From the NCBI RefSeq assembly GCF_024171925.1, contig NZ_JAMTCO010000007.1, positions 248,001-312,000 of the forward strand: a DNA stretch of 64,000 nt, given 5' to 3'. This stretch comes from Actinokineospora diospyrosa (GTDB taxonomy: Bacteria > Actinomycetota > Actinomycetes > Mycobacteriales > Pseudonocardiaceae). The position numbers and the translations under genes are program-made. Below, one piece after another: positions 1 to 64,000 of this stretch. Under the pieces are notes generated by a model. That model was not told where the DNA came from. It saw only the letters and a program-made list of their open reading frames with translations, and searched no databases. Positions within the stretch are counted from its first letter, which is position 1. Every line of letters starts with the position of its first letter.

Positions 1-294
1 GAGGAACACCCGCGCGCCGCGGCTGTGCGCGATGCCGTGCCGCAGGGCGTTGCCCATGCCCTTCTCGCTGGTCAGCACCCGCAGCTCGACATCGGCCGAC
101 CAGTCCGCGGCCAGCTTGGCCAGCAGCTCGATGGTCCCGTCCGACGAGCCGTTCTCCACGACGACGATCTCGGCGTCGCCACCGGCCAGCCGGGTCGCCA
201 GCGCAGTCAGGGTGGCCTCGATGGTGTCCGCGCTGTTGTGCGCGGGCACCACGTAGGTGAGCGTTTTCTGGTCGGTAGCCCCTGGCGTACCCAT
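1..294 (-). CDS. Glycosyltransferase family 2, N-terminal part (cut by window edge)
   Basis: The reverse strand reads from an ATG at 294 through the left edge without a stop, giving 98 residues of the N-terminus. The start of a GT-A fold is visible: a beta strand with YVVPAHNSADTI, then EIVVVENGSSDGT, the usual nucleotide-sugar binding region of GT2 enzymes, then KGMGNALRHGIAHSRG, typical of dolichol-phosphate-mannose-synthase-like enzymes. The gene is divergent from the YfhO-like membrane protein gene and shares the 145-bp region between them. By family it should transfer a sugar from a nucleotide donor to a lipid carrier at the inner face of the membrane. The catalytic DxD region and any membrane segments lie outside the window, so the substrate is unknown. 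Confidence 0.85.
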   Translation of the reverse strand, partial: MGTPGATDQKTLTYVVPAHNSADTIEATLTALATRLAGGDAEIVVVENGSSDGTIELLAKLAADWSADVELRVLTSEKGMGNALRHGIAHSRGARVFL

Positions 295-439
295 GGAATA
301 CTCCCTGGCAGACTTGACAGCTGGCCAGGCCGGAAGACCTAGACCGAGGCGACTGGCACAGTACCGTGTCCGCCCGAGCGGGGGCTCCGGGGGAGCGCAC
401 GTGTCGCAGCAGCGTCAACCATCGAGGAAGGACCGCCAG

Positions 440-2731
440 GTGACCCTGACGGAGAACCGCGTCCCCGTTCCGGAGGCCGCGCCCGGACAGGACGGCGAGG
501 GCAAGTCCACCGGCGAGCGCAGGAAGGGGCTGCTCACCGGCCTCAGCGTCGCCGTGCTGGTCGCGGTCCTCGCCCAGGTACCGCTCATCCGCAACCGCAT
601 CTTCTACTACTGGGACGACAGCGCCGCCGCGTTCCTGCCGGACTGGCACTACATCGGCGAGCAGCTGCGCGCGGGCATCTGGCCGGTGATGTCGCCGGAG
701 ATGTGGATGGGCGGCAACATCGCGGGCGAGTCGATGATGAGCCTGTTCAACCCGGTGATGCTGGCCAACTACCTGGCTGTGTCGGCCATCCCGTCGCTCG
801 CGCTGTCGGCGACCCTGGTCAAGACCGAGTTCCTGGTGCTCCTCGCGCTCGGCGTCTACCTGCTGGCCCGCGATTTCGGCGCGAACCGCGCTGCTGCTGC
901 CGCAGTTGCGGTAGCGCTGCCGTTCTCCGGTTACACCCTCTATTTCGACGCGTCAGCTTGGGCCGGTGGGCTCATCTGCTTCGCCTGGCTGCCCATCGTG
1001 TGGTGGTCGCTGCGACGCTTCGCCCGTGGGCAGATGAACCCAATCGTCCCGATTGTCCTGGGCTTCCTGGCGATGACCGTCGGCAACCCTTACGGCGCGC
1101 TCGGTGTCATGGTGATCCTGGCCGCGGTAGCGGTAGAGCTGGCTCTGCAGAAGCACTGGAAGCGGTTCGGTTGGCTTGTCGTCGTCGGCGGCATCATCGG
1201 GCTGAGCACCCTCGTGGTGTTCCTGCCGCTGGCCGGTAGCAGCGCCGTCACCTGGCGTACCGACCAAGGCGTGCTTAACACCGGTTTCCTGGTGCCCAAC
1301 CTCGGCGACCTGTTCGCCATGAGCGCGCCGACGTTCCAGCCGCAGTACCGCGTGTTCGGGTCGGAGATCCTGTCCTTCCCGATGGCGTACCTGGCCTGGT
1401 TCATCGTGCCGCTGGCCCCGTGGTTGCGCTGGTCGGCGCTGCTCGAGCGGGTCCGCGAGCGCTCCAGCCTGATCGTCTTCGCCGGTGTGTACCTGCTGTT
1501 CCTCTTCGGACCGTCCACCCTGTGGCTGTTCCGCTGGCCCGCCCGGCTCACCGAGTACGCCTACCTGCCGATCGCGATCGCCATCGCCATCGTGCTGACC
1601 AAGGGCCTGAACACCAGCCGCGCCAAGGCCAAGGCGATCGCCTCGGCCATCATCGTGCTGGTCGGCGCGTACCTGTCGTGGGCGAGCACGCCGCAGCACG
1701 TCCGGTGGCACGCGCTGGCGACCGTCGTCGTCCTGCTCTTGGTCGCCGCAGCGGTGAAGTACCGCGAGCGGTTCTTCGGCACCGTCCTAGTCCTGGGCAC
1801 CGCGGTGCTCTTGGTACTGCAGACGCAGCTCTACACGGGCAACTACAACATCACCCCGTGGCGCTTCCCGCACGACGTCACCGCGATGCGCGACAACTTC
1901 GACGACCGCTACCAGGGCAACACACTGCAGGTCGTCGACCTCGGTGAGCTCAACCAGCACGCCGAACTGGTCCCCGACGGCGTATGGCGCGACGTGATGC
2001 TCACTAACGCCATCCACACCGCGGGCGTCGACGCGCTGAACTCTTACACCGGCATCGGCAATGTCAAGTTCGCTGCCGCGCTGTGCATGAACTACTACGG
2101 CGCCACCTGCCCGGCCGCCTTCGACGCGCTCTGGCGCCCGGTCGACGGTGAACGGGTGCTGCTCGCCGACGCGCTGCGGTTGCGGACCGTGGTGGTGGAG
2201 AACGGGATCATCGAGGACCGCGAGGCCGCGGTGGCCCAGGCGCGGGCAGGCGGACCGAAGCCCAACCAGGCTGAGGTGGCACCCGGCTGGTCCGTTGCCG
2301 AGCGCACCAAGCTGGTGACCGTCTACAAGCGCGACACCCCGCTCCCGTTCGGCGACGGCCGGTTGTCCTTCGCGGGCAACGGTGTCCGGATCAAGTCGGA
2401 CGTGAAGGTCGGCGAGAACGGCATGGACACCCGGTACGAAGGCAACGGCGGCAAGCTCATCTTCGCCGCGCTCGCCTGGCCGGGCTATAGCGCCACAGTG
2501 GACGGCAAGGAGGTGGAGGTCAAGCAGGGCCCGGCAGGCCTGATCGAGCTTGACGTCCCAGCCCCTGCCAGCGGCGGTAGCACTGTCGAACTCCGGTTTA
2601 CCCCGCCTGGCTACGGCTTCGGCATCCCCTTGATGGCAGGCACTCTTGTCCTCGGTGTCCTGTTCAGCATCGGTTGGGCTGTCGCGGGCGTAAGGCGCCG
2701 TCGACGCGAAGCCGCCGCACCGGCCGAATAG
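440..2731 (+). CDS. YfhO-type polytopic membrane protein (GT-C-like)
   Basis: This 763-residue protein has an N-terminal transmembrane segment (about residues 32-50), about a dozen further hydrophobic helices, and a soluble C-terminal beta-rich domain of about 200 residues containing LAWPGYSATVDGKEV and FTPPGYGFG, the pattern of YfhO-family membrane proteins. These resemble polyprenyl-phosphate-sugar-dependent GT-C enzymes that glycosylate envelope polymers on the outer face. The GTG start at 440 was chosen because AGGAAGG lies 8 nt upstream; the reading frame is open further upstream to 257 but that would run into the divergent glycosyltransferase gene. The gene ends just before a strong bidirectional terminator. 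Acceptor and donor are unknown; teichoic- or galactan-type modification is only inferred from the neighbouring genes. Confidence 0.8.
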   Translation: MTLTENRVPVPEAAPGQDGEGKSTGERRKGLLTGLSVAVLVAVLAQVPLIRNRIFYYWDDSAAAFLPDWHYIGEQLRAGIWPVMSPEMWMGGNIAGESMMSLFNPVMLANYLAVSAIPSLALSATLVKTEFLVLLALGVYLLARDFGANRAAAAAVAVALPFSGYTLYFDASAWAGGLICFAWLPIVWWSLRRFARGQMNPIVPIVLGFLAMTVGNPYGALGVMVILAAVAVELALQKHWKRFGWLVVVGGIIGLSTLVVFLPLAGSSAVTWRTDQGVLNTGFLVPNLGDLFAMSAPTFQPQYRVFGSEILSFPMAYLAWFIVPLAPWLRWSALLERVRERSSLIVFAGVYLLFLFGPSTLWLFRWPARLTEYAYLPIAIAIAIVLTKGLNTSRAKAKAIASAIIVLVGAYLSWASTPQHVRWHALATVVVLLLVAAAVKYRERFFGTVLVLGTAVLLVLQTQLYTGNYNITPWRFPHDVTAMRDNFDDRYQGNTLQVVDLGELNQHAELVPDGVWRDVMLTNAIHTAGVDALNSYTGIGNVKFAAALCMNYYGATCPAAFDALWRPVDGERVLLADALRLRTVVVENGIIEDREAAVAQARAGGPKPNQAEVAPGWSVAERTKLVTVYKRDTPLPFGDGRLSFAGNGVRIKSDVKVGENGMDTRYEGNGGKLIFAALAWPGYSATVDGKEVEVKQGPAGLIELDVPAPASGGSTVELRFTPPGYGFGIPLMAGTLVLGVLFSIGWAVAGVRRRRREAAAPAE

Positions 2732-2740
2732 GACGCAAAC

Positions 2741-2775
2741 GAAGAGGGCCCCGCCACTATGGCGGGGCCCTCTTC
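2741..2775. terminator. Bidirectional intrinsic terminator
   Basis: A perfect 15-bp stem (GAAGAGGGCCCCGCC and its complement) with a 5-nt loop lies between two convergent genes. It can end transcription from both sides. Confidence 0.9.
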
Positions 2776-2789
2776 GCGTAAGTACTAGA

Positions 2790-3761
2790 TCAGGCGTTCG
2801 CGGACTCCGCGGCCTGGTCGATCGCCCGGTGCGCGGGCAGGATCGCCGCGCGCTCAGCGGCGACCGCGTCCGAACCCGCCCCGGCCTCGAGCAGGTTGAG
2901 GAAGTGGTCGAGCTGGGCGGCCAGCGGCTCCTGGCTCTGCAGGATCGTCGGGATCTCGATGATCGTCTGCTGCTGGTAGCCGACCCCGGCCGTGGCCAGC
3001 GAGTCGGTCACGTGCCGGTAGATCGTGATGTCGCGGCGCAGCAGGTCGATCTCGATCAGCCGGTCCACCTCGAGCACCGAGAGCTGGCGGACCTTGCGCT
3101 GGCTGACCCGGCTCGCCGAGATGGTCGCGATCGCGCCGTTGGGGAACGACATGGTCGCGTCGGCGCTGTCCTCGGAGTGGTTCTTCTTCGAGGACCCGTG
3201 GAAGTAGCCGAACGAGCCCTTCACCACCGACGGGTTCTCCCCGACGAAGCCGATGGTCAGGTCGATGTCGTGGATCAGCAGGTCGGTGGCGACACCGGTC
3301 TTGATCCGCGGCACGAACGGCGAGTGCCGGATCGCGTTGACCTGCACCACGTCGGTGGCGATCTGGCGCGCGGTCAGCACGGCCGGGTTGAACCGCTCCA
3401 GGAACCCGCACACCAGCGGCAGGCCGCGGCGCTCGGACTCCTCGACCAGCTCCACCGACTGCTTGTAGTCCGGGGTGAGCGGCTTCTCCACCAGCAGCGG
3501 CTTGCCCAGCTCCATCACCTGGCGGGCGATGTCGTAGTGCGCCTCGGTCGCCGCGGCGATGACCACCGCGTCGATGCCGGACAGGTCGCCGATCTCCGGT
3601 GCCCACGCCGCGCCGTAGCGGTTGGCGACCTGCTCGCCGACCTCCTTGCGCTGCTCGACCAGGGTGACGAAGTCCACCCGGGGCGACTGGGAGAGCACGC
3701 GGGCGTGCAACGAGCCCATCTGGCCGGAGCCGATCAGGGCGACGCGGGGCCGAGCGGTCAC
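2790..3761 (-). CDS. Gfo/Idh/MocA-family sugar oxidoreductase
   Basis: This 323-residue protein starts with a Rossmann fold (VALIGSGQMGSLHARVL) for NAD(P) binding and contains EKPLTPD, the conserved EKP motif of the Gfo/Idh/MocA family. The C-terminal half has the family's alpha/beta substrate domain, with LIHDIDLTIGF. The GTG start at 3761 overlaps the stop of the upstream aminotransferase as GTGA, so the two are translationally coupled. Together they fit a pair in which the oxidoreductase makes a keto sugar and the aminotransferase converts it to an amino sugar, as WlbA/WbpB with WlbC/WbpE do on UDP-GlcNAcA. The actual substrate is not shown by the sequence. A terminator follows the gene. 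Confidence 0.88.
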   Translation of the reverse strand: MTARPRVALIGSGQMGSLHARVLSQSPRVDFVTLVEQRKEVGEQVANRYGAAWAPEIGDLSGIDAVVIAAATEAHYDIARQVMELGKPLLVEKPLTPDYKQSVELVEESERRGLPLVCGFLERFNPAVLTARQIATDVVQVNAIRHSPFVPRIKTGVATDLLIHDIDLTIGFVGENPSVVKGSFGYFHGSSKKNHSEDSADATMSFPNGAIATISASRVSQRKVRQLSVLEVDRLIEIDLLRRDITIYRHVTDSLATAGVGYQQQTIIEIPTILQSQEPLAAQLDHFLNLLEAGAGSDAVAAERAAILPAHRAIDQAAESANA

Positions 3762-4852
3762 GCGAGCACCTCCCGCACGGTCGCGACGATGGTGTCGATC
3801 TGCTCGGTGGTCAGCTTCGGGTGCACCGGCAGCGACAGCGCCTGCTGCGCGACCCGGCTGGCGACCGGCACGTCGGAGGTGATCACGTTGGGGTTGTCCC
3901 GGTAGCAGTCGTAGTCGAAGACGACCTTCGGGTAGTACGTGCCGTTGCCGATGCCCTTCTCGGTCAGCTTGGCCGCGAACTCGTCCCGGTCGACCTTGGC
4001 GTCCTCGGTGACCAGCACGGTGTACTGGTGCCACACGTGGGTGCGGCCGGGCAGCACGGCGGGCACGCGCAGGCCGGGGATGTCGGCCAGGCCCGCCGAC
4101 AGCGCCTCGGCGTTCGCGGAGCGCTTGGCGTTGATGTCGGCCAGCCGCTCCAGCTGCGGGATGCCGACCGCGGCGTGCAGGTCGGTCAGCCGGTAGTTGT
4201 GGCCGGCCATCTCGTACTGGTAGCGCGCCCGCATGCCCTGGTTGCGCATGACCCGCAGCTTGTCGGCCAGCGCGGCGTCGGAGGTGGTGATGACCCCGCC
4301 CTCGGCCGTGGTGACGTTCTTGGTGGCGTACAGCGAGAAGCAGCCGATGCCGAAGCTGCCTGCGGCGCGCCCGTCGAAGGTGGCGCCGACCGCCTGCGCG
4401 GAGTCCTCGATGATCGTCAGGCCGTGCTCCTCGGCCAGCGGGACCAGCTTGCCCATGTCCGCGGTCTGCCCGTAGAGGTGAACCGGCATGAGGACCTTGG
4501 TCCGCGGACCGACGGCCGCGGCCACGGCGGCCGGGTCGACGTTGAAGTCCTCGGCGTCGATGTCGGCGAACCGGGCGGTGGCGCCCGCCTCGAGGATCGC
4601 GTTGAGCGTCGCGACGAAGGTGAACGGTGAGGTGACCACCTCGTCGCCTGGCTGCAGGTCCAGCGCCTGGACCGAGGCCACGAGCGCGGTGGTGCCGTTG
4701 TTGACGGCCACCGCGTGCTCAACCCCGGCGACCTGCGCGAACAGGTCCTCGAAGCGCTTGACCATGGGCCCCTGGGCGATGACGCCGGAGCGGAGCACCT
4801 CGAGCACGAGGGGCTCAGCGTCGCCTACGTCGACGACGGTGATGGGAATCAT
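3758..4852 (-). CDS. DegT/DnrJ/EryC1-family sugar aminotransferase
   Basis: This 364-residue PLP enzyme is of the sugar 3- or 4-aminotransferase type. The PLP lysine is K178 in SLYATKNVTTAEGG, and the cofactor-binding Asp and Gln are in IIEDSAQAVGA. The N-terminal NNGTTAL motif and the C-terminal HVWHQYTV region are typical, and the length is normal. The ATG at 4852 was chosen because GGAGAG lies 9 nt upstream. The frame stays open for another 79 codons, but those read like non-coding sequence. It is the first gene of a two-gene operon with the oxidoreductase. By family it transfers an amino group from glutamate to a nucleotide-linked keto sugar. The closest functional guess is the WbpE/WlbC type; a LegC-like role in nonulosonic acid synthesis is a less likely alternative. 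Confidence 0.9.
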   Translation of the reverse strand: MIPITVVDVGDAEPLVLEVLRSGVIAQGPMVKRFEDLFAQVAGVEHAVAVNNGTTALVASVQALDLQPGDEVVTSPFTFVATLNAILEAGATARFADIDAEDFNVDPAAVAAAVGPRTKVLMPVHLYGQTADMGKLVPLAEEHGLTIIEDSAQAVGATFDGRAAGSFGIGCFSLYATKNVTTAEGGVITTSDAALADKLRVMRNQGMRARYQYEMAGHNYRLTDLHAAVGIPQLERLADINAKRSANAEALSAGLADIPGLRVPAVLPGRTHVWHQYTVLVTEDAKVDRDEFAAKLTEKGIGNGTYYPKVVFDYDCYRDNPNVITSDVPVASRVAQQALSLPVHPKLTTEQIDTIVATVREVLA

Positions 4853-5090
4853 TCGGCAGTTCTCTCCGGTGCGAAGGCGGGCTGAGGCGTCCGAACAGCA
4901 CGCTGGTGACGGTTCTGCCGGCCGCGTGGGGTCACGGTACCCGCAGTCGGCGTTTGGTCTTCCGGGGGCAATGCCATGGGGGCGGCGACACTCCGCTGGA
5001 GCTGGAAAGTAGCACTGAGTGATGATCCACAACTGTGCGTTGCGTATGGTCGACGTTCCACGAGAGGGGTTTTCGGAGAGGGGACCCACC

Positions 5091-6932
5091 TTGGGGTCAA
5101 TAAACGCGGCTCCGCCGTCGGACCCACCACGAGCACCCGGATTGCACGTCGAGCCCGAGATGGCCCGCGCCTTGCCACGTCCGCCGCGCGCGCACCCGCG
5201 GTTGGCCCTGGTGCTGCGGGCCGTCGCGGGCGCCCTCGTCCTGGGCTTCGTGCAGCACTGGCGCTACGGCTACTCCGCGGGCAACGGCGACCACCGGGTG
5301 CTCTCCGCGCAAGGCATGCACTGGGCGGACCCGACGCTGTTCGCGGGGGACTGGTTCCTCGAGCGCTCCCCGCAACCGCACTGGCTGTTCGACGTGGTCA
5401 CCTGGTTCGGGATGGAGATCGGCAAGCTCAGCACGGTCTACGTCGGCTACTGGGCCCTGTCGCTGCTGGCCTTCGGGCTCGCCACCGCGCTGCTGGCCCG
5501 CCGTTGGGCGCCCGCGCACCAGAGCACGGCGACGGTGCTGGTCTGCTTCCTCGCCGGGATGATGCCGTGGTGGTTGCTGGGCACCGGATCGCCGCTGTAC
5601 CCGAACGCGCTGCCGGTCGTCCTCGCGGGCTGCATGGTCTACCTGGTGGTGGCCGCTCTCTTCACCGACCACCGGACTTTCGCTGCTGTCGCCGCAGTGG
5701 TCGCCGCCGCCGTCCACCTGCAACAAGGCATGGTTCTGGCGATCTTGTTGATCGGCTTGGCCGCGGTCCGGTTCCACCTCGGACGGCTGCCCGGCACTGG
5801 TCGCCGCCGTGTTGACCGGGTCTTGCTGCTAGGTGGCGCCGGTTGTGCTGCCGTTGTCCTCTTCGGCCTCTGGCTGCGGCCAGTCGCGGGCGAAATCTCC
5901 GACTTCGCGCAGATCTGCACGCAGTTGATCCCGTACCACTGCGAGGCGAGCTCATGGTCGACTCACGTGGTGTGGGCGGGCATGGCTCTTGTCGGCCTCG
6001 CGGTGTTGAGCTGCCTGTACTTCTCCCGCAGCACGATCGCGACGTGGGCGGTGTTGATTGCCCTGCCTGCGTTCGGGCTCGTGGTCGGTGTCGCGGCCGA
6101 CCGGTGGAACGTCCCGATGGTCGGCGAGCTCGCCCAGGGGCTGAACGTCTACCGACTCGACGTCGTGCTGCTGCCGATGGCGGTGTGGGGCTTGATCGTC
6201 CCGCTGTTCGCCCCGGTCAAGACCTGGGTGCGGCTGATAGCTCTAGGTGCCGTCATCGGGCTGGGCTACCTGCTCGCCGGCTCTTACACCTTTGACCCGC
6301 GGTGGATGTTCGAGCGCCCCAACGGCGGACCCTGGTTGCTGCTGTTCGCGGGTGCGCTGGTCGTTGGCGCTGCCGCCATGGCGGTACGCGCCCGCAAGCC
6401 AGGTTGGGCTACCGGGACAAACGGCGTTGTGCACGGTTCCGCACTGGCAGTCGTAGGAGCCGTCTTGGCCGCCGTGTTCTCCGCGGGCGCGCCGCCGCTG
6501 CGCACTTTCGATGTGGTCTATATCTCCGACAACGACATCCACGACTGGGGCATGGCAGTTCGTCGGACCCTGCCCCCCGGCGCGCAGTTGATCTCGCCGC
6601 CGCTCGGTCAGTACATCCGGATGGCCAGCGGACGCGGTGTCGTCGCCGACTGCAAGAACGTGCCTTACGGCGGCGACGCGTGGATCGAGTACCAGCACCG
6701 CATCAACTCCATCGGCGGGCTCGAGCAGTGCCTGATGAAGATCCCCAGCGTGTTCTTCACACTCCCGCTGGAGCGCTACACACAGGTCGCGCGCGAGTTC
6801 GGCGCCGACTACCTGGTGGTCGAGGAGGGCATGCAGTGGCGCATCCCCGAACTGGTGGCCGCGGGGTGGACGATCGTGTTGGAACCGGTGTCAAAGCTGC
6901 GCAACACCGTGCTGCGCGCGCCGGTGAACTGA
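5091..6932 (+). CDS. Large polytopic membrane protein, GT-C-like, function unknown
   Basis: The product (about 613 residues) has roughly ten to twelve hydrophobic helices, then an extracytoplasmic C-terminal domain of about 130 residues (YISDNDIHDW, ISPPLGQYIRM, LEQCLMKIPSVFF). The first loop has GDHRVLSAQGMHWADPTLFAGDWF, with acidic residues near the expected GT-C catalytic loop, so a lipid-linked sugar transferase is possible. The start is uncertain. The TTG at 5091 has GAGAGGGGA just upstream; an ATG at 5160 is the main alternative, and an ATG at 5019 would crowd the divergent aminotransferase promoter. It belongs to a rightward run of envelope genes with the flippase-like gene and the acyltransferase. 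Confidence 0.72.
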   Translation: MGSINAAPPSDPPRAPGLHVEPEMARALPRPPRAHPRLALVLRAVAGALVLGFVQHWRYGYSAGNGDHRVLSAQGMHWADPTLFAGDWFLERSPQPHWLFDVVTWFGMEIGKLSTVYVGYWALSLLAFGLATALLARRWAPAHQSTATVLVCFLAGMMPWWLLGTGSPLYPNALPVVLAGCMVYLVVAALFTDHRTFAAVAAVVAAAVHLQQGMVLAILLIGLAAVRFHLGRLPGTGRRRVDRVLLLGGAGCAAVVLFGLWLRPVAGEISDFAQICTQLIPYHCEASSWSTHVVWAGMALVGLAVLSCLYFSRSTIATWAVLIALPAFGLVVGVAADRWNVPMVGELAQGLNVYRLDVVLLPMAVWGLIVPLFAPVKTWVRLIALGAVIGLGYLLAGSYTFDPRWMFERPNGGPWLLLFAGALVVGAAAMAVRARKPGWATGTNGVVHGSALAVVGAVLAAVFSAGAPPLRTFDVVYISDNDIHDWGMAVRRTLPPGAQLISPPLGQYIRMASGRGVVADCKNVPYGGDAWIEYQHRINSIGGLEQCLMKIPSVFFTLPLERYTQVAREFGADYLVVEEGMQWRIPELVAAGWTIVLEPVSKLRNTVLRAPVN

Positions 6933-7062
6933 CCACGTACAGTGTCACGCTGTCGTGAGGTGGCGCGGTACCCCACCCGGCTCCTGGGTGAGTTGCGCAC
7001 AGCGGTAACCCGATGATGTCGACTACAGCTACCGGTTGTGACGCGCCGGGGCCGGAGGACAA

Positions 7063-8121
7063 ATGGCCATCAACAGCGAGGCCATCAGCAGCCAGGCCGT
7101 GACGGCGGGGGCGGCGGAGACCGAGCAGCCGCCCCCGGCTGCCAAGCCGTCGTGGAAGTCCACGGCCATCACCTGGCTGCGCCGGGTGCTGATCCTGGCG
7201 GTGGTCGGTGGCGCCGTCTACTACGTGGTGACCCGCTGGAACGAGGTCTGGGCGACGCTGGCCACCGTGCCGTGGTGGTCGGCCGTGCTCAGCCTGCTGG
7301 CCGTGATCGCCGGTGTCGTCGTCGGCGCGTTCTCCTGGCGGGTGGTGGTCAACGACCTCGGCTCACCGGTGACCCGGACCCGGGGCGCGCAGATCTACCT
7401 GGTCAGCCAGCTCGGCAAGTACATCCCGGGCTCGGTGTGGGCGTACGTGCTGCAGATGGAGCTCGGCAAGAAGGTCGGCATCCCGCGCGCCAGGATGTTC
7501 GTCAGCTCCCTGGTGCAGGTCGGCGTCTCCGTGGTGGCCATGCTCACCCTCGGCATGATCGCGCTGCCCAAGATGCTCGACCAGAACCCGCGCGCGGTGT
7601 GGCTCTACGCCGCGCTGCCGATCAGCCTCGTCGCGCTGCACCCCAAGGTCATGACCTGGGGCGTCAACCTGGTGCTGCGGGTCCTGCGCAAGCAGCCCCT
7701 CGACCACCAGCTGCGGTGGGCCACCATCGGCAAGACTCTTGGCCTGTCGGTCCTGTCTTACGTGCTCTTCGGCGCCCACCTCTGGGCGCTGGCCACCGCT
7801 AGCGGCACCCCGGACCTCGGCGTGCTGCTGCTGTGCGTCGGCACTGTGGCGATCGGCCTGGTCGCCGGTCTGCTGTTCTTCATCGTTCCCTCCGGTGCGG
7901 GCGCCCGTGACGTCCTGGTGGCCCTGGCCCTCGCGCCGACCGTCGGGATCACTGCGGCGGCGGCCTTCGCGGTGGCCTCCCGGGTCATGTTCACCATCGC
8001 CGAGCTCGGCTCGGCCGGCGTCGCGGCGCTGCTGGCGTCCAGGCACGTCAAGGACCTGGTGGCCCAGCCCACCGCCACCCCGGAGAAGACCGCGCCGGAG
8101 AAGACCGAGGACCCCGCATGA
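7063..8121 (+). CDS. Flippase-like membrane protein (lysylphosphatidylglycerol synthase TM / AglD-like family)
   Basis: The 352-residue protein has a short Ala/Pro-rich cytoplasmic N-terminus and about eight transmembrane helices. It contains the family motif LVSQLGKYIPGSVWAYV and a second conserved stretch FIVPSGAGARDVLVALAL, which mark the MprF/AglD/YbhN-like TM domain. No C-terminal aminoacyl transferase domain is present, so it is not a complete MprF. Members of this family flip or use lipid-linked sugars. The ATG follows GGAGGA with good spacing. The stop overlaps the start of the acyltransferase gene as ATGA, so the two are coupled and probably act on the same envelope glycan. Confidence 0.85.
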   Translation: MAINSEAISSQAVTAGAAETEQPPPAAKPSWKSTAITWLRRVLILAVVGGAVYYVVTRWNEVWATLATVPWWSAVLSLLAVIAGVVVGAFSWRVVVNDLGSPVTRTRGAQIYLVSQLGKYIPGSVWAYVLQMELGKKVGIPRARMFVSSLVQVGVSVVAMLTLGMIALPKMLDQNPRAVWLYAALPISLVALHPKVMTWGVNLVLRVLRKQPLDHQLRWATIGKTLGLSVLSYVLFGAHLWALATASGTPDLGVLLLCVGTVAIGLVAGLLFFIVPSGAGARDVLVALALAPTVGITAAAAFAVASRVMFTIAELGSAGVAALLASRHVKDLVAQPTATPEKTAPEKTEDPA

Positions 8122-8837
8122 GCAAGATCCACCCCACCGCCGTCATCGGCGCGGGCGTCGAGTTAGGCGAGAACGTCAGCATCGGCCCCAACACGATCAT
8201 CCTCGGCCCCGCCGTGATCGGGGACGACTGCTGGATCGGCCCCGGCTGCGTCATCGGCACCCCGCCGGAGATCACCGGCGCCACGCACAACGGCGACTGG
8301 GACAGCGCGGCCAGCGAGTTCACCGGGGTGCGGATCGGCGCCCGGACCGTGGTCCGCGAGCTGACCACCATCCACCAGGGCAGCTACCGGCCGACCACCA
8401 TCGGATCCGACTGCTGGCTGCTCAACCGCGTCTACGTCGCCCACGACAGCCTCATCGGCGACCGGGTGACGCTGTCCGCCGGGGTCAGCCTCGGCGGGCA
8501 CTTCCAGGTCGGCGCCGGTGCCAACCTCGGCATGAACGTCGCGGGCCACCAGCGCAGGCTGGTCGGGCCCGGCGCCATGGTCGGCATGGGCGCGGCGATC
8601 ACCCGCGACGTGCCGCCGTTCGCCAAGGCCTTCGGCAACCCGGTGCGGCTGCGCGGGGTCAACTCGGTCGGCATGAGCCGCTCCGGGGTCGACGACGACG
8701 CGATCGCCACCCTCACCGCCGCCTACGCCGCGGGCGCGGTCCCCGCCGAGGTACCCGCCACGTTGGCCGAGGCGTTCGCCTGGTGGACCGCCGCGGAACC
8801 GGCTCGGCCGCTGGTCGGCGTCGCACAGCCGGTCTGA
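8118..8837 (+). CDS. LpxA-like left-handed beta-helix acyltransferase
   Basis: This 239-residue protein consists of hexapeptide repeats (IHPTAVIGAGVELGENVSIG and onward) to about residue 170, as in LpxA/LpxD-type O- or N-acyltransferases, followed by a helical tail. The internal motif VAHDSLIGDRVTLSAGVSLG places His near the usual catalytic position, and the segment TPPEITG/TTIHQGSYRPTTIG matches the LpxA-like family. Gram-positive actinomycetes do not make lipid A, so acylation of another sugar nucleotide is likely. With the aminotransferase and oxidoreductase 3-4 kb to the left, it could acetylate the amino sugar they produce. It overlaps the upstream flippase-like gene by 4 bp. About 200 bp with no recognised gene follow. 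Confidence 0.85.
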   Translation: MSKIHPTAVIGAGVELGENVSIGPNTIILGPAVIGDDCWIGPGCVIGTPPEITGATHNGDWDSAASEFTGVRIGARTVVRELTTIHQGSYRPTTIGSDCWLLNRVYVAHDSLIGDRVTLSAGVSLGGHFQVGAGANLGMNVAGHQRRLVGPGAMVGMGAAITRDVPPFAKAFGNPVRLRGVNSVGMSRSGVDDDAIATLTAAYAAGAVPAEVPATLAEAFAWWTAAEPARPLVGVAQPV

Positions 8838-9041
8838 GTGCGCACGGGGTGTTAGCGCGCCCGGGTACTGGCCGGTCGGGTTGAAAGTGAGCGGGTAGCC
8901 TTGTGAGGCCTCGGGCGTCGTAGGCGCCCGTGTCGGCCCATACCGACCGGTTAAGCGCGACCGCGCCAAGCGATCCCGCGCGCGACCGGGAGGGCGGCCA
9001 TCACCGGCAGCACAAGAGCCCTCCGGAGGATCGAACCCGTC

Positions 9042-10943
9042 ATGCCCCAGCGCGCGGCCAGTGCCACTACCCGGTCAGGCCAAGAGGCCCCCGAGTCCCC
9101 CGGCCGCTTGGTCGCCCAGCGCGGTTTGTTCCGCGGACCGGATCCGGTGTGCCCCGACAGCCTCTACGCCACGGTTGTGGCGGGTGCCGCAGACCGTGAA
9201 CGCGACCGGCTGATCGTTAGGCCCTACTCCGAGGTGAGCACCGACACGTACTTCGGTCGCTTCCCCGCTTCTTACTGGCAGCGGTGGACCGTCGTCGGTG
9301 AGGTCACCGTCGAGTTGGTGCTGACCGGAACCGCTCGGGTCTCCTTGGTCGCCTCGGACGAAGAGGGCGGCACTCGCGTAGTGGCCGCCCGCGACATCGG
9401 CGACGCTGCGGGCGAGACGGTTCGGCTGACCGCCAAGCTGGACAAGTTCCTCGACGGCGGGTTCCTCTGGCTCGACGTCACCACCGAGGCGGGCGAACTG
9501 CTCGTAGAGCGACTCGACTGGACCGTTGAGGCGCCCGAGCGATTCGTGCCCACCTCTGTCGTGATCTGCACCTTTAACCGTGCCGACGACTGCGTGCGCA
9601 CCCTCGGGTCGCTTGCCGCGGACAACGGCGCGCTGTCGGTCCTAGACGCTGTCTACGTCGTCGACCAAGGCACTGACACCGTTGAGTCGCGGACTAACTT
9701 CCCCGACCTCGAAAAGGGCCTCGGCGGCCGGTTGCGCTACCTGCGCCAGCCGAACCTCGGCGGTGCGGGCGGTTTTGGCCGGGGCATGTACGAAGTCGTC
9801 CGTAGTGGCGAGTCGAACGTGCTGCTCATGGACGACGACGTGCTGTGCGAGCCGGAGATCGCCGTGCGGCTCTCCGCGTTCGCGAACCGCACCAGCCGAC
9901 CCACCCTGGTCGGCGGCCAGATGCTGCGGCTGCTGCACCCCACCAAGCTGGTCGCGGGCGCTGAGTACGCCGACTTCAACCAGCTGATCCCCGGCAAGGT
10001 CGTCGCCAACGCGCTCGACGACGTCGACCTGCTCGACGAAGCCCTCGACGAGGACGGCGAGCCCACCGGCCTGCCCAACCGCGGCGACCGCCGAGTCGAC
10101 GCCGACTACAACGCCTGGTGGTCCTGCCTCATCCCGAACACGATCATCCGCGAGCTGGGCCTGCCGATCCCGCTGTTCTTCCAGTGGGACGACGTCGAGT
10201 ACGGCTACCGCGCCCGGACCCGCGGCTACGCCACGGTGACCCTGCCCGGCGCCGGTCTCTGGCACGCCGACTTCGACTGGAAAGACGGCGACCAGTGGGG
10301 CCAGTACTTCGCCCTCCGCAACGCCATGATCGTCGCGACGCTCTACTCGCCGTTCCCGCCCAAGCAGGTCGCCAGGGTGTTCACCTCCCGGGTCGCGCGG
10401 GCGCTGCTGGCGATGCAGTACGGCCTGGCAGCCACCCTGATCAAGGCGGCGGAGGACTTCCTCGTCGGCCCCGACGTGCTCGCCGACGGCGGGCAGGCGG
10501 CGGCGGCCGGCATCAGGGCGATCCGTGCCCAGTACCCTGACACGGTCGCGCACCCGGTTGGCTCGTTGCCGGAACTCGGCTTGGAGTACGTGCCCATGGT
10601 TCAGGCCGACATCGCGCCGAAGAACCCCAGGGTGGCACTGGCCAAGCAGTTGGTGCGGCTGGCTCGGGGGCGGACCAACTTCGGCGTCGGCGCCGTCCCG
10701 GCGCGGGACTCCGCGTGGTGGCACGTGTCCCGGTTCGACCGGGTGGTGGTCACCGACGCGGCGCAGGACAGCGTCCGGATCCGGGAGCGGGACAAGGACA
10801 CGGCCATCGAACTCGGCAAGCGCGCGGTGGTGCTCGCGCGCAGGCTGCTCGCCGACAGCGCGCGGGTCGCCGCCGACTACCGCGCGGCCATCCCGGCCGC
10901 GACGAGCACCGAGAACTGGGAACGGCTTTACGGCCCGCGGTGA
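9042..10943 (+). CDS. GlfT2-like galactofuranosyltransferase paralogue
   Basis: The 633-residue product has the GlfT2 architecture: an N-terminal beta-sandwich (about residues 55-165), a GT-A domain starting with SVVICTFNRADDC, and a helical C-terminus. Catalytic features are the DDD at 264-266 (LLMDDDVLCEPE), WWSCLIP, QWDDVEYGYRA and the metal-binding His in GLWHADFDW. It is clearly related to the next gene but its WDDxEY/H region differs more from mycobacterial GlfT2 (Rv3808c). GlfT2 extends galactan with alternating beta-1,5 and beta-1,6 galactofuranose on the lipid carrier. The paralogue could share this work, set a different linkage, or act on another galactofuranosyl polymer. The ATG at 9042 has GGAGGA 11 nt upstream; the spacing is rather long. 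Confidence 0.88.
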   Translation: MPQRAASATTRSGQEAPESPGRLVAQRGLFRGPDPVCPDSLYATVVAGAADRERDRLIVRPYSEVSTDTYFGRFPASYWQRWTVVGEVTVELVLTGTARVSLVASDEEGGTRVVAARDIGDAAGETVRLTAKLDKFLDGGFLWLDVTTEAGELLVERLDWTVEAPERFVPTSVVICTFNRADDCVRTLGSLAADNGALSVLDAVYVVDQGTDTVESRTNFPDLEKGLGGRLRYLRQPNLGGAGGFGRGMYEVVRSGESNVLLMDDDVLCEPEIAVRLSAFANRTSRPTLVGGQMLRLLHPTKLVAGAEYADFNQLIPGKVVANALDDVDLLDEALDEDGEPTGLPNRGDRRVDADYNAWWSCLIPNTIIRELGLPIPLFFQWDDVEYGYRARTRGYATVTLPGAGLWHADFDWKDGDQWGQYFALRNAMIVATLYSPFPPKQVARVFTSRVARALLAMQYGLAATLIKAAEDFLVGPDVLADGGQAAAAGIRAIRAQYPDTVAHPVGSLPELGLEYVPMVQADIAPKNPRVALAKQLVRLARGRTNFGVGAVPARDSAWWHVSRFDRVVVTDAAQDSVRIRERDKDTAIELGKRAVVLARRLLADSARVAADYRAAIPAATSTENWERLYGPR

Positions 10944-11044
10944 GCGGGCCGGTGCGCGCAGGAGAACAACAAAGACCTGGCAGGACCACCCAGGGGGACA
11001 ACCCGGTTCCCGGGGATCCACGGCAGGCTCGCTGGAGGAGCGAA

Positions 11045-12940
11045 GTGACCGAGCAGGGCAAAACGAACAGAACCGGTGCGCATGCCGTGCTGCAGCGGGT
11101 GATCTTGCCGCGGGGCACGGACCCGGTGGACGTCCGCCCGCTCTACCTGGACGAGCCGGACGCCATCCACAGCCTCGTGTCGGCCAGGACGAAGGTGACC
11201 ATCCCCGGCTCGGCCAGGGTGTCGTTCGCCTCGTACTTCAACGCCTTCCCGGCCAGCTACTGGAAGCGCTGGACCCGGGTCAGCGAGGTCGTGCTGCGGC
11301 TGAGCGCGCGCGGAGCGGGCCGGGTCGACGTGTACCGGTCCAAGCCCAACGGCGACCAGGTGCACCTCACCGGCCAGGCCGTGCGCACCGAGGGCGACGA
11401 GCCAGCCCAGGTGGAGTTCCGGATCAGCCTCGCCCCCTTCGAGGACGGCGGCTGGATCTGGTTCGACGTGTTCACCGAGGACTCCCCGCTGGAGATCTCG
11501 GACGCGGCTTGGACGACCGACCTGCAGCTGCCGCCGACCAGGCTGTCCATCGGCACCACCACGTTCAACCGGGTCGACGACTGCGTGAACTCGCTGCTCG
11601 CGCTCGGCGAGGACCCGGTCGTGCTGGACGCGCTGACCAAGGTCTACGTGGCCGACCAGGGCACCCAGAAGATCTCCAGCCACCCCCGCTTCACCGAGGC
11701 GGCCGCGCTGCTCGGCGACCGCCTCGAGGTGATCGAGCAGGGCAACCTGGGCGGCTCCGGCGGCTTCAGCCGGGCGTTCTTCGAGACGATCGAGCACTCC
11801 GACGTCGACCAGATCATGCTGATGGACGACGACATCTCGCTGGAGCCGGACTCGATCCTGCGCGCCAGCATGTTCGCCCGCGCCGCGACCGCCCCGGTGA
11901 TCGTCGGCAGCCAGATGCTGAACCTGCAGGCCAAGGCCAGGCTGCACAGCATGGGCGAGGTCGTCGACCTGAGCAGCTTCACCTGGCGGGCCGCGCCAGG
12001 CGCGCTCACCGACCACGACTTCGGCCTCAAGTCGTTGCGCGAGACCAAGAAGCTGCACCGCCGCATCGACGCCACCTACAACGGGTGGTGGATGTGCCTG
12101 TTCCCCCGCGAGATCATCAAGGCGACCGGCCTCCCGCTCCCCCTGTTCATCAAGTGGGACGACGCCGAGTACTCGCTGCGCGCGCTGGAGAAGGGTTACC
12201 CCACGGTCACCCTGCCCGGCTCCGGCGTCTGGCACATGCCCTGGACCGACAAGAACGACGCGTCGGACTGGACCGCCTACTTCCACCTGCGCAACCGCCT
12301 GATCGTCGCGGCGCTGCACACCCCGCACGACCACCGCAAGGTGCTGCTCAAGCAGGGTCTGCGGGTCACCATCCGCAGGCTGCTGTCGATGGAGTACTCG
12401 ACGGTCGCGATCGAGCTCAAGGCCATCGAGGACTTCCTGGCGGGCCCGGACCGCCTCTTCGACCTCCTGCCGACAGTCCTGCCGGAGGTCCAACGCATCC
12501 GCAAGCAGTACGCGGACGCCCAAACCCTCCCGTCGGCCAGCGAGTTCCCGCCGCCCACCCTGGACGCGGTGCACGCCGAGCGCATGCTGCGCCCCCCGGT
12601 GAACCCGGCCAAGATCGCCGCCCAGGCCGCCCAGGCGCTGCTGCACAACCTGCGCCCCCCGGCCCCGGAATCCGCCGACCGCCCCCAGGTGAACGTCCCC
12701 GCGGGCAGCGCCCTCTGGTTCCTCCTGGGCAACCTGGACAGCGCCACCGTCTCCAACCCGGACGGCAGCGGCGTCGCCTTCCGCAAGCGCGACCCGGAAA
12801 CCTTCCGCGAACTGGCCAAACAAGCCACCGGCGCCTACCGCCGCCTGGCCGCCGAATGGCCGACCGCGAAGGACACCTGGCGAGCCGCCCTCCCAGAACT
12901 CACCTCCGTCGAGTCCTGGCGCAAGGTCTTCGAGAGCTAG
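11045..12940 (+). CDS. glfT2: Galactofuranosyltransferase GlfT2
   Basis: The 631-residue protein matches GlfT2 of galactan synthesis: a beta-sandwich N-terminal domain with FNAFPASYWKRWT, the GT-A start LSIGTTTFNRVDDC, the DDD metal motif at 261-263, NGWWMCLFPRE, then IKWDDAEYSLRALEKGYPTV and VWHMPWTDKND with the catalytic His. These follow the mycobacterial enzyme closely. It uses UDP-galactofuranose from Glf to polymerise the galactan on decaprenyl-diphosphate at the inner membrane face. The GTG at 11045 was chosen because GGAGGAG ends 4 nt before it; the frame is open 110 codons further upstream into the preceding gene. A separate ribosome site and a 101-bp gap suggest independent translation from the paralogue. 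A terminator follows. Confidence 0.95.
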   Translation: MTEQGKTNRTGAHAVLQRVILPRGTDPVDVRPLYLDEPDAIHSLVSARTKVTIPGSARVSFASYFNAFPASYWKRWTRVSEVVLRLSARGAGRVDVYRSKPNGDQVHLTGQAVRTEGDEPAQVEFRISLAPFEDGGWIWFDVFTEDSPLEISDAAWTTDLQLPPTRLSIGTTTFNRVDDCVNSLLALGEDPVVLDALTKVYVADQGTQKISSHPRFTEAAALLGDRLEVIEQGNLGGSGGFSRAFFETIEHSDVDQIMLMDDDISLEPDSILRASMFARAATAPVIVGSQMLNLQAKARLHSMGEVVDLSSFTWRAAPGALTDHDFGLKSLRETKKLHRRIDATYNGWWMCLFPREIIKATGLPLPLFIKWDDAEYSLRALEKGYPTVTLPGSGVWHMPWTDKNDASDWTAYFHLRNRLIVAALHTPHDHRKVLLKQGLRVTIRRLLSMEYSTVAIELKAIEDFLAGPDRLFDLLPTVLPEVQRIRKQYADAQTLPSASEFPPPTLDAVHAERMLRPPVNPAKIAAQAAQALLHNLRPPAPESADRPQVNVPAGSALWFLLGNLDSATVSNPDGSGVAFRKRDPETFRELAKQATGAYRRLAAEWPTAKDTWRAALPELTSVESWRKVFES

Positions 12941-12958
12941 TACTCGCTCTCTCGTGAG

Positions 12959-12982
12959 AAGGCGGCCCACCCGGGCCGCCTT
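12959..12982 (+). terminator. Intrinsic terminator after glfT2
   Basis: A 9-bp perfect stem (AAGGCGGCC/GGCCGCCTT) with a 6-nt loop is followed by a T-rich tract (CTTTCTTT). Confidence 0.9.
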
Positions 12983-13010
12983 CTTTCTTTGCCCACCCGG
13001 TATTTTCCCG

Positions 13011-13085
13011 CCTGCCGCGCCTGCCGCGCCTGCCGCGCCTGCCGCGCCTGCCGCGCCTGCCGCGCCTGCCGCGCCTGCCGCGCCT
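13011..13085. repeat. 9-bp tandem repeat (minisatellite)
   Basis: Eight perfect copies of CCTGCCGCG plus a partial copy follow directly after the glfT2 terminator. The period is a multiple of three, but no plausible gene covers it. Confidence 0.97.
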
Positions 13086-13239
13086 CGCCCACGCTCAACC
13101 TCGTGCTGCACGTTCGCCGTGCGCACAACCCCAGACGCCCTGATCGGTCCCGGCCGCGCGCCTAATCCCTCGCAGCCGCCCCACCTACCACCCCTCCGGC
13201 TAGCCCTACCGCGCCCCCTCTTCGCGCGCGCCCGCACGC

Positions 13240-13352
13240 GTCCGGGGGCGCAGCCCCCACCCTCTCCGGGGGGCGTCCCCAGGCCCATCTTACCAGGTCA
13301 GGGCCACAATCGATCTTCGTCAGCACCTCTGAAGATCGACATGTGGATAACT
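13240..13352. repeat. GC-hairpin / TTATCCACA repeat, copy 1
   Basis: The copy begins with a hairpin GGGGGC-GCA-GCCCCC, then CCTCTCCGGGGGGCG, about 60 variable bases, and ends with GAAGATCGACATGTGGATAA. The last nine bases (13342-13350) are the complement of the DnaA box TTATCCACA. Three more copies occur in this window. Confidence 0.88.
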
Positions 13353-13749
13353 TCTGTCCCTGAACCGGGTGAATAGAGGTCACCCGCTCGAACGGCACGC
13401 CCTGGTCGGCGCGCGGAGCGGTCAGCCACGCCATGAAGTCATCCCCGCAGGCACTTTTGGCCGCCCCTACGGCCCGTTCCCCTGGCTCACGGGACCGCGC
13501 GACCCGCCCGCATCCAACGCCCAGGCTTACCTGCCGCACGCTTCCGGCAGCTTCACCACTGCCCTGACCGCCCGCTCCGCGCCCGCGTACCCCGTTAGGC
13601 GCTCCCAGCGGTCTCCTCGTGCCCTTGAGGCCCCAAGCCGCTCCCTGCCCGCGCTCCGGCAGCTTCAGCCGCGCTCAACACCCCACGCCCGGCAGTACTA
13701 CCGCCCTCCGGCACCCCCGCCGCACCCCACTTCGCACACACGCGGGTTC

Positions 13750-13862
13750 GGGGGCGCAGCCCCCACCCTCACCGGGGGGCGGCCCCAGGGCCAGTCTACT
13801 AGGCCCCACCGACAGTGGATCTTGGGAAAGCTGGCTCGAAGATCGACATGTGGATAACTTTT
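13750..13862. repeat. GC-hairpin / TTATCCACA repeat, copy 2
   Basis: Same structure and orientation as copy 1: hairpin GGGGGCGCAGCCCCC, CCCTCACCGGGGGGCG, then GACAGTGGATCTTGGGAAAG and GATCGACATGTGGATAACTT. The DnaA-box-like 9-mer is at 13849-13857. Confidence 0.88.
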
Positions 13863-14020
13863 GTCACCCAGATGGACGAATTTCGGGGAGCGCACGCGAA
13901 GGGGAGTGCCTGGTCAGCGCGAAGTCGGGGCGGCGGAACCACGCGGCGAAGAGGGCTGCTGGAGCCAACACGGGCCGCGGGGTCCGGTGGCGGGTTTGGC
14001 CTGGTCGCGCTGGCCTGAGA

Positions 14021-14048
14021 GGCCCCGCCCGGTCCGGCGGGCGGGGCC
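14021..14048 (-). terminator. Hairpin terminator for the small conserved gene
   Basis: A perfect 10-bp stem (GGCCCCGCCC/GGGCGGGGCC) with an 8-nt loop lies just past the stop of the leftward gene. There is no clear T tract, which is common in actinomycetes. Confidence 0.75.
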
Positions 14049-14058
14049 GTTCCAGGGG

Positions 14059-14415
14059 TTAGACGTCAGTGCTGCGGGCGATGTGTTCGCGCAGGGCGAT
14101 CGGGGCTCCTGCCAGGTCCTCGTCGTTGCAGAGCAGCTTGACGTCGTAGTAGGGCCTGCCCTCGCGGTCGTCGTAGTCGAGGTGGATGGCGATCACGTCG
14201 ACCGGTTCGCCCAGCCAGTCCTGCGTGCGCCGCAGCCACGACGCGGCCCGCTCCAGGGCCGTGGGGAGGTCGTCGTCGCGGAACTCGACCGGGCGGTAGG
14301 GGACACCTTGGACCTGGTCACCCGGGTTGGCTGGCCTCGGTAGGTCGACGGAGACGCCGACATCGTCGAGGCGGAGTGCGATGGACTCGGTGTTGTCACT
14401 GGCGAGCTCGCTCAC
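14059..14415 (-). CDS. Small conserved-looking protein of unknown function
   Basis: The 118-residue acidic protein has no recognised domain. It is soluble-looking with a mixed alpha/beta pattern: DNTESIALRLDDVGVSVDL, an aromatic helix AASWLRRTQDWLG, and a strand pair VIAIHLDYDDREGRPYYDV. The GTG at 14415 was chosen because GGGAGA lies upstream with usable spacing; an ATG at 14460 would add 15 residues but lacks a ribosome site. It is divergent from the cold-shock gene, with about 245 bp between the starts. A hairpin terminator follows its stop. The predicted product looks like a real protein with good third-position GC, but no function can be assigned. Confidence 0.65.
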   Translation of the reverse strand: MSELASDNTESIALRLDDVGVSVDLPRPANPGDQVQGVPYRPVEFRDDDLPTALERAASWLRRTQDWLGEPVDVIAIHLDYDDREGRPYYDVKLLCNDEDLAGAPIALREHIARSTDV

Positions 14416-14660
14416 CTTGACAGCGTCTCCCAGCGGGTGGCCGGTCGCAACCCCCGGCATACGGGTGCGCGGGCGATCCGGTGTGTGGTTGACTGTATCC
14501 GGTCGTGAATTTTCTTGAGTACGTGTTAGATCACGCTCGCAAGAGATCGTTGCGGGCGCGCGGTTTTCCTCCAGGTCAAGCCGGAGAAGTCGCCGTCTGA
14601 AACCGACCATGGGTTTGCGCGACCGCGCAGGCCCAAGCGGTACCTGTTGAGGAGATAGAC

Positions 14661-14864
14661 GTGGCACAGGGCACAGTCAAGTGGTTCAACTCCGAGAAGG
14701 GCTTCGGCTTCATTCAGCCGGACGACGGCGGCGCCGACGTCTTCGTGCACTACTCGGAGATCCAGGGGTCGGGCTTCAAGACCCTGGACGAGAACCAGCG
14801 CGTTGAGTTCGAGATCGGCCAGGGCCAGAAGGGCCCGCAGGCCACCGGCGTCCGCGCCGTCTGA
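14661..14864 (+). CDS. cspA: Cold-shock protein (CspA family)
   Basis: The 67-residue protein is a complete cold-shock domain: [15 protein letters not shown] (RNP1), then DVFVHYSEI (RNP2), with length typical of CspA. It binds single-stranded RNA/DNA and acts as an RNA chaperone. It starts at GTG with GAGGAGA about 6 nt upstream. The roughly 245-bp region before it, shared with the divergent small gene, could hold a long 5' leader, as often seen for csp genes, but no specific element could be recognised. A strong terminator follows. Confidence 0.97.
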
Positions 14865-14881
14865 TCTTAGATTCGCAAGTT

Positions 14882-14915
14882 CCGAGGCCCGACCCCGCAA
14901 GGGGCCGGGCCTCGG
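14882..14915 (+). terminator. Intrinsic terminator after cspA
   Basis: A perfect 10-bp outer stem CCGAGGCCCG/CGGGCCTCGG encloses an inner CCCC-GCAA-GGGG stem and is followed by TCCTTT. Confidence 0.93.
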
Positions 14916-15280
14916 TCCTTTCTCTGGCCCCGACCAGGCGATCCACCTCGCCGGGCCGTCCGGAATTCGCCCGTCCGGGTGACAGAAGTTATCCACATGT
15001 CGATCTTCAAGCCGCTCTCCCAAGATCCACTGTCGGTGGGGCCCGGTAAACTGGCACCGGGGCCGCCCCCCGGTGAGGGTGGGGGCTGCGCCCCCGGACG
15101 CGTGCGGGTGCGCGCGAAGCGGGGGGCGGGGCGGGAAGCAGGGGGCGGCAAGAGAGCGCGGCGAGGGCAAGACGGGTGGGGGCAGTGGGGGAGCGGGGCG
15201 GTAAGAGGGGCAAGCGGGGAGTGGAGAGCCCGCGACACGCCGAAGGTGGGTAAGGAGATTCGGCGGGTTTCAGCTAGGGG
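14916..15280. other. Intergenic region with inverted repeat copy
   Basis: A gap of 365 bp without a gene. It carries copy 3 of the GC-hairpin/TTATCCACA repeat in inverted orientation; the rest is purine-rich GC DNA with no recognised signal. Confidence 0.75.
14985..15100. repeat. GC-hairpin / TTATCCACA repeat, copy 3 (inverted)
   Basis: Reverse-oriented relative to copies 1 and 2. It starts with AAGTTATCCACATGTCGATC (DnaA-box 9-mer at 14989-14997) and ends with the GGGGGCTGCGCCCCC hairpin at about 15080-15095. Its middle is nearly identical to copy 2, including the complement of GACAGTGGATCTTGGGA. Confidence 0.88.
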
Positions 15281-16096
15281 TCAGAACCAGCGCTCAAGCA
15301 CCAGTGCCACGCCGTCCTCCGAGTTCGGTGCCGTGATCTCGTCCGCAGCCGCCTTGACGTCCGCGTGGGCGTTGGCCATGGCTACCCCGTGACCGGCCCA
15401 GCGCAGCATCTCGATGTCGTTGGGCATGTCACCGAAGGCGATCACCGCTGACTGCGGTACCCCCTCGATCTCGGCCACCTCCGCCAGCCCCTTCGCCTTC
15501 GTCACGCCCGGCGCGGAGATCTCCAGCAGGCCCAGGCCCGTGGAATACGTCACATCCACGCTGTTGCCGAGCAGTTCGCGGGCCGCCAGCAGCATCTCCG
15601 CGCTGGTCATCGACTCGTGCCGGACCAGCAGCTTCACCGCGGGATGCCCAAGGACCTCCCCGCGGGGAGCGATCGTCAGCTCGTCCACCGAGTCGCCCCA
15701 CGGGTTCGAGTAGCCGCGTTCGGCCGCGTAGGGCGCTTCCAGGTGCGGGCCACCGACCACGACGCGTTCGGTGGCGACCGCCATCCCCGGTAGGGCCTTC
15801 TCGAGCGTGTGCGTCACGTCGTGCAGGCGGACGGGGTCCAGTTGGTGTGCGGAGACCACATAGCCGGAGCTGATGTCGTAGATGATCGCGCCATTGGCGC
15901 ACACGGCGTACCCGTTGAGGCCCGCGCTGTCGGACACCGGTGGGATCCAGCGCGGCGGGCGGCCGCTGACCAGCACGAACGGGGTGCCAGCTGCGACAAC
16001 CCGGGCGATCACGCGCACCGTGCGGTCGGTGACCCGCTCCAGCGGGCCGAGCAGGGTGCCGTCGATGTCGGAGGCGACGAGGCGGGGCGAGTCCAC
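15281..16096 (-). CDS. Cof-type HAD-IIB phosphatase
   Basis: This 271-residue HAD hydrolase has motif I at the N-terminus (ASDIDGTLLGP, nucleophile Asp), motif II in FVLVSGRPPRW, the Lys of motif III in HPAVKLLV, and motif IV in IAFGDMPNDIEML. The cap lies between motifs II and III, the type IIB arrangement of Cof proteins. Such enzymes dephosphorylate sugar phosphates or similar small metabolites in the cytosol; the substrate cannot be read from the sequence. The GTG start at 16096 has GGGGAGGA about 7 nt upstream. It is divergent from the LLM oxidoreductase gene with only 80 bp between, so promoters probably overlap. Confidence 0.93.
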   Translation of the reverse strand: MDSPRLVASDIDGTLLGPLERVTDRTVRVIARVVAAGTPFVLVSGRPPRWIPPVSDSAGLNGYAVCANGAIIYDISSGYVVSAHQLDPVRLHDVTHTLEKALPGMAVATERVVVGGPHLEAPYAAERGYSNPWGDSVDELTIAPRGEVLGHPAVKLLVRHESMTSAEMLLAARELLGNSVDVTYSTGLGLLEISAPGVTKAKGLAEVAEIEGVPQSAVIAFGDMPNDIEMLRWAGHGVAMANAHADVKAAADEITAPNSEDGVALVLERWF

Positions 16097-16176
16097 GGGG
16101 ACATCCTCCCCGACGCCGCGACCCGGTTCCGGTGGCCTTCGTTACCCCCGGGTCGGGCTGCCGCTAGGTTCGCCTG

Positions 16177-17160
16177 GTGCGCGTAGGAATTGTCATCCTC
16201 CCCGAGCATCGCTGGTGGGCCGCCGAGCCCAGGTGGCGCGGCGCCGAGGAATACGGCTTCGACCACGCCTGGACCTATGACCACCTCGGCTGGCGGACGC
16301 TGGTCGACGGGCCCTGGTTCGACTCGATCCCCACCCTGACCGCGGCGGCGATGGTGACCTCCGAGATCCGGCTCGGAACCTTCGTCGTCTCCCCCAACTT
16401 CCGGCACCCGGTCCCGCTGGCCAGGCAGGTGCTGGCCGTGGACGACATCTCCGACGGCCGGTTCATGCTCGGTCTCGGCTCCGGGGCCAGCGGCCTCGGC
16501 GGCTACGACCGGCAGGCCATGGGCCACGGCGCCGAGGACACCACGCAGGCGCAGGTCGCCGACCGGTTCGCCGAGTTCGTCGAGCTCTCCGACGCCCTGC
16601 TCACCCGGGACCGGACGACCTTCACCGGCGAGCACTACCGGACCGAAGAGGCCCGCAGCGCCCCCGGCTGCGTCCAGCGGCCCCGGGTGCCCTTCCTGAT
16701 CGCCGCGAACGGTCCACGGGCCATGCGCCTGGCCGCCCGCTACGGCCAGGGCTGGGTGACCACCGGGGCCCCGGGCGCAGCCACCGCGGACGCCTGGTGG
16801 GCCGACGTGGCCAAGCGGGCGAAGCGGTTCGACGACATCCTCGCCGAGCTGGGCCGCGACCCGGCCACCATCGACCGCTACGTCAGCGTCGACGCCTCCC
16901 CGCTGTTCTCCCTGGAGAGCGTCGCCGCGTTCACCGACCACCTCGGCCGGGCCCGCGACACCGGGTTCACCGACGTGGTCGTGCACTGGCCGCGGCCGGA
17001 CGGCCCCTACGCGGGGCGCGAGCTGATCCTCGAGGAGGTCGCCGCCGACGTGCTGCCGCTGCTGGGTGGTTGCGCCACCCGCCGCGACGCCAACAACTCC
17101 GCGCCACCGAGCAACGGGTCCGGGGTGTCAGGCGTCAGAGAAGGCGGGGGAGGGAAATAG
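16177..17160 (+). CDS. LLM-class (luciferase-like) flavin/F420-dependent oxidoreductase
   Basis: The 327-residue protein is a luciferase-like TIM barrel: N-terminal strand VGIVILPEHRW, TYDHLGWR, TSEIRLGTFVVSPNFRHP, then DDISDGRFMLGLGSG, the conserved family motif, and IAANGPRAMRLAARYGQGW. In actinomycetes most such proteins use F420 and act as reductases on cyclic or aldehyde substrates; FMN use cannot be excluded. The C-terminal ~25 residues are low-complexity Gly/Ser. Translation starts at GTG 16177; no strong ribosome site precedes it, so a leaderless transcript is possible given the short divergent region. There is no functional link to the cell-wall genes around it. Confidence 0.9.
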   Translation: MRVGIVILPEHRWWAAEPRWRGAEEYGFDHAWTYDHLGWRTLVDGPWFDSIPTLTAAAMVTSEIRLGTFVVSPNFRHPVPLARQVLAVDDISDGRFMLGLGSGASGLGGYDRQAMGHGAEDTTQAQVADRFAEFVELSDALLTRDRTTFTGEHYRTEEARSAPGCVQRPRVPFLIAANGPRAMRLAARYGQGWVTTGAPGAATADAWWADVAKRAKRFDDILAELGRDPATIDRYVSVDASPLFSLESVAAFTDHLGRARDTGFTDVVVHWPRPDGPYAGRELILEEVAADVLPLLGGCATRRDANNSAPPSNGSGVSGVREGGGGK

Positions 17161-17169
17161 GGGGGGACC

Positions 17170-17208
17170 GATCGGCCCCGGCGCCGGGGGAGGACGCCGG
17201 GGCCGATC
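17170..17208 (+). terminator. Hairpin after the LLM oxidoreductase gene
   Basis: A perfect 14-bp stem (GATCGGCCCCGGCG and complement) with an 11-nt loop lies 10 bp past the stop codon. There is no T tract. Confidence 0.8.
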
Positions 17209-17288
17209 CCCGTCGACCACACCCGGCGCGACCTTGAGGGTGATCTGTGCCTCGCCGTCGGGCCCCGGCCACCGCGCGGGTAGCCTGA

Positions 17289-18512
<1,224 letters not shown>

Positions 18513-18578
18513 GCGAAACACCGCGGCCGTTCCCCCGATGTCCTGTCGGGGGAACACCACGACCGGGAGGTAAGCCAA

Positions 18579-19103
18579 GTGGACCGCAGCACGTCCGGGG
18601 CGAGGCGGGAGACCGCCGCGCTGAGCCGGGTGCAGGGCGCCATCGGCACCGCACCGGTGGTGACGGCCGCCAAGGGGTTGTCGCTGTTCGGCGAGCACAG
18701 CGCGGGCTGGTTCGCGCTCGGCCTGCTCGGCGCGGCCGTCGACAAGCGCAGGCGCAAGGACTGGCTGGTCGCGGCCGGTGGCGTCGTCGCCGCGCACGCC
18801 GCGTCCATCGCGGTCAAGCGGGTCGTGCGCAGGCCCCGGCCGGACGACCCGTCCGTGCAGGTGCTCGTCGGCACGCCGAGCAAGTTGAGCTTCCCGTCCT
18901 CGCACGCGACCTCCACCACGGCGGCCGCCGTGTTGTTCTCCGGGCTGACCGGACGCAAGCTGGTCCCGGTGCTCGTCCCGCCGATGCTGCTCTCGCGGCT
19001 GGTGCTGGGCGTGCACTACCCGACCGACGTGCTCGCGGGCTCCGCCCTCGGCGCCCTGGTCGGCGGCCTGCTGCGGCGCAAGCTCAGGGGAGGCAAGCGG
19101 TGA
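18579..19103 (+). CDS. PAP2-family phosphatase, likely decaprenylphosphoryl-5-phosphoribose phosphatase
   Basis: The 174-residue membrane protein carries the three PAP2 signature motifs: KRVVRRPRP (C1), PSSHATST (C2) and SRLVLGVHYPTDV (C3) with the catalytic His. It is the positional and sequence counterpart of Rv3807c, which is thought to dephosphorylate decaprenylphosphoryl-5-phosphoribose before DprE1/DprE2 epimerise the ribose. The GTG start is preceded by GGGAGG. Its stop overlaps the start of ubiA as GTGA, so the phosphatase and the synthase that makes its substrate are co-translated. Four or five hydrophobic helices are visible. Confidence 0.92.
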   Translation: MDRSTSGARRETAALSRVQGAIGTAPVVTAAKGLSLFGEHSAGWFALGLLGAAVDKRRRKDWLVAAGGVVAAHAASIAVKRVVRRPRPDDPSVQVLVGTPSKLSFPSSHATSTTAAAVLFSGLTGRKLVPVLVPPMLLSRLVLGVHYPTDVLAGSALGALVGGLLRRKLRGGKR

Positions 19104-20026
19104 GCGAGAAGGTGGCCGAGACCCCGGCCGAGACCACACCGGAACCGGCGCGCCCGAGCCTGCTGGCCGGGCTGGTGCGCACCGCCCGGCCCCGGCAGTG
19201 GGTGAAGAACGTCCTGGTCCTCGCGGCGCCGTTCACCGCGAACCGGGTCTTCGAGCAGGAGGTCCTGCTCGCCGCGGTGATCGCGTTCGCCTCGTTCTGC
19301 CTGATCTCCTCGGCGGTGTACCTGGTCAACGACGCCATCGACGTGGTGGCCGACCGGGAGCACCCGACCAAGCGCAACCGGCCGATCGCCTCGGGCATCG
19401 TCCCGGTGCGGCTGGCCTACGCGACCTCGGCGGTGCTGGCCGTCGCCGCGCTCGGCGTCAGCCTGCTCGCGGGCTGGGAGCTGACGGTCGTGCTGGCCGT
19501 GTACGCGGCGGTCCAGCTGGGCTACTGCCTGGGCCTCAAGCACCAGCCGGTGATCGACCTGTGCATCGTGGCCTCCGGGTTCCTGCTGCGCTCGATCGCC
19601 GGTGGCGTCGCCGCGGGCATCCCGCTGTCGCAGTGGTTCCTGCTGGTCACCGCGTTCGGCTCGCTGTTCATGGTCTCCGGGAAGCGCTACGCCGAGATCG
19701 TGCTGTTCGAGCGGACCGGCGCCAAGATCCGCTCGTCGCTGTCGAAGTACTCCTCGAGCTACCTGCGCTTCGTCTGGGCCACGGCCGCGGCGATCATGAT
19801 CACCACGTACTCGTTGTGGGCGTTCGAGATCCGCGCGACCAACCCGCACAACTCGGTCTGGGCGGTCATCTCGATCGTCCCGTTCGTCATCGCCGTGCTG
19901 CGCTACGCGGTCGACGTCGACGGCGGGCACGCGGGTACGCCGGAGGACATCGCGCTCAAGGACCGGGTGCTCCAGGTCCTCGGTGCGGGCTGGGTCGTGT
20001 GCTTGGCGCTGTCCATCTACCTGTAG
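19100..20026 (+). CDS. ubiA: Decaprenyl-phosphate phosphoribosyltransferase (UbiA superfamily)
   Basis: The 308-residue integral membrane protein transfers 5-phosphoribose from PRPP to decaprenyl phosphate, the first committed step toward decaprenyl-phospho-arabinose. It shows RPRQWVKNVLV near the N-terminus, the first Asp-rich motif NDAIDVVADREHPTKRNRPI and a later DVDGGHAGTPEDI region, with about nine hydrophobic helices. It corresponds to Rv3806c. It starts at GTG 19100, coupled to the PAP2 gene by a 4-bp overlap. The 3' end overlaps the convergent NlpC-like gene by 10 bp. Its product feeds DprE1/DprE2, encoded about 8 kb to the right. Confidence 0.95.
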   Translation: MSEKVAETPAETTPEPARPSLLAGLVRTARPRQWVKNVLVLAAPFTANRVFEQEVLLAAVIAFASFCLISSAVYLVNDAIDVVADREHPTKRNRPIASGIVPVRLAYATSAVLAVAALGVSLLAGWELTVVLAVYAAVQLGYCLGLKHQPVIDLCIVASGFLLRSIAGGVAAGIPLSQWFLLVTAFGSLFMVSGKRYAEIVLFERTGAKIRSSLSKYSSSYLRFVWATAAAIMITTYSLWAFEIRATNPHNSVWAVISIVPFVIAVLRYAVDVDGGHAGTPEDIALKDRVLQVLGAGWVVCLALSIYL

Positions 20027-20409
20027 CCCGGTAACCGCTCTCGCGGGTGGTAGTGCCGGGACGAGTTCTCGTACGGGTAGCGGATCCGGCGTCTTACCGT
20101 GCCGAGCAGTGGGCGCAGCTCTAGGCCCCAGTAGCTCCCACGGTCCGGGTCCGCCCATCCCTCGAACAGCGCGACATGCCGTTCGTCGCGCAGCATGACG
20201 TCGCCACCGGCCAGCCCGTCCTTGTCTATAGGCCGGGACGCCTCCTCGATCGTCACGCCACGGTTGAGCTGCCAGGCCATCGCGACGAGCCCTGTGGCGG
20301 TGGTGGGGTAGCAGCCGTACTGGTCCTGCCACCACCCCGCCGGATCGTGCGGCACCGCGCTCTCGACCCAGCTCTGGGCGCGGTGGAGGACGTCTTCCCT
20401 GGTCGACAT
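20017..20409 (-). CDS. NlpC/P60-like protein lacking the catalytic cysteine
   Basis: The 130-residue protein aligns by eye with actinomycete NlpC/P60-type hydrolase domains (AQSWVESAVPHDPAGWW, then a FVSMAW-like segment, GGDVMLRDERHVALFEGWAD, and RIRYPYEN). In active members the segment before xxMAW reads DCSG; here it reads TATG in YPTTATGLVAMAW, so Asp, Cys and Ser are all replaced. The His of HVALFEGW remains. No signal peptide is seen. It may be a binding-only or degenerate domain. Alternatively, a nearby Cys (YGC) could be used, but its position is wrong. It ends convergent with ubiA, overlapping by 10 bp, and starts at ATG 20409. Confidence 0.75.
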   Translation of the reverse strand: MSTREDVLHRAQSWVESAVPHDPAGWWQDQYGCYPTTATGLVAMAWQLNRGVTIEEASRPIDKDGLAGGDVMLRDERHVALFEGWADPDRGSYWGLELRPLLGTVRRRIRYPYENSSRHYHPRERLPGYR

Positions 20410-20464
20410 GCCGTCACCCTGGCAGCCGACTGTCGAGAAACCCTGGCGACGACCTATAACCCGC

Positions 20465-23400
20465 CTATAGGCGCACAGCGTGCGACCACGCCAAGGGCGT
20501 GAGGTCGACCAGCTCGGTTACTTCCCTGGTGGTCGCCTCTGCGAACAGGGCCCTTGCCCGGTCCCAGTGCGTTAAAGCCATCTCTTCGTCGTCCGCCGCT
20601 TCAGCCGCTGCTAGATCGCGCAGCGTGCGCGCCTGCCACAGCGGTAGGTCTAACTCGGTCCACTTGGCCAAGGCGTCGGCGAGGAGGCTGCGCGCGGCCG
20701 CCAACTCGCCTTCGGCCAAGGCAAGCTCACCGAGGGTGCGGGTGACCAGGGCGACCCCGAACCGGTCGCCCTTGCTCGTGCACAACGTGAGGCAGTCGGC
20801 GAGGGCCTCGGCGACGCCTTCCGTCCTGCCCTGCCGGATCCGCGCCTTGGCCAGCGACTGCGTGGCGTAGGCGGCGCCCAGCTGGTCACCCGCGGCCCGC
20901 AGCACGGCCTCCGCCTGCTCGCTCAGCTCCGCGGCCAGGTCCGCGGCGCCGACCGCCCGGTGGCACAGGCTCAGCCCGCGCAGCGCCAACCCCGCGCCCC
21001 GCTCGTCGCCCAGCTCGCGGTAGGAGTCGACGCAGCGGGTGAGCCGGGTCGTGGCCGCCGGGAGGTCACCCAGGTCGCGCCAGCTCGCACCGAGCCCGTA
21101 GTCGGCCGCGGTCACCACGCTCAGGTCCCCGAGCTCCTCGGCGATCCGGGCGGCCCTGGCCAGGTGGTCGCGGGCGGCCCGGAAGTCGGCGAGGTCGCGG
21201 TGCACCGTGCCGATGCCGACCAGCGACACCGCCAGCGTCGCCAGGTCGCCGACCTGCTCGGCGCCCTCCGCGGCCTGGGTGAAGTACGACAGCGCGGCCG
21301 GGAACTCGTCCTTCTCGTAGTAGAGCTGCCCGAGCCCGGCCAGCACGGTGGCCTCGGCGCGGGTGTCGCCGCTGTCGCGGGCCGCGGCCAGGGCGACCTC
21401 GTGCGTGCGCTGCCACCCGTCGAACTCGTTGCGCGCGGCGAACGGCGAGGACAGCAGCGAGGCGATCAACATCGTGGTCATCTCGTCGATGCCCAGCTCG
21501 TGCGCCCGCTCCACCGCCCGCACCACGGCCGAGGTCTCCGACTTGAACCAGCCGGACGGGTCGTGCTCGGTCTCGGCGACCAGCCGCGGGTCCAGCTCGA
21601 CGCTGGTGCGCACCTGCGGCCGCAGCCCCAGCGTCACCCGGGGCAGCTTGCTCGCCCCCGCGTCGACCAGCGCCATCCAGGTCGCCAGCGTCCGGCACAC
21701 CGCGGCGGCGACCCCGTCGGCCGGTTCGTCGCGCATGGCCTGCTCGGCGCCGAAGAGCTGCACCAGGTCGTGGAAGCGGTAGCGGACCCGGCCGATCGCG
21801 TCGATCCCGGCGACCTCCAGCAGCCGCAGGTCGACCAGCCGCTCGACCACGTCCTCGGCGTCGTCGAGCGGGATGTCCAGCAGCGGCGCGGCCAGCCACG
21901 AGCCAAGGTCCGGCAGGTCGAGCAGGGCAAGCAGGTGGAAGGCGTGCCGGTGCAGGTCGTCGAGCTCGACGTAGTTGAGCCGCAGGCTGGAGCGCACGGC
22001 GAGGTCACCGACGGCCAGCTCGTCGAGCCTGCGCCGCTCGTCGGACAGCCGCGACGCCAGCGCCCGCAGCGGCCAGTGCGGCCTGGCCTGCAGCTTCGCG
22101 CCCGCCGCGCGCACCGCCAGCGGGATCCCCCCGCACAGCTGCGCGATCGTCGCCGCCGCCATCGGCTCGGCCGCCACCCTGCTCACCCCGACGATCCGAC
22201 CCAGCATCCGCACGGAAGCCTCGGTCGACAGCAGGTCCAACTCGACCCCGACGGTGCCGGTCAGCCCGGTCAGCCGCGACCGGCTGGTGACGATCACCAG
22301 GCAGTTCGGCGCCCCCGGCATCAGGTGCCGCACCTGCTGCTCGTCGCGCGCGTTGTCCAGCACCACCAGCAGCCGCTTGTCGTCGACCCGCCTGCGGAAC
22401 AGCTCGACCCGCTCGTCGACGTCCCCGGGCAGGTCGGCCGCCTCGACGCCGAGCGCGCCGAGGAACCGGCCGAGCACCTCGAAGGCGCCCAGGTTGCGCT
22501 CACTGCCCCGCAGGTCGGCGAACAACTGGCCATCCGGGTACCGCCCCCGGAGCCGGTGCGCGGCGTGGACGGCCAGCGTCGACTTGCCCGCCCCCGCGAA
22601 CCCGGACACCACGACGGTGGGCGCGGTGACCGCGTCCGCCTCGCTGACCGCCAGGATCGCCCGCAACTGCTCCTCGCGGCCGGTGAAGTCGCTCAGGTCC
22701 GGCGGCAGGTGCCGGGGCACGGCGTGCTGGGGCCGCACCACGACCCGGCGCTTGGTGGCGGTGCTGGTGCGCGGCGTCCCGTCCAGGATCTCCGCCTGCA
22801 ATTCGCGCAGCTCCGCCCCCGGCTCGACCCCGAGCTCCTCGAGCAGGTGCTCGCGCCCGTCGCGGTAGACCGCCAGCGCGTCGCCCTGCCTGCCGCTCTC
22901 GTAGAGCGCGCGCATGAGCAGCGCCCGGGACTGTTCACGAAGGGGATTCGCGTTCACCAGCCGCCGCAGGTGCGCCGCGACCTCGGCGGCCCTGCCCTGG
23001 TGCAGCTGGCAGCGGGCCAGCCCCTCCTCGGCCCCCAACCGCTCCTCGGTGAGACTGGTCGCCTGCGCCCGCGCGAACTCGGCGTCGACCCCGCCGAACG
23101 CGGGCCCCCGCCACAGCCGCAGCGCCTGCTCGAACAGCCCGGCAGCCGACTCGTGGTCCTCCTGCCGCTCCGCGTGCCGCGCCGCGTACAGGTGGTTCTC
23201 GAACCCCTCGAGGTCACTGTCCGTCGGATCGACATCAAGCAGGTACCCGGGCGCCTTAGTCGTCAACGCCCCCTTGCGCCCAGCCGCCGCTACGGCGCGC
23301 CGCACCGACGAGACGTAGGTGTGCACCAACGCCGTGGCCGAAGCGGGCGGGGCGTCGTCCCAGATCAGGTCGATCAAGCGGTCGGTCGCCACCACCTGTC

Positions 23401-23518
23401 GCGCGTGCAACAACAACGCGGCCAACAACGCCTTCGGCTTGGCCCCGCCAAGCGGAACCACCAGCCCGTCCACCGCCTCGGCCCGGATCTCGACCGGCCC
23501 AAGCACCAAGATGCGCAC
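20465..23518 (-). CDS. AfsR/SARP-family regulator with NB-ARC and TPR domains
   Basis: The 1017-residue protein begins with an OmpR-type winged-helix DNA-binding domain (residues ~1-95) and a bacterial transcriptional activator domain (~98-245, ending in HLLEELGVEPGAELRELQAEIL). These are followed by an NB-ARC ATPase with the P-loop GFAGAGKSTLAV at about 306-316 and Walker B-like LLVVLDNARDE, and by C-terminal TPR repeats from about residue 640. This is the AfsR layout of large SARPs that integrate signals and activate secondary-metabolite or developmental genes. Translation starts at GTG 23518 with GGGGGTAG upstream. It lies 85 bp downstream of the YbaB/WXG operon on the same strand and may be co-transcribed with it. 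No antibiotic cluster is seen nearby. Confidence 0.95.
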   Translation of the reverse strand: MRILVLGPVEIRAEAVDGLVVPLGGAKPKALLAALLLHARQVVATDRLIDLIWDDAPPASATALVHTYVSSVRRAVAAAGRKGALTTKAPGYLLDVDPTDSDLEGFENHLYAARHAERQEDHESAAGLFEQALRLWRGPAFGGVDAEFARAQATSLTEERLGAEEGLARCQLHQGRAAEVAAHLRRLVNANPLREQSRALLMRALYESGRQGDALAVYRDGREHLLEELGVEPGAELRELQAEILDGTPRTSTATKRRVVVRPQHAVPRHLPPDLSDFTGREEQLRAILAVSEADAVTAPTVVVSGFAGAGKSTLAVHAAHRLRGRYPDGQLFADLRGSERNLGAFEVLGRFLGALGVEAADLPGDVDERVELFRRRVDDKRLLVVLDNARDEQQVRHLMPGAPNCLVIVTSRSRLTGLTGTVGVELDLLSTEASVRMLGRIVGVSRVAAEPMAAATIAQLCGGIPLAVRAAGAKLQARPHWPLRALASRLSDERRRLDELAVGDLAVRSSLRLNYVELDDLHRHAFHLLALLDLPDLGSWLAAPLLDIPLDDAEDVVERLVDLRLLEVAGIDAIGRVRYRFHDLVQLFGAEQAMRDEPADGVAAAVCRTLATWMALVDAGASKLPRVTLGLRPQVRTSVELDPRLVAETEHDPSGWFKSETSAVVRAVERAHELGIDEMTTMLIASLLSSPFAARNEFDGWQRTHEVALAAARDSGDTRAEATVLAGLGQLYYEKDEFPAALSYFTQAAEGAEQVGDLATLAVSLVGIGTVHRDLADFRAARDHLARAARIAEELGDLSVVTAADYGLGASWRDLGDLPAATTRLTRCVDSYRELGDERGAGLALRGLSLCHRAVGAADLAAELSEQAEAVLRAAGDQLGAAYATQSLAKARIRQGRTEGVAEALADCLTLCTSKGDRFGVALVTRTLGELALAEGELAAARSLLADALAKWTELDLPLWQARTLRDLAAAEAADDEEMALTHWDRARALFAEATTREVTELVDLTPLAWSHAVRL

Positions 23519-23603
23519 TTCTCTACCCCCAGGTCAGTGTGCTCATTGACCACTATCGGCCTTCCCGCCGGGCATGTCACCAGCGGGGCCACCAACCGGG
23601 GAC

Positions 23604-24251
23604 TTACTCGATCAGGTCGTACTTCTGGATACGCGCGTACAGCACCGACCCGTCGTGGAACCGCACCCGCAGCACCTCGGGTGCCGGGATGCCACGGCCG
23701 ACCAGTACCTGGTCCCACACCGCCACCCGGTGGACGTCGGTCTCCCACACCGAGTACACCTTGTCCCGGAAGCTCCACTGGTGGGAGTTGTCCAAGTAGG
23801 TGCCCGCTGTGGCTAGCGCCTGCCCGACGAGGCCCCGGTCCTTGGCTGCTGCTTTGCGCGCCTCCAGGGTGCTGACCAGCAGGATCTCCGGAAAGATGAT
23901 CGCGATCCGGCGGTCGGTGATGGCTAGCCCGATCTCGCCCTGCCCGATCGCCAACGCATCGGCGGCCAGCGCCGAGTCCTGTCCTGCCGCGTCGGCGTCG
24001 GCCCACCAACCCAGGGAGTCATCGTCGGCCCACTCGTGGCCGTCGTATCGGCCACTGGCCGTGAACTCGGCCGGATCGGGGTACTTGCGGTCGATCCACC
24101 GGGTTTCCGGGGCATCTGCCGGTGCGGGGTGCGGCGCGCGCACAACGCCCCCGATCCGGGAGCCGACAGTGCGGCCGCGTGCCCCCAAGGCGACGCGGAT
24201 CTTCTCCCCGGGGGTCGTCCACTCCCGGTAGAGGTCCTTCTGGATCACCAT
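23604..24251 (-). CDS. Conserved-looking protein of unknown function in the WXG operon
   Basis: The 215-residue soluble protein has no recognised domain. It starts MVIQKDLYREWTTPGEKIRVALGARG, has an acidic/aromatic middle (WADDDSLGWWADADAAG) and a C-terminal half with strands LAITDRRIAIIFPEILLV and VYSVWETDVHRVAVWDQVLVG, resembling a PH-like or antigen-binding barrel, which is inference only. It lies 3 bp after the stop of the preceding gene and is the last of four tightly spaced leftward genes that start with the YbaB-like gene. A chaperone or partner for the WXG protein is a reasonable guess, unproven. Confidence 0.75.
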   Translation of the reverse strand: MVIQKDLYREWTTPGEKIRVALGARGRTVGSRIGGVVRAPHPAPADAPETRWIDRKYPDPAEFTASGRYDGHEWADDDSLGWWADADAAGQDSALAADALAIGQGEIGLAITDRRIAIIFPEILLVSTLEARKAAAKDRGLVGQALATAGTYLDNSHQWSFRDKVYSVWETDVHRVAVWDQVLVGRGIPAPEVLRVRFHDGSVLYARIQKYDLIE

Positions 24252-24254
24252 TAG

Positions 24255-24941
24255 CTACTCCGCCGCGCCGAGGGTGAGGGCGTGCATGCGCTCGATCTGG
24301 GCGCGGTTCTTCCCCGCTCCGAACACGAGGTCATAGCCGGAGCCGTCGACGAGTTCCATCCGCAGGCAGTGCAGCTTGCTGCGCAACACTCCCCGCGCGG
24401 CGACTGTGAAACCCCTGATGTCGCGCCGCGGCACCTCGAACTCCAACTCCACCGGGTAGGTGGGCATCTGCGGCCACACGGTCTGCTTCGCGAAAGCGTC
24501 GGTGAACGACTTGGCCGCGTGGACCACACCACCGAAGAAGCCCTTTGACGGCTCGGGTTCAGGTTCCGGCTCCGGCTTGGTGTTCGTCGCCACCCGTCCC
24601 ACGCGCAATCCCGCAGGTGTGAGCACCCAGAGAGTTCGGCCGAACTGGTGCTCGAACACCTTGAACGCCTGCATGTCCGTGCTACCAACGACTACGACAT
24701 CCGGGCTGTAATCGGGGGTATGGGTGTCGGGAGTGTCGAGGATGCCGTCAACGACGCTATTGGCCACCTTCATCGGGATCCCGCTCAGGTCCACTGATGG
24801 AACACGAGCGGACTCGAACCCCCGAATGTCCAGTTGGTAGTGCTTCGCGTGCGCCGCCCACAGCAGTTGCTCTCCGGTTCCTGCCAGCAACTTCCTGGCG
24901 TGGATCACCGGGCCCGCGAGATCGGCCGTGATGAGTGTCAT
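24255..24941 (-). CDS. Protein of unknown function, third gene of the YbaB/WXG operon
   Basis: The 228-residue protein starts MTLITADLAGPVIHARKLL and includes a strand-rich first half (VVVGSTDMQAFKVFEHQFGRTLWVLTPAGLRVG), a Pro-Glu spacer (EPEPEPEP, about residues 126-133) and a C-terminal half with FGAGKNRAQIERMHAL. No membrane segment or signal peptide is seen. The start at 24941 lies 19 bp after the WXG gene and was chosen because a longer upstream frame would lie inside that gene in another frame. The repeated beta pattern resembles that of the next gene (23604-24251), so both may be PH-like domains. The function is unknown; co-expression with a WXG protein suggests a role in its secretion or immunity. 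Confidence 0.75.
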   Translation of the reverse strand: MTLITADLAGPVIHARKLLAGTGEQLLWAAHAKHYQLDIRGFESARVPSVDLSGIPMKVANSVVDGILDTPDTHTPDYSPDVVVVGSTDMQAFKVFEHQFGRTLWVLTPAGLRVGRVATNTKPEPEPEPEPSKGFFGGVVHAAKSFTDAFAKQTVWPQMPTYPVELEFEVPRRDIRGFTVAARGVLRSKLHCLRMELVDGSGYDLVFGAGKNRAQIERMHALTLGAAE

Positions 24942-24960
24942 GTGTCCCCCGGTATGGCTA

Positions 24961-26547
24961 TCAGCTGAACCCGCGCTCCTGCGCCGCCTTGCGCTCCTCT
25001 TCCGTGCTCGGGTCCTCGGCGTAGTCGTAGGCTTGGCCAACGCCCCACTCCAGCGCGGCGCCCGGCACGTTCTCCAGAGTCCCCCGAACGACGGCCGTCC
25101 CCACCGTGGTTGTGCCGGAGAGGCCGAGGTAGCCGAGTCCCGCTTGAACAGCCTGCTGGGCCAGTGCCTGTTCCCCGGTCGCTGCTTTGCCGAAGACGTT
25201 GTGCCCGGAGACAGTCCGCCTGGCGGTGGCGTTGTCCACCCGCGTCTCAGCGTCGCTGAGTCCCTCTCGGGCCTTCTCGATCTTCTTCGCGTCCCCGGAG
25301 TCGATCGCTTTGTCCAACACGGCTTGGGCCTTGTCCTTGGCCTTGGTTGCGTCACGCATGTTGTCGAAGCTGGCGGCCGACTTCGTGATCGGGTTGCTCC
25401 CCAGCACCCGCCTGCCCACCATCGCTCCGCGCTGCTGGCTGGCCACGTCCATGACCTTGCTCAACTTGCCGCCGCGCACCAGTTTCAGCAGGTCTTCCAG
25501 TTGGGTGAACAGCGGCTTCAGCCGCTGCGCTTGTTGGGCCACCTGCTTGCCGAGGCGGCTGCTCGTGATCGCTACCTGGGACGCGGTCAACCCGGTGGCT
25601 ACCGCTGTCGAGCTGCCGAAGGTGATCCAGGAGGCGGCCAGGGCGGCCAGCCATTCGATGATCAGGCCGAGGACCAGTTCCTGGATGATGTCGACGACCA
25701 CCTGGACGAAGGTGTCGAAGATGTCCGCGGCGGTTTCCAGGACCGAGGTCAGGCCTGCGATGTCGCCGCCGAGGGCGCGGGCGCCGTCGGCGAACTCGGT
25801 CATCTCGGTGCGGAAGGCGTCAGCGGCTTCGCCCTGCCAGGCGTCGCCGGTGGCCGAGGCGCGGGCCTCTTCCCGGTCGCCGACCTTGTCGAGCCAGTCG
25901 GTGACCTTCTCCCAGCCCTTGGCGGTTGCCCGCATCTGCTCCGGGTCGCCCAGGGCCGGTTCCAGCACCAGGTTGACCAGGGGGCTGATCACGATGGAGA
26001 TCAGCCAGCCCAGGCCGTTGTCGATGAACGCCTGGCCGGGGCTCATGACCGTCTGGATCTGCTCCATGCGGGCGTTGAACGCGGCGAACGCCATCTCCGG
26101 CGGGTCGCCGGGGTCCTTGACCTGGTCGGCGACCTTGTAGGAGTTCTCGGCCCACGAGCTGCCGTAGGCGGAGGCCTGTTGGAAGTCGGTCTTGCGGGTC
26201 GCGGCTCCTGCGCCCTCCAGCTCACCGAGCGAACCGATTGTCGGGCCCTCTATAGAAGCCAGACCGGTGGTGTTGTCAGCCTCGGTCGCGCCGTAGGAGG
26301 TTGCCGTGTCGGCGACGGCGGTCGAGATCTCGCGTAAGTAGCCCGCTGCCTTGTTGGCCATGCCTTGGCATTCGCGCAGCGTCTCGGTGTAGGTGTTCTC
26401 GAAGAAGAAGAACAGCGGACCGAAGCAGTCGTGGCTGACCCCGGCCTGTTCGAGCAGGTGCGCCAGGCTCGCGAAGTTGTCGCCCTGGCTGGCCGAGCCC
26501 GCACTGTGCGCGAGGAGAGCGCCGCCGTTGACGTCGAAGCCGGTCAT
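24961..26547 (-). CDS. WXG100-related large protein, likely type VII secretion substrate
   Basis: The 528-residue protein has helical N-terminal segments like ESX-associated proteins, a WXG motif as WQG at 237-239 (GDAWQGEAADAF) inside a helix-turn-helix, and a hydrophobic stretch at about 281-306. A coiled, charged region follows (about 400-450, AKDKAQAVLDKAIDSGDAKK). The C-terminus ends AYDYAEDPSTEEERKAAQER, where YDYAE fits the YxxxD/E type VII export signal. The start ATG 26547 overlaps the stop of the YbaB-like gene as ATGA. By family it would be secreted with a partner through an ESX-type system; no ESX core gene lies in this window. A toxin domain cannot be recognised at the C-terminus. 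Confidence 0.85.
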   Translation of the reverse strand: MTGFDVNGGALLAHSAGSASQGDNFASLAHLLEQAGVSHDCFGPLFFFFENTYTETLRECQGMANKAAGYLREISTAVADTATSYGATEADNTTGLASIEGPTIGSLGELEGAGAATRKTDFQQASAYGSSWAENSYKVADQVKDPGDPPEMAFAAFNARMEQIQTVMSPGQAFIDNGLGWLISIVISPLVNLVLEPALGDPEQMRATAKGWEKVTDWLDKVGDREEARASATGDAWQGEAADAFRTEMTEFADGARALGGDIAGLTSVLETAADIFDTFVQVVVDIIQELVLGLIIEWLAALAASWITFGSSTAVATGLTASQVAITSSRLGKQVAQQAQRLKPLFTQLEDLLKLVRGGKLSKVMDVASQQRGAMVGRRVLGSNPITKSAASFDNMRDATKAKDKAQAVLDKAIDSGDAKKIEKAREGLSDAETRVDNATARRTVSGHNVFGKAATGEQALAQQAVQAGLGYLGLSGTTTVGTAVVRGTLENVPGAALEWGVGQAYDYAEDPSTEEERKAAQERGFS

Positions 26548-27026
26548 CGGGGGCCGCCGTAGATGGTCTCGTCGGAGAAGTCGCCGTCGTCCTCGACCGG
26601 GGGCCGGGGTTTGCGGACCGGCGCTGCACCCGGCTGGGGGAGCGCGGCGGGCTCCGGCGGCGGCGTCGGGCCGAGCGGCTGCACAGCGGGGGCGTGGGCG
26701 CGCAGGGCCGCCTGGAACTGCTCGTAGTACGCGTCGCCGACGGCTGGGCGGACGACCTCTTCCACCTGCGCCGCCGCTTGCTGGGTCGCGGCCCGGATCG
26801 TGCCCAGGATCTCCTGCGTGAGCTGCGTGTGCGACCGGTTCATCGCCGCGGGCGTCAGCGCGAGCCCCAGCACCGCGCCGGACGGGGCGACCGTCACGGT
26901 CACCGAGCCGTCGGTGTTGCGGGCGCTGCCCTTCAGCTCGCCGATCCGCTCGCGCAGCCCGGCCGCCGCGGCCGCCTGCTCCTCGAACCTGCGCATGCTC
27001 TGCTGGAACGCGTCGTCGAGCGCCAT
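26544..27026 (-). CDS. YbaB/EbfC-family protein (ESX-associated type)
   Basis: The 160-residue protein has the YbaB fold: an N-terminal helix with FEEQAAAAAGLRERIGEL, strands NTDGSVTVTVAPSGAVLGLAL, and a second helix TQLTQEILGTIRAATQQAAAQ, then a Pro-rich acidic tail. In actinomycetes this form (EspL/YbaB-like) commonly sits beside WXG genes and is thought to help ESX secretion rather than act as a nucleoid protein. It is the first gene of a leftward operon of four, overlapping the WXG gene by 4 bp. It is divergent in effect from nothing: dprE2 to its right points the same way, 67 bp upstream. Confidence 0.85.
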   Translation of the reverse strand: MALDDAFQQSMRRFEEQAAAAAGLRERIGELKGSARNTDGSVTVTVAPSGAVLGLALTPAAMNRSHTQLTQEILGTIRAATQQAAAQVEEVVRPAVGDAYYEQFQAALRAHAPAVQPLGPTPPPEPAALPQPGAAPVRKPRPPVEDDGDFSDETIYGGPR

Positions 27027-27093
27027 CCATCCCCCTCGGTGAACCCCGACGGCGATGCTAACGCGACCCGCGCGGGCCGATGGCGCGAACGGG

Positions 27094-27849
27094 TCAGATG
27101 GGGAGCTTGCGGAAGATGGGGCGCGGGATGTGGCGCAGCACCGACATCACCAGCCGCCACTGCGCGGGCGCCCACACCAGGTCCTTGCGGCCGCGCACCG
27201 CGTCCACCGCGATCTGCGCGACCTTGTCCGCGGTCGTGGCCATCGGCGCCGCCTTGAGGCCCTCGGTCATCTTGGTGTGCACGAACCCGGGCCGCACCAC
27301 TGTGACGTTGACCCCTTCGGGCCGCAGCGCCTCGCCGAGGCCGAGGTAGAAGCCGTCGAACCCGGCCTTGGTGGAGCCGTAGACGAAGTTCGACCGGCGC
27401 ACCCGCTCACCGGCGACCGACGACAGCGCGATGATCGAACCGTGGCCCTGCTTGCGCAGCTTCTCGGCCAGCGCGATGCCCACCGACACCGCCGCCGTGT
27501 AGTTCACCTGCGCGGCCGCGACCCCGGCCGCGTGGTCCTGCCACAGCTGCTCGGCGTCGCCCAGCACGCCGAACGCGACGACAGCGACGTCGATGTCGTT
27601 GTCGGCGAACGCCTCCTCGATCACCTTCGGGTGCGAGTCCAGGTCGGTCGCGTCAAAGGCGACTGTGCGCACGGTCGCGCCGAGCCTGCGCAGCCGGTCG
27701 GCGGCCTCGTCCAGCCGGGCGGACGGGCGGGCGGCGAGGGTGACCGTCAACTGCCGCTGCTTGGCGTAGTTCTCGGCGATGGCCAGCCCGATCTCGGACG
27801 TGCCACCGAGCAGGAGCAGGGACTGCGGGGTACCGACTGCGTTGATCAA
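27094..27849 (-). CDS. dprE2: Decaprenylphospho-2-keto-erythropentose reductase DprE2
   Basis: The 251-residue short-chain dehydrogenase reduces the keto intermediate made by DprE1 to decaprenyl-phospho-arabinose, the arabinose donor of the cell wall. It has the NAD(P) motif [15 protein letters not shown], the catalytic Ser of [14 protein letters not shown] and YGSTK with the catalytic Tyr and Lys, and the C-terminus [12 protein letters not shown], which matches the mycobacterial enzyme. Translation probably starts at TTG 27849, which overlaps the dprE1 stop as TTGA; this agrees with the mycobacterial N-terminus MVLDAVG aligned with LINAVG. The dprE1-dprE2 coupling is the same as in Rv3790-Rv3791. 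Confidence 0.95.
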
Positions 27850-29213
27850 AGTCCGAGCCTTCGCGATTGGTCCGAGGTGAACAGGCCGTCCGGGTCGACC
27901 GACTGGCGCACCTTCCGCCACTCGTCGAGCCGGGGGTACATCTGGTGGAAGGTCTCCGGCGCGGTGCGCGACTCCTTGGCCAGGTACAGCCGACCACCGG
28001 CGGCGAGCACCTGCTCGTCGAGCCGGGCGCAGAACTCGTGCAGCCCCGGCGCGATCGGGAAGTCCACTGTGATCGTCCACCCCGGCCGGGGGAACGACAG
28101 CGGCGCCCGGTTGCCCTCACCCATGCGCTTGAACACGTTGAGGAACGACACGTGCCCCGAATCGGCCATCTGTCGCACGATCGAGCGCAGCTCGGCCTCG
28201 GCGCTGAACGGGATGATGAACTGGTACTGCAGGAACCCGTTCGTGCCATAGGCCCGGTTCCACTCGCCGAACATGTCCAGCGGGTGGTAGAATGCCGTCA
28301 GGTTCATGATCTTGCCGCGCGCCTGCTTGGGCGCCTTGCGGTACCAGGCCTCGCCGAGCAGCCGGAAGGTGAGCTTGTTGGCCAGCCCGTTGGGGAAGAC
28401 GTCCGGCAGCGTCAACAGCTGTGGCGCGTCGAAGCGCAGCGGGTCGTCCCGGTACTTCTTGGGCAGCTCGTCGAGCGTGGCCAGCGAGCCGCGGGAGAAC
28501 ACCGCGCGGCCGAGCCTGCCGTCGGTGGAGATCGAGTCGAACCACGCCATCGAGTACTCGTAGGTGTCGTCCGAGCCGTTGGAGAACACCGCCAGCGTCT
28601 CGTCCAGGTCCGCGGTGCGGTCGGTGTCGGAGATGAAGTACGCCGACTCGGTGTGCTTGAGCGCCACCGTCGCCCGCAGGATGATGCCGGTCAGGCCCAT
28701 GCCGCCCACGGTCGCCCAGAACAGGTCCGACTCGGGGCCGTCCGGGGTGAGGGTGCGGACCGAGCCGTCCGCGGTGAGCAGCTCCATCGACCGCACGTGG
28801 TTGCCGAAGCTGCCCGCGGTGTGGTGGTTCTTGCCGTGGATGTCCGAGCCGATCGCCCCGCCGATGGTGACCTGGCGGGTGCCGGGCAGCACCGGGACCC
28901 ACAGTCCGAACGGCAGCGCCGCCCGCATCAGCTGGTCCAGGTTCACCCCGGCGTCGAGCACGGCCAGCCCGGTCTCGGCGTCGATCGAGTGGATGCGGTT
29001 GACCCCGGTCATGTCCACGACCAGGCCACCGGCGTTCTGCGCGGGGTCGCCGTAGGAGCGGCCGAGGCCCCGCGCGATGACCCCGCGCGGGCCAGCCTGG
29101 CCGACCGCGGCGATGACGTCGTCCGGGGTGCTGGGGGTGGCGACCGAGGCGACGCTTGGTGCCGTACGCCCCCAGCCGGTCAGCCTGCGGGTCTCGAACT
29201 CTCCTGGCTCCAC
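27846..29213 (-). CDS. dprE1: Decaprenylphosphoryl-ribose oxidase DprE1 with Thr at the benzothiazinone site
   Basis: The 455-residue FAD enzyme oxidises the 2'-hydroxyl of decaprenylphosphoryl-ribose. It has [15 protein letters not shown], the FAD-binding [29 protein letters not shown] and [19 protein letters not shown], and the catalytic Lys region in LYLAKESRT. The position that is Cys387 in M. tuberculosis (PGWNICVDFP) is Thr382 here ([10 protein letters not shown]). GTG 29213 was chosen as start because it gives the mycobacterial length and N-terminus; a longer open frame to 29540 runs through the divergent gtrA gene and is rejected. It is the first gene of the dprE1-dprE2 pair and shares a short divergent region with gtrA. 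Confidence 0.95.
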
Positions 29214-29280
29214 CGGCCCCAGGGTAGCCGGGTGGCCGGGCGCTCCTAGACTTGTCCTGCTGTCGGGGCTCAACACAGGC

Positions 29281-29385
29281 GGGGCTGAATGTCCGAGACG
29301 TGGGGCTGAATGTCCGAGACGTGGGGCTGGATGTCTGAGACGTGGGGCTGGATGTCTGAGATGTGGGGCTGAATGTCTGACACGC
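29281..29385 (+). repeat. 21-bp tandem repeat duplicating the gtrA start region
   Basis: Five copies of a 21-bp unit (GGGGCTGAATGTCCGAGACG and one more base) run into the gtrA start. Each copy carries a GGGG ribosome-like site and an ATG; the ATGs are at 29289, 29310, 29331, 29352 and 29373, all in one frame. Copies 1 and 4 end in TGA directly before the next copy's ATG (TGAATG), giving short leader peptides of 6 (MSETWG) and 20 residues before the gtrA start. Confidence 0.93.
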
Positions 29386-29819
29386 GGGATGACGCGGCCG
29401 AGGTGCGCGGTGCGGTGGCCGGGCCGCAGCGGGTGGGGCTGGTCCAGCAGCTCGTCCGGTTCGTGCTGGTCGGCGGCTTCTGCGCGCTGGTCGACTCCGG
29501 GGTCTACTGGCTGCTGCTGCACGCGGGCCTGTGGGTGCACCTGGCGAAGGCGATCAGCTTCATCCTGGGCACCACCACGGCCTACTTCCTCAACAAGCGC
29601 TTCACCTTCACCGACGCCGCCGACCGGGGCGCTGGCCAGGCGGGCGGCTTCGCCCTGCTCTACACGGTGACGTTCTTCGTCAACGTGGGTACGAACGCGC
29701 TCATGCTGGCCGTGCTGCCGACCTTCCGCTGGGAGTACGCGCTGGCCTGGGTGATCGCCCAGGGGGTCGGCACCACGATCAACTTCGTGCTGCTGCGGAC
29801 CGTGGTGTTCCGCCGCTAG
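29373..29819 (+). CDS. GtrA-family membrane protein
   Basis: The 148-residue protein has four hydrophobic helices and the GtrA signature: [24 protein letters not shown], then [16 protein letters not shown]. It is the counterpart of Rv3789, next to dprE1 in M. tuberculosis, which has been proposed to flip decaprenyl-phospho-arabinose or to anchor arabinosyltransferases. Translation is placed at ATG 29373, the last of five repeated ATGs in the leader repeat; all earlier ATGs meet stops or extend the N-terminus by 7-residue steps, so the start is well bounded. The gene is divergent from dprE1 and overlaps the convergent small gene by 4 bp. Confidence 0.92.
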
Positions 29820-30088
29820 TTCGCGCCGAACCCGTGGCCGCGGTTGTTCGGGGTGCCGTAGACCCGCACGTGCGCGGGCAGCGAGTCCAGGTGCGCGCTG
29901 GCCACGTGCCCGAAGTTGATCGCCGCCGAGGTCCCGTCGGCCAGTTCCGGGGTGTCGACGCCGCCGGAGGCCATCAAGACCGGCAGCCGGGGGCCCAGGC
30001 TCTTGGCCGCGCGCTCGGACAGGGAGAAGATCAACGGTTCCCCGCCGCTGGACAGGTGCAGGAAGAGGGCGTGTCGCTGTTCGCTCAT
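29816..30088 (-). CDS. Small protein of unknown function convergent with gtrA
   Basis: The 90-residue protein starts [23 protein letters not shown] and ends [16 protein letters not shown]. It has a mixed beta/alpha pattern and no recognised domain, membrane segment or signal peptide. The reading frame is open upstream to an ATG at 30154, but the ATG at 30088 gives a more usual N-terminus. It overlaps the 3' end of gtrA by 4 bp. Third-position GC supports coding. Function unknown. Confidence 0.65.
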
Positions 30089-30192
30089 GCGGCCCACCAC
30101 ACCACGGAAACCGTTGTCGTGCAAGGAAAGTTCACCCGGAGCGGATCTGCTCACAGCGGACAGGGCTGGTGCGGGCGCGTAGCCTCGCCAGC

Positions 30193-30699
30193 ATGATCGA
30201 GGAGTTCCTGGCGGCGCGGGGCGCCGGTGACCTGGCCCACCCCGGCGGCACCCTGCTCGCCCACCTCGGCCGCACCCGGGACGCCCTGGCCTCCTGGGGT
30301 GCCCGCCAGGCCCTGCAGGTCGCGGGCCTGGCCCACGCCGCCTACGGAACCGACGGCTTCCCGCACCCCCTGCTCTCCCCCCACGAACGCCCAGAACTGG
30401 TCACCCTGATCGGCGTCGAGGCAGAAGCCATCGTCTACGCCTATTGCGCCCTGGACCGCGACTTCAGCTACCCGAGACTGCTGACCGGCATCGTCCGCGA
30501 CAGGTTCACCGGCACCTCAACCCAGGTCGACAGCGGCCTGCTCCGGGACATTGTGGAACTGACCTACGCCAACGAACTCGACGTCATGGCCCAGAGCCCA
30601 CTACTCCGCAGACGCCACGCCGCCGAACTCCGCCTGCGACTCGGCTCTTGGTCTGCCTACGCCAGCTTCCCGGCAGTGGAAGCCCTAGAACGCCTATAG
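30193..30699 (+). CDS. DUF6817-like protein
   Basis: The 168-residue soluble protein has HPGGTLLAHLGRTRDALASWGARQALQVAGLAHAAYGTDGFP, where LAHLxRT and the HAAYGT motif resemble the DUF6817 family seen in actinomycetes; the two His residues may bind metal in an HD-like helical domain. The family name is from memory of its motif and should be checked. The ATG 30193 was chosen over a GTG at 30169 since no ribosome site favours the longer form. It faces a repeat-filled gap. Function unknown; no link to the cell-wall genes is visible. Confidence 0.72.
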   Translation: MIEEFLAARGAGDLAHPGGTLLAHLGRTRDALASWGARQALQVAGLAHAAYGTDGFPHPLLSPHERPELVTLIGVEAEAIVYAYCALDRDFSYPRLLTGIVRDRFTGTSTQVDSGLLRDIVELTYANELDVMAQSPLLRRRHAAELRLRLGSWSAYASFPAVEALERL

Positions 30700-30795
30700 C
30701 TCCCGGCCCCACTCACCGATCCCCGGTAGCCCTACCCCGCCCCACCTCACCCACCGCCGCACCCCTCCGGCAGCCCTACCGCCACCGCTTCGCGC

Positions 30796-30920
30796 ACACC
30801 CCGGGCGCAGCCCGGCCCCCACCCTCTCCGGGGGGCGACCCCGGTGCCAGTCTATCGCATTTGACCTGCGGAAAGGGGGGCGCGGAAAATCTGTGGATAA
30901 CTTAGGCGTTGTGGATAACT
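30796..30920. repeat. GC-hairpin / TTATCCACA repeat, copy 4 (divergent)
   Basis: It has CCGGGC-GCA-GCCCGG in place of the G-run hairpin, then CCCACCCTCTCCGGGGGGCG and CCCCGGTGCCAGTCTA as in copies 2 and 3. It ends with two TGTGGATAACTT-type boxes at 30892-30900 and 30910-30918, 18 bp apart, instead of one. Confidence 0.82.
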
Positions 30921-31032
30921 CGGCGCCGGACAGGCCGGGCCGGTGGCTTGCCGCTCGGACGAAATCAGCTGCCCGGGCAAGTCCGCCATGGACCAAGTCC
31001 GCTGACTTGGCAAGGCCGCCGTGCGGGCCGCG

Positions 31033-31280
31033 CTTGTTGGATGGGTAAGCCGCTGTGGCGGAGCCAGCAGCGTGGCGAAGCTCGTTGAGTAGGCGAGCCT
31101 GTCGCGAGTGGGTGTGCGGCCGCACTCGTTGGGTGGGCAAGCTGCCGTTGGCGGGGCCAGCTATGTGGCGAAGCTCGTTGAGTGGGCGAGTGGCTGTGCG
31201 GCCGCGCTTGTTGGGTGGGCAAGTCGCTGCGGCGGGGCCAGCCGTGTGGGCAAGCTCGTTGAGTGGACAAGTCAGCCAAA
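31033..31280. repeat. Imperfect tandem repeat, ~80-92 bp period
   Basis: Three related units start at 31033, 31125 and 31207 with CTYGTTGGRTGGGYAAG and share GCGGGGCCAGC, GTGGCGAAGCTCGTTGAGT and TGTGCGGCCGC. The units are not all the same length. No coding potential is seen. Confidence 0.8.
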
Positions 31281-31326
31281 GCCCAAACCAGCAGCCTGGA
31301 CAAGCAAGCCGCGCAGCCTAAGGCGG

Positions 31327-32223
31327 TCAGTGCCTGAAGAACTGCTCGCGTTGACCCCGCCGCACGAGTTTTAGCCACTCGAAGAATGCCTTCGGGTCTC
31401 GCTTAGTGCCCAGGAAGTACAACCCGAACCGAAACACCTCAAGCATCCCCAGCTTGCGCATGCCCGGCTGCGACAAGAGGTAGCCCCGGTTGCGATAGGT
31501 GTAATAGCGCTTCACCACGTTGTCCGGGTCTTGCGCGTGGAGCTTGCCGCCGAGCATCGGCTTGAACTCGTCGCTGCCATCCGGGTGTAGGTAGGCGGCG
31601 CGGAGGCAGGTGCCGAAAGGTAGGCCCGACCGCACGAGGCGGCGGTGGATCTCTACCTCGTCACCGCGGAAGAAGAGGCGGTAGTCGGGGACGCCGACCA
31701 CGTCGAGGGTGTCGGCGCGGAAGAGGGCGCCGTTGAACAGGGAGGCGATCCCGGGTAGGAAGTCCTCGCCGAGCTGGTCGGCTTCGCGCTTCCAGGTCAG
31801 GCCGCGGCGCAGGGGGAAGGCGAGGCGCTCGGGGTGGTCGATGTTGGTGACCATCGGCGACACCTCGGCGAGGCCGCGGCGCTCGGCGACGTCGAGCAGG
31901 GTCGCCAGGACGGTCTCGTCGGCGGGGCGGCCGTCGTCGTCGGCCAGCCACAGCCAGTCGGCGCCCATCGACAGCGCGTGCAGCATGCCCAGGGCGAACC
32001 CGCCCGCGCCGCCGAGGTTGCGGTGCGAGGTCAGGTAGGTGGTGGGCAGCGGGCAGGCCGCGACCACGTCCTCGGCCGAGTCGTCCGGGCCGTTGTCCAC
32101 CACGACCAGGTGGTCCGGCGGCCGGGTCTGCGCCGCGATCATCTTGAGGGAGTCGGACAGGAGTGCGCGCCGGTGCCGGGTGACCACTACGGCCACCACC
32201 GCACCCGCCTGCAACCGCGTCAT
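31327..32223 (-). CDS. glfT1: Galactofuranosyltransferase GlfT1
   Basis: The 298-residue GT2 enzyme starts the galactan by adding the first galactofuranose units to the decaprenyl-PP-GlcNAc-rhamnose primer. It has VAVVVTRHRRALLSDSL, VVVDNGPDDSAEDV, the motif HRNLGGAGGFALGM and LWLADDDGRPADE with the metal-binding DDD, and FFRGDEVEIHRRL in the acceptor region. It matches Rv3782 in sequence and in context. It is last in a leftward three-gene operon wzm-wzt-glfT1, overlapping the ATPase gene by 4 bp (ATGA). The product acts at the inner membrane face and feeds GlfT2. Confidence 0.93.
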   Translation of the reverse strand: MTRLQAGAVVAVVVTRHRRALLSDSLKMIAAQTRPPDHLVVVDNGPDDSAEDVVAACPLPTTYLTSHRNLGGAGGFALGMLHALSMGADWLWLADDDGRPADETVLATLLDVAERRGLAEVSPMVTNIDHPERLAFPLRRGLTWKREADQLGEDFLPGIASLFNGALFRADTLDVVGVPDYRLFFRGDEVEIHRRLVRSGLPFGTCLRAAYLHPDGSDEFKPMLGGKLHAQDPDNVVKRYYTYRNRGYLLSQPGMRKLGMLEVFRFGLYFLGTKRDPKAFFEWLKLVRRGQREQFFRH

Positions 32224-33011
32224 CGAGTCTCGCCGAGCCTTTCCAGGGTCTCCGGGCTCATCTGTTCCAGCGGATCGCGGCCCTTGTAGGCCGTCAGCAC
32301 CTCGCGCAGGTCACCGTGCATCTTGATCCGGCCCTCGTCCATCCAGATGGCCGTGTTGCACAGCTCGAACAGCAGCTCGTCGGAGTGCGAGGCGAACACC
32401 AGCATGCCCGAGCGGCGGACCAGGTCGACCAGCCGGTCGCGCGCCTTGGCCATGAACGCCGCGTCGACCGCGCCGATGCCCTCGTCGAGCAGCAGGATCT
32501 CCGGGTCGATCGAGGTGACCACGCCCAGCGCCAGCCGCACCCGCATGCCGGTCGAGTAGGTGCGCAGCGGCAGGTGCAGGTAGTCGCCGAGCTCGGTGAA
32601 GTGCGAGATGTCCTCGACCCGCTCCTGCATCTGCTTGCGGGTCATCCCCAGGAACAGGCCGCGGATGAAGATGTTCTCCATCCCGGAGATCTCCGGGTCC
32701 ATGCCGACCGCCAGGTCGAAGACCGGGGCGATCTTGCCCTTGATCTCCGAGGTGCCCCTCGTCGGCTCGTAGATGCCCGAGAGCAGCCGCAGCAGCGTGG
32801 ACTTGCCCGCGCCGTTGTGCCCGACCAGGGCGACCCGGTCGCCGTCGCGCAGGCTCAGGGTGATGTCGTGCAGCGCCTCGATGATCGGCACCCGGGCCTC
32901 GGTGCCGATCTTGCCGCCCACCTTGCCCAGGACGGCCTTCTTCAGCGAACGCGTCTTGGCGTCGAAGATCGGGAAGTCGACTGAGGCGTTGTGTACGTCG
33001 ATACTGACCAT
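32220..33011 (-). CDS. wzt: ABC transporter ATPase (galactan export, Wzt-like)
   Basis: The 263-residue ATPase has Walker A GHNGAGKSTLLRLLSG, the signature YSTGMRVRLALG, Walker B PEILLLDEGIGAVD and the switch His in FASHSDELL, all typical of O-antigen/teichoic acid exporters (RfbE/Wzt/TagH type). It lacks a C-terminal carbohydrate-binding domain. It corresponds to Rv3781 and is thought to flip lipid-linked galactan with the permease encoded upstream. ATG 33011 was chosen over one at 33053, because the latter would overlap the upstream permease stop. It is coupled to glfT1 at its 3' end. Confidence 0.93.
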   Translation of the reverse strand: MVSIDVHNASVDFPIFDAKTRSLKKAVLGKVGGKIGTEARVPIIEALHDITLSLRDGDRVALVGHNGAGKSTLLRLLSGIYEPTRGTSEIKGKIAPVFDLAVGMDPEISGMENIFIRGLFLGMTRKQMQERVEDISHFTELGDYLHLPLRTYSTGMRVRLALGVVTSIDPEILLLDEGIGAVDAAFMAKARDRLVDLVRRSGMLVFASHSDELLFELCNTAIWMDEGRIKMHGDLREVLTAYKGRDPLEQMSPETLERLGETR

Positions 33012-33027
33012 GGTGTGACTGCCTCGT

Positions 33028-33975
33028 TCAGACCCAGTAGGAGACACGGGCACGGTAGTTGCGCATGGCCAAGAAGGCCAGGCTCCACCCGACGACGGTG
33101 ATGACGCCGACGACCACCCAGTGGTGCCAGCTCTGCTCGCTGCCGATCAGTGGCGCGCGCAGGATCTGCACGAAGTGGTACAGCGGGTTCAACTCGACGA
33201 TCAGGTGCTTCCAGTCGCCGGGGCCGAGCTTCTGGGTCAGCACGTCGACCGGCCACACGATCGGCGTCGCGTAGAAGAGCAGCTGCGTCAGCGCGTTGAT
33301 GACCTGCGGGATGTCGCGGTAGCGGGTGCTGATGATGCCGAACAGCAGGGCGACCCAGGCGCCGTTGAGGGCGAGCACGACGAACGCGGGGATGGCGAGC
33401 ACCATCGTCCAGCTCAAGCCCGGCTGGGGGGCGCCGTTGGGGGAGAGCGTGTAGCCGCCCGCGGCGATCGAGCCGAAGAACAGCGCGAGCACCACGGCGT
33501 AGACGAGCATGTTGTGCAGCATCATCAACGTCTGCCGCCACACCGTCCGCAGCGCGTAGACGGTCAGCGGCGCGGGCAGGTGCTTGATCAAGCCCTCGTT
33601 GGAGATGAACGCGTCCGAGCCCTCGGTCAGGCAGCCCAGGATGAAGCCCCAGACGATGAAGCCGACGGTCAGGTAGGGCAAGAACGTGTTGACCGCGATG
33701 CCGAACAGCTGGGAGTAGAGCAGGCCGAGGCCCGCCGCCGTGACCCCCATGCTCATGGTGATCCACAGCGGCCCGATCACCGAGCGCCGGTACCGCTGTT
33801 TGATGTCCTGCCAGCCGAGGTGGCCCCACAACTCCCGGGCGGCGACGCCGTCCCGGATGTCCTTAGCCGCCCGCGCCCAACTCCGCCCGGAGTGCACCAC
33901 CGGACTCGCCGGGATGTCTATCGCGCTCGTTACCTGCACGGTGGTTGAGACTACCGGCGGTTCCCCCAAGGGCAT
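33028..33975 (-). CDS. wzm: ABC transporter permease (galactan export, Wzm-like)
   Basis: The ~315-residue permease has an N-terminal cytoplasmic part with ARELWGHLGWQDIKQRYRRS, the amphipathic interface typical of O-antigen export permeases (RfbD/Wzm/TagG), then six hydrophobic helices including LPYLTVGFIVWGFILGCL and the conserved ISTRYRDIPQVINALTQ. It corresponds to Rv3783. With the Wzt-like ATPase it should move lipid-linked galactan across the membrane. Start choice is uncertain: ATG 33975 is used here, GTG 33939 is an alternative, and neither has a clear ribosome site. It is divergent from the neuB gene, with 94 bp between. Confidence 0.9.
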   Translation of the reverse strand: MPLGEPPVVSTTVQVTSAIDIPASPVVHSGRSWARAAKDIRDGVAARELWGHLGWQDIKQRYRRSVIGPLWITMSMGVTAAGLGLLYSQLFGIAVNTFLPYLTVGFIVWGFILGCLTEGSDAFISNEGLIKHLPAPLTVYALRTVWRQTLMMLHNMLVYAVVLALFFGSIAAGGYTLSPNGAPQPGLSWTMVLAIPAFVVLALNGAWVALLFGIISTRYRDIPQVINALTQLLFYATPIVWPVDVLTQKLGPGDWKHLIVELNPLYHFVQILRAPLIGSEQSWHHWVVVGVITVVGWSLAFLAMRNYRARVSYWV

Positions 33976-34069
33976 GTAGCCGGTCGTTGCAGCGCGCGGG
34001 ACCGGCTGCGCGCCGCTAGACTCCGCGAGACCCGGCCGTCGCTCACGACCCCGCAGGAGGTCGCCCCCC

Positions 34070-35107
34070 TTGGCCGAAATACTCGTCGGTTCCCGTGCCG
34101 TCGGATCGGTCCACCCGCCACTGGTGATCGCCGAGATCGGCATCAACCACGAGGGCGACCCGGACAAGGCCCACCGGATGGTCGCCGACGCGGCCGACGC
34201 GGGCGTGGAGTGCGTCAAGTTCCAGACCCACGTGGTCGAGGACGAGATGATCCCCAACGACGTCGTCCCCGGCAACGCCGACGAGCCCATCTACGCGATG
34301 ATGCGCCGCTGCGCGCTGCCCGCGTCGGTGGAGCGCGAGCTCAAGGCGCACGCCGAGGAGCGGGGCATGGTGTTCCTGTCCACCCCGTTCTCCAGGGCGG
34401 CCGCCGACCGCCTCGCCGAGCTGGACGTCGCCGCGTACAAGATCGGCTCCGGGGAGTGCAACAACTACCCGCTGGTCGGCCACATCGCCGCGCTCGGCAA
34501 GCCGGTCATCCTGTCCACCGGCATGAACGACATCGCCTCCATCCGGCCCGCTGTGGACCTGCTGCGCGCCGCCGGGGTCGGTTACGCGCTGCTGCACTGC
34601 ACGTCGCTCTACCCGACCCCGCCCGAGCAGGTCCGCCTCGGCGCTCTGGCCGAACTGCGCGCGGAGTTCCCGGACGCCGTCCTCGGCCTGTCCGACCACA
34701 CGACGTCGATCTACCCGTGCCTCGGCGCGGTCCCGCTCGGCGCGCGGGTGCTGGAGCGGCACTTCACCTCGGACGCCACCTGGCCGGGTCCGGACATCCC
34801 GGTGTCCTCGACGCCCGCGGAGTTCGCCGAGCTGGTCACCGGCTCCCGGTTGATCTTCGCCGCCCTCGGTGGCACCAAAGAGATCTTGGCCGCGGAGCAG
34901 CCGACGATCGACTTCGCCTACGCCAGCGTCGTCACCACCGCGCCGATCGCCGCCGGGGACGAGCTGACCGCGGCCAACCTGTGGGTCAAGCGCCCCGGCA
35001 CCGGCGAGATCCGCGCCGCCGAGTACCCCACCCTGCTCGGCCGCCGGGCCGCCACCGACCTACCGGTCGACCGGCAGTTGAGCTGGAACGACCTCGCGGA
35101 TGTCTGA
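34070..35107 (+). CDS. neuB: Nonulosonic acid synthase (NeuB family)
   Basis: The 345-residue protein condenses phosphoenolpyruvate with a hexosamine (ManNAc or a diacetamido sugar) to a nine-carbon acid. It has the NeuB TIM barrel (VIAEIGINHEGDPDKAHRM, VKFQTHVVEDEMIP, FLSTPFSRAAADRL, YKIGSGECNNYPLV, LSDHTTSI) and a C-terminal antifreeze-like SAF domain (about 285-345, ITAPIA... LWVKRPGTGEI). The sequence cannot tell sialic, legionaminic or pseudaminic acid apart. Translation starts at TTG 34070, with GCAGGAGG 9 nt upstream. It overlaps neuC by 8 bp, so both act in one pathway. It is divergent from the galactan exporter. Confidence 0.93.
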   Translation: MAEILVGSRAVGSVHPPLVIAEIGINHEGDPDKAHRMVADAADAGVECVKFQTHVVEDEMIPNDVVPGNADEPIYAMMRRCALPASVERELKAHAEERGMVFLSTPFSRAAADRLAELDVAAYKIGSGECNNYPLVGHIAALGKPVILSTGMNDIASIRPAVDLLRAAGVGYALLHCTSLYPTPPEQVRLGALAELRAEFPDAVLGLSDHTTSIYPCLGAVPLGARVLERHFTSDATWPGPDIPVSSTPAEFAELVTGSRLIFAALGGTKEILAAEQPTIDFAYASVVTTAPIAAGDELTAANLWVKRPGTGEIRAAEYPTLLGRRAATDLPVDRQLSWNDLADV

Positions 35108-36230
35108 GAGTTGCCGAGAGGTCCTGTTCGTCACCGGCACCAGGGCCGACTTCAGCAAACTCCGCGACATCATGCTGGCCGTCCAGTCCAGCGACCACCT
35201 CGAAGCCCGCGTCGTGGTCACCGGCATGCACCTGCTCCGCCGCTACGGCTACACCGTCCACGAGGTCGAACGGGTGGGCCTGCGCCGGTTGCACCTGATC
35301 CCCAACCAGGTCGACGGCGAGCCCATGGCCCTGGTCCTCGCCAACACGGTCCAGGCGCTCACCAGGTTGGTGCACGAGGAACGGCCGGACGCAATCGTGG
35401 TCCAGGGGGATCGCGTTGAGGCTCTGGCTGCCGCGCTGGTGGGGTCGCTGCACAACGTCCGGGTGATCCACATTGAGGGCGGGGAAGTCTCGGGCGCGAT
35501 TGACGACTCCGTGCGGCATTCGATTTCCAAGCACGCACACGTGCATTTGGTGGCAAACGCTACTGCTCGGGCGCGGTTGCTGCAGTTGGGCGAGGAAGAG
35601 GATCGCGTCTTCGTGGTGGGCAGCCCGGAGATTGATATTTTGACGTCGCCGGACTTGCCTTCGATCGCGGAGGTGCGGGAGCGGTACGAGATCGGGTTCG
35701 AGCGGTACGGGGTGCTGGTGGTGCATCCGGTCACGACTGAGCCCGGTCTGAACTCGATGAACGCGGCCGCGGTTGTTGACGCGGTACTTGCTGGTGGTGG
35801 GAACTGGGTCATCATCGATCCGAACAACGATGCCGGGTGCGACGACATTCGCAAGGAATTGGATCGACTTACGGGAGAGCGGTTCACCCGGCTGCCGTCG
35901 ATGCGATTCGAGCATTTCGTGACGTTGATGCGGAATGCGGATGTGATGGTGGGGAACTCGTCGTCGGGGGTGCGGGAAGCGCCTGTGGTGGGGACGCGGG
36001 TGGTGAATGTGGGAACGCGGCAGCGGGGGCGGACGAATGCTGAGGGTGTGTTGAACGTGGCGCCGGACCCGGGGGAGATCCGGGAGGCGGTGGCAGAGGT
36101 GTGCCGGTTGCCGCGGTTGCCCGCGTTCCACGGGTTCGGGGAGCCAGGGGCGCGTCGGCGGATTATCAAGTTGTTCGAAGGCACGGCGTTGTGGCGGCCG
36201 TCGTTGTATAAGCAGTTCGTGGATCGGTGA
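35100..36230 (+). CDS. neuC: UDP-GlcNAc 2-epimerase, hydrolysing type (NeuC/LegG-like)
   Basis: The 376-residue protein is a GT-B-fold sugar epimerase of the NeuC type: FVTGTRADFSKLRDIM at the N-terminus (RADFxKL), VVQGDRVEALAAALVG, and the active-site region IHIEGGEVSGAIDDSVRHSI, with a C-terminal NSSSGVREAPVVGT motif that binds the UDP moiety. It makes ManNAc (or its diacetamido analogue) for NeuB. It starts at ATG 35100, inside the last codons of neuB. Codon use changes about one third of the way through: C-ending codons give way to G-ending ones (GTG, GGG, CGG), and the G-rich bias continues into the following gap. Confidence 0.9.
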   Translation: MSESCREVLFVTGTRADFSKLRDIMLAVQSSDHLEARVVVTGMHLLRRYGYTVHEVERVGLRRLHLIPNQVDGEPMALVLANTVQALTRLVHEERPDAIVVQGDRVEALAAALVGSLHNVRVIHIEGGEVSGAIDDSVRHSISKHAHVHLVANATARARLLQLGEEEDRVFVVGSPEIDILTSPDLPSIAEVRERYEIGFERYGVLVVHPVTTEPGLNSMNAAAVVDAVLAGGGNWVIIDPNNDAGCDDIRKELDRLTGERFTRLPSMRFEHFVTLMRNADVMVGNSSSGVREAPVVGTRVVNVGTRQRGRTNAEGVLNVAPDPGEIREAVAEVCRLPRLPAFHGFGEPGARRRIIKLFEGTALWRPSLYKQFVDR

Positions 36231-36243
36231 GGCTTGGTGGTGG

Positions 36244-36354
36244 TGGTTGTCCACAACCAGCGCGCTTGTCCACAGGTCCTGTTCGCCGCTCCCGGTTTGT
36301 TGGTGCCTCTCGGTAGGCTGTATATCGGGGGCTCTTGCTTCAGTTGATCTTGGG
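36244..36354 (+). repeat. Paired DnaA-box unit 1
   Basis: Perfect DnaA boxes TTGTCCACA are at 36247-36255 and 36266-36274 (19 bp apart). The sequence TAGGCTGTATAT begins at 36314, 48 bp after the start of the second box, followed by GGGGGCTCTTG. Confidence 0.92.
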
Positions 36355-36395
36355 TGTGGGGGTGGTTGGGCCGCTTGTTGCCGTGGCGAGTTGCT

Positions 36396-36507
36396 TGGTT
36401 GTCCACAATGGCTGCGGTTGTCCACAGGTCCCGTTCGCTGCTGCCGGTTTGTCGGTGCGCGTCGGTAGGCTGTGTATTTGGGGGCTTTCGATCAGGTTGA
36501 TCTTGGC
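36396..36507 (+). repeat. Paired DnaA-box unit 2
   Basis: TTGTCCACA boxes are at 36399-36407 and 36418-36426, again 19 bp apart. TAGGCTGTGTAT begins at 36466, again 48 bp after the start of the second box, followed by GGGGGCTTTCG and TTGATCTTGG. Confidence 0.92.
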
Positions 36508-36642
36508 GTAGGCCGGGGTTGGGGGTGCGGGGCAAGGGATTGGGGTCGGCCTCGTCGCCTGGCGGCGAGCTCGGCGACCCGGGATCGGACGCCTCGTTGC
36601 CTGGCGGCAACATCGGGCCCGATCCGCGACAATGCGTAAAAG

Positions 36643-36785
36643 CTCGATGCGGTGGACCTGTTTTGTGCGGGGCCCCTACGACACCCGTGGCAGGACCGCA
36701 AAGCAGGGGCCGAAAAGCATGGCCCTGTCCGCTACCGACGCTACGGCTGCCGCTCCCCCACACAAAACAGGTCCACCCCATCGAG
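36643..36785. repeat. 143-bp element with 30-bp terminal inverted repeats
   Basis: The arms 36643-36672 and 36756-36785 match inversely at 28 of 30 positions (core GGTGGACCTGTTTTGTG). The 83-bp centre contains a smaller inverted repeat (CAGGGGCC...GGCCCTG). No target duplication and no coding sequence are visible. It could be a MITE-like element or a structured RNA. Confidence 0.8.
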
Positions 36786-37340
36786 CATTTGGCACCAGCG
36801 AGTCCGACTGTCCAGGCGCTGAGTAGGTGGGCTGACGAGTGCGGGCTGGGTTGGCACCGGCCGTTCCGAGTGTCCAGGGGCTGGGTTGGTGGGTTGGGGC
36901 GGACCTGACGGGGGGCGGGTTGGCACCGCAGGGTCCGAGTGTTCGGGGGCTGGCCGGGTGGGTTGGCGGGTGGTTGTCCACAACGGGTTCTGTTGTCCAC
37001 AGGCCGTGGTCGCTGCCCCGGTTCTGTCGGGATCTCTCAATAGGCTGTGTATTGGGGGCTCTTGCGCCAGATGATCTTGCGTGGGGTGGGGTGGAGCCAG
37101 CGGGTTGCGGGTGTCAGTGGCTGAGTTGGTGGGTTGGGGCGGACCTGACGGCAGCTGGGTTGGCACCGGCGGGTCCGAGTGTCCAGGGGCTGGGTTGGTG
37201 GGCTGGAGCGGACCTGGCGGGGGCGGGCCGACGCAGGCTGGGGCGGTACCGGTGCGTTGGAGGGCCGCTGGCTGGCCAGGTGGGTGGGGGCGGACCCGGC
37301 CGAGGATGGGGACTGGCGAGTCCGAGTGTTCAGTGGTCGG
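36786..37340. repeat. Degenerate tandem repeat around unit 3
   Basis: Related units containing GGTTGGCACCGGCGGGTCC, GAGTGTCCAGGGGCTGG and TTGGGGCGGACCTGACGG occur at about 36786, 36848, 36919, 37159 and 37312, with ~70-bp spacing where adjacent. DnaA-box unit 3 interrupts the array. Confidence 0.78.
36971..37080 (+). repeat. Paired DnaA-box unit 3
   Basis: TTGTCCACA boxes are at 36974-36982 and 36993-37001, 19 bp apart. TAGGCTGTGTAT begins at 37041, 48 bp after the second box start, then GGGGGCTCTTG and GATCTTGCG. Confidence 0.92.
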
Positions 37341-37400
37341 CGGGCCAGTCACGTATGAGTGGGCAGCTAGTGACCGCCCGGCGATAGGCAAGTGAGAAGG

Positions 37401-37793
37401 CTATTCCGCGCCCTGTTCGAGGCGGGTTAGGCGTTCTTCGTAGCGGGCGACAAGGCTGAGGCGGGTGCGGATTCGGGCGTGTTCCTCCCGGATCTCCTCC
37501 ACCAACCCAGCCACTGCGTTGTCGCTGCCCACAGGAACCGCTGGCCGCACGTGTTCCACCTCAGCCAACCGGGGTTCGATGGCGGCCGTTTGGGCGGCTA
37601 TGCGGCGGTGTTCGCTGTTGAGCCAGTTCACCGCGTCCGTCAGTTCCGTCAGCTGGCGCGAGAGTTCGTCCAGTTTCGGGGTCAGTTCCGTGCGGAGTTG
37701 TTCGATCTCGCGGCTCGCTTCGGTGCCGACCGCGGTGGCTTCGGTTCGGGCTACGGCGTAGACGCGGCGCCAGAGGGGGGCGAGGGGGTTCAT
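37401..37793 (-). CDS. Small coiled-coil protein coupled to the GT29-like gene
   Basis: The 130-residue protein starts MNPLAPLWRRVYAVART and is mostly predicted helix with heptad-like spacing: EIEQLRTELTPKLDELSRQLTEL, then SEHRRIAAQTAAIEPRLAEVE, and a C-terminal LVEEIREEHARIRTRLSLVARYEERLTRLEQ. No membrane segment or signal peptide is seen. The ATG at 37793 overlaps the stop of the GT29-like gene as ATGA, so the two are co-translated. Similar small coiled-coil proteins accompany glycosyltransferases as scaffold or length-control partners in other systems; here this is inference. Confidence 0.78.
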   Translation of the reverse strand: MNPLAPLWRRVYAVARTEATAVGTEASREIEQLRTELTPKLDELSRQLTELTDAVNWLNSEHRRIAAQTAAIEPRLAEVEHVRPAVPVGSDNAVAGLVEEIREEHARIRTRLSLVARYEERLTRLEQGAE

Positions 37794-38446
37794 GGGAGGA
37801 GTTCGATTCTGCCCGTTGTCGACCAGTGGTGCAGGAGGGTGGCTTCCGCTCGGAGCCGGTGTTCCGGGGTGACCGCCACGGGGGCGCCCCAGGCGTGCGG
37901 GAAGGTGGTTTGGTCGGGGGAGTCGATGATCGAGGTCCCGGTCAGCAGGACGCTCGCGTCGGGGAACAGCTCGGTCACCAGGTACGTCGTGAGGGTGCCG
38001 GTGGTCGGCCAGGTGGGGGCGGTGGAGTCCAGGCCGAGCAGGGCGTTGAGCGGGACGGTGAACTCGCGGTTCGGGATGGGGACGAAACCGAGGTCGGCTG
38101 GCCACCAGTCCGGGATGGTCTCCGGTTCCCAGTGCAGCCGCCCGGGTTCGACGAGCAGGTACAACCGCGAGGTGTAGTCGGCGAAGGTGTGCGGGCTGGC
38201 GATCACGCCCCGGTGCAGGACGACCACGTCGGTCCTGGTGCCGAGGGCGGTGGGGTCGACGGTGAAGCTGGTCATGCGGATGACCAGGTCGCAGGCGTCG
38301 ATCGCGGCCGCGCGGGCGGGGTCGGCGGGGAGGGGGGCGTTGCCGACCACGGCGACCGTGCGCGGCGGTACCCGGCGCGCATAGGCACCGAGCAGGTCGG
38401 CCAGCGCTGAAGTGGCAGTCACCGGCTCGTTGAGCAGAATGGTCAT
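37790..38446 (-). CDS. GT29 (sialyltransferase)-like glycosyltransferase
   Basis: The 218-residue protein carries counterparts of the sialylmotifs of family GT29. The L-type motif is VAVVGNAPLPADPARAAAID and CDLVIRMTSF (about 31-60). The S-type motif is PTTGTLTTYLVTELFPDASV with LLTGTS (about 147-172). A VS-like HxxxxE motif, HRLRAE, is at 196-201. GT29 enzymes transfer sialic acid from CMP-sialic acid. The gene lies between neuB-neuC and neuA, which supports this role. There is no signal peptide or membrane anchor, so it would act on a cytosolic or inner-face acceptor. Bacterial GT29-like proteins are short and diverse, so the assignment is likely but not certain. ATG 38446 is used; neuA is divergent, 83 bp away. 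Confidence 0.75.
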   Translation of the reverse strand: MTILLNEPVTATSALADLLGAYARRVPPRTVAVVGNAPLPADPARAAAIDACDLVIRMTSFTVDPTALGTRTDVVVLHRGVIASPHTFADYTSRLYLLVEPGRLHWEPETIPDWWPADLGFVPIPNREFTVPLNALLGLDSTAPTWPTTGTLTTYLVTELFPDASVLLTGTSIIDSPDQTTFPHAWGAPVAVTPEHRLRAEATLLHHWSTTGRIELLP

Positions 38447-38529
38447 GTGTGGGGGTGGGGGGTCGAGGTGTACTAGGCGATCAAGCCTAAGGTCTTGGGC
38501 TGTTCAGCGCAGCGCGAGAGGAACGTAGT

Positions 38530-39186
38530 GTGACCGATGTGGTGGCGGTGGTTACCGCCCGCAGTGGATCCGTGGGGTTCCCGGGCAAGAACCTTGCCCT
38601 CTTCCGGGGTAGGCCGCTGGTCGCGCACGCCGTGCTGACGGCACTGGAGACACCGCGGGTCGACCGGGTGGTGGTCACGACCGACGACACCGCCATCGCG
38701 AAGGCGAGTGCGGGCGCGGAGATCGTCTACCGGCCACCGGCACTGTCCAGGCCCGACAGCCGATCCGTGGACGCGGTCCTGCACGCGGTGGACGAACTGG
38801 GGATCGAGGACGCCCTCCTGGTCCTGCTCCAACCGACGTCGCCGTTGCGCACGGCCGGTGATGTCGCCGAGTGCCTGCGGCTGCACGGCGACCGGACAAC
38901 CGGGTCCGTGGTCCAGATGTCGGCGGGGGAGGAGCACCACCCGTGGAAGGCGTGCGTGCTCGACGACGGCCGCCTCCGGCCCGCGCACGACTGGGCGGAT
39001 CTTGAGGCACCGCGCCAAAACCTGCCCCAGGTGCTGCGCCCCACCGGCGGCGTCTACGTCGTTGGTCTACGCGATCTCCGCGCGCACCGCCGGTTCTTCG
39101 TCCCCGAGGTCCTGGCCCAAGTCGTCCCGGCCGCGCGGGCGATCGACATCGACAGCCCCGCGGATCTCGCGCGCGCCCACCAGTAA
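38530..39186 (+). CDS. neuA: CMP-nonulosonic acid synthetase (NeuA family)
   Basis: The 218-residue nucleotidyltransferase activates a nonulosonic acid with CTP. It has VVTARSGSVGFPGKNLALF, the RxGSxxxPxKN nucleotide-binding motif, VVVTTDDTAIAK, the motif LLQPTSPLRTAGDV, and RQNLPQVLRPTGGVYV in the sugar-binding half, as in NeuA/PseF/LegF. It completes the neuB-neuC-neuA set: 2-epimerase, synthase, CMP activation. It starts at GTG 38530, in the 83-bp divergent region with the GT29-like gene, so one promoter region may drive both. A strong bidirectional terminator separates it from bpa. Confidence 0.93.
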   Translation: MTDVVAVVTARSGSVGFPGKNLALFRGRPLVAHAVLTALETPRVDRVVVTTDDTAIAKASAGAEIVYRPPALSRPDSRSVDAVLHAVDELGIEDALLVLLQPTSPLRTAGDVAECLRLHGDRTTGSVVQMSAGEEHHPWKACVLDDGRLRPAHDWADLEAPRQNLPQVLRPTGGVYVVGLRDLRAHRRFFVPEVLAQVVPAARAIDIDSPADLARAHQ

Positions 39187-39198
39187 GACAAGCGCCAA

Positions 39199-39240
39199 CG
39201 CGAAAAGGCCGACACCGCAACGGGTATCGGCCTTTTCGCG
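39199..39240. terminator. Bidirectional terminator between neuA and bpa
   Basis: A perfect 14-bp stem (CGCGAAAAGGCCGA and complement) with a 14-nt loop. It supplies T-rich or A-rich flanks in both directions. Confidence 0.92.
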
Positions 39241-39246
39241 AAAGCG

Positions 39247-39780
39247 CTACAGGTATTGCCCGGTCCCGCCGGGGCGCAGGTGCGGTCCCTCTTCGACCTT
39301 GGCGCCCGGCGGCAGCCCGCGCCGCATCTGCTCCAGCTGCACCCTGGCCGCCATCTGCTGGGCGAAGAGCGCGGTCTGGATGCCGTGGAACAGGCCCTCC
39401 AGCCAGCCGACCAGCTGCGCCTGCGCGATCCGCAGCTCGGCGTCGGACGGGGTGCTCTCCTCGGTGAACGGCAGCGAGAGCCGCTCCAGCTCGTCGCGCA
39501 GCTCCGGGGCGAGACCGTCCTCGAGCTCGGCGATCGAGCGCTTGTGGATCTCCCGCAGCCGGTTGCGGCTGGCCTCGTCCAGCGGCGCCGCGCGGACCTC
39601 CTCCAGCAGCTGCTTGATCATCGTGCCGATCCGCATGACCTTGGCCGGTTGTTCGACCATGTCGCCGACCGACTCCGCGTCGAGGCTGTCCGGGATCTTC
39701 GCGCTGCCGAGCGGGGAACCGTCGGGGCCGACCACCACCACGTGGTGCGCCTCGTCCGAGCCGGGGGAGGGTTGAGTCAC
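39247..39780 (-). CDS. bpa: Bacterial proteasome activator Bpa
   Basis: The 177-residue protein matches Rv3780 (Bpa/PafE), an ATP-independent activator that docks on the 20S proteasome. It has a helical core (RIGTMIKQLLEEVRAAPLDE, RIAQAQLVGWLEGLFHGIQT, FAQQMAARVQLEQM) that forms the dodecameric ring. The C-terminus GQYL is the docking motif. GTG 39780 is the start; the long frame to 40983 upstream is a shadow of the next gene. In M. tuberculosis bpa is directly beside the galactan ATPase gene Rv3781; here the neu cassette lies between them. Confidence 0.95.
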   Translation of the reverse strand: MTQPSPGSDEAHHVVVVGPDGSPLGSAKIPDSLDAESVGDMVEQPAKVMRIGTMIKQLLEEVRAAPLDEASRNRLREIHKRSIAELEDGLAPELRDELERLSLPFTEESTPSDAELRIAQAQLVGWLEGLFHGIQTALFAQQMAARVQLEQMRRGLPPGAKVEEGPHLRPGGTGQYL

Positions 39781-39840
39781 GCCGTCGAGGGTAGTGCCCC
39801 ACGCGGCACGGGGCTGGCGGACTCTCGTACGGTGTGGCTC

Positions 39841-41043
39841 ATGGCCTTCGACGTCGCTCGTATACGTGGGCTGTTCCCCGCGTTGGGTGACGGCTGGGTG
39901 CACCTCGACGCCCCCGCGGGCATGCAGGTACCCGAGCAGGTGGCGACAGCCGTGTCGACGGCGCTGCGGGCACCGGTCTCCGGTCCGGGCGGGGTGTTCC
40001 CGGCGTCGCAACGGGCCGAGGCGATCGTCGACGCGGCCCGCCGCGCGGTGGCGGACCTGGTCAACTGCGACCCGGCGGGCGTCGTGCTCGGGCCCAACAC
40101 CGCGGTGCTGCTCGCCAGGCTCGCCGAGGCGCTCGGCGACGGGTGGCTGATCGGCGACGAGGTCGTGCTCTCCCGCTTGGACCACCAGGCCAACACCGCG
40201 CCGTGGCTGCGGGTCGCGCAGCGCGCTGGCGCGACCGTGCGCTGGGCCGAGATCGACATCGAGACCTGCGAGCTGCCCGCGTGGCAGTACGAGAACCTGG
40301 TGTCGCACCGCACGAAGGTCGTCACCGTCACCTCCGCGTCCGGGGCGGTCGGCACCCGACCGGACCTCGGCAAGATCACCGACTTGGCCCGCGCGCAGGA
40401 CGCCGTCGTCGTCGTGGACGCCTCCGCCTCGGCGCCGTTCGTCCCCATGGACATCCAGGCGCTCGGCGTCGACGTCGTCGCGGTGTCCGCTGGCGCATGG
40501 GGCGGTCCCGCGGTCGCCGCGCTCGCCTTCGCCGACCCCGCGATGCTCGACCGCCTCCCGGCCAGTTCGCTCGACCCGCGCGCGTCCGGCCCGGAGCGGT
40601 TGGAGTTGGGCCAGCACGCCTACCCGTTGCTCGCCGGTCTGGTCGCCTCGGTCGACTACCTCGCCGAACTCGACGACGCCGCGTCCGGCACCCGCCGGGA
40701 GCGGCTCGCCACCTCGCTCAGCTCGGCCAAGTCCTACCAAGCCGGACTGCTGTCCCGGTTGATCGGCGATCTGCGCGGGCTGCGGCACGTGATGGTCATC
40801 GGCGACGCCATGCGCCGCATCCCCGCGCTCGCCTTCACCGTCTCCGACGTCAAGGCCCAGGACGCCGTGGTGCACCTGGCCGAGCGCGGCATCTGCGCTT
40901 TCGCCGACGACACACCCAGTGGCGTGTTCGCGACGCTGGGTGTAGGCGAGGTCGGCGGCGCTGTGCGCGTCGGCCTCGCCCACTACACCAATGCCGTTGA
41001 GGTGGACCAGCTCGTCGAGGCTTTGGCCGAGCTCAGGGGTTAG
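39841..41043 (+). CDS. Cysteine desulfurase-like protein without the PLP lysine
   Basis: The 400-residue protein is a fold-type I aminotransferase-V homologue like Rv3778c. It has VHLDAPAGMQVPEQVATAVS at the N-terminus, VVLGPNTAVLLARLAEAL, SRLDHQANTAPWL, VTVTSASGAVGTRPDL and VVVDASASAPFVPMDIQAL, the PLP-region signatures. At the position where desulfurases have the Schiff-base Lys (SAHKxxGP), it reads SAGAWGGP, with Ala. It therefore may not bind PLP covalently and is unlikely to be an ordinary desulfurase. ATG 39841 is the start, 60 bp from the divergent bpa start. The 3' end overlaps the convergent quinone oxidoreductase gene by 11 bp. Confidence 0.88.
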   Translation: MAFDVARIRGLFPALGDGWVHLDAPAGMQVPEQVATAVSTALRAPVSGPGGVFPASQRAEAIVDAARRAVADLVNCDPAGVVLGPNTAVLLARLAEALGDGWLIGDEVVLSRLDHQANTAPWLRVAQRAGATVRWAEIDIETCELPAWQYENLVSHRTKVVTVTSASGAVGTRPDLGKITDLARAQDAVVVVDASASAPFVPMDIQALGVDVVAVSAGAWGGPAVAALAFADPAMLDRLPASSLDPRASGPERLELGQHAYPLLAGLVASVDYLAELDDAASGTRRERLATSLSSAKSYQAGLLSRLIGDLRGLRHVMVIGDAMRRIPALAFTVSDVKAQDAVVHLAERGICAFADDTPSGVFATLGVGEVGGAVRVGLAHYTNAVEVDQLVEALAELRG

Positions 41044-41992
41044 CTAGTACGACCTTGCCGAAAACGCCGCCCTCGTCGAGCATCTCGTGCGCCCGTGCCG
41101 CTTCGCTGAGCGGGAGGACCGCGTGCGTCACCGCGCGCACCCGACCTTCGGCGAACATCGGCCACACGTTCGCCACGACCTCGGCGACGATCGCGGCCTT
41201 CTCCGCCACCGGGCGCGACCGCAGGCTGGTCGCCGCGATGGTCGCGTTCTTGCGCAGCAGCGCGGACACGTCCAGCTCGGCGGTCGTACCGCCCTGCATG
41301 CCGATCACCACGAGCCGTCCGCCCCGGTTGAGCGCGGCCACGTTGCGCCGCAGGTACTTCGCGCCCATGTTGTCCAGGATGACGTCGGCGACCACTTCGC
41401 GCTCGAACTCGCTGTCGCGGTAGTCCAGCGTGGTGTCGGCGCCCAGTTCGGCGCAACGGTTGAGCCGTTCGGCTGAACCGGCGGTCACCGCGACGGTCGC
41501 GCCGAGTGCCTTGCCGACCTGGATCGCGTGCGTACCAATCCCTCCCGCGCCGCCGTGCACCAGCAGGGTCTCCCCGGCCACCAGCCGTCCGGTCTGGACC
41601 ACGTTGGACCACACCGTGCACGCCACCTCCGGCAGCCCCGCCGCGTCCACAAGGTCCACTCCGGACGGAACGGGGAGCAGCTGCCCCGCGGGCACCGCCA
41701 CCTGCTCGGCGTAACCGCCTCCCGCCAGCAGTGCGCACACCTGGTCACCCACACGCCACTGGCTGACACCCTCGCCCAATTCGATGACGACACCGGAGCA
41801 CTCCAGCCCCGGGATGTCCGTGGTGCCCGGTGGCGGCGCGTACAAGCCTTTGCGCTGCAACAGGTCCGCCCGGTTGACCGCGCTGGCCACCACCCGCAGC
41901 AGCACCTCACCCGGCCCTGGGCGCGGATCCGGCGCGCTCGTCCACCGCAGTACTTCGGGCCCACCGGGTTCGCTGATCGTGATCGCGTGCAT
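41033..41992 (-). CDS. Zinc-independent quinone oxidoreductase (MDR family)
   Basis: The 319-residue protein is an NADPH:quinone reductase of the PIG3/QOR type: a GroES-like N-terminal half (VASAVNRADLLQRKGLYAPPPG, LECSGVVIELGEG), then the NADP fold with VHGGAGGIGTHAIQVGKALG and a conserved RGGRLVVIGMQGG. No structural zinc Cys cluster is seen. It corresponds to Rv3777, and its position beside the Rv3778c-like gene is conserved, convergent here. The ATG 41992 has GGGGATA upstream. A general detoxification or redox role is likely; no link to the cell wall is shown. Confidence 0.93.
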   Translation of the reverse strand: MHAITISEPGGPEVLRWTSAPDPRPGPGEVLLRVVASAVNRADLLQRKGLYAPPPGTTDIPGLECSGVVIELGEGVSQWRVGDQVCALLAGGGYAEQVAVPAGQLLPVPSGVDLVDAAGLPEVACTVWSNVVQTGRLVAGETLLVHGGAGGIGTHAIQVGKALGATVAVTAGSAERLNRCAELGADTTLDYRDSEFEREVVADVILDNMGAKYLRRNVAALNRGGRLVVIGMQGGTTAELDVSALLRKNATIAATSLRSRPVAEKAAIVAEVVANVWPMFAEGRVRAVTHAVLPLSEAARAHEMLDEGGVFGKVVLANP

Positions 41993-42146
41993 ACGACAAC
42001 GGTATCCCCGACGTCCTACGGTCACAGTCCAACATGAACTCTTGACCGGCGGCGATTTGCGAGTAAGAGTCACGCTCGCCGGATTGCGAGGGTCGGGGTC
42101 CCGTCATGAGCCGGCACTTTTCACCCCCACGAAGGGAAGTTTGCCC

Positions 42147-43691
42147 ATGTCGTCCCCCAGGACATCGGTCCGCGCGGGTGCGCTCCTGCTCGCCGCGTGC
42201 GCCGGGCTCGCGTTCTCGGCGGTGCCCGCATCCGCTCAGCAACTGCCGGACGGTCCCGCACTGGCGAAGAACCTGGCCAAGAAGGTCACCGCCAGCGGCA
42301 TCAACCGGCACCTGATCGCCCTGCAGCGCATCGCCGACAAGAACGGCGGCAACCGCGCCGCGGGTACGAAGGGCTACGACCAGAGCCTCGACTACGTCGC
42401 CGGGCTGCTGCGCACCGCGGGCTTCGAGGTCAGCACGCCCGCGTTCACCTACCCGGTGCAGATCACCGACGCCGCGTTCGCCAACGCCGGTGGCACCAAG
42501 GTCGACGCGTTCGCCATGCAGCTCTCCCCGCAGACCCCGGTCGGCGGTGTCACCGGCGCGCTGGTGGCCGTCCCGCAGGACGCCACCCCCGGTTGCGAGG
42601 CGACCGACTACACCGGTCTCGACGTGAAGGGCAAGGTCGCCCTCGTCCGCCGCGGCGCCTGCACCTTCAACCAGAAGCAGGCCAACGCCGCCGCCGCTGG
42701 CGCGGTCGCGATCCTGGTCGCCAACAACGCCGACGGCCCGCTGCAGGGCGTGACCGTCGGTGAGGGCGCGACCATCCCGACCGGTGGCATCAGCAAGGCC
42801 GACGGCGACACCCTGTTCGGCAAGAACGGCGTGTCCACCACGGTCGACCTGCGCTTCCACACCGAGGACAAGCCCTCCCGCAACCTGATCGCCGAGACCA
42901 AGACCGGCCGCAAGAACAACGTGGTCATGGTCGGCTCGCACCTCGACAGCGTCGACGAGGGCCCCGGCATCAACGACAACGGCACCGGCAGCGCCGCGCT
43001 GCTGGAGACCGCGCTGCAGCTGGGCGCCTCGCCCAAGGTCAGCAACGCGGTCCGCTTCGCCTGGTGGGGCGCTGAGGAGCTGGGCCTGGTCGGCTCGACC
43101 AAGTACGTCCAGTCGCTGAGCTTCGAGCAGCAGCTCGACATCGCGCTGTACCTGAACTTCGACATGATCGCCTCGCCGAACGCGGGCTACTTCGTCTACG
43201 ACGGCGACAACTCCGACGGCGTCGGCGCGGGCGAGGGCCCGTACGGCTCCTCCCAGATCGAGGCCGCCCTGGCGGGCTTCCTGAACGAGACCGGCACCCC
43301 CACCGAGGGCACCGACTTCGACGGTCGCTCCGACTACGGTGAGTTCATCGCCAACGGCATCCCCGCAGGTGGCATCTTCACCGGCGCCGAGGGCGTCAAG
43401 ACCGCAGCGCAGGCCGAGAAGTGGGGCGGCAACGCGGGCGTCGCGTACGACAAGTGCTACCACTCCAAGTGCGACAACCTGGGCAACCTGGACCGCGTCG
43501 CGCTCGACCGCAACGCCGACGCGATCGCTTGGGTGACCGCTTCGTACGCGATCAGCACCGAGGACATCAACGGCGTCCCGCCGAAGAACAACGTCCAGAA
43601 GGCCGCCAAGGCCGCCGCGCGCAAGGCCCTCATCTCGGGTCAGGCGAAGAAGGGCAAGGCCGCGAAGGCATCACACGCCCAGGTTCGGTAG
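42147..43691 (+). CDS. Secreted M28 aminopeptidase with PA domain (copy 1)
   Basis: The 514-residue protein has a Sec signal peptide (about 1-30, cleaved near ASAQQ) and a protease-associated (PA) insert (KVALVRRGACTFNQKQANAAAAG). The M28 zinc peptidase domain has SHLDSVDEGPGINDNGTGS, WWGAEELGLVGS, NFDMIASPN and CYHSKCDNLGN, which supply the five zinc ligands. It resembles the Streptomyces griseus aminopeptidase type. A Lys/Ala-rich tail ends the protein. The ATG 42147 follows GAAGGGA. A possible promoter with TTGACC at 42042-42047 lies upstream. It removes N-terminal residues from peptides outside the cell. A terminator separates it from its paralogue. Confidence 0.94.
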   Translation: MSSPRTSVRAGALLLAACAGLAFSAVPASAQQLPDGPALAKNLAKKVTASGINRHLIALQRIADKNGGNRAAGTKGYDQSLDYVAGLLRTAGFEVSTPAFTYPVQITDAAFANAGGTKVDAFAMQLSPQTPVGGVTGALVAVPQDATPGCEATDYTGLDVKGKVALVRRGACTFNQKQANAAAAGAVAILVANNADGPLQGVTVGEGATIPTGGISKADGDTLFGKNGVSTTVDLRFHTEDKPSRNLIAETKTGRKNNVVMVGSHLDSVDEGPGINDNGTGSAALLETALQLGASPKVSNAVRFAWWGAEELGLVGSTKYVQSLSFEQQLDIALYLNFDMIASPNAGYFVYDGDNSDGVGAGEGPYGSSQIEAALAGFLNETGTPTEGTDFDGRSDYGEFIANGIPAGGIFTGAEGVKTAAQAEKWGGNAGVAYDKCYHSKCDNLGNLDRVALDRNADAIAWVTASYAISTEDINGVPPKNNVQKAAKAAARKALISGQAKKGKAAKASHAQVR

Positions 43692-43731
43692 AAATCGTTA
43701 TCTGCCGTCATTACGGCATTGGGAGTAAGGG

Positions 43732-43763
43732 AAGGCCCCGTGGCGACCACGCCACGGGGCCTT
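43732..43763 (+). terminator. Intrinsic terminator between the M28 genes
   Basis: A 13-bp perfect stem (AAGGCCCCGTGGC and complement) with a 6-nt loop, followed by TCC. It ends the first M28 transcript, so the two paralogues are separately transcribed. Confidence 0.9.
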
Positions 43764-43928
43764 TCCGTAGGAGTTGGCCCTTTGCGGGTCCCGAGCATGC
43801 CAAGTTGGCAATGGACGGCTCTTGACCAGCGGGCTTCGCCGGGCGAGGGTGGGCCCACGCCGGAACACGGACCGCTTCGGGGAGGTCACGGTTCGCGGTC
43901 GCACCTACCCGTGAACGAGGGGACCTGC

Positions 43929-45503
43929 ATGCCCAAGAGTCAGTCGCTACGGGTCGGAGCCGCCATCGTCGCGGCAGCCGGCGCGTTGGCGTTCACCACC
44001 ATCCCGTCCTCGGCGGCGCCCGTCGCGGCAGCCGAGCTCCCCGACGGCCCCGCACTGGCCAAGAACCTGGTCAAGAAGGTGACCGGCGCCGGGGTCAACC
44101 GGCACCTGATCGCCCTGCAGCGCATCGCCGACAAGAACGGCGGCAACCGCGCGGCCGGTACTCCCGGTCACCGGCAGTCGGCCGAGTACGTCGAGGCGCA
44201 GCTGGTGCAGGCGGGCTTCGACGTCACCCGGCACGAGTTCCCGTTCACCTTCACCCAGACGCTCGCCGAGAAGCTGGTGGTCGCCGGTCGGACCGTGCCG
44301 ATCTCGATCATGACCTACAGCCTGTCGACGCCGACCGGTGGCATCACCGCGCCGCTGGCCGTCGTGCCGGTCGACGCGACCCCGGGCTGCGAGGTCAGCG
44401 ACTTCGCCGGGGTGACCGGCAAGATCGCGCTGGTCCAGCGCGGCGCCTGCTCGTTCGCCGACAAGCAGCGCAACGCCGCCGAGGCGGGCGCGGTCGGCGC
44501 GATCATCTACAACAACGTCGACGGCGGCCTCGCGGGCACGCTGACCGACCCGGCGAACGCCAAGCTGCCCACCGGTGGCATCACCAAGGCCGACGGCGAG
44601 GCGCTGGCCGCCTCCTCGAACGGCGCCTCGGTGACCCTGGAGCTGCGGGCGCTGCGCGAGGACCGCACTAGCTACAACGTCATCGCGCAGACCAAGACCG
44701 GCCGCAAGAACAACGTCGTCGTCGCGGGCTCGCACCTCGACAGCGTTGTGGCGGGCCCCGGCATCAACGACAACGGCTCGGGCAGCGCGGCGCTGCTGGA
44801 GACCGCCATCCAGCTCGGCGGCTCCCCGAAGGTCAGCAACGCGGTCCGCTTCGCCTGGTGGAGCGCCGAGGAGCTCGGCCTGGTCGGCTCGAAGAAGTAC
44901 GTGCAGTCGCTGACCTTCGAGCAGCAGCTCGACATCGCGCTGTACCTGAACTTCGACATGATCGCCTCGCCGAACACCGGCTACTTCGTCTACGACGGCG
45001 ACAACTCCGACAACGTCGGCGCTGGTGAGGGCCCCTACGGCTCGGCGCAGATCGAGGCGGCGTTCCACTCGTTCCTCAACACCACGGGCACCCCGACCGA
45101 GGGCACCGACTTCAGCGGTCGCTCGGACTACGGCGAGTTCATCCTCAACGGCATCCCCGCGGGTGGCCTGTTCACCGGCGCCGAGGGTGTCAAGACCGCC
45201 GCGCAGGCCGAGAAGTGGGGCGGCGTCGCGGGTATCGCTTACGACAAGAACTACCACGGCAAGGGTGACAACCTCGGCAACATCGACCGCGTTGCCCTGG
45301 ACCGGAACTCTGACGCTATCGCCTGGGTGACGGCCTCTTACGCCATCAGCACCGAGGACATCAACGGCGTTCCCCCGCGTGCCGCGCGTGCCCAGTCCCG
45401 CATTGCGGGCAAGGCCAGGATGCGCGCTCAGCTGGTGCACGAGGACGAGACCGCCGCCGCTCACGGCGCGGGCTGCATCCACGCGAACGAGCTGACCATC
45501 TGA
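43929..45503 (+). CDS. Secreted M28 aminopeptidase with PA domain (copy 2)
   Basis: The 524-residue paralogue of the upstream gene shares long identical stretches (GPALAKNL, NRHLIALQRIADKNGGNRAA, NFDMIASPN, TASYAISTEDINGVPP). It has a signal peptide (about 1-37), a PA domain (KIALVQRGACSFADKQRNAAE) and a complete M28 zinc site (SHLDSVVAGPGINDNGSGS, WWSAEELGLVGS, NYHGKGDN). It differs from copy 1 mainly in the exposed domain between the signal and the PA region and in the tail, which ends HGAGCIHANELTI with a single Cys. The start ATG 43929 has a GAGGGGA site. The duplicates probably cover different peptide substrates. Confidence 0.94.
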   Translation: MPKSQSLRVGAAIVAAAGALAFTTIPSSAAPVAAAELPDGPALAKNLVKKVTGAGVNRHLIALQRIADKNGGNRAAGTPGHRQSAEYVEAQLVQAGFDVTRHEFPFTFTQTLAEKLVVAGRTVPISIMTYSLSTPTGGITAPLAVVPVDATPGCEVSDFAGVTGKIALVQRGACSFADKQRNAAEAGAVGAIIYNNVDGGLAGTLTDPANAKLPTGGITKADGEALAASSNGASVTLELRALREDRTSYNVIAQTKTGRKNNVVVAGSHLDSVVAGPGINDNGSGSAALLETAIQLGGSPKVSNAVRFAWWSAEELGLVGSKKYVQSLTFEQQLDIALYLNFDMIASPNTGYFVYDGDNSDNVGAGEGPYGSAQIEAAFHSFLNTTGTPTEGTDFSGRSDYGEFILNGIPAGGLFTGAEGVKTAAQAEKWGGVAGIAYDKNYHGKGDNLGNIDRVALDRNSDAIAWVTASYAISTEDINGVPPRAARAQSRIAGKARMRAQLVHEDETAAAHGAGCIHANELTI

Positions 45504-45545
45504 TAGATCGTGTTCTGTTAGACCGTGTTCAGCTAGTCGCGGTTT

Positions 45546-45579
45546 GACGAGGCCCCACCGGATTCGGTGGGGCCTCGTC
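45546..45579 (+). terminator. Intrinsic terminator after M28 copy 2
   Basis: A 15-bp perfect stem (GACGAGGCCCCACCG and complement) with a 4-nt loop, followed by CTTTG. Confidence 0.93.
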
Positions 45580-45638
45580 CTTTGCCACCCGATTGTGGCC
45601 TTGCGGCGGTTCGGTCGCGGCGATCAGGCTTGCGGGTG

Positions 45639-47891
45639 ATGAGGGGTGGTCGCGGTGCTTGGCGATGGGCTGCGGTGGTGCTGCTGGCCGCCGCAGGGGC
45701 GGCGACCGCGCCGCTCAAGCCGCTCGGGGTCGAGCAGTGGGCGTGGCTGGCCATCACCGCTGCGGTGGCTGCCGCCGTCGCCGCTGTCCCGGCGAAGTTG
45801 CTGACCGCGCAGCTGGAGCGCACGGACAAGCGCCGCGACGACCGTCGACAGGAGTTGGCGAGCGCCACGCTGCGCGCGGGCACGTCCAAGGTCCGCGATG
45901 TCACCGACCCGACGGTGCTGGGTGTCCACCGTGCTCTCACCCCGCACGGCGCGGCGCCGACTGATCCCGTACCGGTTTACGTGCCCCGCGACCGGCACGC
46001 CGCCGTTGCCGAGGCCATGAAGCCTGGCAGTTTTGTCTTGCTGGTGGGGGATTCCGGTGCTGGTAAGAGTCGCCTTGCCTATGAGGTCATGCGTGAGCAG
46101 TTGGCCGAGTACACCCTCTTCGCTCCAGAGCCGCGCGGTTTGTCCACCGCCATTGATGAGGCTGCCGACACTCGGCAGGCCGTCCTGTGGCTGGACGACC
46201 TTGAGCGCTTCCTCATCGGCGAAGGTCTTACGCCCACCTCGGTCGATCGCGTACTCGCGAACGGGGTTGTTGTAGCCACCCTGCGCCTGCAGGAACTCGA
46301 CCGGCTTGAAGAGGACGCGGACAACGACCACGAGGGCATCCGCCGGGTTCTAGCCATCGCGACTCGGGTCCGGATCGACCGCGTGTTCACCGAGCCAGAA
46401 CTGGGCCAGGCCCGCGACCGCGACAGGGACCCGAGGATCGCGGAGGCGCTGCTCCACGCGGATGTGCACGGTCTTGCCGAATACCTGGCCGCAGGACCGC
46501 AGTTGTTGGAGCGGTGGCACAACGGCCGCACCCGAGGTACCCACCCTCGCGGCGCCGCACTGGTGTCCGCGGCTGTTGAGCTAAGACGAGCCGGGTACCA
46601 CGGCCCACTTCCGCGTGCGCTGCTCGAGAAGACCCACGAAGTCGCCCCTTCGGACCGCCCCGAGGACCTTGAGGCCGCCTGGACCTGGGCAACCCAACCT
46701 TGGCACGACAGCGTCGCTTTGCTTGAACCCATGCGCAACGATGCCGTCGCTGTCTTCGACTACCTGGTAGACCACACCCAGCGCACGACCTCGCCAGACA
46801 ACCCACCCTCGGCTGAGCTGATCGTGGCCGCTCTCGATCACGCATCTTCGTCCGACAACGAGTCCATGGGACTCACTGCCTATAGGGGCGGGCGGTACGA
46901 GCTTGCATACACCGCCTATTCCCGCGCCGTAGCGATGCACACCGACGACCGCTCACCCGAAATGCTGTCCCTGCGCAGCGCGCTCGCGACCCTCGCGGAG
47001 GAAATGGGTCGCCTCGACGAGGCCGAGGCGGGTCACCGCGTGGTGGTCGCCCTGGCCACTGAGGTCTTGGGTGCCGAACACCCGGATACCTTGGCTGCTC
47101 GGCGTTGCCTAGGCCTCACCTGGTACGAACTCGGGCGGCTCGCCGAGGCCGAGGCGGAACTGAGCGCGGTGGCCCACATCGCGCGACGAGTTCACGGCCC
47201 GGACGACATCGCGACGGTCGAGGTGCGTGGCGACCTCGCAAGCATCGCGCACGACCAGGGGAAATTGCCCGAAGCCGAGGCTGAACTGCGTGCGCTGCTC
47301 GACATCTGCACCCGGGTCCACGGTCCCGAGCACGTCGACACGCTCGCCTGCCGCAACATGCTCGCCCTCGTGGTCTGCGACGCCGGGCGCGTCGCGGCGG
47401 CCGAAGCCATGCACCGCGAGGTCCTGCGCCTGCGCACCAAGACCCTCGGCGCCGAGCACCCGCACGCCCTGACCAGTCGCAACAACCTGGCCATCACACT
47501 CGCCAGGTTGGGTAGGCACACCGAGGCCGAGGTGGAGCACCGCGCGGAGCTGGAGATCTGCGCCAGGGTGCTCGGACCGGAGCACCCGCACACCCTGGCC
47601 AGTCGCAACAACCTCGCGACGGCCCTCGGCGAGCAGGGCCGCTTCCCCGAAGCCGAGGCCGAACACCGCGCCGTGCTGGAGATCTGCACCCGGGTGCTCG
47701 GTGCCGAACACCCGCACACGCTGATCTGCCGCGCCAACCACGCCGACGTCCTGGTCAAGCTGGGCAGCCTGGCCGAAGCCGAGGCCGAACACCGCGCCAT
47801 CCTCGATCTCCGGATCAAGGTCTTCGGTCACGAGCACCCCGACACGGAGCAATCCCGCGCCAAGATCGCGAGTATTCGCGGCATTCGGTGA
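45639..47891 (+). CDS. P-loop ATPase with C-terminal TPR repeats
   Basis: The ~750-residue protein has two N-terminal hydrophobic segments (about 9-26 and 35-54), a linker, and a STAND/AAA-like P-loop domain with LLVGDSGAGKSRLAYE (about 129-144) and VLWLDDLERFL. From about residue 415 come seven or more TPR units of 42 residues of the kinesin-light-chain type (LGAEHPxTLxxRNNLA, LGRxxEAExEHRA). Such proteins are membrane-tethered signal-sensing ATPases or scaffolds; the partner is unknown. The start is placed at ATG 45639, as earlier start codons fall within the preceding terminator. No neighbour suggests a target. A 144-bp gap follows. Confidence 0.85.
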   Translation: MRGGRGAWRWAAVVLLAAAGAATAPLKPLGVEQWAWLAITAAVAAAVAAVPAKLLTAQLERTDKRRDDRRQELASATLRAGTSKVRDVTDPTVLGVHRALTPHGAAPTDPVPVYVPRDRHAAVAEAMKPGSFVLLVGDSGAGKSRLAYEVMREQLAEYTLFAPEPRGLSTAIDEAADTRQAVLWLDDLERFLIGEGLTPTSVDRVLANGVVVATLRLQELDRLEEDADNDHEGIRRVLAIATRVRIDRVFTEPELGQARDRDRDPRIAEALLHADVHGLAEYLAAGPQLLERWHNGRTRGTHPRGAALVSAAVELRRAGYHGPLPRALLEKTHEVAPSDRPEDLEAAWTWATQPWHDSVALLEPMRNDAVAVFDYLVDHTQRTTSPDNPPSAELIVAALDHASSSDNESMGLTAYRGGRYELAYTAYSRAVAMHTDDRSPEMLSLRSALATLAEEMGRLDEAEAGHRVVVALATEVLGAEHPDTLAARRCLGLTWYELGRLAEAEAELSAVAHIARRVHGPDDIATVEVRGDLASIAHDQGKLPEAEAELRALLDICTRVHGPEHVDTLACRNMLALVVCDAGRVAAAEAMHREVLRLRTKTLGAEHPHALTSRNNLAITLARLGRHTEAEVEHRAELEICARVLGPEHPHTLASRNNLATALGEQGRFPEAEAEHRAVLEICTRVLGAEHPHTLICRANHADVLVKLGSLAEAEAEHRAILDLRIKVFGHEHPDTEQSRAKIASIRGIR

Positions 47892-48035
47892 ATGTTTCGC
47901 ATGCGCACCCGCGGTAATTGATCCAATACAGTCGGCTGGGTTTCCCGTACGCGGTGTGTTTGGCATCTCTTTGGATTAGACCATGGTATCGGTTACTTTA
48001 TTGCCGCACTTGTCTGCTTACCTGGGGATCTAACG

Positions 48036-50006
48036 ATGACCTTTTCCGCGCGTCGTGCTGCGCGAAAGTCGCTGGCTGTGCTGGCGGCCCTCGCGCTCAC
48101 CGCGACCACGTCCGCCACGGCTTACGCCGAGGAACCAGCCGCTCCGGCCGCCACCGGGACGCAGGTGGGCGAGCAGTCGCCCAGCGCCCCCGCGCCCGTC
48201 GACCCGGCTCCCGCCCCGAAGCCCGCCGATCCCGCGCCCGCTGATCCCGCGCCCGCCGAGCCCGCCGCCCAGCAGCCCGCTGAGCCGAAGCCCGCCGCCC
48301 CGAAGCCCGATGCGCCGAAGGCCGCCGAGCCGGAGATCGCCCTGCCGCAGCAAGCGAAGCAGCCGGAACAGGCGAAGGCCGCGCAGCCGGAAGCCGTGGT
48401 GCCGCAGCCCGCGCCGGAGTCCATTGTGGCCGCGCAGCCCGCGAACCCGCCCGCGCCCGCGGCCGCCGGTGTCGCCGCGCTGAGCATCTCGGCGTTGCCC
48501 CCCGCCGCCCCGTTCCTGGTCGGCCAGCAGATCCCGATCCACGTTGTCATCGCCAACTCCGGCGACGCCGACGCGGTCGGGGTGCGGGCCTACGAGTTCA
48601 CCCAGGCGGGCTCCAGCTTCTTCGTCAGCTCCGAGCAGTGGGGCGACCTGTCCATGTTCAGCCCGCAGGGCGCCACCGTGCCCGCCGGGGGCGAGCTCGA
48701 GGTCGACGTCCTCGGCGAGGTCCAGGTGTGGCACGGCTCCGCGCCGCATGTCGTGTTCACCGTGAACGCGACCAACGCCCCGTCCGCGGTCACCGCGATC
48801 AGCCTCGCCGTGGTGGACCCGAGCACCAACACCGACACCGCCGCGGGCTTGATCTACGGCGACCGCAACGGCAACGGTTCGCCGGACGCCGGTGAGGGGA
48901 TCAAGGGCGTCAAGGCCAGCATCTGGACCGGCGCCGTGAGCATGAAGACCGAGACCGACGCGAACGGCCGGTTCCAGTTCACCGGCTTGCCGCTGGCCCA
49001 TTACCGGGTGACCTTCTGGGACGCGCCGGACGGCTGGGTCGTCCCCTACAGCGCGATGGCCATTGTGGACGGTTACGGAACCGGCGCGAACCTGGTGCTG
49101 CGCGGCGTTCGCCCGCTCACCGACCAGCTGTCGGCGACCATGAAGTTCACCAAGTCCGTCTACAACGTCGGTGACAGCGCCAACTTGCTGGTGACGCTGA
49201 CCAACAGCGGCACGACGGACCTCACCGGGATCCAGGCGTACTGCGACCGCAGTGGCGGCGAAGGCCCGCAGCTGGCCGATGTCGACCTGGGTGACCTCGA
49301 CTGGTCGGGCCCCGGCGTGACCGTCCCCGCGGGCCAGACCAGGACCGCCACGATCAGCGGTGTCATCTCCACCGAGGCCGCCGCCTACGGCGCGGTGGTC
49401 TACGACTGCGACTTCGGGGCCGTTGAGGACCCATCGGGGCACCCGCGCGCCGTCGCCGTCGCCAAGGTCCCCGGAGCACCGGCCGACCTCAGCATCCAGC
49501 TCTACCACGACCGCGACGAGGACTGGGACGTCGACCCGGGCGAGCAGCTCGCGGGCGTGACCATCGGCCTGGTCGACGCGGTCAGCGGCGACCTCGTCGC
49601 CAAGCGCCGCGCGGACGCGCAGGGCAAGGTCACCTTCCGGAACCTGCCCGCAGGCCCGTACCGGGTAAAGGCTTACGGGCCTTGGAAGTCCCGCTTCGGC
49701 GACGACGGTTCGCTGATCTACGCGGGTTCTTGCCCGAACTGCGCCTCCGAGCTCGCTTTCCAGCTCGTGCCCGGCCCGGAGGTCCCCGGCGCTGAAGTCG
49801 ACCCGGTCACCACCGCGCCGACGACTCCCGTCACGGTTCCTACGGTCACCGTGTCGAACCCCGTGTCGAACCCGGTGCCGCAGGCCCGACCCAGCACCGA
49901 CCTGGCCGACACCGGTGCCAGTGTGGTCGGCTTGACCGCACTCGGTGCGCTCGCCCTGCTGATCGGATTCGGCGCGACCTTCGCCGCCCGCAGGCGAACC
50001 GCCTGA
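48036..50006 (+). CDS. LAxTG-anchored surface protein with SdrD B-like domains (1)
   Basis: The 656-residue protein has a Sec signal peptide (about 1-31), a long Pro/Ala/Glu-rich stalk (about 32-145), then Ig-like/SdrD B-like modules: GLIYGDRNGNGSPDAGEGIKG with a Ca-binding-type DxNxDG pattern and TDANGRFQFTGLPLAHYRVT, and a second, IQLYHDRDEDWDVDPGEQLAG. The C-terminus LADTG, a hydrophobic helix and ARRRTA form a cell-wall sorting signal of the class E sortase type (LAxTG). It is covalently attached to peptidoglycan after cleavage. No sortase gene is in the window. It is homologous to the next gene and to 56996-59854. Confidence 0.92.
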   Translation: MTFSARRAARKSLAVLAALALTATTSATAYAEEPAAPAATGTQVGEQSPSAPAPVDPAPAPKPADPAPADPAPAEPAAQQPAEPKPAAPKPDAPKAAEPEIALPQQAKQPEQAKAAQPEAVVPQPAPESIVAAQPANPPAPAAAGVAALSISALPPAAPFLVGQQIPIHVVIANSGDADAVGVRAYEFTQAGSSFFVSSEQWGDLSMFSPQGATVPAGGELEVDVLGEVQVWHGSAPHVVFTVNATNAPSAVTAISLAVVDPSTNTDTAAGLIYGDRNGNGSPDAGEGIKGVKASIWTGAVSMKTETDANGRFQFTGLPLAHYRVTFWDAPDGWVVPYSAMAIVDGYGTGANLVLRGVRPLTDQLSATMKFTKSVYNVGDSANLLVTLTNSGTTDLTGIQAYCDRSGGEGPQLADVDLGDLDWSGPGVTVPAGQTRTATISGVISTEAAAYGAVVYDCDFGAVEDPSGHPRAVAVAKVPGAPADLSIQLYHDRDEDWDVDPGEQLAGVTIGLVDAVSGDLVAKRRADAQGKVTFRNLPAGPYRVKAYGPWKSRFGDDGSLIYAGSCPNCASELAFQLVPGPEVPGAEVDPVTTAPTTPVTVPTVTVSNPVSNPVPQARPSTDLADTGASVVGLTALGALALLIGFGATFAARRRTA

Positions 50007-50024
50007 TCTGATCCGTCCCGGCAG

Positions 50025-50056
50025 CGGGCGGTCTCTGCAATCGCAGAGGCCGCCCG
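50025..50056 (+). terminator. Hairpin terminator after surface protein 1
   Basis: A 14-bp stem with one G-T pair (CGGGCGGTCTCTGC and GCAGAGGCCGCCCG) around a 4-nt loop, followed by TTGTTG. Confidence 0.88.
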
Positions 50057-50154
50057 TTGTTGAGTTCCTGGGCGAAATTGCCGGACATTGTTGCGCTCCG
50101 GGATTTTTGGCTATGTTGCGGGAGCACTGACTCACTTGCTCTGGGGGATAGACC

Positions 50155-51807
50155 ATGCACGTTTCCGCTCGCCGTGCCGCGCGAAGACTCCTCGTCGCCG
50201 CGGCGCTCACCGCCACCCTCGCGGGCACGGCCCACGCCCAGGAACCCGAGGCGGCCGCCGCACCGAGCCTGGCGATCACGGCCACCACCACCGGGGGGCC
50301 GTTCCTGGTCGGCGCCAAGGTCCCGATCAAGCTGACCATCACCAACTCCGGCGACGCCGACGCGGTCGGGGTGCGCGCGGGCCAGTACCCGGTGTCCGGC
50401 ACGACGCTGGTGATCTCGGACCAGGAGTGGGGCCCGCTCTCGCTCGGCCACTCCAGCGGTCCCGCGCCGACCGTGCCCGCGGGGGGCTCGTACTCCGCCA
50501 CGGTCAACGCCGTGGTCGGCGTGTGGACCGGCGCCCCGGTCGCCCGGTTCTACACCTCGTTGACCGGCGTCGACCCGGCCACCACCGACTTGGCGTTGCC
50601 CGTGGTGGACCCGGCGTCCGGGACCGACACCGTCGGCGGGGTCCTCTTCGGCGACGTCGACCGCGACGGCACGCCGGACCCGGGTGAGGGGCTCGCGGGC
50701 GTCGACCTGGTGCTCAACACCCTCTCCGGGGCCACCACCGCGAAGACCGACGCGTCTGGCCGGTTCACCTTCGCCGACCTGCCGCTGCGGGTCTACTCGT
50801 TACGCCTCGACGAGGTACCCGGCGGCTGGTTCTTCCACCCGAGGACCCTCGAGATCGTGGCCGACGGGACCGGTCGGGACGCGAACCTGAAGGTGCGCGG
50901 CATCCGCCCGATGAGCGAGCAGCTGAGCACGACCATGAAGTTCACCAAGTACGTCTACAACGTCGGTGACCCGGCCGAGGTCGCGGTGACCATCACCAAC
51001 AAGAGCGCCGCCACCCTCACCGGCGTCAAGGCGTTCTGCACGCACCGCCCGGGCGAGGCCGAGCCGGAGGCGGGCTTGGGCAACGTCGACATGGGCGCCC
51101 TGGCCCCCACCGCGTCCGGTGTGGAGATCCCGGCGGGCCAGGCCCGCACCTTCACCATCACCGGCACGGTCCCACCCAGCGCCCTCGAGGCGCGCACCGT
51201 TGTCCACGTCTGCACCATCGGCCTCGCCGACGACCCCGCGGCGGGCAACGAGTTGGTCACCGCGGACGCCAGGGTGCCCGCGACCCCGGACGACCTCAGC
51301 CTCGCGTTCTTCAACGACCCCGACCTGAGCCCGCTCCCCAGCGAGAAGCTCCCCGACCTCGCCGTCGGCCTGGTCGACGTGGCGTCCGGCAAGCTCGTCG
51401 CCAAGGGGCGCACGGACGCCGACGGTGAGGTCACCTTCGAGGAGCTCCCCGCCGCCCCGTACCAGATCCGCGTCTACGGCCCGTGGAAACTCGTCCGCGA
51501 AGGCGGGACCTATTACCCGGGCAGCTGCCGCTACACCTGCGCGGGCGAGGCGTACCCGATCTCCGTGGAGCCCGGCCCGAACCGCCCGGAGGAGGACATC
51601 GAGGTGGTCCAACCCCCGAACACGACCCCTGCTGTCACCCCCGCCGGAAACACCCCTGCGGCTCCCGCGCCCCAGGCGAGCCCCACGCCCAACCTGGCCC
51701 ACACCGGCGCCAACGTGCTGGGCCTGGCCGCCCTGGGTGGCCTGACCGTGCTGCTGGGCTTGGCCACCACGCTGGTCACCCGCCGCAAGCGGACCGCCCG
51801 AGCTTGA
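50155..51807 (+). CDS. LAxTG-anchored surface protein with SdrD B-like domains (2)
   Basis: The 550-residue paralogue of the upstream gene has a signal peptide (about 1-25), no long Pro-rich stalk, and the modules GGVLFGDVDRDGTPDPGEGLAG with TDASGRFTFADLPLRVYSL. It shares QLSTTMKFTKYVYNVGDPAE and the GPWK... CRYTC region with its neighbour. The C-terminal LAHTG, hydrophobic helix and RRKRTARA form the sorting signal. Missing the stalk, it would sit closer to the wall. It starts at ATG 50155 with GGGGGATA upstream. Regulation probably separate, since a terminator lies between the two genes. Confidence 0.92.
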   Translation: MHVSARRAARRLLVAAALTATLAGTAHAQEPEAAAAPSLAITATTTGGPFLVGAKVPIKLTITNSGDADAVGVRAGQYPVSGTTLVISDQEWGPLSLGHSSGPAPTVPAGGSYSATVNAVVGVWTGAPVARFYTSLTGVDPATTDLALPVVDPASGTDTVGGVLFGDVDRDGTPDPGEGLAGVDLVLNTLSGATTAKTDASGRFTFADLPLRVYSLRLDEVPGGWFFHPRTLEIVADGTGRDANLKVRGIRPMSEQLSTTMKFTKYVYNVGDPAEVAVTITNKSAATLTGVKAFCTHRPGEAEPEAGLGNVDMGALAPTASGVEIPAGQARTFTITGTVPPSALEARTVVHVCTIGLADDPAAGNELVTADARVPATPDDLSLAFFNDPDLSPLPSEKLPDLAVGLVDVASGKLVAKGRTDADGEVTFEELPAAPYQIRVYGPWKLVREGGTYYPGSCRYTCAGEAYPISVEPGPNRPEEDIEVVQPPNTTPAVTPAGNTPAAPAPQASPTPNLAHTGANVLGLAALGGLTVLLGLATTLVTRRKRTARA

Positions 51808-51815
51808 TTTCGCCG

Positions 51816-51848
51816 CCGATGGCCCGCGTGCGTGCGGCGGGCCATCGG
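51816..51848 (+). terminator. Hairpin terminator after surface protein 2
   Basis: A 12-bp perfect stem (CCGATGGCCCGC and complement) with a 9-nt loop just after the stop. Confidence 0.88.
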
Positions 51849-52075
51849 CATGCGGCTGCACACAAATCACCCAATAGGAACCAGAAGGGATTTTTCCACC
51901 GCCTTCGTGATGAATGGTAATCGTTCATCCGCGTTGTGATTGACGGCATTTGCGCTGGTTGGGGCGCCGTGAATCCGTTATAGGCGACGCCTATGCTTTA
52001 TTGGCATGTACCGTTCGGGAAACAGGATCGTCACTGTGAACCTTGTCAATCGTCCCACTGACAAGGAGTTCCCCG

Positions 52076-52618
52076 ATGTCGATCAAATCCCTGTTCGTCG
52101 GCGCGATCGGCGTGGCCGTGCTCGCCATGCCGGTTGTCGCCAGCACCGCCTCCGCTGAGGCGACCACTTCCGCCGTCGCCGCCGCCAAGACGGTGTGCGT
52201 CAGCACCTCTGGCGCGCCGCAGTTCCGGCAGTACATCATCGCCGGGCTCGCCAAGTGGAACGAGACCGTGCGCAACGTGCAGCTGAAGGAGTGCTCGGGC
52301 GCCACCCTGCGCTACGTCGAGGGCAGCTACGGCCAGCAGGGCTCGCACGCGGTCACCAACGGCCACGGCCAGGGCACCATCTACATCGACTACCAGCAGA
52401 TGGCCAAGTACGACAAGGTCCGCATCACCGCGCACGAGACCGGCCACGCCCTAGGCCTCAAGGACCACTACCAGGGCCCCTGCTCCGAACTGATGTCCGG
52501 CGGCGGCGCGGGCACCTCCTGCCACAACGCCACCCCCAACTCCCAAGAACGCCAGTCCGTCGAACGCCTCTGGGCCAACGGCTTCACCGCCCCCGAGGTC
52601 TGGTCCATCCAGCAGTAA
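52076..52618 (+). CDS. Snapalysin-like (M7) secreted metalloprotease
   Basis: The 180-residue protein has a signal peptide (about 1-27) and a small zinc protease domain with HETGHALGLKDHYQGPCSELM, the HExxHxxGxxD type with Asp as third ligand, as in snapalysin, and SGGGAGTSC after the Met-turn. Two Cys pairs would suit an exported protein. The ATG 52076 has AAGGAG 7 nt upstream. Snapalysins are small neutral proteases secreted by streptomycetes and relatives. In those bacteria a LysR regulator is often adjacent; none is seen here. A GC-rich imperfect hairpin follows (about 52632-52665). Confidence 0.92.
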   Translation: MSIKSLFVGAIGVAVLAMPVVASTASAEATTSAVAAAKTVCVSTSGAPQFRQYIIAGLAKWNETVRNVQLKECSGATLRYVEGSYGQQGSHAVTNGHGQGTIYIDYQQMAKYDKVRITAHETGHALGLKDHYQGPCSELMSGGGAGTSCHNATPNSQERQSVERLWANGFTAPEVWSIQQ

Positions 52619-52957
52619 TCCCCCCCCGCCTCGGGCCCGGGTGGCCCCCAGCCACCCGGCCCGGGCTTATTCCGCGCCCGTCAGGGCGCAAATCCACATT
52701 GATGGGGCGCCAGCCCCATTAGTCCCACACTCAACGCGACGGCCCGATAGGACCAAGCGAGCCCCGCTGGTTCGGCCACCAACCGCACGTAGGCGACAAC
52801 CCATTGGTTACGCACTCAATGTGAGGGCCGATAGGCCCGAGCGAGCCACGCTGGGTCGAGAGTGGCCGCACCGTGGGGGTGTGGGGGGCTCGGCCCCCAC
52901 GACAATGGAAGGGTGACCCGGTCCACGCTCTCCGTGGACACGGGTACCCGGAACCCG
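52619..52957. other. Intergenic region with hairpin and ~50-bp direct repeats
   Basis: No gene is supported. A GC-rich hairpin (about 52632-52665) is followed by two imperfect direct repeats of about 50 bp (52723-52775 and 52806-52858) sharing CACTCAAYGYGA and AGCGAGCC, and by a GGGGGCTCGGCCCCC hairpin near 52885, just upstream of the tRNA's 3' side. Confidence 0.7.
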
Positions 52958-53042
52958 CGGAGGCGGAGGGATTTGAACCCCCGGAAGGTTGCCCTTCTTC
53001 CGCTTTCAAGGCGGATGCATTCGGCCGCTCTGCCACGCCTCC
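52958..53042 (-). tRNA. tRNA-Ser(UGA)
   Basis: The reverse strand folds as an 85-nt class II tRNA: acceptor GGAGGCG/CGCCTCC with discriminator G, anticodon stem TCCGC/GCGGA around loop CTTGAAA, giving anticodon UGA, a long variable arm (AAGAAGGGCAACCTTCC) and the T-loop GGTTCAAATCC. CCA is not encoded. Confidence 0.96.
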
Positions 53043-53072
53043 AGTCCGACCCAGCCTAGTCGCATCACCCGG

Positions 53073-53543
53073 CTAGGTGAGGTCCAGGTGCTCGATGACC
53101 CGCTCGAACAGGCCCGCCATCACCCGCTGTTCCTCCGGGGTCATCAGGTCGACCAGGTGTTCGCGCACGCCCTGCACGTGCACCGGTGCCGCCTGCCGCA
53201 GGGTGTCCAGGCCCTTGGGGGTCAGCTCGGCGATCACCCCGCGCGCGTCCTCCGCGCAGCCGACCCTGCGGACCAGGCCCGCTTTCTCCAGGCGGGAGAT
53301 CTGGTGCGAGAGCCTGCTCTTGGACGAGGCGAGCTGGCCAGCCAGTTGGCTCATCCGCATCTGGCCGCCCTCGCGTTCGGACAGCCGGACCAGTACCTCG
53401 TAGTCCGGCAGGGCGATGCCGTGGTTGTCCTGCAACTCGCGGTTGAGCTGCTGGCGCAGCAGTTCGCTGCCGATGACGTATGCCCGCCACGCGCGCATCT
53501 CGTCCGGTTCTAGCCACCGGGGTTCGGCTCGCACTGATGTCAC
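53073..53543 (-). CDS. MarR-family transcriptional regulator
   Basis: The 156-residue protein has the MarR winged helix: ALPDYEVLVRLSEREGGQMRMSQLAGQLASSKSRLSHQISRLEKAGLV, with the recognition helix SKSRLSHQISRL and the wing GCAEDARGVIAELT, and helical dimer ends. MarR proteins bind palindromic operators and respond to phenolic or other small ligands. It starts at GTG 53543 and is divergent from the secreted 5'-nucleotidase gene, 109 bp away, which may be its target. The tRNA gene downstream is on the same strand. No clear palindrome in the divergent region was recognised. Confidence 0.93.
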   Translation of the reverse strand: MTSVRAEPRWLEPDEMRAWRAYVIGSELLRQQLNRELQDNHGIALPDYEVLVRLSEREGGQMRMSQLAGQLASSKSRLSHQISRLEKAGLVRRVGCAEDARGVIAELTPKGLDTLRQAAPVHVQGVREHLVDLMTPEEQRVMAGLFERVIEHLDLT

Positions 53544-53652
53544 GCATCCAGGTTACGGCGTTCACCTCAAGACCCTGGTCCTAGCCATCTGATCACGGCA
53601 GACTCCAGCACCCTGTGCCGGGTCGGGTGCCCGGCGCCTGGACGGAGGACTG

Positions 53653-55353
53653 ATGATCGTCACGAAGCGGATCGCGGCCGTCGTGGTCGCGGTCGGGTTG
53701 GCGGTGACCGGGCTCGCCGGTACCGCGTCGGCGGCGCCCGCCGCCACCACTGACCTGCGCCTGATCGCGTTCAACGACTTCCACGGCAACCTGCAGCCGC
53801 CTGCCGGGTCCTCCGGTCGGGTGACCCTGCCCAACGGGACCACCGTCGACGCGGGTGGCGCCGCCTACCTGGCCGCGCACGTCACCCGGTTGCGCGGGCA
53901 GGCCCCGAACTCCCTGGTGCTCGCCGCGGGCGACAACATCGGCGCGTCCCCGCTGACCTCGGCGCTGTTCCACGACGAGCCGACCGTCGAGTTCATGAAC
54001 AAGATCGGCACCGACGCCAGCGTGATCGGCAACCACGAGTGGGACGAGGGCTACGCGGAGTTGCTGCGGGTCCAGTTCGGTGGCTGCCACCCGACCGACG
54101 GCTGCCAGTTCCACCAGCCCTACCGCGGCGCGAAGTTCCCGTTCCTCGGCGCGAACATCACCTTCGACAACGGCCTGCCCGCGGTGCTGCCGGTGACCGT
54201 CAAGTTCGTCGACGGCATCCCGGTCGGCATCATCGGCGTCACCCTCGAGGACCTGCCCTCGGTGGTCACCCCCGAGGTCGTCAAGGGCTTCAAGTTCGGC
54301 GACGAGGTCCAGGCGCTCAACCGCACCTCCCGGCTGCTCGACCTCGCGGGCATCCGCACCCAGGTCGCGCTCGTGCACCAGGGCGACAGCACCGAGGGCG
54401 GCGGCCCGGACGACTGCCGCACCCTGCCCGGCCCGGCGCGCCAGATCGCCACGGCCGCCTCGCCCTCGATCGACGCGTTCTTCACCGGCCACAGCCACCA
54501 GCAGTACAACTGCGTGGTCACCGACCCCGCTGGCAAGCCGCGGCCGCTGATCCAGGGCGCCTCCTTCGGCCGCCTGCTCTCGGTGATCGACCTCAAGATC
54601 GACCGCAAGACCCGCGACGTCGTGCGCACCGCGACCGTCGCGCACAACGAGGTCGTCACCCGCACCATCGCCCCGGACGCCGGTGTGCAGGCGCTCGTCG
54701 ACGAGGCCGTCACCAAGGCGGGCCCGATCGCCAACCGCCAGGTCGGCACCATCACCGCCGACCTGGTCCGCGCCGCGGCCCCCTCGGGTGAGTCCCCGCT
54801 GGGCGACGTCATCGCCGACGCGCAGCTCGCCGCGACGCAGAGCAACCAGGCGCAGATCGCCATCACCAACCCCGGCGGCATCCGCACCGACCTGACCTAC
54901 GCGAGCTCCCCGGCTGGCGAGGGCAACGGCGTGGTCACCTACGGCGAGGCGTTCGCGGTCCAGCCGTTCGGCAACATCATGCAGACCATCACGCTGACCG
55001 GCGCGCAGCTCAAGACCGTGCTCGAGCAGCAGTGGCAGCCCCAGCCCAACGGCACCACCATCACCCGCTTCCTGCAGGTGTCGGCGTCGCTGAAGTACAG
55101 CTGGTCGCAGTCGGGCACCCAGGGCAACCGGGTCTCCGGCATCACCGTCAACGGCCAGCCGGTCGACCCGGCCGGGTCGTACCGGGTGTCGGTGAACAAC
55201 TTCCTCGCCGCGGGCGGGGACGGGTTCACCGAGCTCGCCAAGGGCACCAACCTCGCCGGTGGGCCGGTCGACCTGGACGCGTTCGCCGCGTACCTGACCG
55301 CGCACCCGAACCTGGCGCCGCCCGCGTCGGACCGGGTCACCGTCACCCCGTAA
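53653..55353 (+). CDS. Secreted 5'-nucleotidase / metallophosphatase (UshA/NadN type)
   Basis: The 566-residue protein has a signal peptide (about 1-28) and the metallophosphatase motifs LIAFNDFHGN, GDNIGASPL, IGNHEWDEG and TGHSHQQYNC, followed by the 5'-nucleotidase C-terminal domain (ITNPGGIRTDL, TYGEAFAVQPFGN, NNFLAAGGDGF), with the length of the family. No membrane anchor or sorting signal follows the C-terminus, so it should be secreted free. It hydrolyses nucleotides or related diphosphates outside the cell for nutrient recovery. The ATG 53653 has GGAGGA upstream. It is divergent from marR. Confidence 0.95.
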   Translation: MIVTKRIAAVVVAVGLAVTGLAGTASAAPAATTDLRLIAFNDFHGNLQPPAGSSGRVTLPNGTTVDAGGAAYLAAHVTRLRGQAPNSLVLAAGDNIGASPLTSALFHDEPTVEFMNKIGTDASVIGNHEWDEGYAELLRVQFGGCHPTDGCQFHQPYRGAKFPFLGANITFDNGLPAVLPVTVKFVDGIPVGIIGVTLEDLPSVVTPEVVKGFKFGDEVQALNRTSRLLDLAGIRTQVALVHQGDSTEGGGPDDCRTLPGPARQIATAASPSIDAFFTGHSHQQYNCVVTDPAGKPRPLIQGASFGRLLSVIDLKIDRKTRDVVRTATVAHNEVVTRTIAPDAGVQALVDEAVTKAGPIANRQVGTITADLVRAAAPSGESPLGDVIADAQLAATQSNQAQIAITNPGGIRTDLTYASSPAGEGNGVVTYGEAFAVQPFGNIMQTITLTGAQLKTVLEQQWQPQPNGTTITRFLQVSASLKYSWSQSGTQGNRVSGITVNGQPVDPAGSYRVSVNNFLAAGGDGFTELAKGTNLAGGPVDLDAFAAYLTAHPNLAPPASDRVTVTP

Positions 55354-55366
55354 GCAGCACACCCCG

Positions 55367-55397
55367 CGGCGGCCGTCCCACACCGGGGCGGCCGCCG
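55367..55397 (+). terminator. Hairpin terminator after the 5'-nucleotidase gene
   Basis: A 9-bp perfect stem (CGGCGGCCG and complement) around a 13-nt loop, GC-rich, 14 bp after the stop. Confidence 0.78.
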
Positions 55398-55826
55398 TCG
55401 TGTCCGCACCCGACTGTCCAGTCCGGACGCGTTACCGAAGTTCACCGGTTCGAGAGCCCCGTGCCGGGTTGTCCAACTGGGACGGTAGGCGCACCATGGA
55501 GGGGACGGCCGGCCCGGGCCAGACCGCAAGAGCCGAACCAATCGGTCACCGCGCCCGCCGGGAAGGGGTAGGTGGTGCCGTGGCGAAGCAGTCAAAACCC
55601 GTAATGGTCTGCCGCCTGCCGCTACCCCGCGGCTAAGCCGAAAGCATCGACTTGGCCGTGGATGAGGGCGGCGAGCTCGACGGATACCTTCGAGTGCGCG
55701 GTACGCGACACGTACCGGTCATGCACCTCGACGCTGTTGATCCCCGCATCGAGCGCGTCTCCTGACCCGCTCGGCTGGGCTCCACGCCAACCGCCGGAGC
55801 GGCAGGTCATTACGACGTGACGGACC
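55398..55826. other. Gap without a supported gene
   Basis: About 430 bp. Short open frames exist on both strands (for example 55622-55810 on the reverse strand), but none has a ribosome site and a recognisable product. It may be the remains of a degraded gene. Confidence 0.6.
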
Positions 55827-55863
55827 CTGGGTGCGACCGCCTACGCCAGGCGGTCGCACCCAG
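55827..55863. terminator. Perfect 16-bp hairpin
   Basis: CTGGGTGCGACCGCCT is perfectly mirrored around a 5-nt loop. It lies 82 bp upstream of the YpfJ-type gene and at the end of the gap, so it may be a terminator of an upstream or lost gene, or insulate the next promoter. Confidence 0.75.
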
Positions 55864-55945
55864 GCGCGTGTCCTGCGGCCGAGTGCGCGGCCGACCACTA
55901 TCCTGGGCGCCACGGAGCACGGTGGCGCGGACACGGGGAGTGGTC

Positions 55946-56851
55946 GTGGAGTTCGACGACGGCGTTGCGCTGGACACCTCCCAGGTGAGCGACGCCAGGG
56001 GTGGCGGCATCGGCAGCCGGGTGGCCATCGGCGGCGGTGGGCTCGGCATCGTGGGCTTCATCGTGTACTTCGTGCTCTCCCAGCTCGGCGGTGTCCCGGC
56101 GGGCGCCCCGCTGAACACCGAGAGCGTCGGCAGCGGGCAGGCGGTGTCCAACACCGACCTCGCCCAGGAGTGCCGCACCGGCAAGGACGCCAACACCAAG
56201 CCCGACTGCGCCAGGGTCGCGCTGATCAACTCGATCCAGGGCTACTGGTCCGACCAGTTCGCCCGCTCCGGCCGCACCTACCAGCAGGCCACCACCACCT
56301 TCTTCAGCGGTGGCGTCAACACCGGCTGCGGCAGCGCGACCTCCGACGTCGGCCCGTTCTACTGCCCCGCGGACGGCAAGGTCTACGTCGACCTCACCTT
56401 CTTCCGCGAGCTGCAGACCCGCTTCGGCGCCCAGGGCGGCACGTTCGCCGAGGCCTACGTGCTCGCCCACGAGTACGGCCACCACGTGCAGAACCTGCTC
56501 GGCACCTCCGACAAGGTCCGCCCGGGCACCGGCCCCACCTCCGACGGCGTCCGGCTCGAACTGCAGGCCGACTGCTACGCCGGTGTGTGGGCCAACCACG
56601 CGACCACCACGGCCAGTTCCAGCGGCAAGCCGCTGATCCGCTCGATCAGCCAGGACGACGTCGACCGCGCCCTCGACGTCGCCGCCCGCATCGGCGATGA
56701 CTTCATCCAGAAGAACCTCGGCGGCGGCAAGGTCGACGAGAGCCAGTTCTCGCACGGTTCCTCCGCGCAGCGCGAGCAGTGGTTCCTCGCGGGCATCAAC
56801 TCCGGGAACCCCGCCGAGTGCGACACGTTCAGCGCGCGCAACCTGGGGTAG
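55946..56851 (+). CDS. YpfJ-type neutral zinc metallopeptidase
   Basis: The ~301-residue protein has a short cytoplasmic start (EFDDGVALDTSQVSDARGGG), a single N-terminal transmembrane helix (about 27-50), and the extracytoplasmic domain of the YpfJ family. Zinc motif HEYGHHVQNLLG and the third ligand Glu in RLELQADCYAGVWA are present, with Cys pairs TGCGSATSD...FYC that may form disulfides. Start is GTG 55946, with GGGGA 6 nt upstream; GTG 55940 is equally in frame. The N-terminus matches the usual family start RFDDDARLDTSQV. Substrate is unknown. A 16-bp hairpin lies 82 bp upstream. Confidence 0.9.
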   Translation: MEFDDGVALDTSQVSDARGGGIGSRVAIGGGGLGIVGFIVYFVLSQLGGVPAGAPLNTESVGSGQAVSNTDLAQECRTGKDANTKPDCARVALINSIQGYWSDQFARSGRTYQQATTTFFSGGVNTGCGSATSDVGPFYCPADGKVYVDLTFFRELQTRFGAQGGTFAEAYVLAHEYGHHVQNLLGTSDKVRPGTGPTSDGVRLELQADCYAGVWANHATTTASSSGKPLIRSISQDDVDRALDVAARIGDDFIQKNLGGGKVDESQFSHGSSAQREQWFLAGINSGNPAECDTFSARNLG

Positions 56852-56995
56852 GCCAAAACTTCCCGGAATGGCAATAGCGTCGTCAACCGGACATCTGCCT
56901 AGAATGCGCGCAATAGCAGTCTTCACCGCGTGGCGTGGGTTTCAAGCAATCCATCGGGGCGTCGCGGCTTCCACTCTGGGGAGAGTTGAACACCA

Positions 56996-59854
56996 GTGCG
57001 CCGTTCCCGCGCGCGCCAGGCGGTTTCCCGCCTCGGCGCGCTCGCCGTCACCCTGGCCGTGAGCGGGGTGCTCGCCGTTCCCGCCGCAGCGCAGGAGCCT
57101 GCCGAGTCGACCACCCCGGTGACCGGGCCGGTTCAGACCACTCCGGACAGTCCTGCCGGGCCGGTCAAGGCCCCGGATCTCCCGTACGCCGAACCGGTTT
57201 CCGCAACAGCGCCACCTGAACCGCGGGTCGCCGCGGTGCAGCCGGACATCGCTGTTTCCCTGTCGTTCGACAAAGCGACTTATACGCCCTCGGATGTCAT
57301 CGCCGTCATCCTCTACGTGACCAACAACAGCGCGGTGTACGCCAACGGTATTCGACTCGTCCCCTCGGGCACGGTCACGCCGACCGTGGTGGGTGGCACG
57401 TTTTCGACCCCGTGGGGCGATGGCCTGGAAGCGGGGGAAATCAGGTCTTTCAAGATGAGCGCGCGCATCAACGACGTCACCGGGGGCGAGGTGCGCCTGA
57501 CGTTCACCGCGGTCGTGCCGGGGGGTGACGCCAACCCGACCGACAACGCGGCCACCGCGACTGCGGCCGTCCAAGTCGCTGCGACAGGCAAGTTCGGCGG
57601 TACCGCCTTCGTCGACTTCAACATCAACGGCAAGTACGACCCGGGCGAGGTGGCCGTCGCCGTCAAGGTCGCCCTCAAGTCGGCCAACGGGTCCACTTCG
57701 GACCGGACGAGCGATGTCAACGGCCGCTTCGACTTCGGCGACCTGCCCGCGGGCCCCTACACCGCCACCTACACGGCCCTGGACCCGAAGTTCGACGTCC
57801 GCGGCGCGTCGGGCTCGGTCTCCGAACGCCTGTACATCTCCGGTGACGCGTACGCCGACCTCGCGCTGATCTCGTGGTCCCACGACTACTCCGCCGTGCG
57901 CGCAGAGGTCATCTTCGACAAGCCGAGCTACCGGGTGGGCGACCGGGTCACGCTGACCTTGGCCTTGAGCAGCACCTTCCTGGGCGATCTGACCGGCGTG
58001 ACGGTGAAGTGCGACCCGCAGGGCCTCGGCGAGGGCGCCGCCTGGGGTGATCTGCGCGACGGCGGACCGGGAGTGACGTTGCCGGGGTTCGGCAATGCTG
58101 CCTTCACGATCGACGAGGTCGTGCCCGCTGGTGCGGCGGACCTCGGCTACGTCAGCGTCGACTGCACCGTCAACTCGACGTACCAGCCGGGTCTCACGCA
58201 GGTCACCGCGCGGGCGCGGGTCGACGGCCGCCTCGGTTCCGGCTCGGGCAGGCTGCGCTTGGTCGAGGATGGCGTCGAGAGCGCGCCGTCCGGGGTGACC
58301 GCGTGGTTGCGCGACCCCGCCACCGGCCGGATCGTCGGCACCGCGACCTCCACCAGCGACGGCGACATCGACTTCACCGGCGTGCCGGTCGGCACCTACA
58401 CCCTGCTGCTCGACCAGATGTTGCGGGTGGACACCCCGCTCGAGGCGCCGCTGCGGTTCCCGATCACGGCGAGCCCGATCGGCCGGGTGCAGGTACCGGT
58501 TGTGGTCGACCCGCCGCACGGGAGCCGGTTCGCCGACCTCCTGGTGACCGCGCGGCTGGACCGGACCGCCTACCTGAGCAGCGACGTGGTGCGGGTGACG
58601 TTGACGGTCCGCAACATCGGCGACGTCGCGGCCGACGGCGTCAGGTTCGCGGTGGGCGGCCTGGGCGGCATGTTCCCGCGGATCCTCGACTACGGCGGTC
58701 TTCCGCTGTCGGACCGGCCGCAGAAGATCTCGGTGGCTGCCGGGGAGACCCGCGAGTTCGTGCTGACCGGCTTCGCGAGCCCCGCCTCGGCGCAGCTCCT
58801 CGTCGCGGGTGCGGCCGTCACCGGCGAGCCCGAGGTCGACACGTCCAACAACGGTTTCCAGGTCAGTGCCCCCGTCACCAGGGAGCGGGGTGACCTCGCG
58901 GGCGCTGTCTTCTTCGACCACGACGGTGATGGCGCCGTCGACCCGGGGGAGGGCATCTCGGGCGTGCGCGTGGCCATCGCGTCGCGCGCGACCGGTGAGC
59001 GCCTGATCAGGGCGACCGACTCGGATGGTCGTTTCTCCGTCGCCGACATCGACGCGACGGGGTACGAGCTGTCCTACGACCGCACGTCCGACAAGTACGA
59101 GATCCCCGGCGGGGCAGGCCGGGCAACCGACCACGTCGTGGTGACCAAGGCTGGACTCGACCTGCCCGTGCGCGCGGTTCTGCTGCCGGACAAGACATTG
59201 CGAGCAACGGTCACCTTCGACCGCGACCACTACCGCCCCGGTGACACCGCGCAGATCACCTTCGGTTTCCTCAGCACGAGCGACTACCCGATCGCCGGTA
59301 TCGGTGTGCGCACCGCGCCGGGCAAGGGCGACTTCGCGGCTGGGCCGGACTGGGCGCAGATCGGCCCCGGCCAGCCGGGTGTGTCGCTTGAGCCGCGTTC
59401 GGAGAAGGTCGTCACCGTGCCGGTGCGCGTTCCCGCTAATGCCAAGGACAGCGTGCGCATCGAGGCCTCCGTGGTGGCCAACGCGATGGCCGGGCCGGTG
59501 GCGATCAGCGCGACCGCCGCCGTGGAGCCCGACCCGCCGGTCAGCACGACAACACCGGTCAGCACGACAACACCGGTTAGCACGACCACGGCGGCCACGG
59601 CGGCCACTTCGACCTCGCCGACCACGTCCGTCGTCTCGACCTCGCCCGCGGTCCCGACCACGACTTCCCCGGCGCCGCCGGTTGTCCCGACCACAGTGGT
59701 TCCGCCACAGCCCCAAGGCGGGCGCACCCCGAGCGGCACCGGAGGTCTCGCTGATACCGGGGCGGGTGTGATCGGCCTGCTCTGGACCGCATTGGGGGCC
59801 TTGGTCCTGGGTGCTGGGACGGTGGTCGTCTTCCGCAGGCGCCGGACTTCCTGA
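56996..59854 (+). CDS. LAxTG-anchored surface protein with repeated SdrD B-like domains (3)
   Basis: The 952-residue protein has a signal peptide (about 1-32) and several beta-sandwich modules alternating DUF11-like segments (SFDKATYTPSDVIAVILYV, RLDRTAYLSSDVVRVTLTV) and SdrD B-like segments (GTAFVDFNINGKYDPGEV, GAVFFDHDGDGAVDPGEG) with Ca-binding-type DxDxDG motifs. A Thr/Ser/Pro stalk with STTPV repeats (18-bp DNA repeats at about 59541-59594) precedes the LADTG sorting signal, helix and RRRRTS tail. It starts at GTG 56996 with GGGGAGAG upstream. It is the largest of three related wall-anchored proteins. Adhesive or structural role is inferred. Confidence 0.9.
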   Translation: MRRSRARQAVSRLGALAVTLAVSGVLAVPAAAQEPAESTTPVTGPVQTTPDSPAGPVKAPDLPYAEPVSATAPPEPRVAAVQPDIAVSLSFDKATYTPSDVIAVILYVTNNSAVYANGIRLVPSGTVTPTVVGGTFSTPWGDGLEAGEIRSFKMSARINDVTGGEVRLTFTAVVPGGDANPTDNAATATAAVQVAATGKFGGTAFVDFNINGKYDPGEVAVAVKVALKSANGSTSDRTSDVNGRFDFGDLPAGPYTATYTALDPKFDVRGASGSVSERLYISGDAYADLALISWSHDYSAVRAEVIFDKPSYRVGDRVTLTLALSSTFLGDLTGVTVKCDPQGLGEGAAWGDLRDGGPGVTLPGFGNAAFTIDEVVPAGAADLGYVSVDCTVNSTYQPGLTQVTARARVDGRLGSGSGRLRLVEDGVESAPSGVTAWLRDPATGRIVGTATSTSDGDIDFTGVPVGTYTLLLDQMLRVDTPLEAPLRFPITASPIGRVQVPVVVDPPHGSRFADLLVTARLDRTAYLSSDVVRVTLTVRNIGDVAADGVRFAVGGLGGMFPRILDYGGLPLSDRPQKISVAAGETREFVLTGFASPASAQLLVAGAAVTGEPEVDTSNNGFQVSAPVTRERGDLAGAVFFDHDGDGAVDPGEGISGVRVAIASRATGERLIRATDSDGRFSVADIDATGYELSYDRTSDKYEIPGGAGRATDHVVVTKAGLDLPVRAVLLPDKTLRATVTFDRDHYRPGDTAQITFGFLSTSDYPIAGIGVRTAPGKGDFAAGPDWAQIGPGQPGVSLEPRSEKVVTVPVRVPANAKDSVRIEASVVANAMAGPVAISATAAVEPDPPVSTTTPVSTTTPVSTTTAATAATSTSPTTSVVSTSPAVPTTTSPAPPVVPTTVVPPQPQGGRTPSGTGGLADTGAGVIGLLWTALGALVLGAGTVVVFRRRRTS

Positions 59855-59866
59855 TTCGGCAGCGTG

Positions 59867-59898
59867 GATGGGGCGACGCCTGGGGGTGTCGCCCCATC
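59867..59898. terminator. Bidirectional terminator after surface protein 3
   Basis: An 11-bp perfect stem (GATGGGGCGAC and complement) with a 10-nt loop lies between convergent genes. Confidence 0.9.
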
Positions 59899-59899
59899 T

Positions 59900-60055
59900 T
59901 CAGCTGAACATCACGAACACCGACAGCATGGCGAGCGACCCGAGCACGAAGCCGGTCACCGCCAGCCTGCCGAACAGCTCCGCTTTGCCGAGCAGCCACA
60001 GCGCGCCCAGGCACGCCATCAACACACCCAGGGCGATCATCGCGAGGTCGGACAT
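59900..60055 (-). CDS. Small two-helix membrane protein
   Basis: The 51-residue protein is almost entirely two hydrophobic helices: MIALGVLMACLGALWLL and LAVTGFVLGSLAMLSVFVMF, separated by GKAELFGR. The ATG 60055 has GGGGTAAGG just upstream, so it is probably translated; the longer upstream frame is not used. It lies convergent to surface protein 3 and 73 bp downstream of the MFS transporter gene on the same strand, so it may be co-transcribed with it. Function unknown. Confidence 0.68.
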   Translation of the reverse strand: MSDLAMIALGVLMACLGALWLLGKAELFGRLAVTGFVLGSLAMLSVFVMFS

Positions 60056-60128
60056 GGCCTTACCCCTGTACGCAACACGGTGTGGCCGGACGCCGGTCGA
60101 CGCCCGGCCTTTGTCCCCTATGGACGTT

Positions 60129-61439
60129 CTATTCGGACAGCTCCTGGTCCCGGGTCTCGGGCAACCAGAACAGCGAGACGAAGGCGATGCCGTACGCGAC
60201 AGCGCCGAAGGCCATCGCGCCACCGATGCCGTAGGTGAGTGCGATGAAGCCGATCGCGGTGGGGAAGAAGGCGCCGACCGCGCGGCCGAAGTTGTAGGTG
60301 AACCCGGGACCCGCGCCGCGGGCCCGGCTGGGGTAGAGCTCGGCCAGGTACGCGCCGAAGCCGGAGAAGATCGCTGACGAGCAGAAGCCGAGCGGGAAGC
60401 CCAGGTACATCACGTACCCGCCGACCGAGCTGGGCAGCTGCGTGTAGGCGAGCAGCAGGACCGCGCTGAGCACGGCGAACAGCCGGAAGGCGGTCTTGCG
60501 GCCGAACCGGTCGGCGACCTGGCCGCCGGTGAGGTAACCGAGGAAGGCGCCGCTGATGAGGAACACCAGGTAGCCGCCGGTGCCGATCACGGTGAGGCCG
60601 CGGTTCTTGGCCAGGAACGTGGGCAGCCAGGTGGCCAGCGTGTAGTAGCCGCCCTGGCAGCCGGTGGCCAGCAATGAAGCGAAGACGGTGCGCTTGAGCA
60701 GGTCCCTTCGGAAGATCGCCTTGAGCGAGCCGCGGGCCTTCTCCGGGGTGAAGACCGGGGCGTCCTGCAGGCCGCGCCGCAGGTAGATGACCAGCAGGGC
60801 GGGCAGGGCGCCGGTGAAGAAGAGGATCCGCCAGCCGGTGCTCGGGTCGGTCAGGCTGAACACCAGCGTGGACACCAGCGCGGCCAGGCCCCAGCCGACC
60901 GCCCAGGAGCTCTGCACCAGCGCCGCCGCTCGGCCGCGGTGGGTGGCGTTGACGTACTCGGCGACCAGGATCGCGCCGGTCGCCCACTCACCGCCGAAGC
61001 CGAGGCCCTGCATGGCGCGCAGGGCCAGGAGGGTCTCGTAGTTGGGCGCGAGGCCGCACAGGGCGGTGAACACCGCGTAGGTGATGACCGTGATCATCAG
61101 CGTCCGGACCCGGCCCAGCCGGTCAGCCAGCACCCCGGCCGCGACGCCGCCGACCGCTGAGAACACCAGGGTCGTGGTGGAGAGCAGGCCGGTCTGGCCG
61201 GTGTTGAGGCCGAAGGTCGCCGCGATGGCGGTGAGGCCGAGCGGGAGGACCCAGAAGTCGTAGGAGTCGAGCCCGTAGCCGAGGAAGGCCCCGACCACGG
61301 CTTTGCGGCCGCGCTGGGGCAGGTCCCGCCACCAGCGCCCCCGCCTGGTGGCCGCCTGCCCCGTCTTGCCTGCCTGCTCTGCCGTACCTGCCGTACCTGC
61401 CGTACCTGCTGTGTCTGCCGTGCCTGTCGTGTCTGCCAT
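60129..61439 (-). CDS. MFS transporter, carboxylate/aromatic-acid or sialate-like family
   Basis: The ~436-residue protein has 12 hydrophobic helices and MFS motifs: GYGLDSYDFWVLPLGLTAI in helix 1, ADRLGRVRTLM in loop 2-3, and RAMQGLGFGGEWATGAILVAEY in helix 4-5, typical of the AAHS/SHS/MHS groups that import organic acids with protons. An N-terminal tail of short Thr-Ala-Gly repeats (TAGTAGTAG) comes from 9-bp DNA repeats. The ATG at 61439 is used; a GTG directly before it is equally possible. It is divergent from the GntR gene, with a duplicated operator between. A role in uptake of an organic acid controlled by that regulator is likely; sialic acid is possible but unproven. Confidence 0.88.
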   Translation of the reverse strand: MADTTGTADTAGTAGTAGTAEQAGKTGQAATRRGRWWRDLPQRGRKAVVGAFLGYGLDSYDFWVLPLGLTAIAATFGLNTGQTGLLSTTTLVFSAVGGVAAGVLADRLGRVRTLMITVITYAVFTALCGLAPNYETLLALRAMQGLGFGGEWATGAILVAEYVNATHRGRAAALVQSSWAVGWGLAALVSTLVFSLTDPSTGWRILFFTGALPALLVIYLRRGLQDAPVFTPEKARGSLKAIFRRDLLKRTVFASLLATGCQGGYYTLATWLPTFLAKNRGLTVIGTGGYLVFLISGAFLGYLTGGQVADRFGRKTAFRLFAVLSAVLLLAYTQLPSSVGGYVMYLGFPLGFCSSAIFSGFGAYLAELYPSRARGAGPGFTYNFGRAVGAFFPTAIGFIALTYGIGGAMAFGAVAYGIAFVSLFWLPETRDQELSE

Positions 61440-61487
61440 CACTCACCCCGCTCGGTCGCTCACCTACCGTGGCGTCCCAGTGTGGCG

Positions 61488-61564
61488 ATTGTTCAACAAT
61501 ATGACAATACTTCAATTGGACGATCCTACATGTGAACTGTATGATTGTTGAACGATCTGACAAT
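61488..61564. promoter_or_regulatory. Duplicated FCD/GntR operator between MFS and regulator genes
   Basis: Two 21-bp sites, 61488-61508 and 61544-61564, match at 18 of 21 positions. Each has the form ATTGT-N11-ACAAT, and the first also contains the perfect palindrome ATTGTTCAACAAT. Sites are 56 bp apart. The second overlaps upstream starts of the regulator gene, which favours the TTG start at 61601. Confidence 0.8.
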
Positions 61565-61600
61565 CAGGTCCGGGTCGGTGCGGGTGATCGGGAGGGTGCG

Positions 61601-62281
61601 TTGAGCGTCGAGGACGCGTTGGACAGGCTGCGTGACCTGGCCGGGGTGCGGCGGCGGTCGCACGGGACGGCGGCCGAGGTCACCGCCGACACGCTGCGTG
61701 AACTGATCATGGAAGGCGGCCTGCGGCCCGGCGACCGGGTCGTCGAGGAGTCCCTGCTCGAGCCGCTGGAGATCTCCCGCAACACCCTGCGCGAGGCGTT
61801 CCGGCTGCTGGCGCACGAGAAGCTGATCGAGCACAAGGTCAACCGCGGCGTGTTCGTCCGGGCCCTGACCGCCGACGACGTCAGCGACCTGTTCACCGTC
61901 CGGGTCCTGATCGAGTTGACCGCGCTGCGCCGCTCCCGCGAACCGGACTGGACCGCGATGGCTCAGGCCGTCGACGAGGGCCGGGCCCGCGCCGCAGCGG
62001 AGGACTGGCTAGGTGTCGGCACCGCGAACATGCGCTTCCACAAGGCCATCGTCGCCTCGGTGGGTAGCGCCCGCCTGGACGAGCTGATGAGTCAGCTCAC
62101 CGCTGAGCTGCGCCTGGGCTTCCACGAGATGGGCGATCCCCGCGCCTTCCACGAGAAGTACCTGACCCGCAACGCCGCTATCGCCGACTCCGTCCGCGAA
62201 GGCGACATCGAAGGCGCGGTGGCCCAACTGCGCGAGTACCTGGACGACGCCAAGGCCGAGATGCTCGCCGCCTTCGGCTGA
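61601..62281 (+). CDS. GntR-family regulator with FCD domain
   Basis: The ~226-residue protein has a winged helix (TADTLRELIMEGGLRPGDRVVEESLLEPLEISRNTLREAFRLLAHEKLIEHKVNRGVFV) and an FCD all-helical ligand domain with metal-ligand-like residues (TVRVLIELTAL, ANMRFHKAIVASVG, EKYLTRNAAIADSVREGD). FCD regulators usually sense organic acids. The TTG 61601 was chosen because GGGAGG lies 5 nt before it; an upstream ATG at 61541 would place one operator inside the coding region. It most likely represses the divergent MFS gene and itself by binding the duplicated site upstream. Confidence 0.9.
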   Translation: MSVEDALDRLRDLAGVRRRSHGTAAEVTADTLRELIMEGGLRPGDRVVEESLLEPLEISRNTLREAFRLLAHEKLIEHKVNRGVFVRALTADDVSDLFTVRVLIELTALRRSREPDWTAMAQAVDEGRARAAAEDWLGVGTANMRFHKAIVASVGSARLDELMSQLTAELRLGFHEMGDPRAFHEKYLTRNAAIADSVREGDIEGAVAQLREYLDDAKAEMLAAFG

Positions 62282-62757
62282 CCCGCCCGCCCACCGGTCC
62301 AGGGGGCCCGCCCGCGACGATCGGGGACGCGGGCGGCGGAGGATCGAGGCACTCGGTTGACCGCGTTCCGGACGCCGTGGGCCGCCTCGACGGTGTGGGA
62401 GCCGTCTTCGTCCCCCGCCATGACCAGGCCACGAGCCGCGCACAGTGGATCGTGCGCGCCGACGAGGACCTGCGGCTGCAGGAGGACCGCACGCGCGGGC
62501 TGCGCATCGGTGCCGCGCGGCGCACAGTTCGACGATGGCCTCGGCCCGCTCGCCGTCGGCGACACTGTGCTCGCTGGCCACCATCGCGCCGGACGCAGCT
62601 CCGTCCGCGCCAGGTGCGCCGCGCCCAACCCCCGAAAGGCCGCAGTGGACGCGGTGCGGGTGGCGGCCATCAGCCTTTGGGATGCTGGTCGCGGACTTCG
62701 GCCGGGGGTCGGCGGCTCGACTAGGGTCGGCGGGGTGCGGATGATCGGACGTGTTCG
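62282..62757. other. Gap of ~475 bp without a supported gene
   Basis: A forward frame near 62377-62520 has good third-position GC (VPRHDQATSRAQWIVRADED and on) but loses it further along, so it may be a remnant of a lost gene. Neither strand gives a convincing start, ribosome site or known domain. Confidence 0.55.
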
Positions 62758-63513
62758 GTGAGCCCTTGGGAAGGCGTGCTGGTCTTCGTGGCCGGGGTGC
62801 TCGCCGGGGGGATCAACTCGGTGGTGGGCTCGGGCACCCTGATCACCTTCCCCGTCCTGCTCGCCGTCGGCTACCCGCCGGTGGTCGCGAACATCTCCAA
62901 CGGCATGGGCCTGGTGCCCGGCTCGGTGTCCGGCGCGATCGGCTACCGCGACCAGCTCGTCGGTCAGCGCACCCGCCTGCTCCGCCTGGGCGCCGCGTCC
63001 ACCACCGGTGGCATCATCGGCGCGATCCTGCTGCTCGTGCTGCCCTCGAGCGCGTTCGAGGCGATCGTCCCCGTCCTCATCGCCATTGCGCTGATCCTGG
63101 TCGTCGCACAGCCGTGGCTGGCGCGCAAACTCGCCGAGCGGCAGGCCGAGCGCCACCCGCACGGGGGCGTCGGCCTGCTCGCGGCGGTCTTCGTGGTCGG
63201 GGTCTACGGCGGCTACTTCGGCGCGGCCCAGGGGATCCTGCTGATGGGGATCATGGGCATCCTGCTGCAGGAGTCGCTGCAGCGGGTCAACGCGATCAAG
63301 AACGTGCTCGCCGCCGTCGTGAACCTGGCGTCGGGCCTGGTGTTCGTGTTCGTCGCCGATGTGGCGTGGTGGGCGTTCGCGTTGATCGCGGTCGGGTCGA
63401 CCATCGGTGGGGTGATCGGCGCGAAGGTGGGCAAGAAGCTCTCGCCCACCGTCCTGCGCGGCGTGATCGTGGTCGTCGGGACCGCGGCGATCGTCCAGCT
63501 GCTGCTGAAGTAG
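62758..63513 (+). CDS. TauE/SafE-family permease
   Basis: The 251-residue membrane protein has two copies of a three- to four-helix unit, with the signature GGINSVVGSGTLITFPVLLAVGYPP in the first and GVYGGYFGAAQGILLMGIMG in the second, typical of TauE/SafE transporters that export sulfite or sulfonates, or transport organic anions. It starts at GTG 62758 with only a weak ribosome site. Its stop is immediately followed by the convergent HisC-like gene. The substrate is not predictable from the sequence or from neighbours. Confidence 0.9.
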   Translation: MSPWEGVLVFVAGVLAGGINSVVGSGTLITFPVLLAVGYPPVVANISNGMGLVPGSVSGAIGYRDQLVGQRTRLLRLGAASTTGGIIGAILLLVLPSSAFEAIVPVLIAIALILVVAQPWLARKLAERQAERHPHGGVGLLAAVFVVGVYGGYFGAAQGILLMGIMGILLQESLQRVNAIKNVLAAVVNLASGLVFVFVADVAWWAFALIAVGSTIGGVIGAKVGKKLSPTVLRGVIVVVGTAAIVQLLLK

Positions 63514-64000
63514 TTACCGCGGGAAGGCCTTGGCCGCCGAGAGGAACAGGTCGTTCTCCTCGGGGGTGCCGATGGTGACCCGGGCACCGTCACCGGCGAA
63601 CGCGCGCACCACGACCTTGTGGTTGAGGCAGTGCTCGTTGAACGCCGCGGTGTCCTCGCCCAGCGGCAGCCACACGAAGTTCGCCTCGGTCTCGGGCACC
63701 TCGTACCCGAGCGCGAGCAGCTCCGCCCGAACCCGCCCGCGCTCGGCCACGATGTCGCGGCAGCGCGCCAGCAGCTCGTCCTCGGCGTCCAACGAGGCCA
63801 GCGCCGCCACCTGCGCGATCGCGTTCACGCCGAAGGGCACGAACACCTTGCGCACGGTCTCGGTCACCGCGTCCGGCGCCACCAGGTAACCCACCCGCAG
63901 GCCCGCCAAGCCGTACGCCTTGGAGAAGGTCCGCAGCACCGCCACGTTGTCGCGCCCGCGCGCCCACTGCTCCTTGGCGATCACCACGCCGTCTGGCACC
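63514..64000 (-). CDS. HisC-like aminotransferase, C-terminal part (cut by window edge)
   Basis: The reverse strand is open from a TAA at 63514 to the right edge, giving the C-terminal ~162 residues of a fold-type I aminotransferase. The PLP lysine is in [19 protein letters not shown], as in histidinol-phosphate aminotransferases and the aromatic-amino-acid Pat enzymes of actinobacteria; ANFVWLPLG and [11 protein letters not shown] are the conserved C-terminal motifs. M. tuberculosis has a HisC2/Pat gene (Rv3772) a few genes from Rv3777, which fits the neighbourhood. The N-terminal part is outside the window, so the choice between histidine and phenylalanine pathways cannot be made here. Confidence 0.92.

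Follow-up and report, generated by a model that had tools for sequence, protein, structure and literature searches.

A nonulosonic acid cassette beside the galactan exporter genes of Actinokineospora diospyrosa as a candidate module for modifying cell-wall galactan

Results

The cassette and its neighbours

The window analysed here is a stretch of 64,000 nucleotides from the soil actinomycete Actinokineospora diospyrosa, to which all positions refer. Within it, the slot between wzm, the permease gene of the galactan exporter, and bpa contains genes for NeuB, NeuC, a coiled-coil protein (CC), a GT29-like protein (GT29L) and NeuA. These genes and the galactan genes of the window are:

9042..10943, plus strand: T2b, a divergent GlfT2 paralogue (PF19320, 89.8 bits; PF17994, 83.8 bits)
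10715..12940, plus strand: GlfT2 galactan polymerase, given as the open frame, with homology from about 11090 (PF17994, 188.3 bits at G000:C7:259090)
31327..32223, minus strand: GlfT1 galactofuranosyltransferase (NF050113, 516.8 bits, cut-off 330)
32220..33053, minus strand: Wzt, galactan export ABC ATPase (NF050108, 461.2 bits, cut-off 400)
33028..33909, minus strand: Wzm, galactan export ABC permease, divergent from neuB (NF050109, 423.6 bits, cut-off 380)
34070..35107, plus strand: NeuB-type nonulosonic acid synthase with SAF domain, 345 aa, TTG start (PF03102, SAF, PDB 1xuu)
35100..36230, plus strand: NeuC-type hydrolysing UDP-GlcNAc 2-epimerase, 8-nt overlap with neuB (TIGR03568)
36230..37400, no strand: repeat-rich stretch without a supported gene; three units of about 160 nt, each with a pair of TTGTCCACA
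37401..37793, minus strand: CC, coiled-coil partner, 130 aa, 4-nt overlap (ATGA) with the end of GT29L (AlphaFold2 model)
37790..38446, minus strand: GT29L, GT29-like putative CMP-nonulosonate transferase, 218 aa (sialylmotif-like residues, structure model, sub-cut-off PF00777 match)
38530..39186, plus strand: NeuA-type CMP-nonulosonate synthetase, GTG start (PF02348, PDB 1eyr)
39247..39801, minus strand: bpa, bacterial proteasome activator and far border of the slot (PF10759, 265.2 bits)

Family matches and coordinates confirm the neuB, neuC and neuA homologues, the GT29-like gene and its coiled-coil partner of a preliminary description of this DNA. Its placement of the cassette between the exporter and bpa also stands, with the correction that the adjoining exporter gene is that of the permease, not of the ATPase. 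The five genes can be kept together as one cassette but not as one operon, since NeuB–NeuC and NeuA are on the plus strand and GT29L–CC on the minus strand, forming three strand blocks, and NeuC and CC are about 1.2 kb apart, with repeat-rich DNA between them.

Synthesis and activation of the acid

NeuB scores 236.6 bits against PF03102 (cut-off 22.1) and 40.5 bits for its C-terminal SAF domain, and its best match in the PDB is the Neu5Ac synthase of N. meningitidis, 1xuu (E 1.2e-116). In a search of its own genome, the NeuB family model hits one place, this locus. The protein falls under the equivalog cut-off of TIGR03569 for N-acetylneuraminate synthase (353.6 against 399.65 bits), and Neu5Ac is therefore the simplest product rather than one assigned by a model. 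NeuC reaches 367 bits with TIGR03568 (curated cut-off 235.9), while NeuA scores 54 bits with PF02348 (gathering score 22.6), is closest in the PDB to the CMP-NeuAc synthetase 1eyr (E 1.1e-39) and does not reach the PseF equivalog cut-off (86.4 against 205.7 bits). A legionaminic acid pathway is not favoured, the LegC model (TIGR04181) having 9 matches in the genome, the best of them at 242.8 against 420 bits. As the preliminary description had proposed, this organism is strongly predicted to synthesise a sialic-type acid and to activate it with CMP, a prediction well supported by the family matches of all three enzymes.

GT29L and its coiled-coil partner

Motif residues and a structure model make GT29L the likely transferase of this acid. 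In the accessible part of PMC8433944, sialylmotif VS is given as H-x4-E with an invariant histidine; GT29L follows this pattern, as H196-x4-E201 is among the sialylmotif-like residues that are invariant in 27 of 27 aligned sequences. Sialyltransferases head both the profile and the structural matches, and the GT29L model (m85ae75c7f7d4) aligns best to them, with all Z below 8 for a model that is partly poor (pLDDT 66.8). It could be argued instead that GT29L is not a glycosyltransferase at all, that the true transferase is encoded elsewhere and that GT29L–CC is structural or regulatory, since the window's protein scores below the Pfam threshold for GT29 (PF00777, 12.7 against 23 bits) and the best Foldseek hit of the model has E 0.024, above 0.001. 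We regard this as very improbable: the relative L134 passes the same cut-off with 23.6 bits, 18 of 27 relatives match PF00777 at E ≤ 1, the motif residues do not vary, sialyltransferases lead the matches, and a strong NeuB accompanies every GT29L of the Pseudonocardiaceae sample described below. Among eight relatives scanned singly, L112 and L139 gave no match to PF00777.

CC and GT29L are two overlapping open frames, not one protein. The AlphaFold2 model of CC consists of helices at residues 5–81 and 91–129 (pLDDT 88.3, pTM 0.42). A CC match adjoins GT29L in all 35 GT29L genomes of the Pseudonocardiaceae sample; none was found at the Saccharothrix obliqua locus (L034).

Linkage to wzm across Pseudonocardiaceae

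GT29L is present in 35 of 150 sampled Pseudonocardiaceae genomes, and wzm lies within 4.3 kb of it in 33 of these, spread over 13 of its 15 genera, while the two exceptional genomes (G017 and G032) have the cassette away from wzm; among the matches listed, wzm has coordinates in 148 of the 150 genomes and BPA in 149. A strong NeuB, defined by E ≤ 1e-60 and found in 41 of the 51 genomes with any match (the other ten having weak matches only), occurs in 35 of 35 genomes with GT29L versus 6 of 115 others. Divergent placement beside wzm is seen again in relatives, in at least three gene orders and with three donor pathways, and this recurrence excludes chance. In a sample of the phylum, GT29L matched 2 of 396 genomes, namely that of the window itself and one with a weak partial match.

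The wzm–bpa distance is below 1 kb in 60 of 108 measurable relatives lacking GT29L, in keeping with the earlier view of an insertion into a conserved locus. Other strains share the insertion: GT29L is present in 14 of 16 Actinokineospora, which rules out a one-off horizontal event. In two of these 14 (G545 and G554), wzm is absent within about 8 kb of the cassette; in a third, G550, a contig end interrupts the locus. The wzm–bpa interval of A. xionganensis (L201) is without any cassette gene.

It is improbable, in our view, that the interval is simply a generic insertion slot with the cassette as an unrelated passenger. The interval exceeds 4 kb in 14 GT29L-negative genomes, and the ten proteins scanned from six of them do include unrelated ones, namely FecCD transporters at three loci, BREX-like ATPases with an S15 peptidase at one and an acyl-CoA dehydrogenase at one, yet a polysaccharide pyruvyltransferase, likewise an enzyme of acidic modification, occurs in two of the six slots, in one case directly beside wzm. 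Moreover, the near-constant position of GT29L contrasts with the six strong NeuB genes of genomes without it, which lie more than 50 kb from wzm or on other contigs. In G040 and G074, GT29L–CC is kept at wzm and the Pse genes are found beside bpa on another contig, and the linkage recurs in Geodermatophilaceae.

Exchange of donor pathways

The same GT29L–CC pair is accompanied by Neu-type genes in 4, Kdn-type genes in 5 and Pse genes in 26 of the 35 genomes, where three genomes with their genes on separate contigs (G017, G040 and G074) were typed manually and the slot of G031, cut by a contig end, was typed by PseI alone. Members of the genus Actinokineospora carry all three types, A. globicatena being of the Neu type (G550 typed by NeuA alone). 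Family models were run on L120 for the Pse type and on L112 and partly L117 for the Kdn type, with tblastn to these used elsewhere. In a tree of 43 rows, G032 and L033 being identical, GT29L clades largely track donor chemistry; G009, with Neu genes and a Pse-type GT29L, is a mismatch. Taken together, the gene content is best read as a donor pathway that may be exchanged among Neu, Kdn and Pse while GT29L–CC and the exporter link stay.

Many Pse-type slots also hold a multi-spanning protein of about 500 aa. Of two tested, one showed a weak resemblance (26.8 bits, cut-off 1050) to NF041481, a model for beta-(1->2)-arabinofuranosyltransferase, and a PDB search of one example gave no credible relative.

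A second family and the GlfT2 paralogue

We found GT29L in 14 Geodermatophilaceae, where the GT29L–CC pair again accompanies nonulosonic acid genes. Linkage is looser than in Pseudonocardiaceae, with wzm within 23 kb of GT29L in 8 of the 14; no wzm was seen in the other six stretches, three of them covering about 28 kb on each side and three having contig ends near. At four such loci the neighbours that were scanned (SbcC/D, PurK, acyl-CoA dehydrogenase, acyltransferase) are not galactan genes.

T2b is 46–47% identical to three 620-aa Geodermatophilaceae proteins versus 37% to the neighbouring GlfT2, and its Geodermatophilus counterpart is placed between wzm and GT29L. It is present in 32 of 35 genomes with GT29L versus 54 of 115 without, at a cut of E 1e-140 that was chosen after inspection of the list, with a truncated match in G103 counted as absent and with genera that are not independent. 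Considered as an obligate partner of GT29L, T2b is enriched, yet neither required nor specific.

Discussion

In actinobacteria that contain arabinogalactan, the wall is built around galactan as its core polymer; to our knowledge, the mycobacterial pathway does not include decorating galactan with sialic-type acids. We consider it on balance probable, from gene content and comparative genomics, that the cassette is a nonulosonic acid transfer module with exchangeable donors, acting on cell-wall galactan inside the cytoplasm, ahead of export. NeuC, NeuB and NeuA would convert UDP-GlcNAc to ManNAc, then most simply to Neu5Ac, and finally to CMP-Neu5Ac. GT29L, held by the coupled CC, would then move the acid onto lipid-linked galactan built by GlfT1 and GlfT2, and Wzm–Wzt would export the decorated chain. 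We infer that galactan is the acceptor, that transfer takes place in the cytoplasm and that the product is a cap and not a set of side branches. The preliminary description placed the acid on a glycan of the envelope, with arabinogalactan as one possibility; the wzm linkage across 13 of 15 genera, the three donor pathways and the looser pattern of a second family lend this genuine support.

A rather unlikely alternative is that GT29L is a real CMP-nonulosonate transferase with another envelope target, such as a teichulosonic-acid-like polymer, a glycolipid or a protein, and that its site at wzm reflects the inheritance of a neighbourhood of wall genes. Such a target would have a precedent in the Kdn teichulosonic acid that the available part of PMC7831098 describes as the major wall glycopolymer of Streptomyces coelicolor, and would suit the two Pseudonocardiaceae and six Geodermatophilaceae loci where wzm is distant or unseen. 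It would fit less well with the recurrence of divergent wzm adjacency in several gene orders and with three donors, with scanned cassette genes that include no exporter of their own, and with a galactofuranosyltransferase paralogue between wzm and GT29L in Geodermatophilus.

Returning to galactan as the acceptor, we raise a more specific and doubtful possibility, that GT29L–CC is a terminator and ruler of the wall galactan, in which CC would space GT29L from the polymerase and an acidic nine-carbon cap would end the chain before export. If so, a GT29-like transferase would act on a furanose galactan; we know of no Galf acceptor among GT29 enzymes. The way in which galactan length is set would also become testable in a genetically varied clade.

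If the broader reading holds, an acidic group that varies between species would sit on the galactan of a quarter of the Pseudonocardiaceae sampled (35 of 150) and of some Geodermatophilaceae (14 found). GT29L would extend GT29-like enzymes to actinobacteria, where they would come with suppliers of Neu, Kdn or Pse donors, a combination useful for enzyme engineering. No report of nonulosonic acids on galactan or arabinogalactan was found among the papers listed on the actinobacterial wall, Pseudonocardiaceae and Geodermatophilus, where coverage of subscription journals was thin and absence is unproven.

The mycobacterial exporter locus, whose gene order in M. tuberculosis we take to be bpa-wzt-glfT1-wzm, has the GlfT1, Wzt, Wzm, BPA, GtrA and DprE neighbourhood in common with the present one, whereas the wzm–bpa interval here is filled by the nonulosonic acid module. 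The gene families are those of the NeuBCA, Pse and Kdn pathways; what differs is that interchangeable donors meet one transferase family at one locus.

Bacterial GT29 enzymes, described in the accessible sections of PMC5811610 as lacking a transmembrane segment and the L/S disulphide cysteines and as represented by 23 proteobacterial sequences, share the sialylmotif pattern with GT29L, which in contrast was found, together with a coiled-coil partner, in two families of actinobacteria. Teichulosonic acid, a polymer of Kdn and galactose in the part of PMC7831098 available, likewise puts a nonulosonic acid into an actinobacterial wall polymer, as is proposed here; the present locus differs in having one transferase at the galactan exporter and no nonulosonic acid polymerase recognised among the genes scanned.

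A close parallel is with the Klebsiella O4 (ORF7/GT137) and O12 (WbbB) proteins, characterised in the sections of PMC11231755 consulted as CMP-Kdo-dependent chain terminators with coiled-coil rulers for ABC-exported O antigens. Both systems combine an ABC-exported polymer, a CMP-ulosonate-dependent transferase (here putative) and a long coiled coil with the transferase, and adjacency to Wzm–Wzt is found here as well. Enzyme and coiled coil are not joined in one protein, CC being separate and coupled; the transferase is GT29-like, the donor acid has nine carbons, and the polymer is an actinobacterial Galf galactan for which termination is only proposed. Should the acid indeed form a cap, its identity (Neu, Kdn or Pse) would be swapped between species in the manner of serotypes, in parallel to the Kdo-capped O antigens.

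The nonulosonic acid cassette and its predicted product

The interval between wzm and bpa, which encode the galactan exporter permease and a proteasome activator, contains neuB, neuC, a repeat-rich stretch, the genes for a coiled-coil protein (CC) and a GT29-like putative CMP-nonulosonate transferase (GT29L), and neuA (genome 8.1 Mb; window G000:C7:248001-312000).

37401-37793, minus strand: CC
37790-38446, minus strand: GT29L

Family scans back the identities of NeuB, NeuC and NeuA, and the proposal in the preliminary description that a sialic-type acid is made and activated here thus stands as a genomic prediction; production of an activated nonulosonic acid (NulO) is, at that level, near certain. 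NeuB scores under the Neu5Ac-synthase equivalog cut-off, and Neu5Ac is therefore the simplest product, although unproven. Within the organism's own genome, the legionaminic aminotransferase model gave no match above its cut-off, and the NeuB family model matched a single site.

The repeat-rich stretch includes three units of ~160 nt (36242-37128), each with a pair of TTGTCCACA, which we take to be a high-GC DnaA box, spaced 19 nt apart; all six copies in the window fall here, with 0.26 expected. An identically spaced pair also occurs at four loci in genus g32 (L134, L140, L142 and L143).

The CC and GT29L genes overlap by 4 nt. A CC match adjoins GT29L in 35/35 genomes of the Pseudonocardiaceae sample and at 14/14 Geodermatophilaceae loci; coiled coils readily match each other, so that this fixed position is a stronger sign than the match itself. 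No CC match was found at the GT29L locus of Saccharothrix obliqua (L034). The C-terminal part of CC is conserved, the N-terminal part is variable both in sequence and in length, and the predicted structure is a 77-residue helix followed by one of 39 residues.

Recurrence across Pseudonocardiaceae

The cassette between exporter and bpa is present as first described and is more widespread than then noted, GT29L being found in 35 of 150 Pseudonocardiaceae genomes. In the same sample Wzm is found in 150 genomes, BPA in 149 and NeuB in 51, or in 41 when only strong matches (E ≤ 1e-60) are counted. Strong NeuB accompanies GT29L in 35/35 genomes, as against 6/115 without GT29L, and in those six it lies more than 50 kb from wzm or on a different contig. 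Counts are of genomes, and genera are also given because related genomes are not independent: wzm lies within 4.3 kb of GT29L in 33/35 genomes, representing 13/15 genera, and in 25 genomes GT29L sits between wzm and bpa. Where both genes lie on one contig within 50 kb, the median wzm-bpa gap is 8331 bp with GT29L (27 genomes) and 769.5 bp without it (below 1 kb in 60/108).

Three donor pathways in one slot

Donor genes among these 35 genomes are of Pse type in 26, Kdn-type in five and Neu-type in four, four of the assignments resting on partial evidence. At L120, a Pse-type locus, PseB (481.9 bits; cut-off 407.75) and PseI (451.2; 340.25) exceed their cut-offs, PseC (402.3; 423.5), PseH and PseG match under theirs, and the cytidylyltransferase gave no PseF match in the family scan. 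At L112, which represents the third type, the scan found a NeuB-family synthase without a SAF domain and a cytidylyltransferase-phosphatase fusion matching the KdsC and KDN-9-phosphate phosphatase models under their cut-offs; we read this cassette as Kdn-type. Actinokineospora carries GT29L in 14/16 genomes (Neu seven, Kdn-type six, Pse one), and the flanking genes of the Pse-type member, G100, are still Actinokineospora-like, which indicates that the cassette was swapped and the locus itself was not.

Many Pse-type slots also encode a multi-spanning protein of ~500 aa without a Pfam family (L120 11645-13144 and counterparts), for which one of two tested showed weak likeness to beta-(1->2)-arabinofuranosyltransferase.

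In a GT29L tree of 43 rows, one supported side holds ten Neu rows and all five Kdn rows, and the other all 26 Pse rows with two Neu rows (G009 and a long-branched Blastococcus). Donor labels change five times, compared with a mean of 15.2 on shuffling, and none of 200 shuffles gave so low a value. Neu and Kdn are stereochemically alike, and the tree fits a transferase that would track donor stereochemistry. The G009 locus (L135) is a hybrid of NeuBCA genes and a Pse-type GT29L, and has a further, Pse-type cytidylyltransferase that looks like a remnant.

A second family, Geodermatophilaceae

An order-wide sample of 397 genomes contains GT29L in 38, namely 24 Pseudonocardiaceae and 14 Geodermatophilaceae. 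In the latter the GT29L-CC neighbours are Pse genes at six loci, Neu genes at three and Kdn-type genes at one; one of the six, at a contig end, was typed from PseI only. In the remaining four, all Geodermatophilus, a GlfT2 paralogue separates GT29L-CC from wzm, which is 2.2 kb away, and NeuA, C and B begin ~9 kb beyond the pair. Overall, wzm lies within 23 kb of GT29L in 8/14 (these four, and singles at 8, 17, 20 and 23 kb). It was not seen near GT29L in the other six, three covered for ~28 kb on each side and three near contig ends; in two of the former three DprE1 lies ~20 kb away. At L222, L223, L225 and L229, four loci not close to wzm, the flanking genes scanned are for SbcC/D, PurK, acyl-CoA dehydrogenase and an acyltransferase, with no galactan genes among them.

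All five large proteins scanned near GT29L at three Geodermatophilus loci are LGFP-repeat proteins, two with an amidase domain (L233 9495-15976, L234 9537-12512, L231 2093-7687).

The proposed acceptor and comparison with O-antigen terminators

In the window, GlfT1, Wzt and Wzm each score above their own model cut-off, and the family scan also identified the following.

9042-12940: two tandem GlfT2-type genes, one canonical and one divergent

Several relatives (e.g., G014) have one GlfT2-type match only, of the divergent class (E ≤ 1e-40). At 8118-8837 lies a gene for an LpxA-like hexapeptide acyltransferase, here in an actinomycete (NF003657, 169.4 bits; cut-off 226), adjoined by one for an LPG-synthase-type membrane protein.

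According to PMC10951656, GlfT1 and GlfT2 assemble galactan in the cytoplasm, with decaprenyl phosphate as the carrier. CMP-NulO synthesis would take place in this same compartment, and a GT29-like transferase encoded at this locus, with no evident membrane span, could reach galactan ahead of Wzm-Wzt. GT29L is likely the NulO transferase, and galactan is the best reading of the acceptor, one that we favour with some reserve; among the papers listed in open-access literature searches, none was seen to describe galactan carrying NulO. Against the mechanism, the six long GT29L-negative slots that were scanned contained a pyruvyltransferase in two cases and unrelated genes in four. The former (PF04230, polysaccharide pyruvyltransferase; L153 6599-7762 and L159 1731-2993), in relatives without GT29L, is an alternative acidic modification and an alternative route to negative charge.

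Also against the mechanism, Wzt is short here (277 aa), with the ABC domain alone detected, and transferase and coiled coil are encoded separately, whereas the Klebsiella terminators carry their own coiled coil. On a more cautious reading NulO would decorate galactan and have no part in length control; that NulO addition would terminate the chain seems rather improbable. According to PMC11231755, coiled-coil rulers on terminators set the chain length of ABC-exported Klebsiella O antigens, and some of these terminators are CMP-Kdo-dependent. GT29L and CC together offer these same elements, and capping with length control is therefore the boldest reading.
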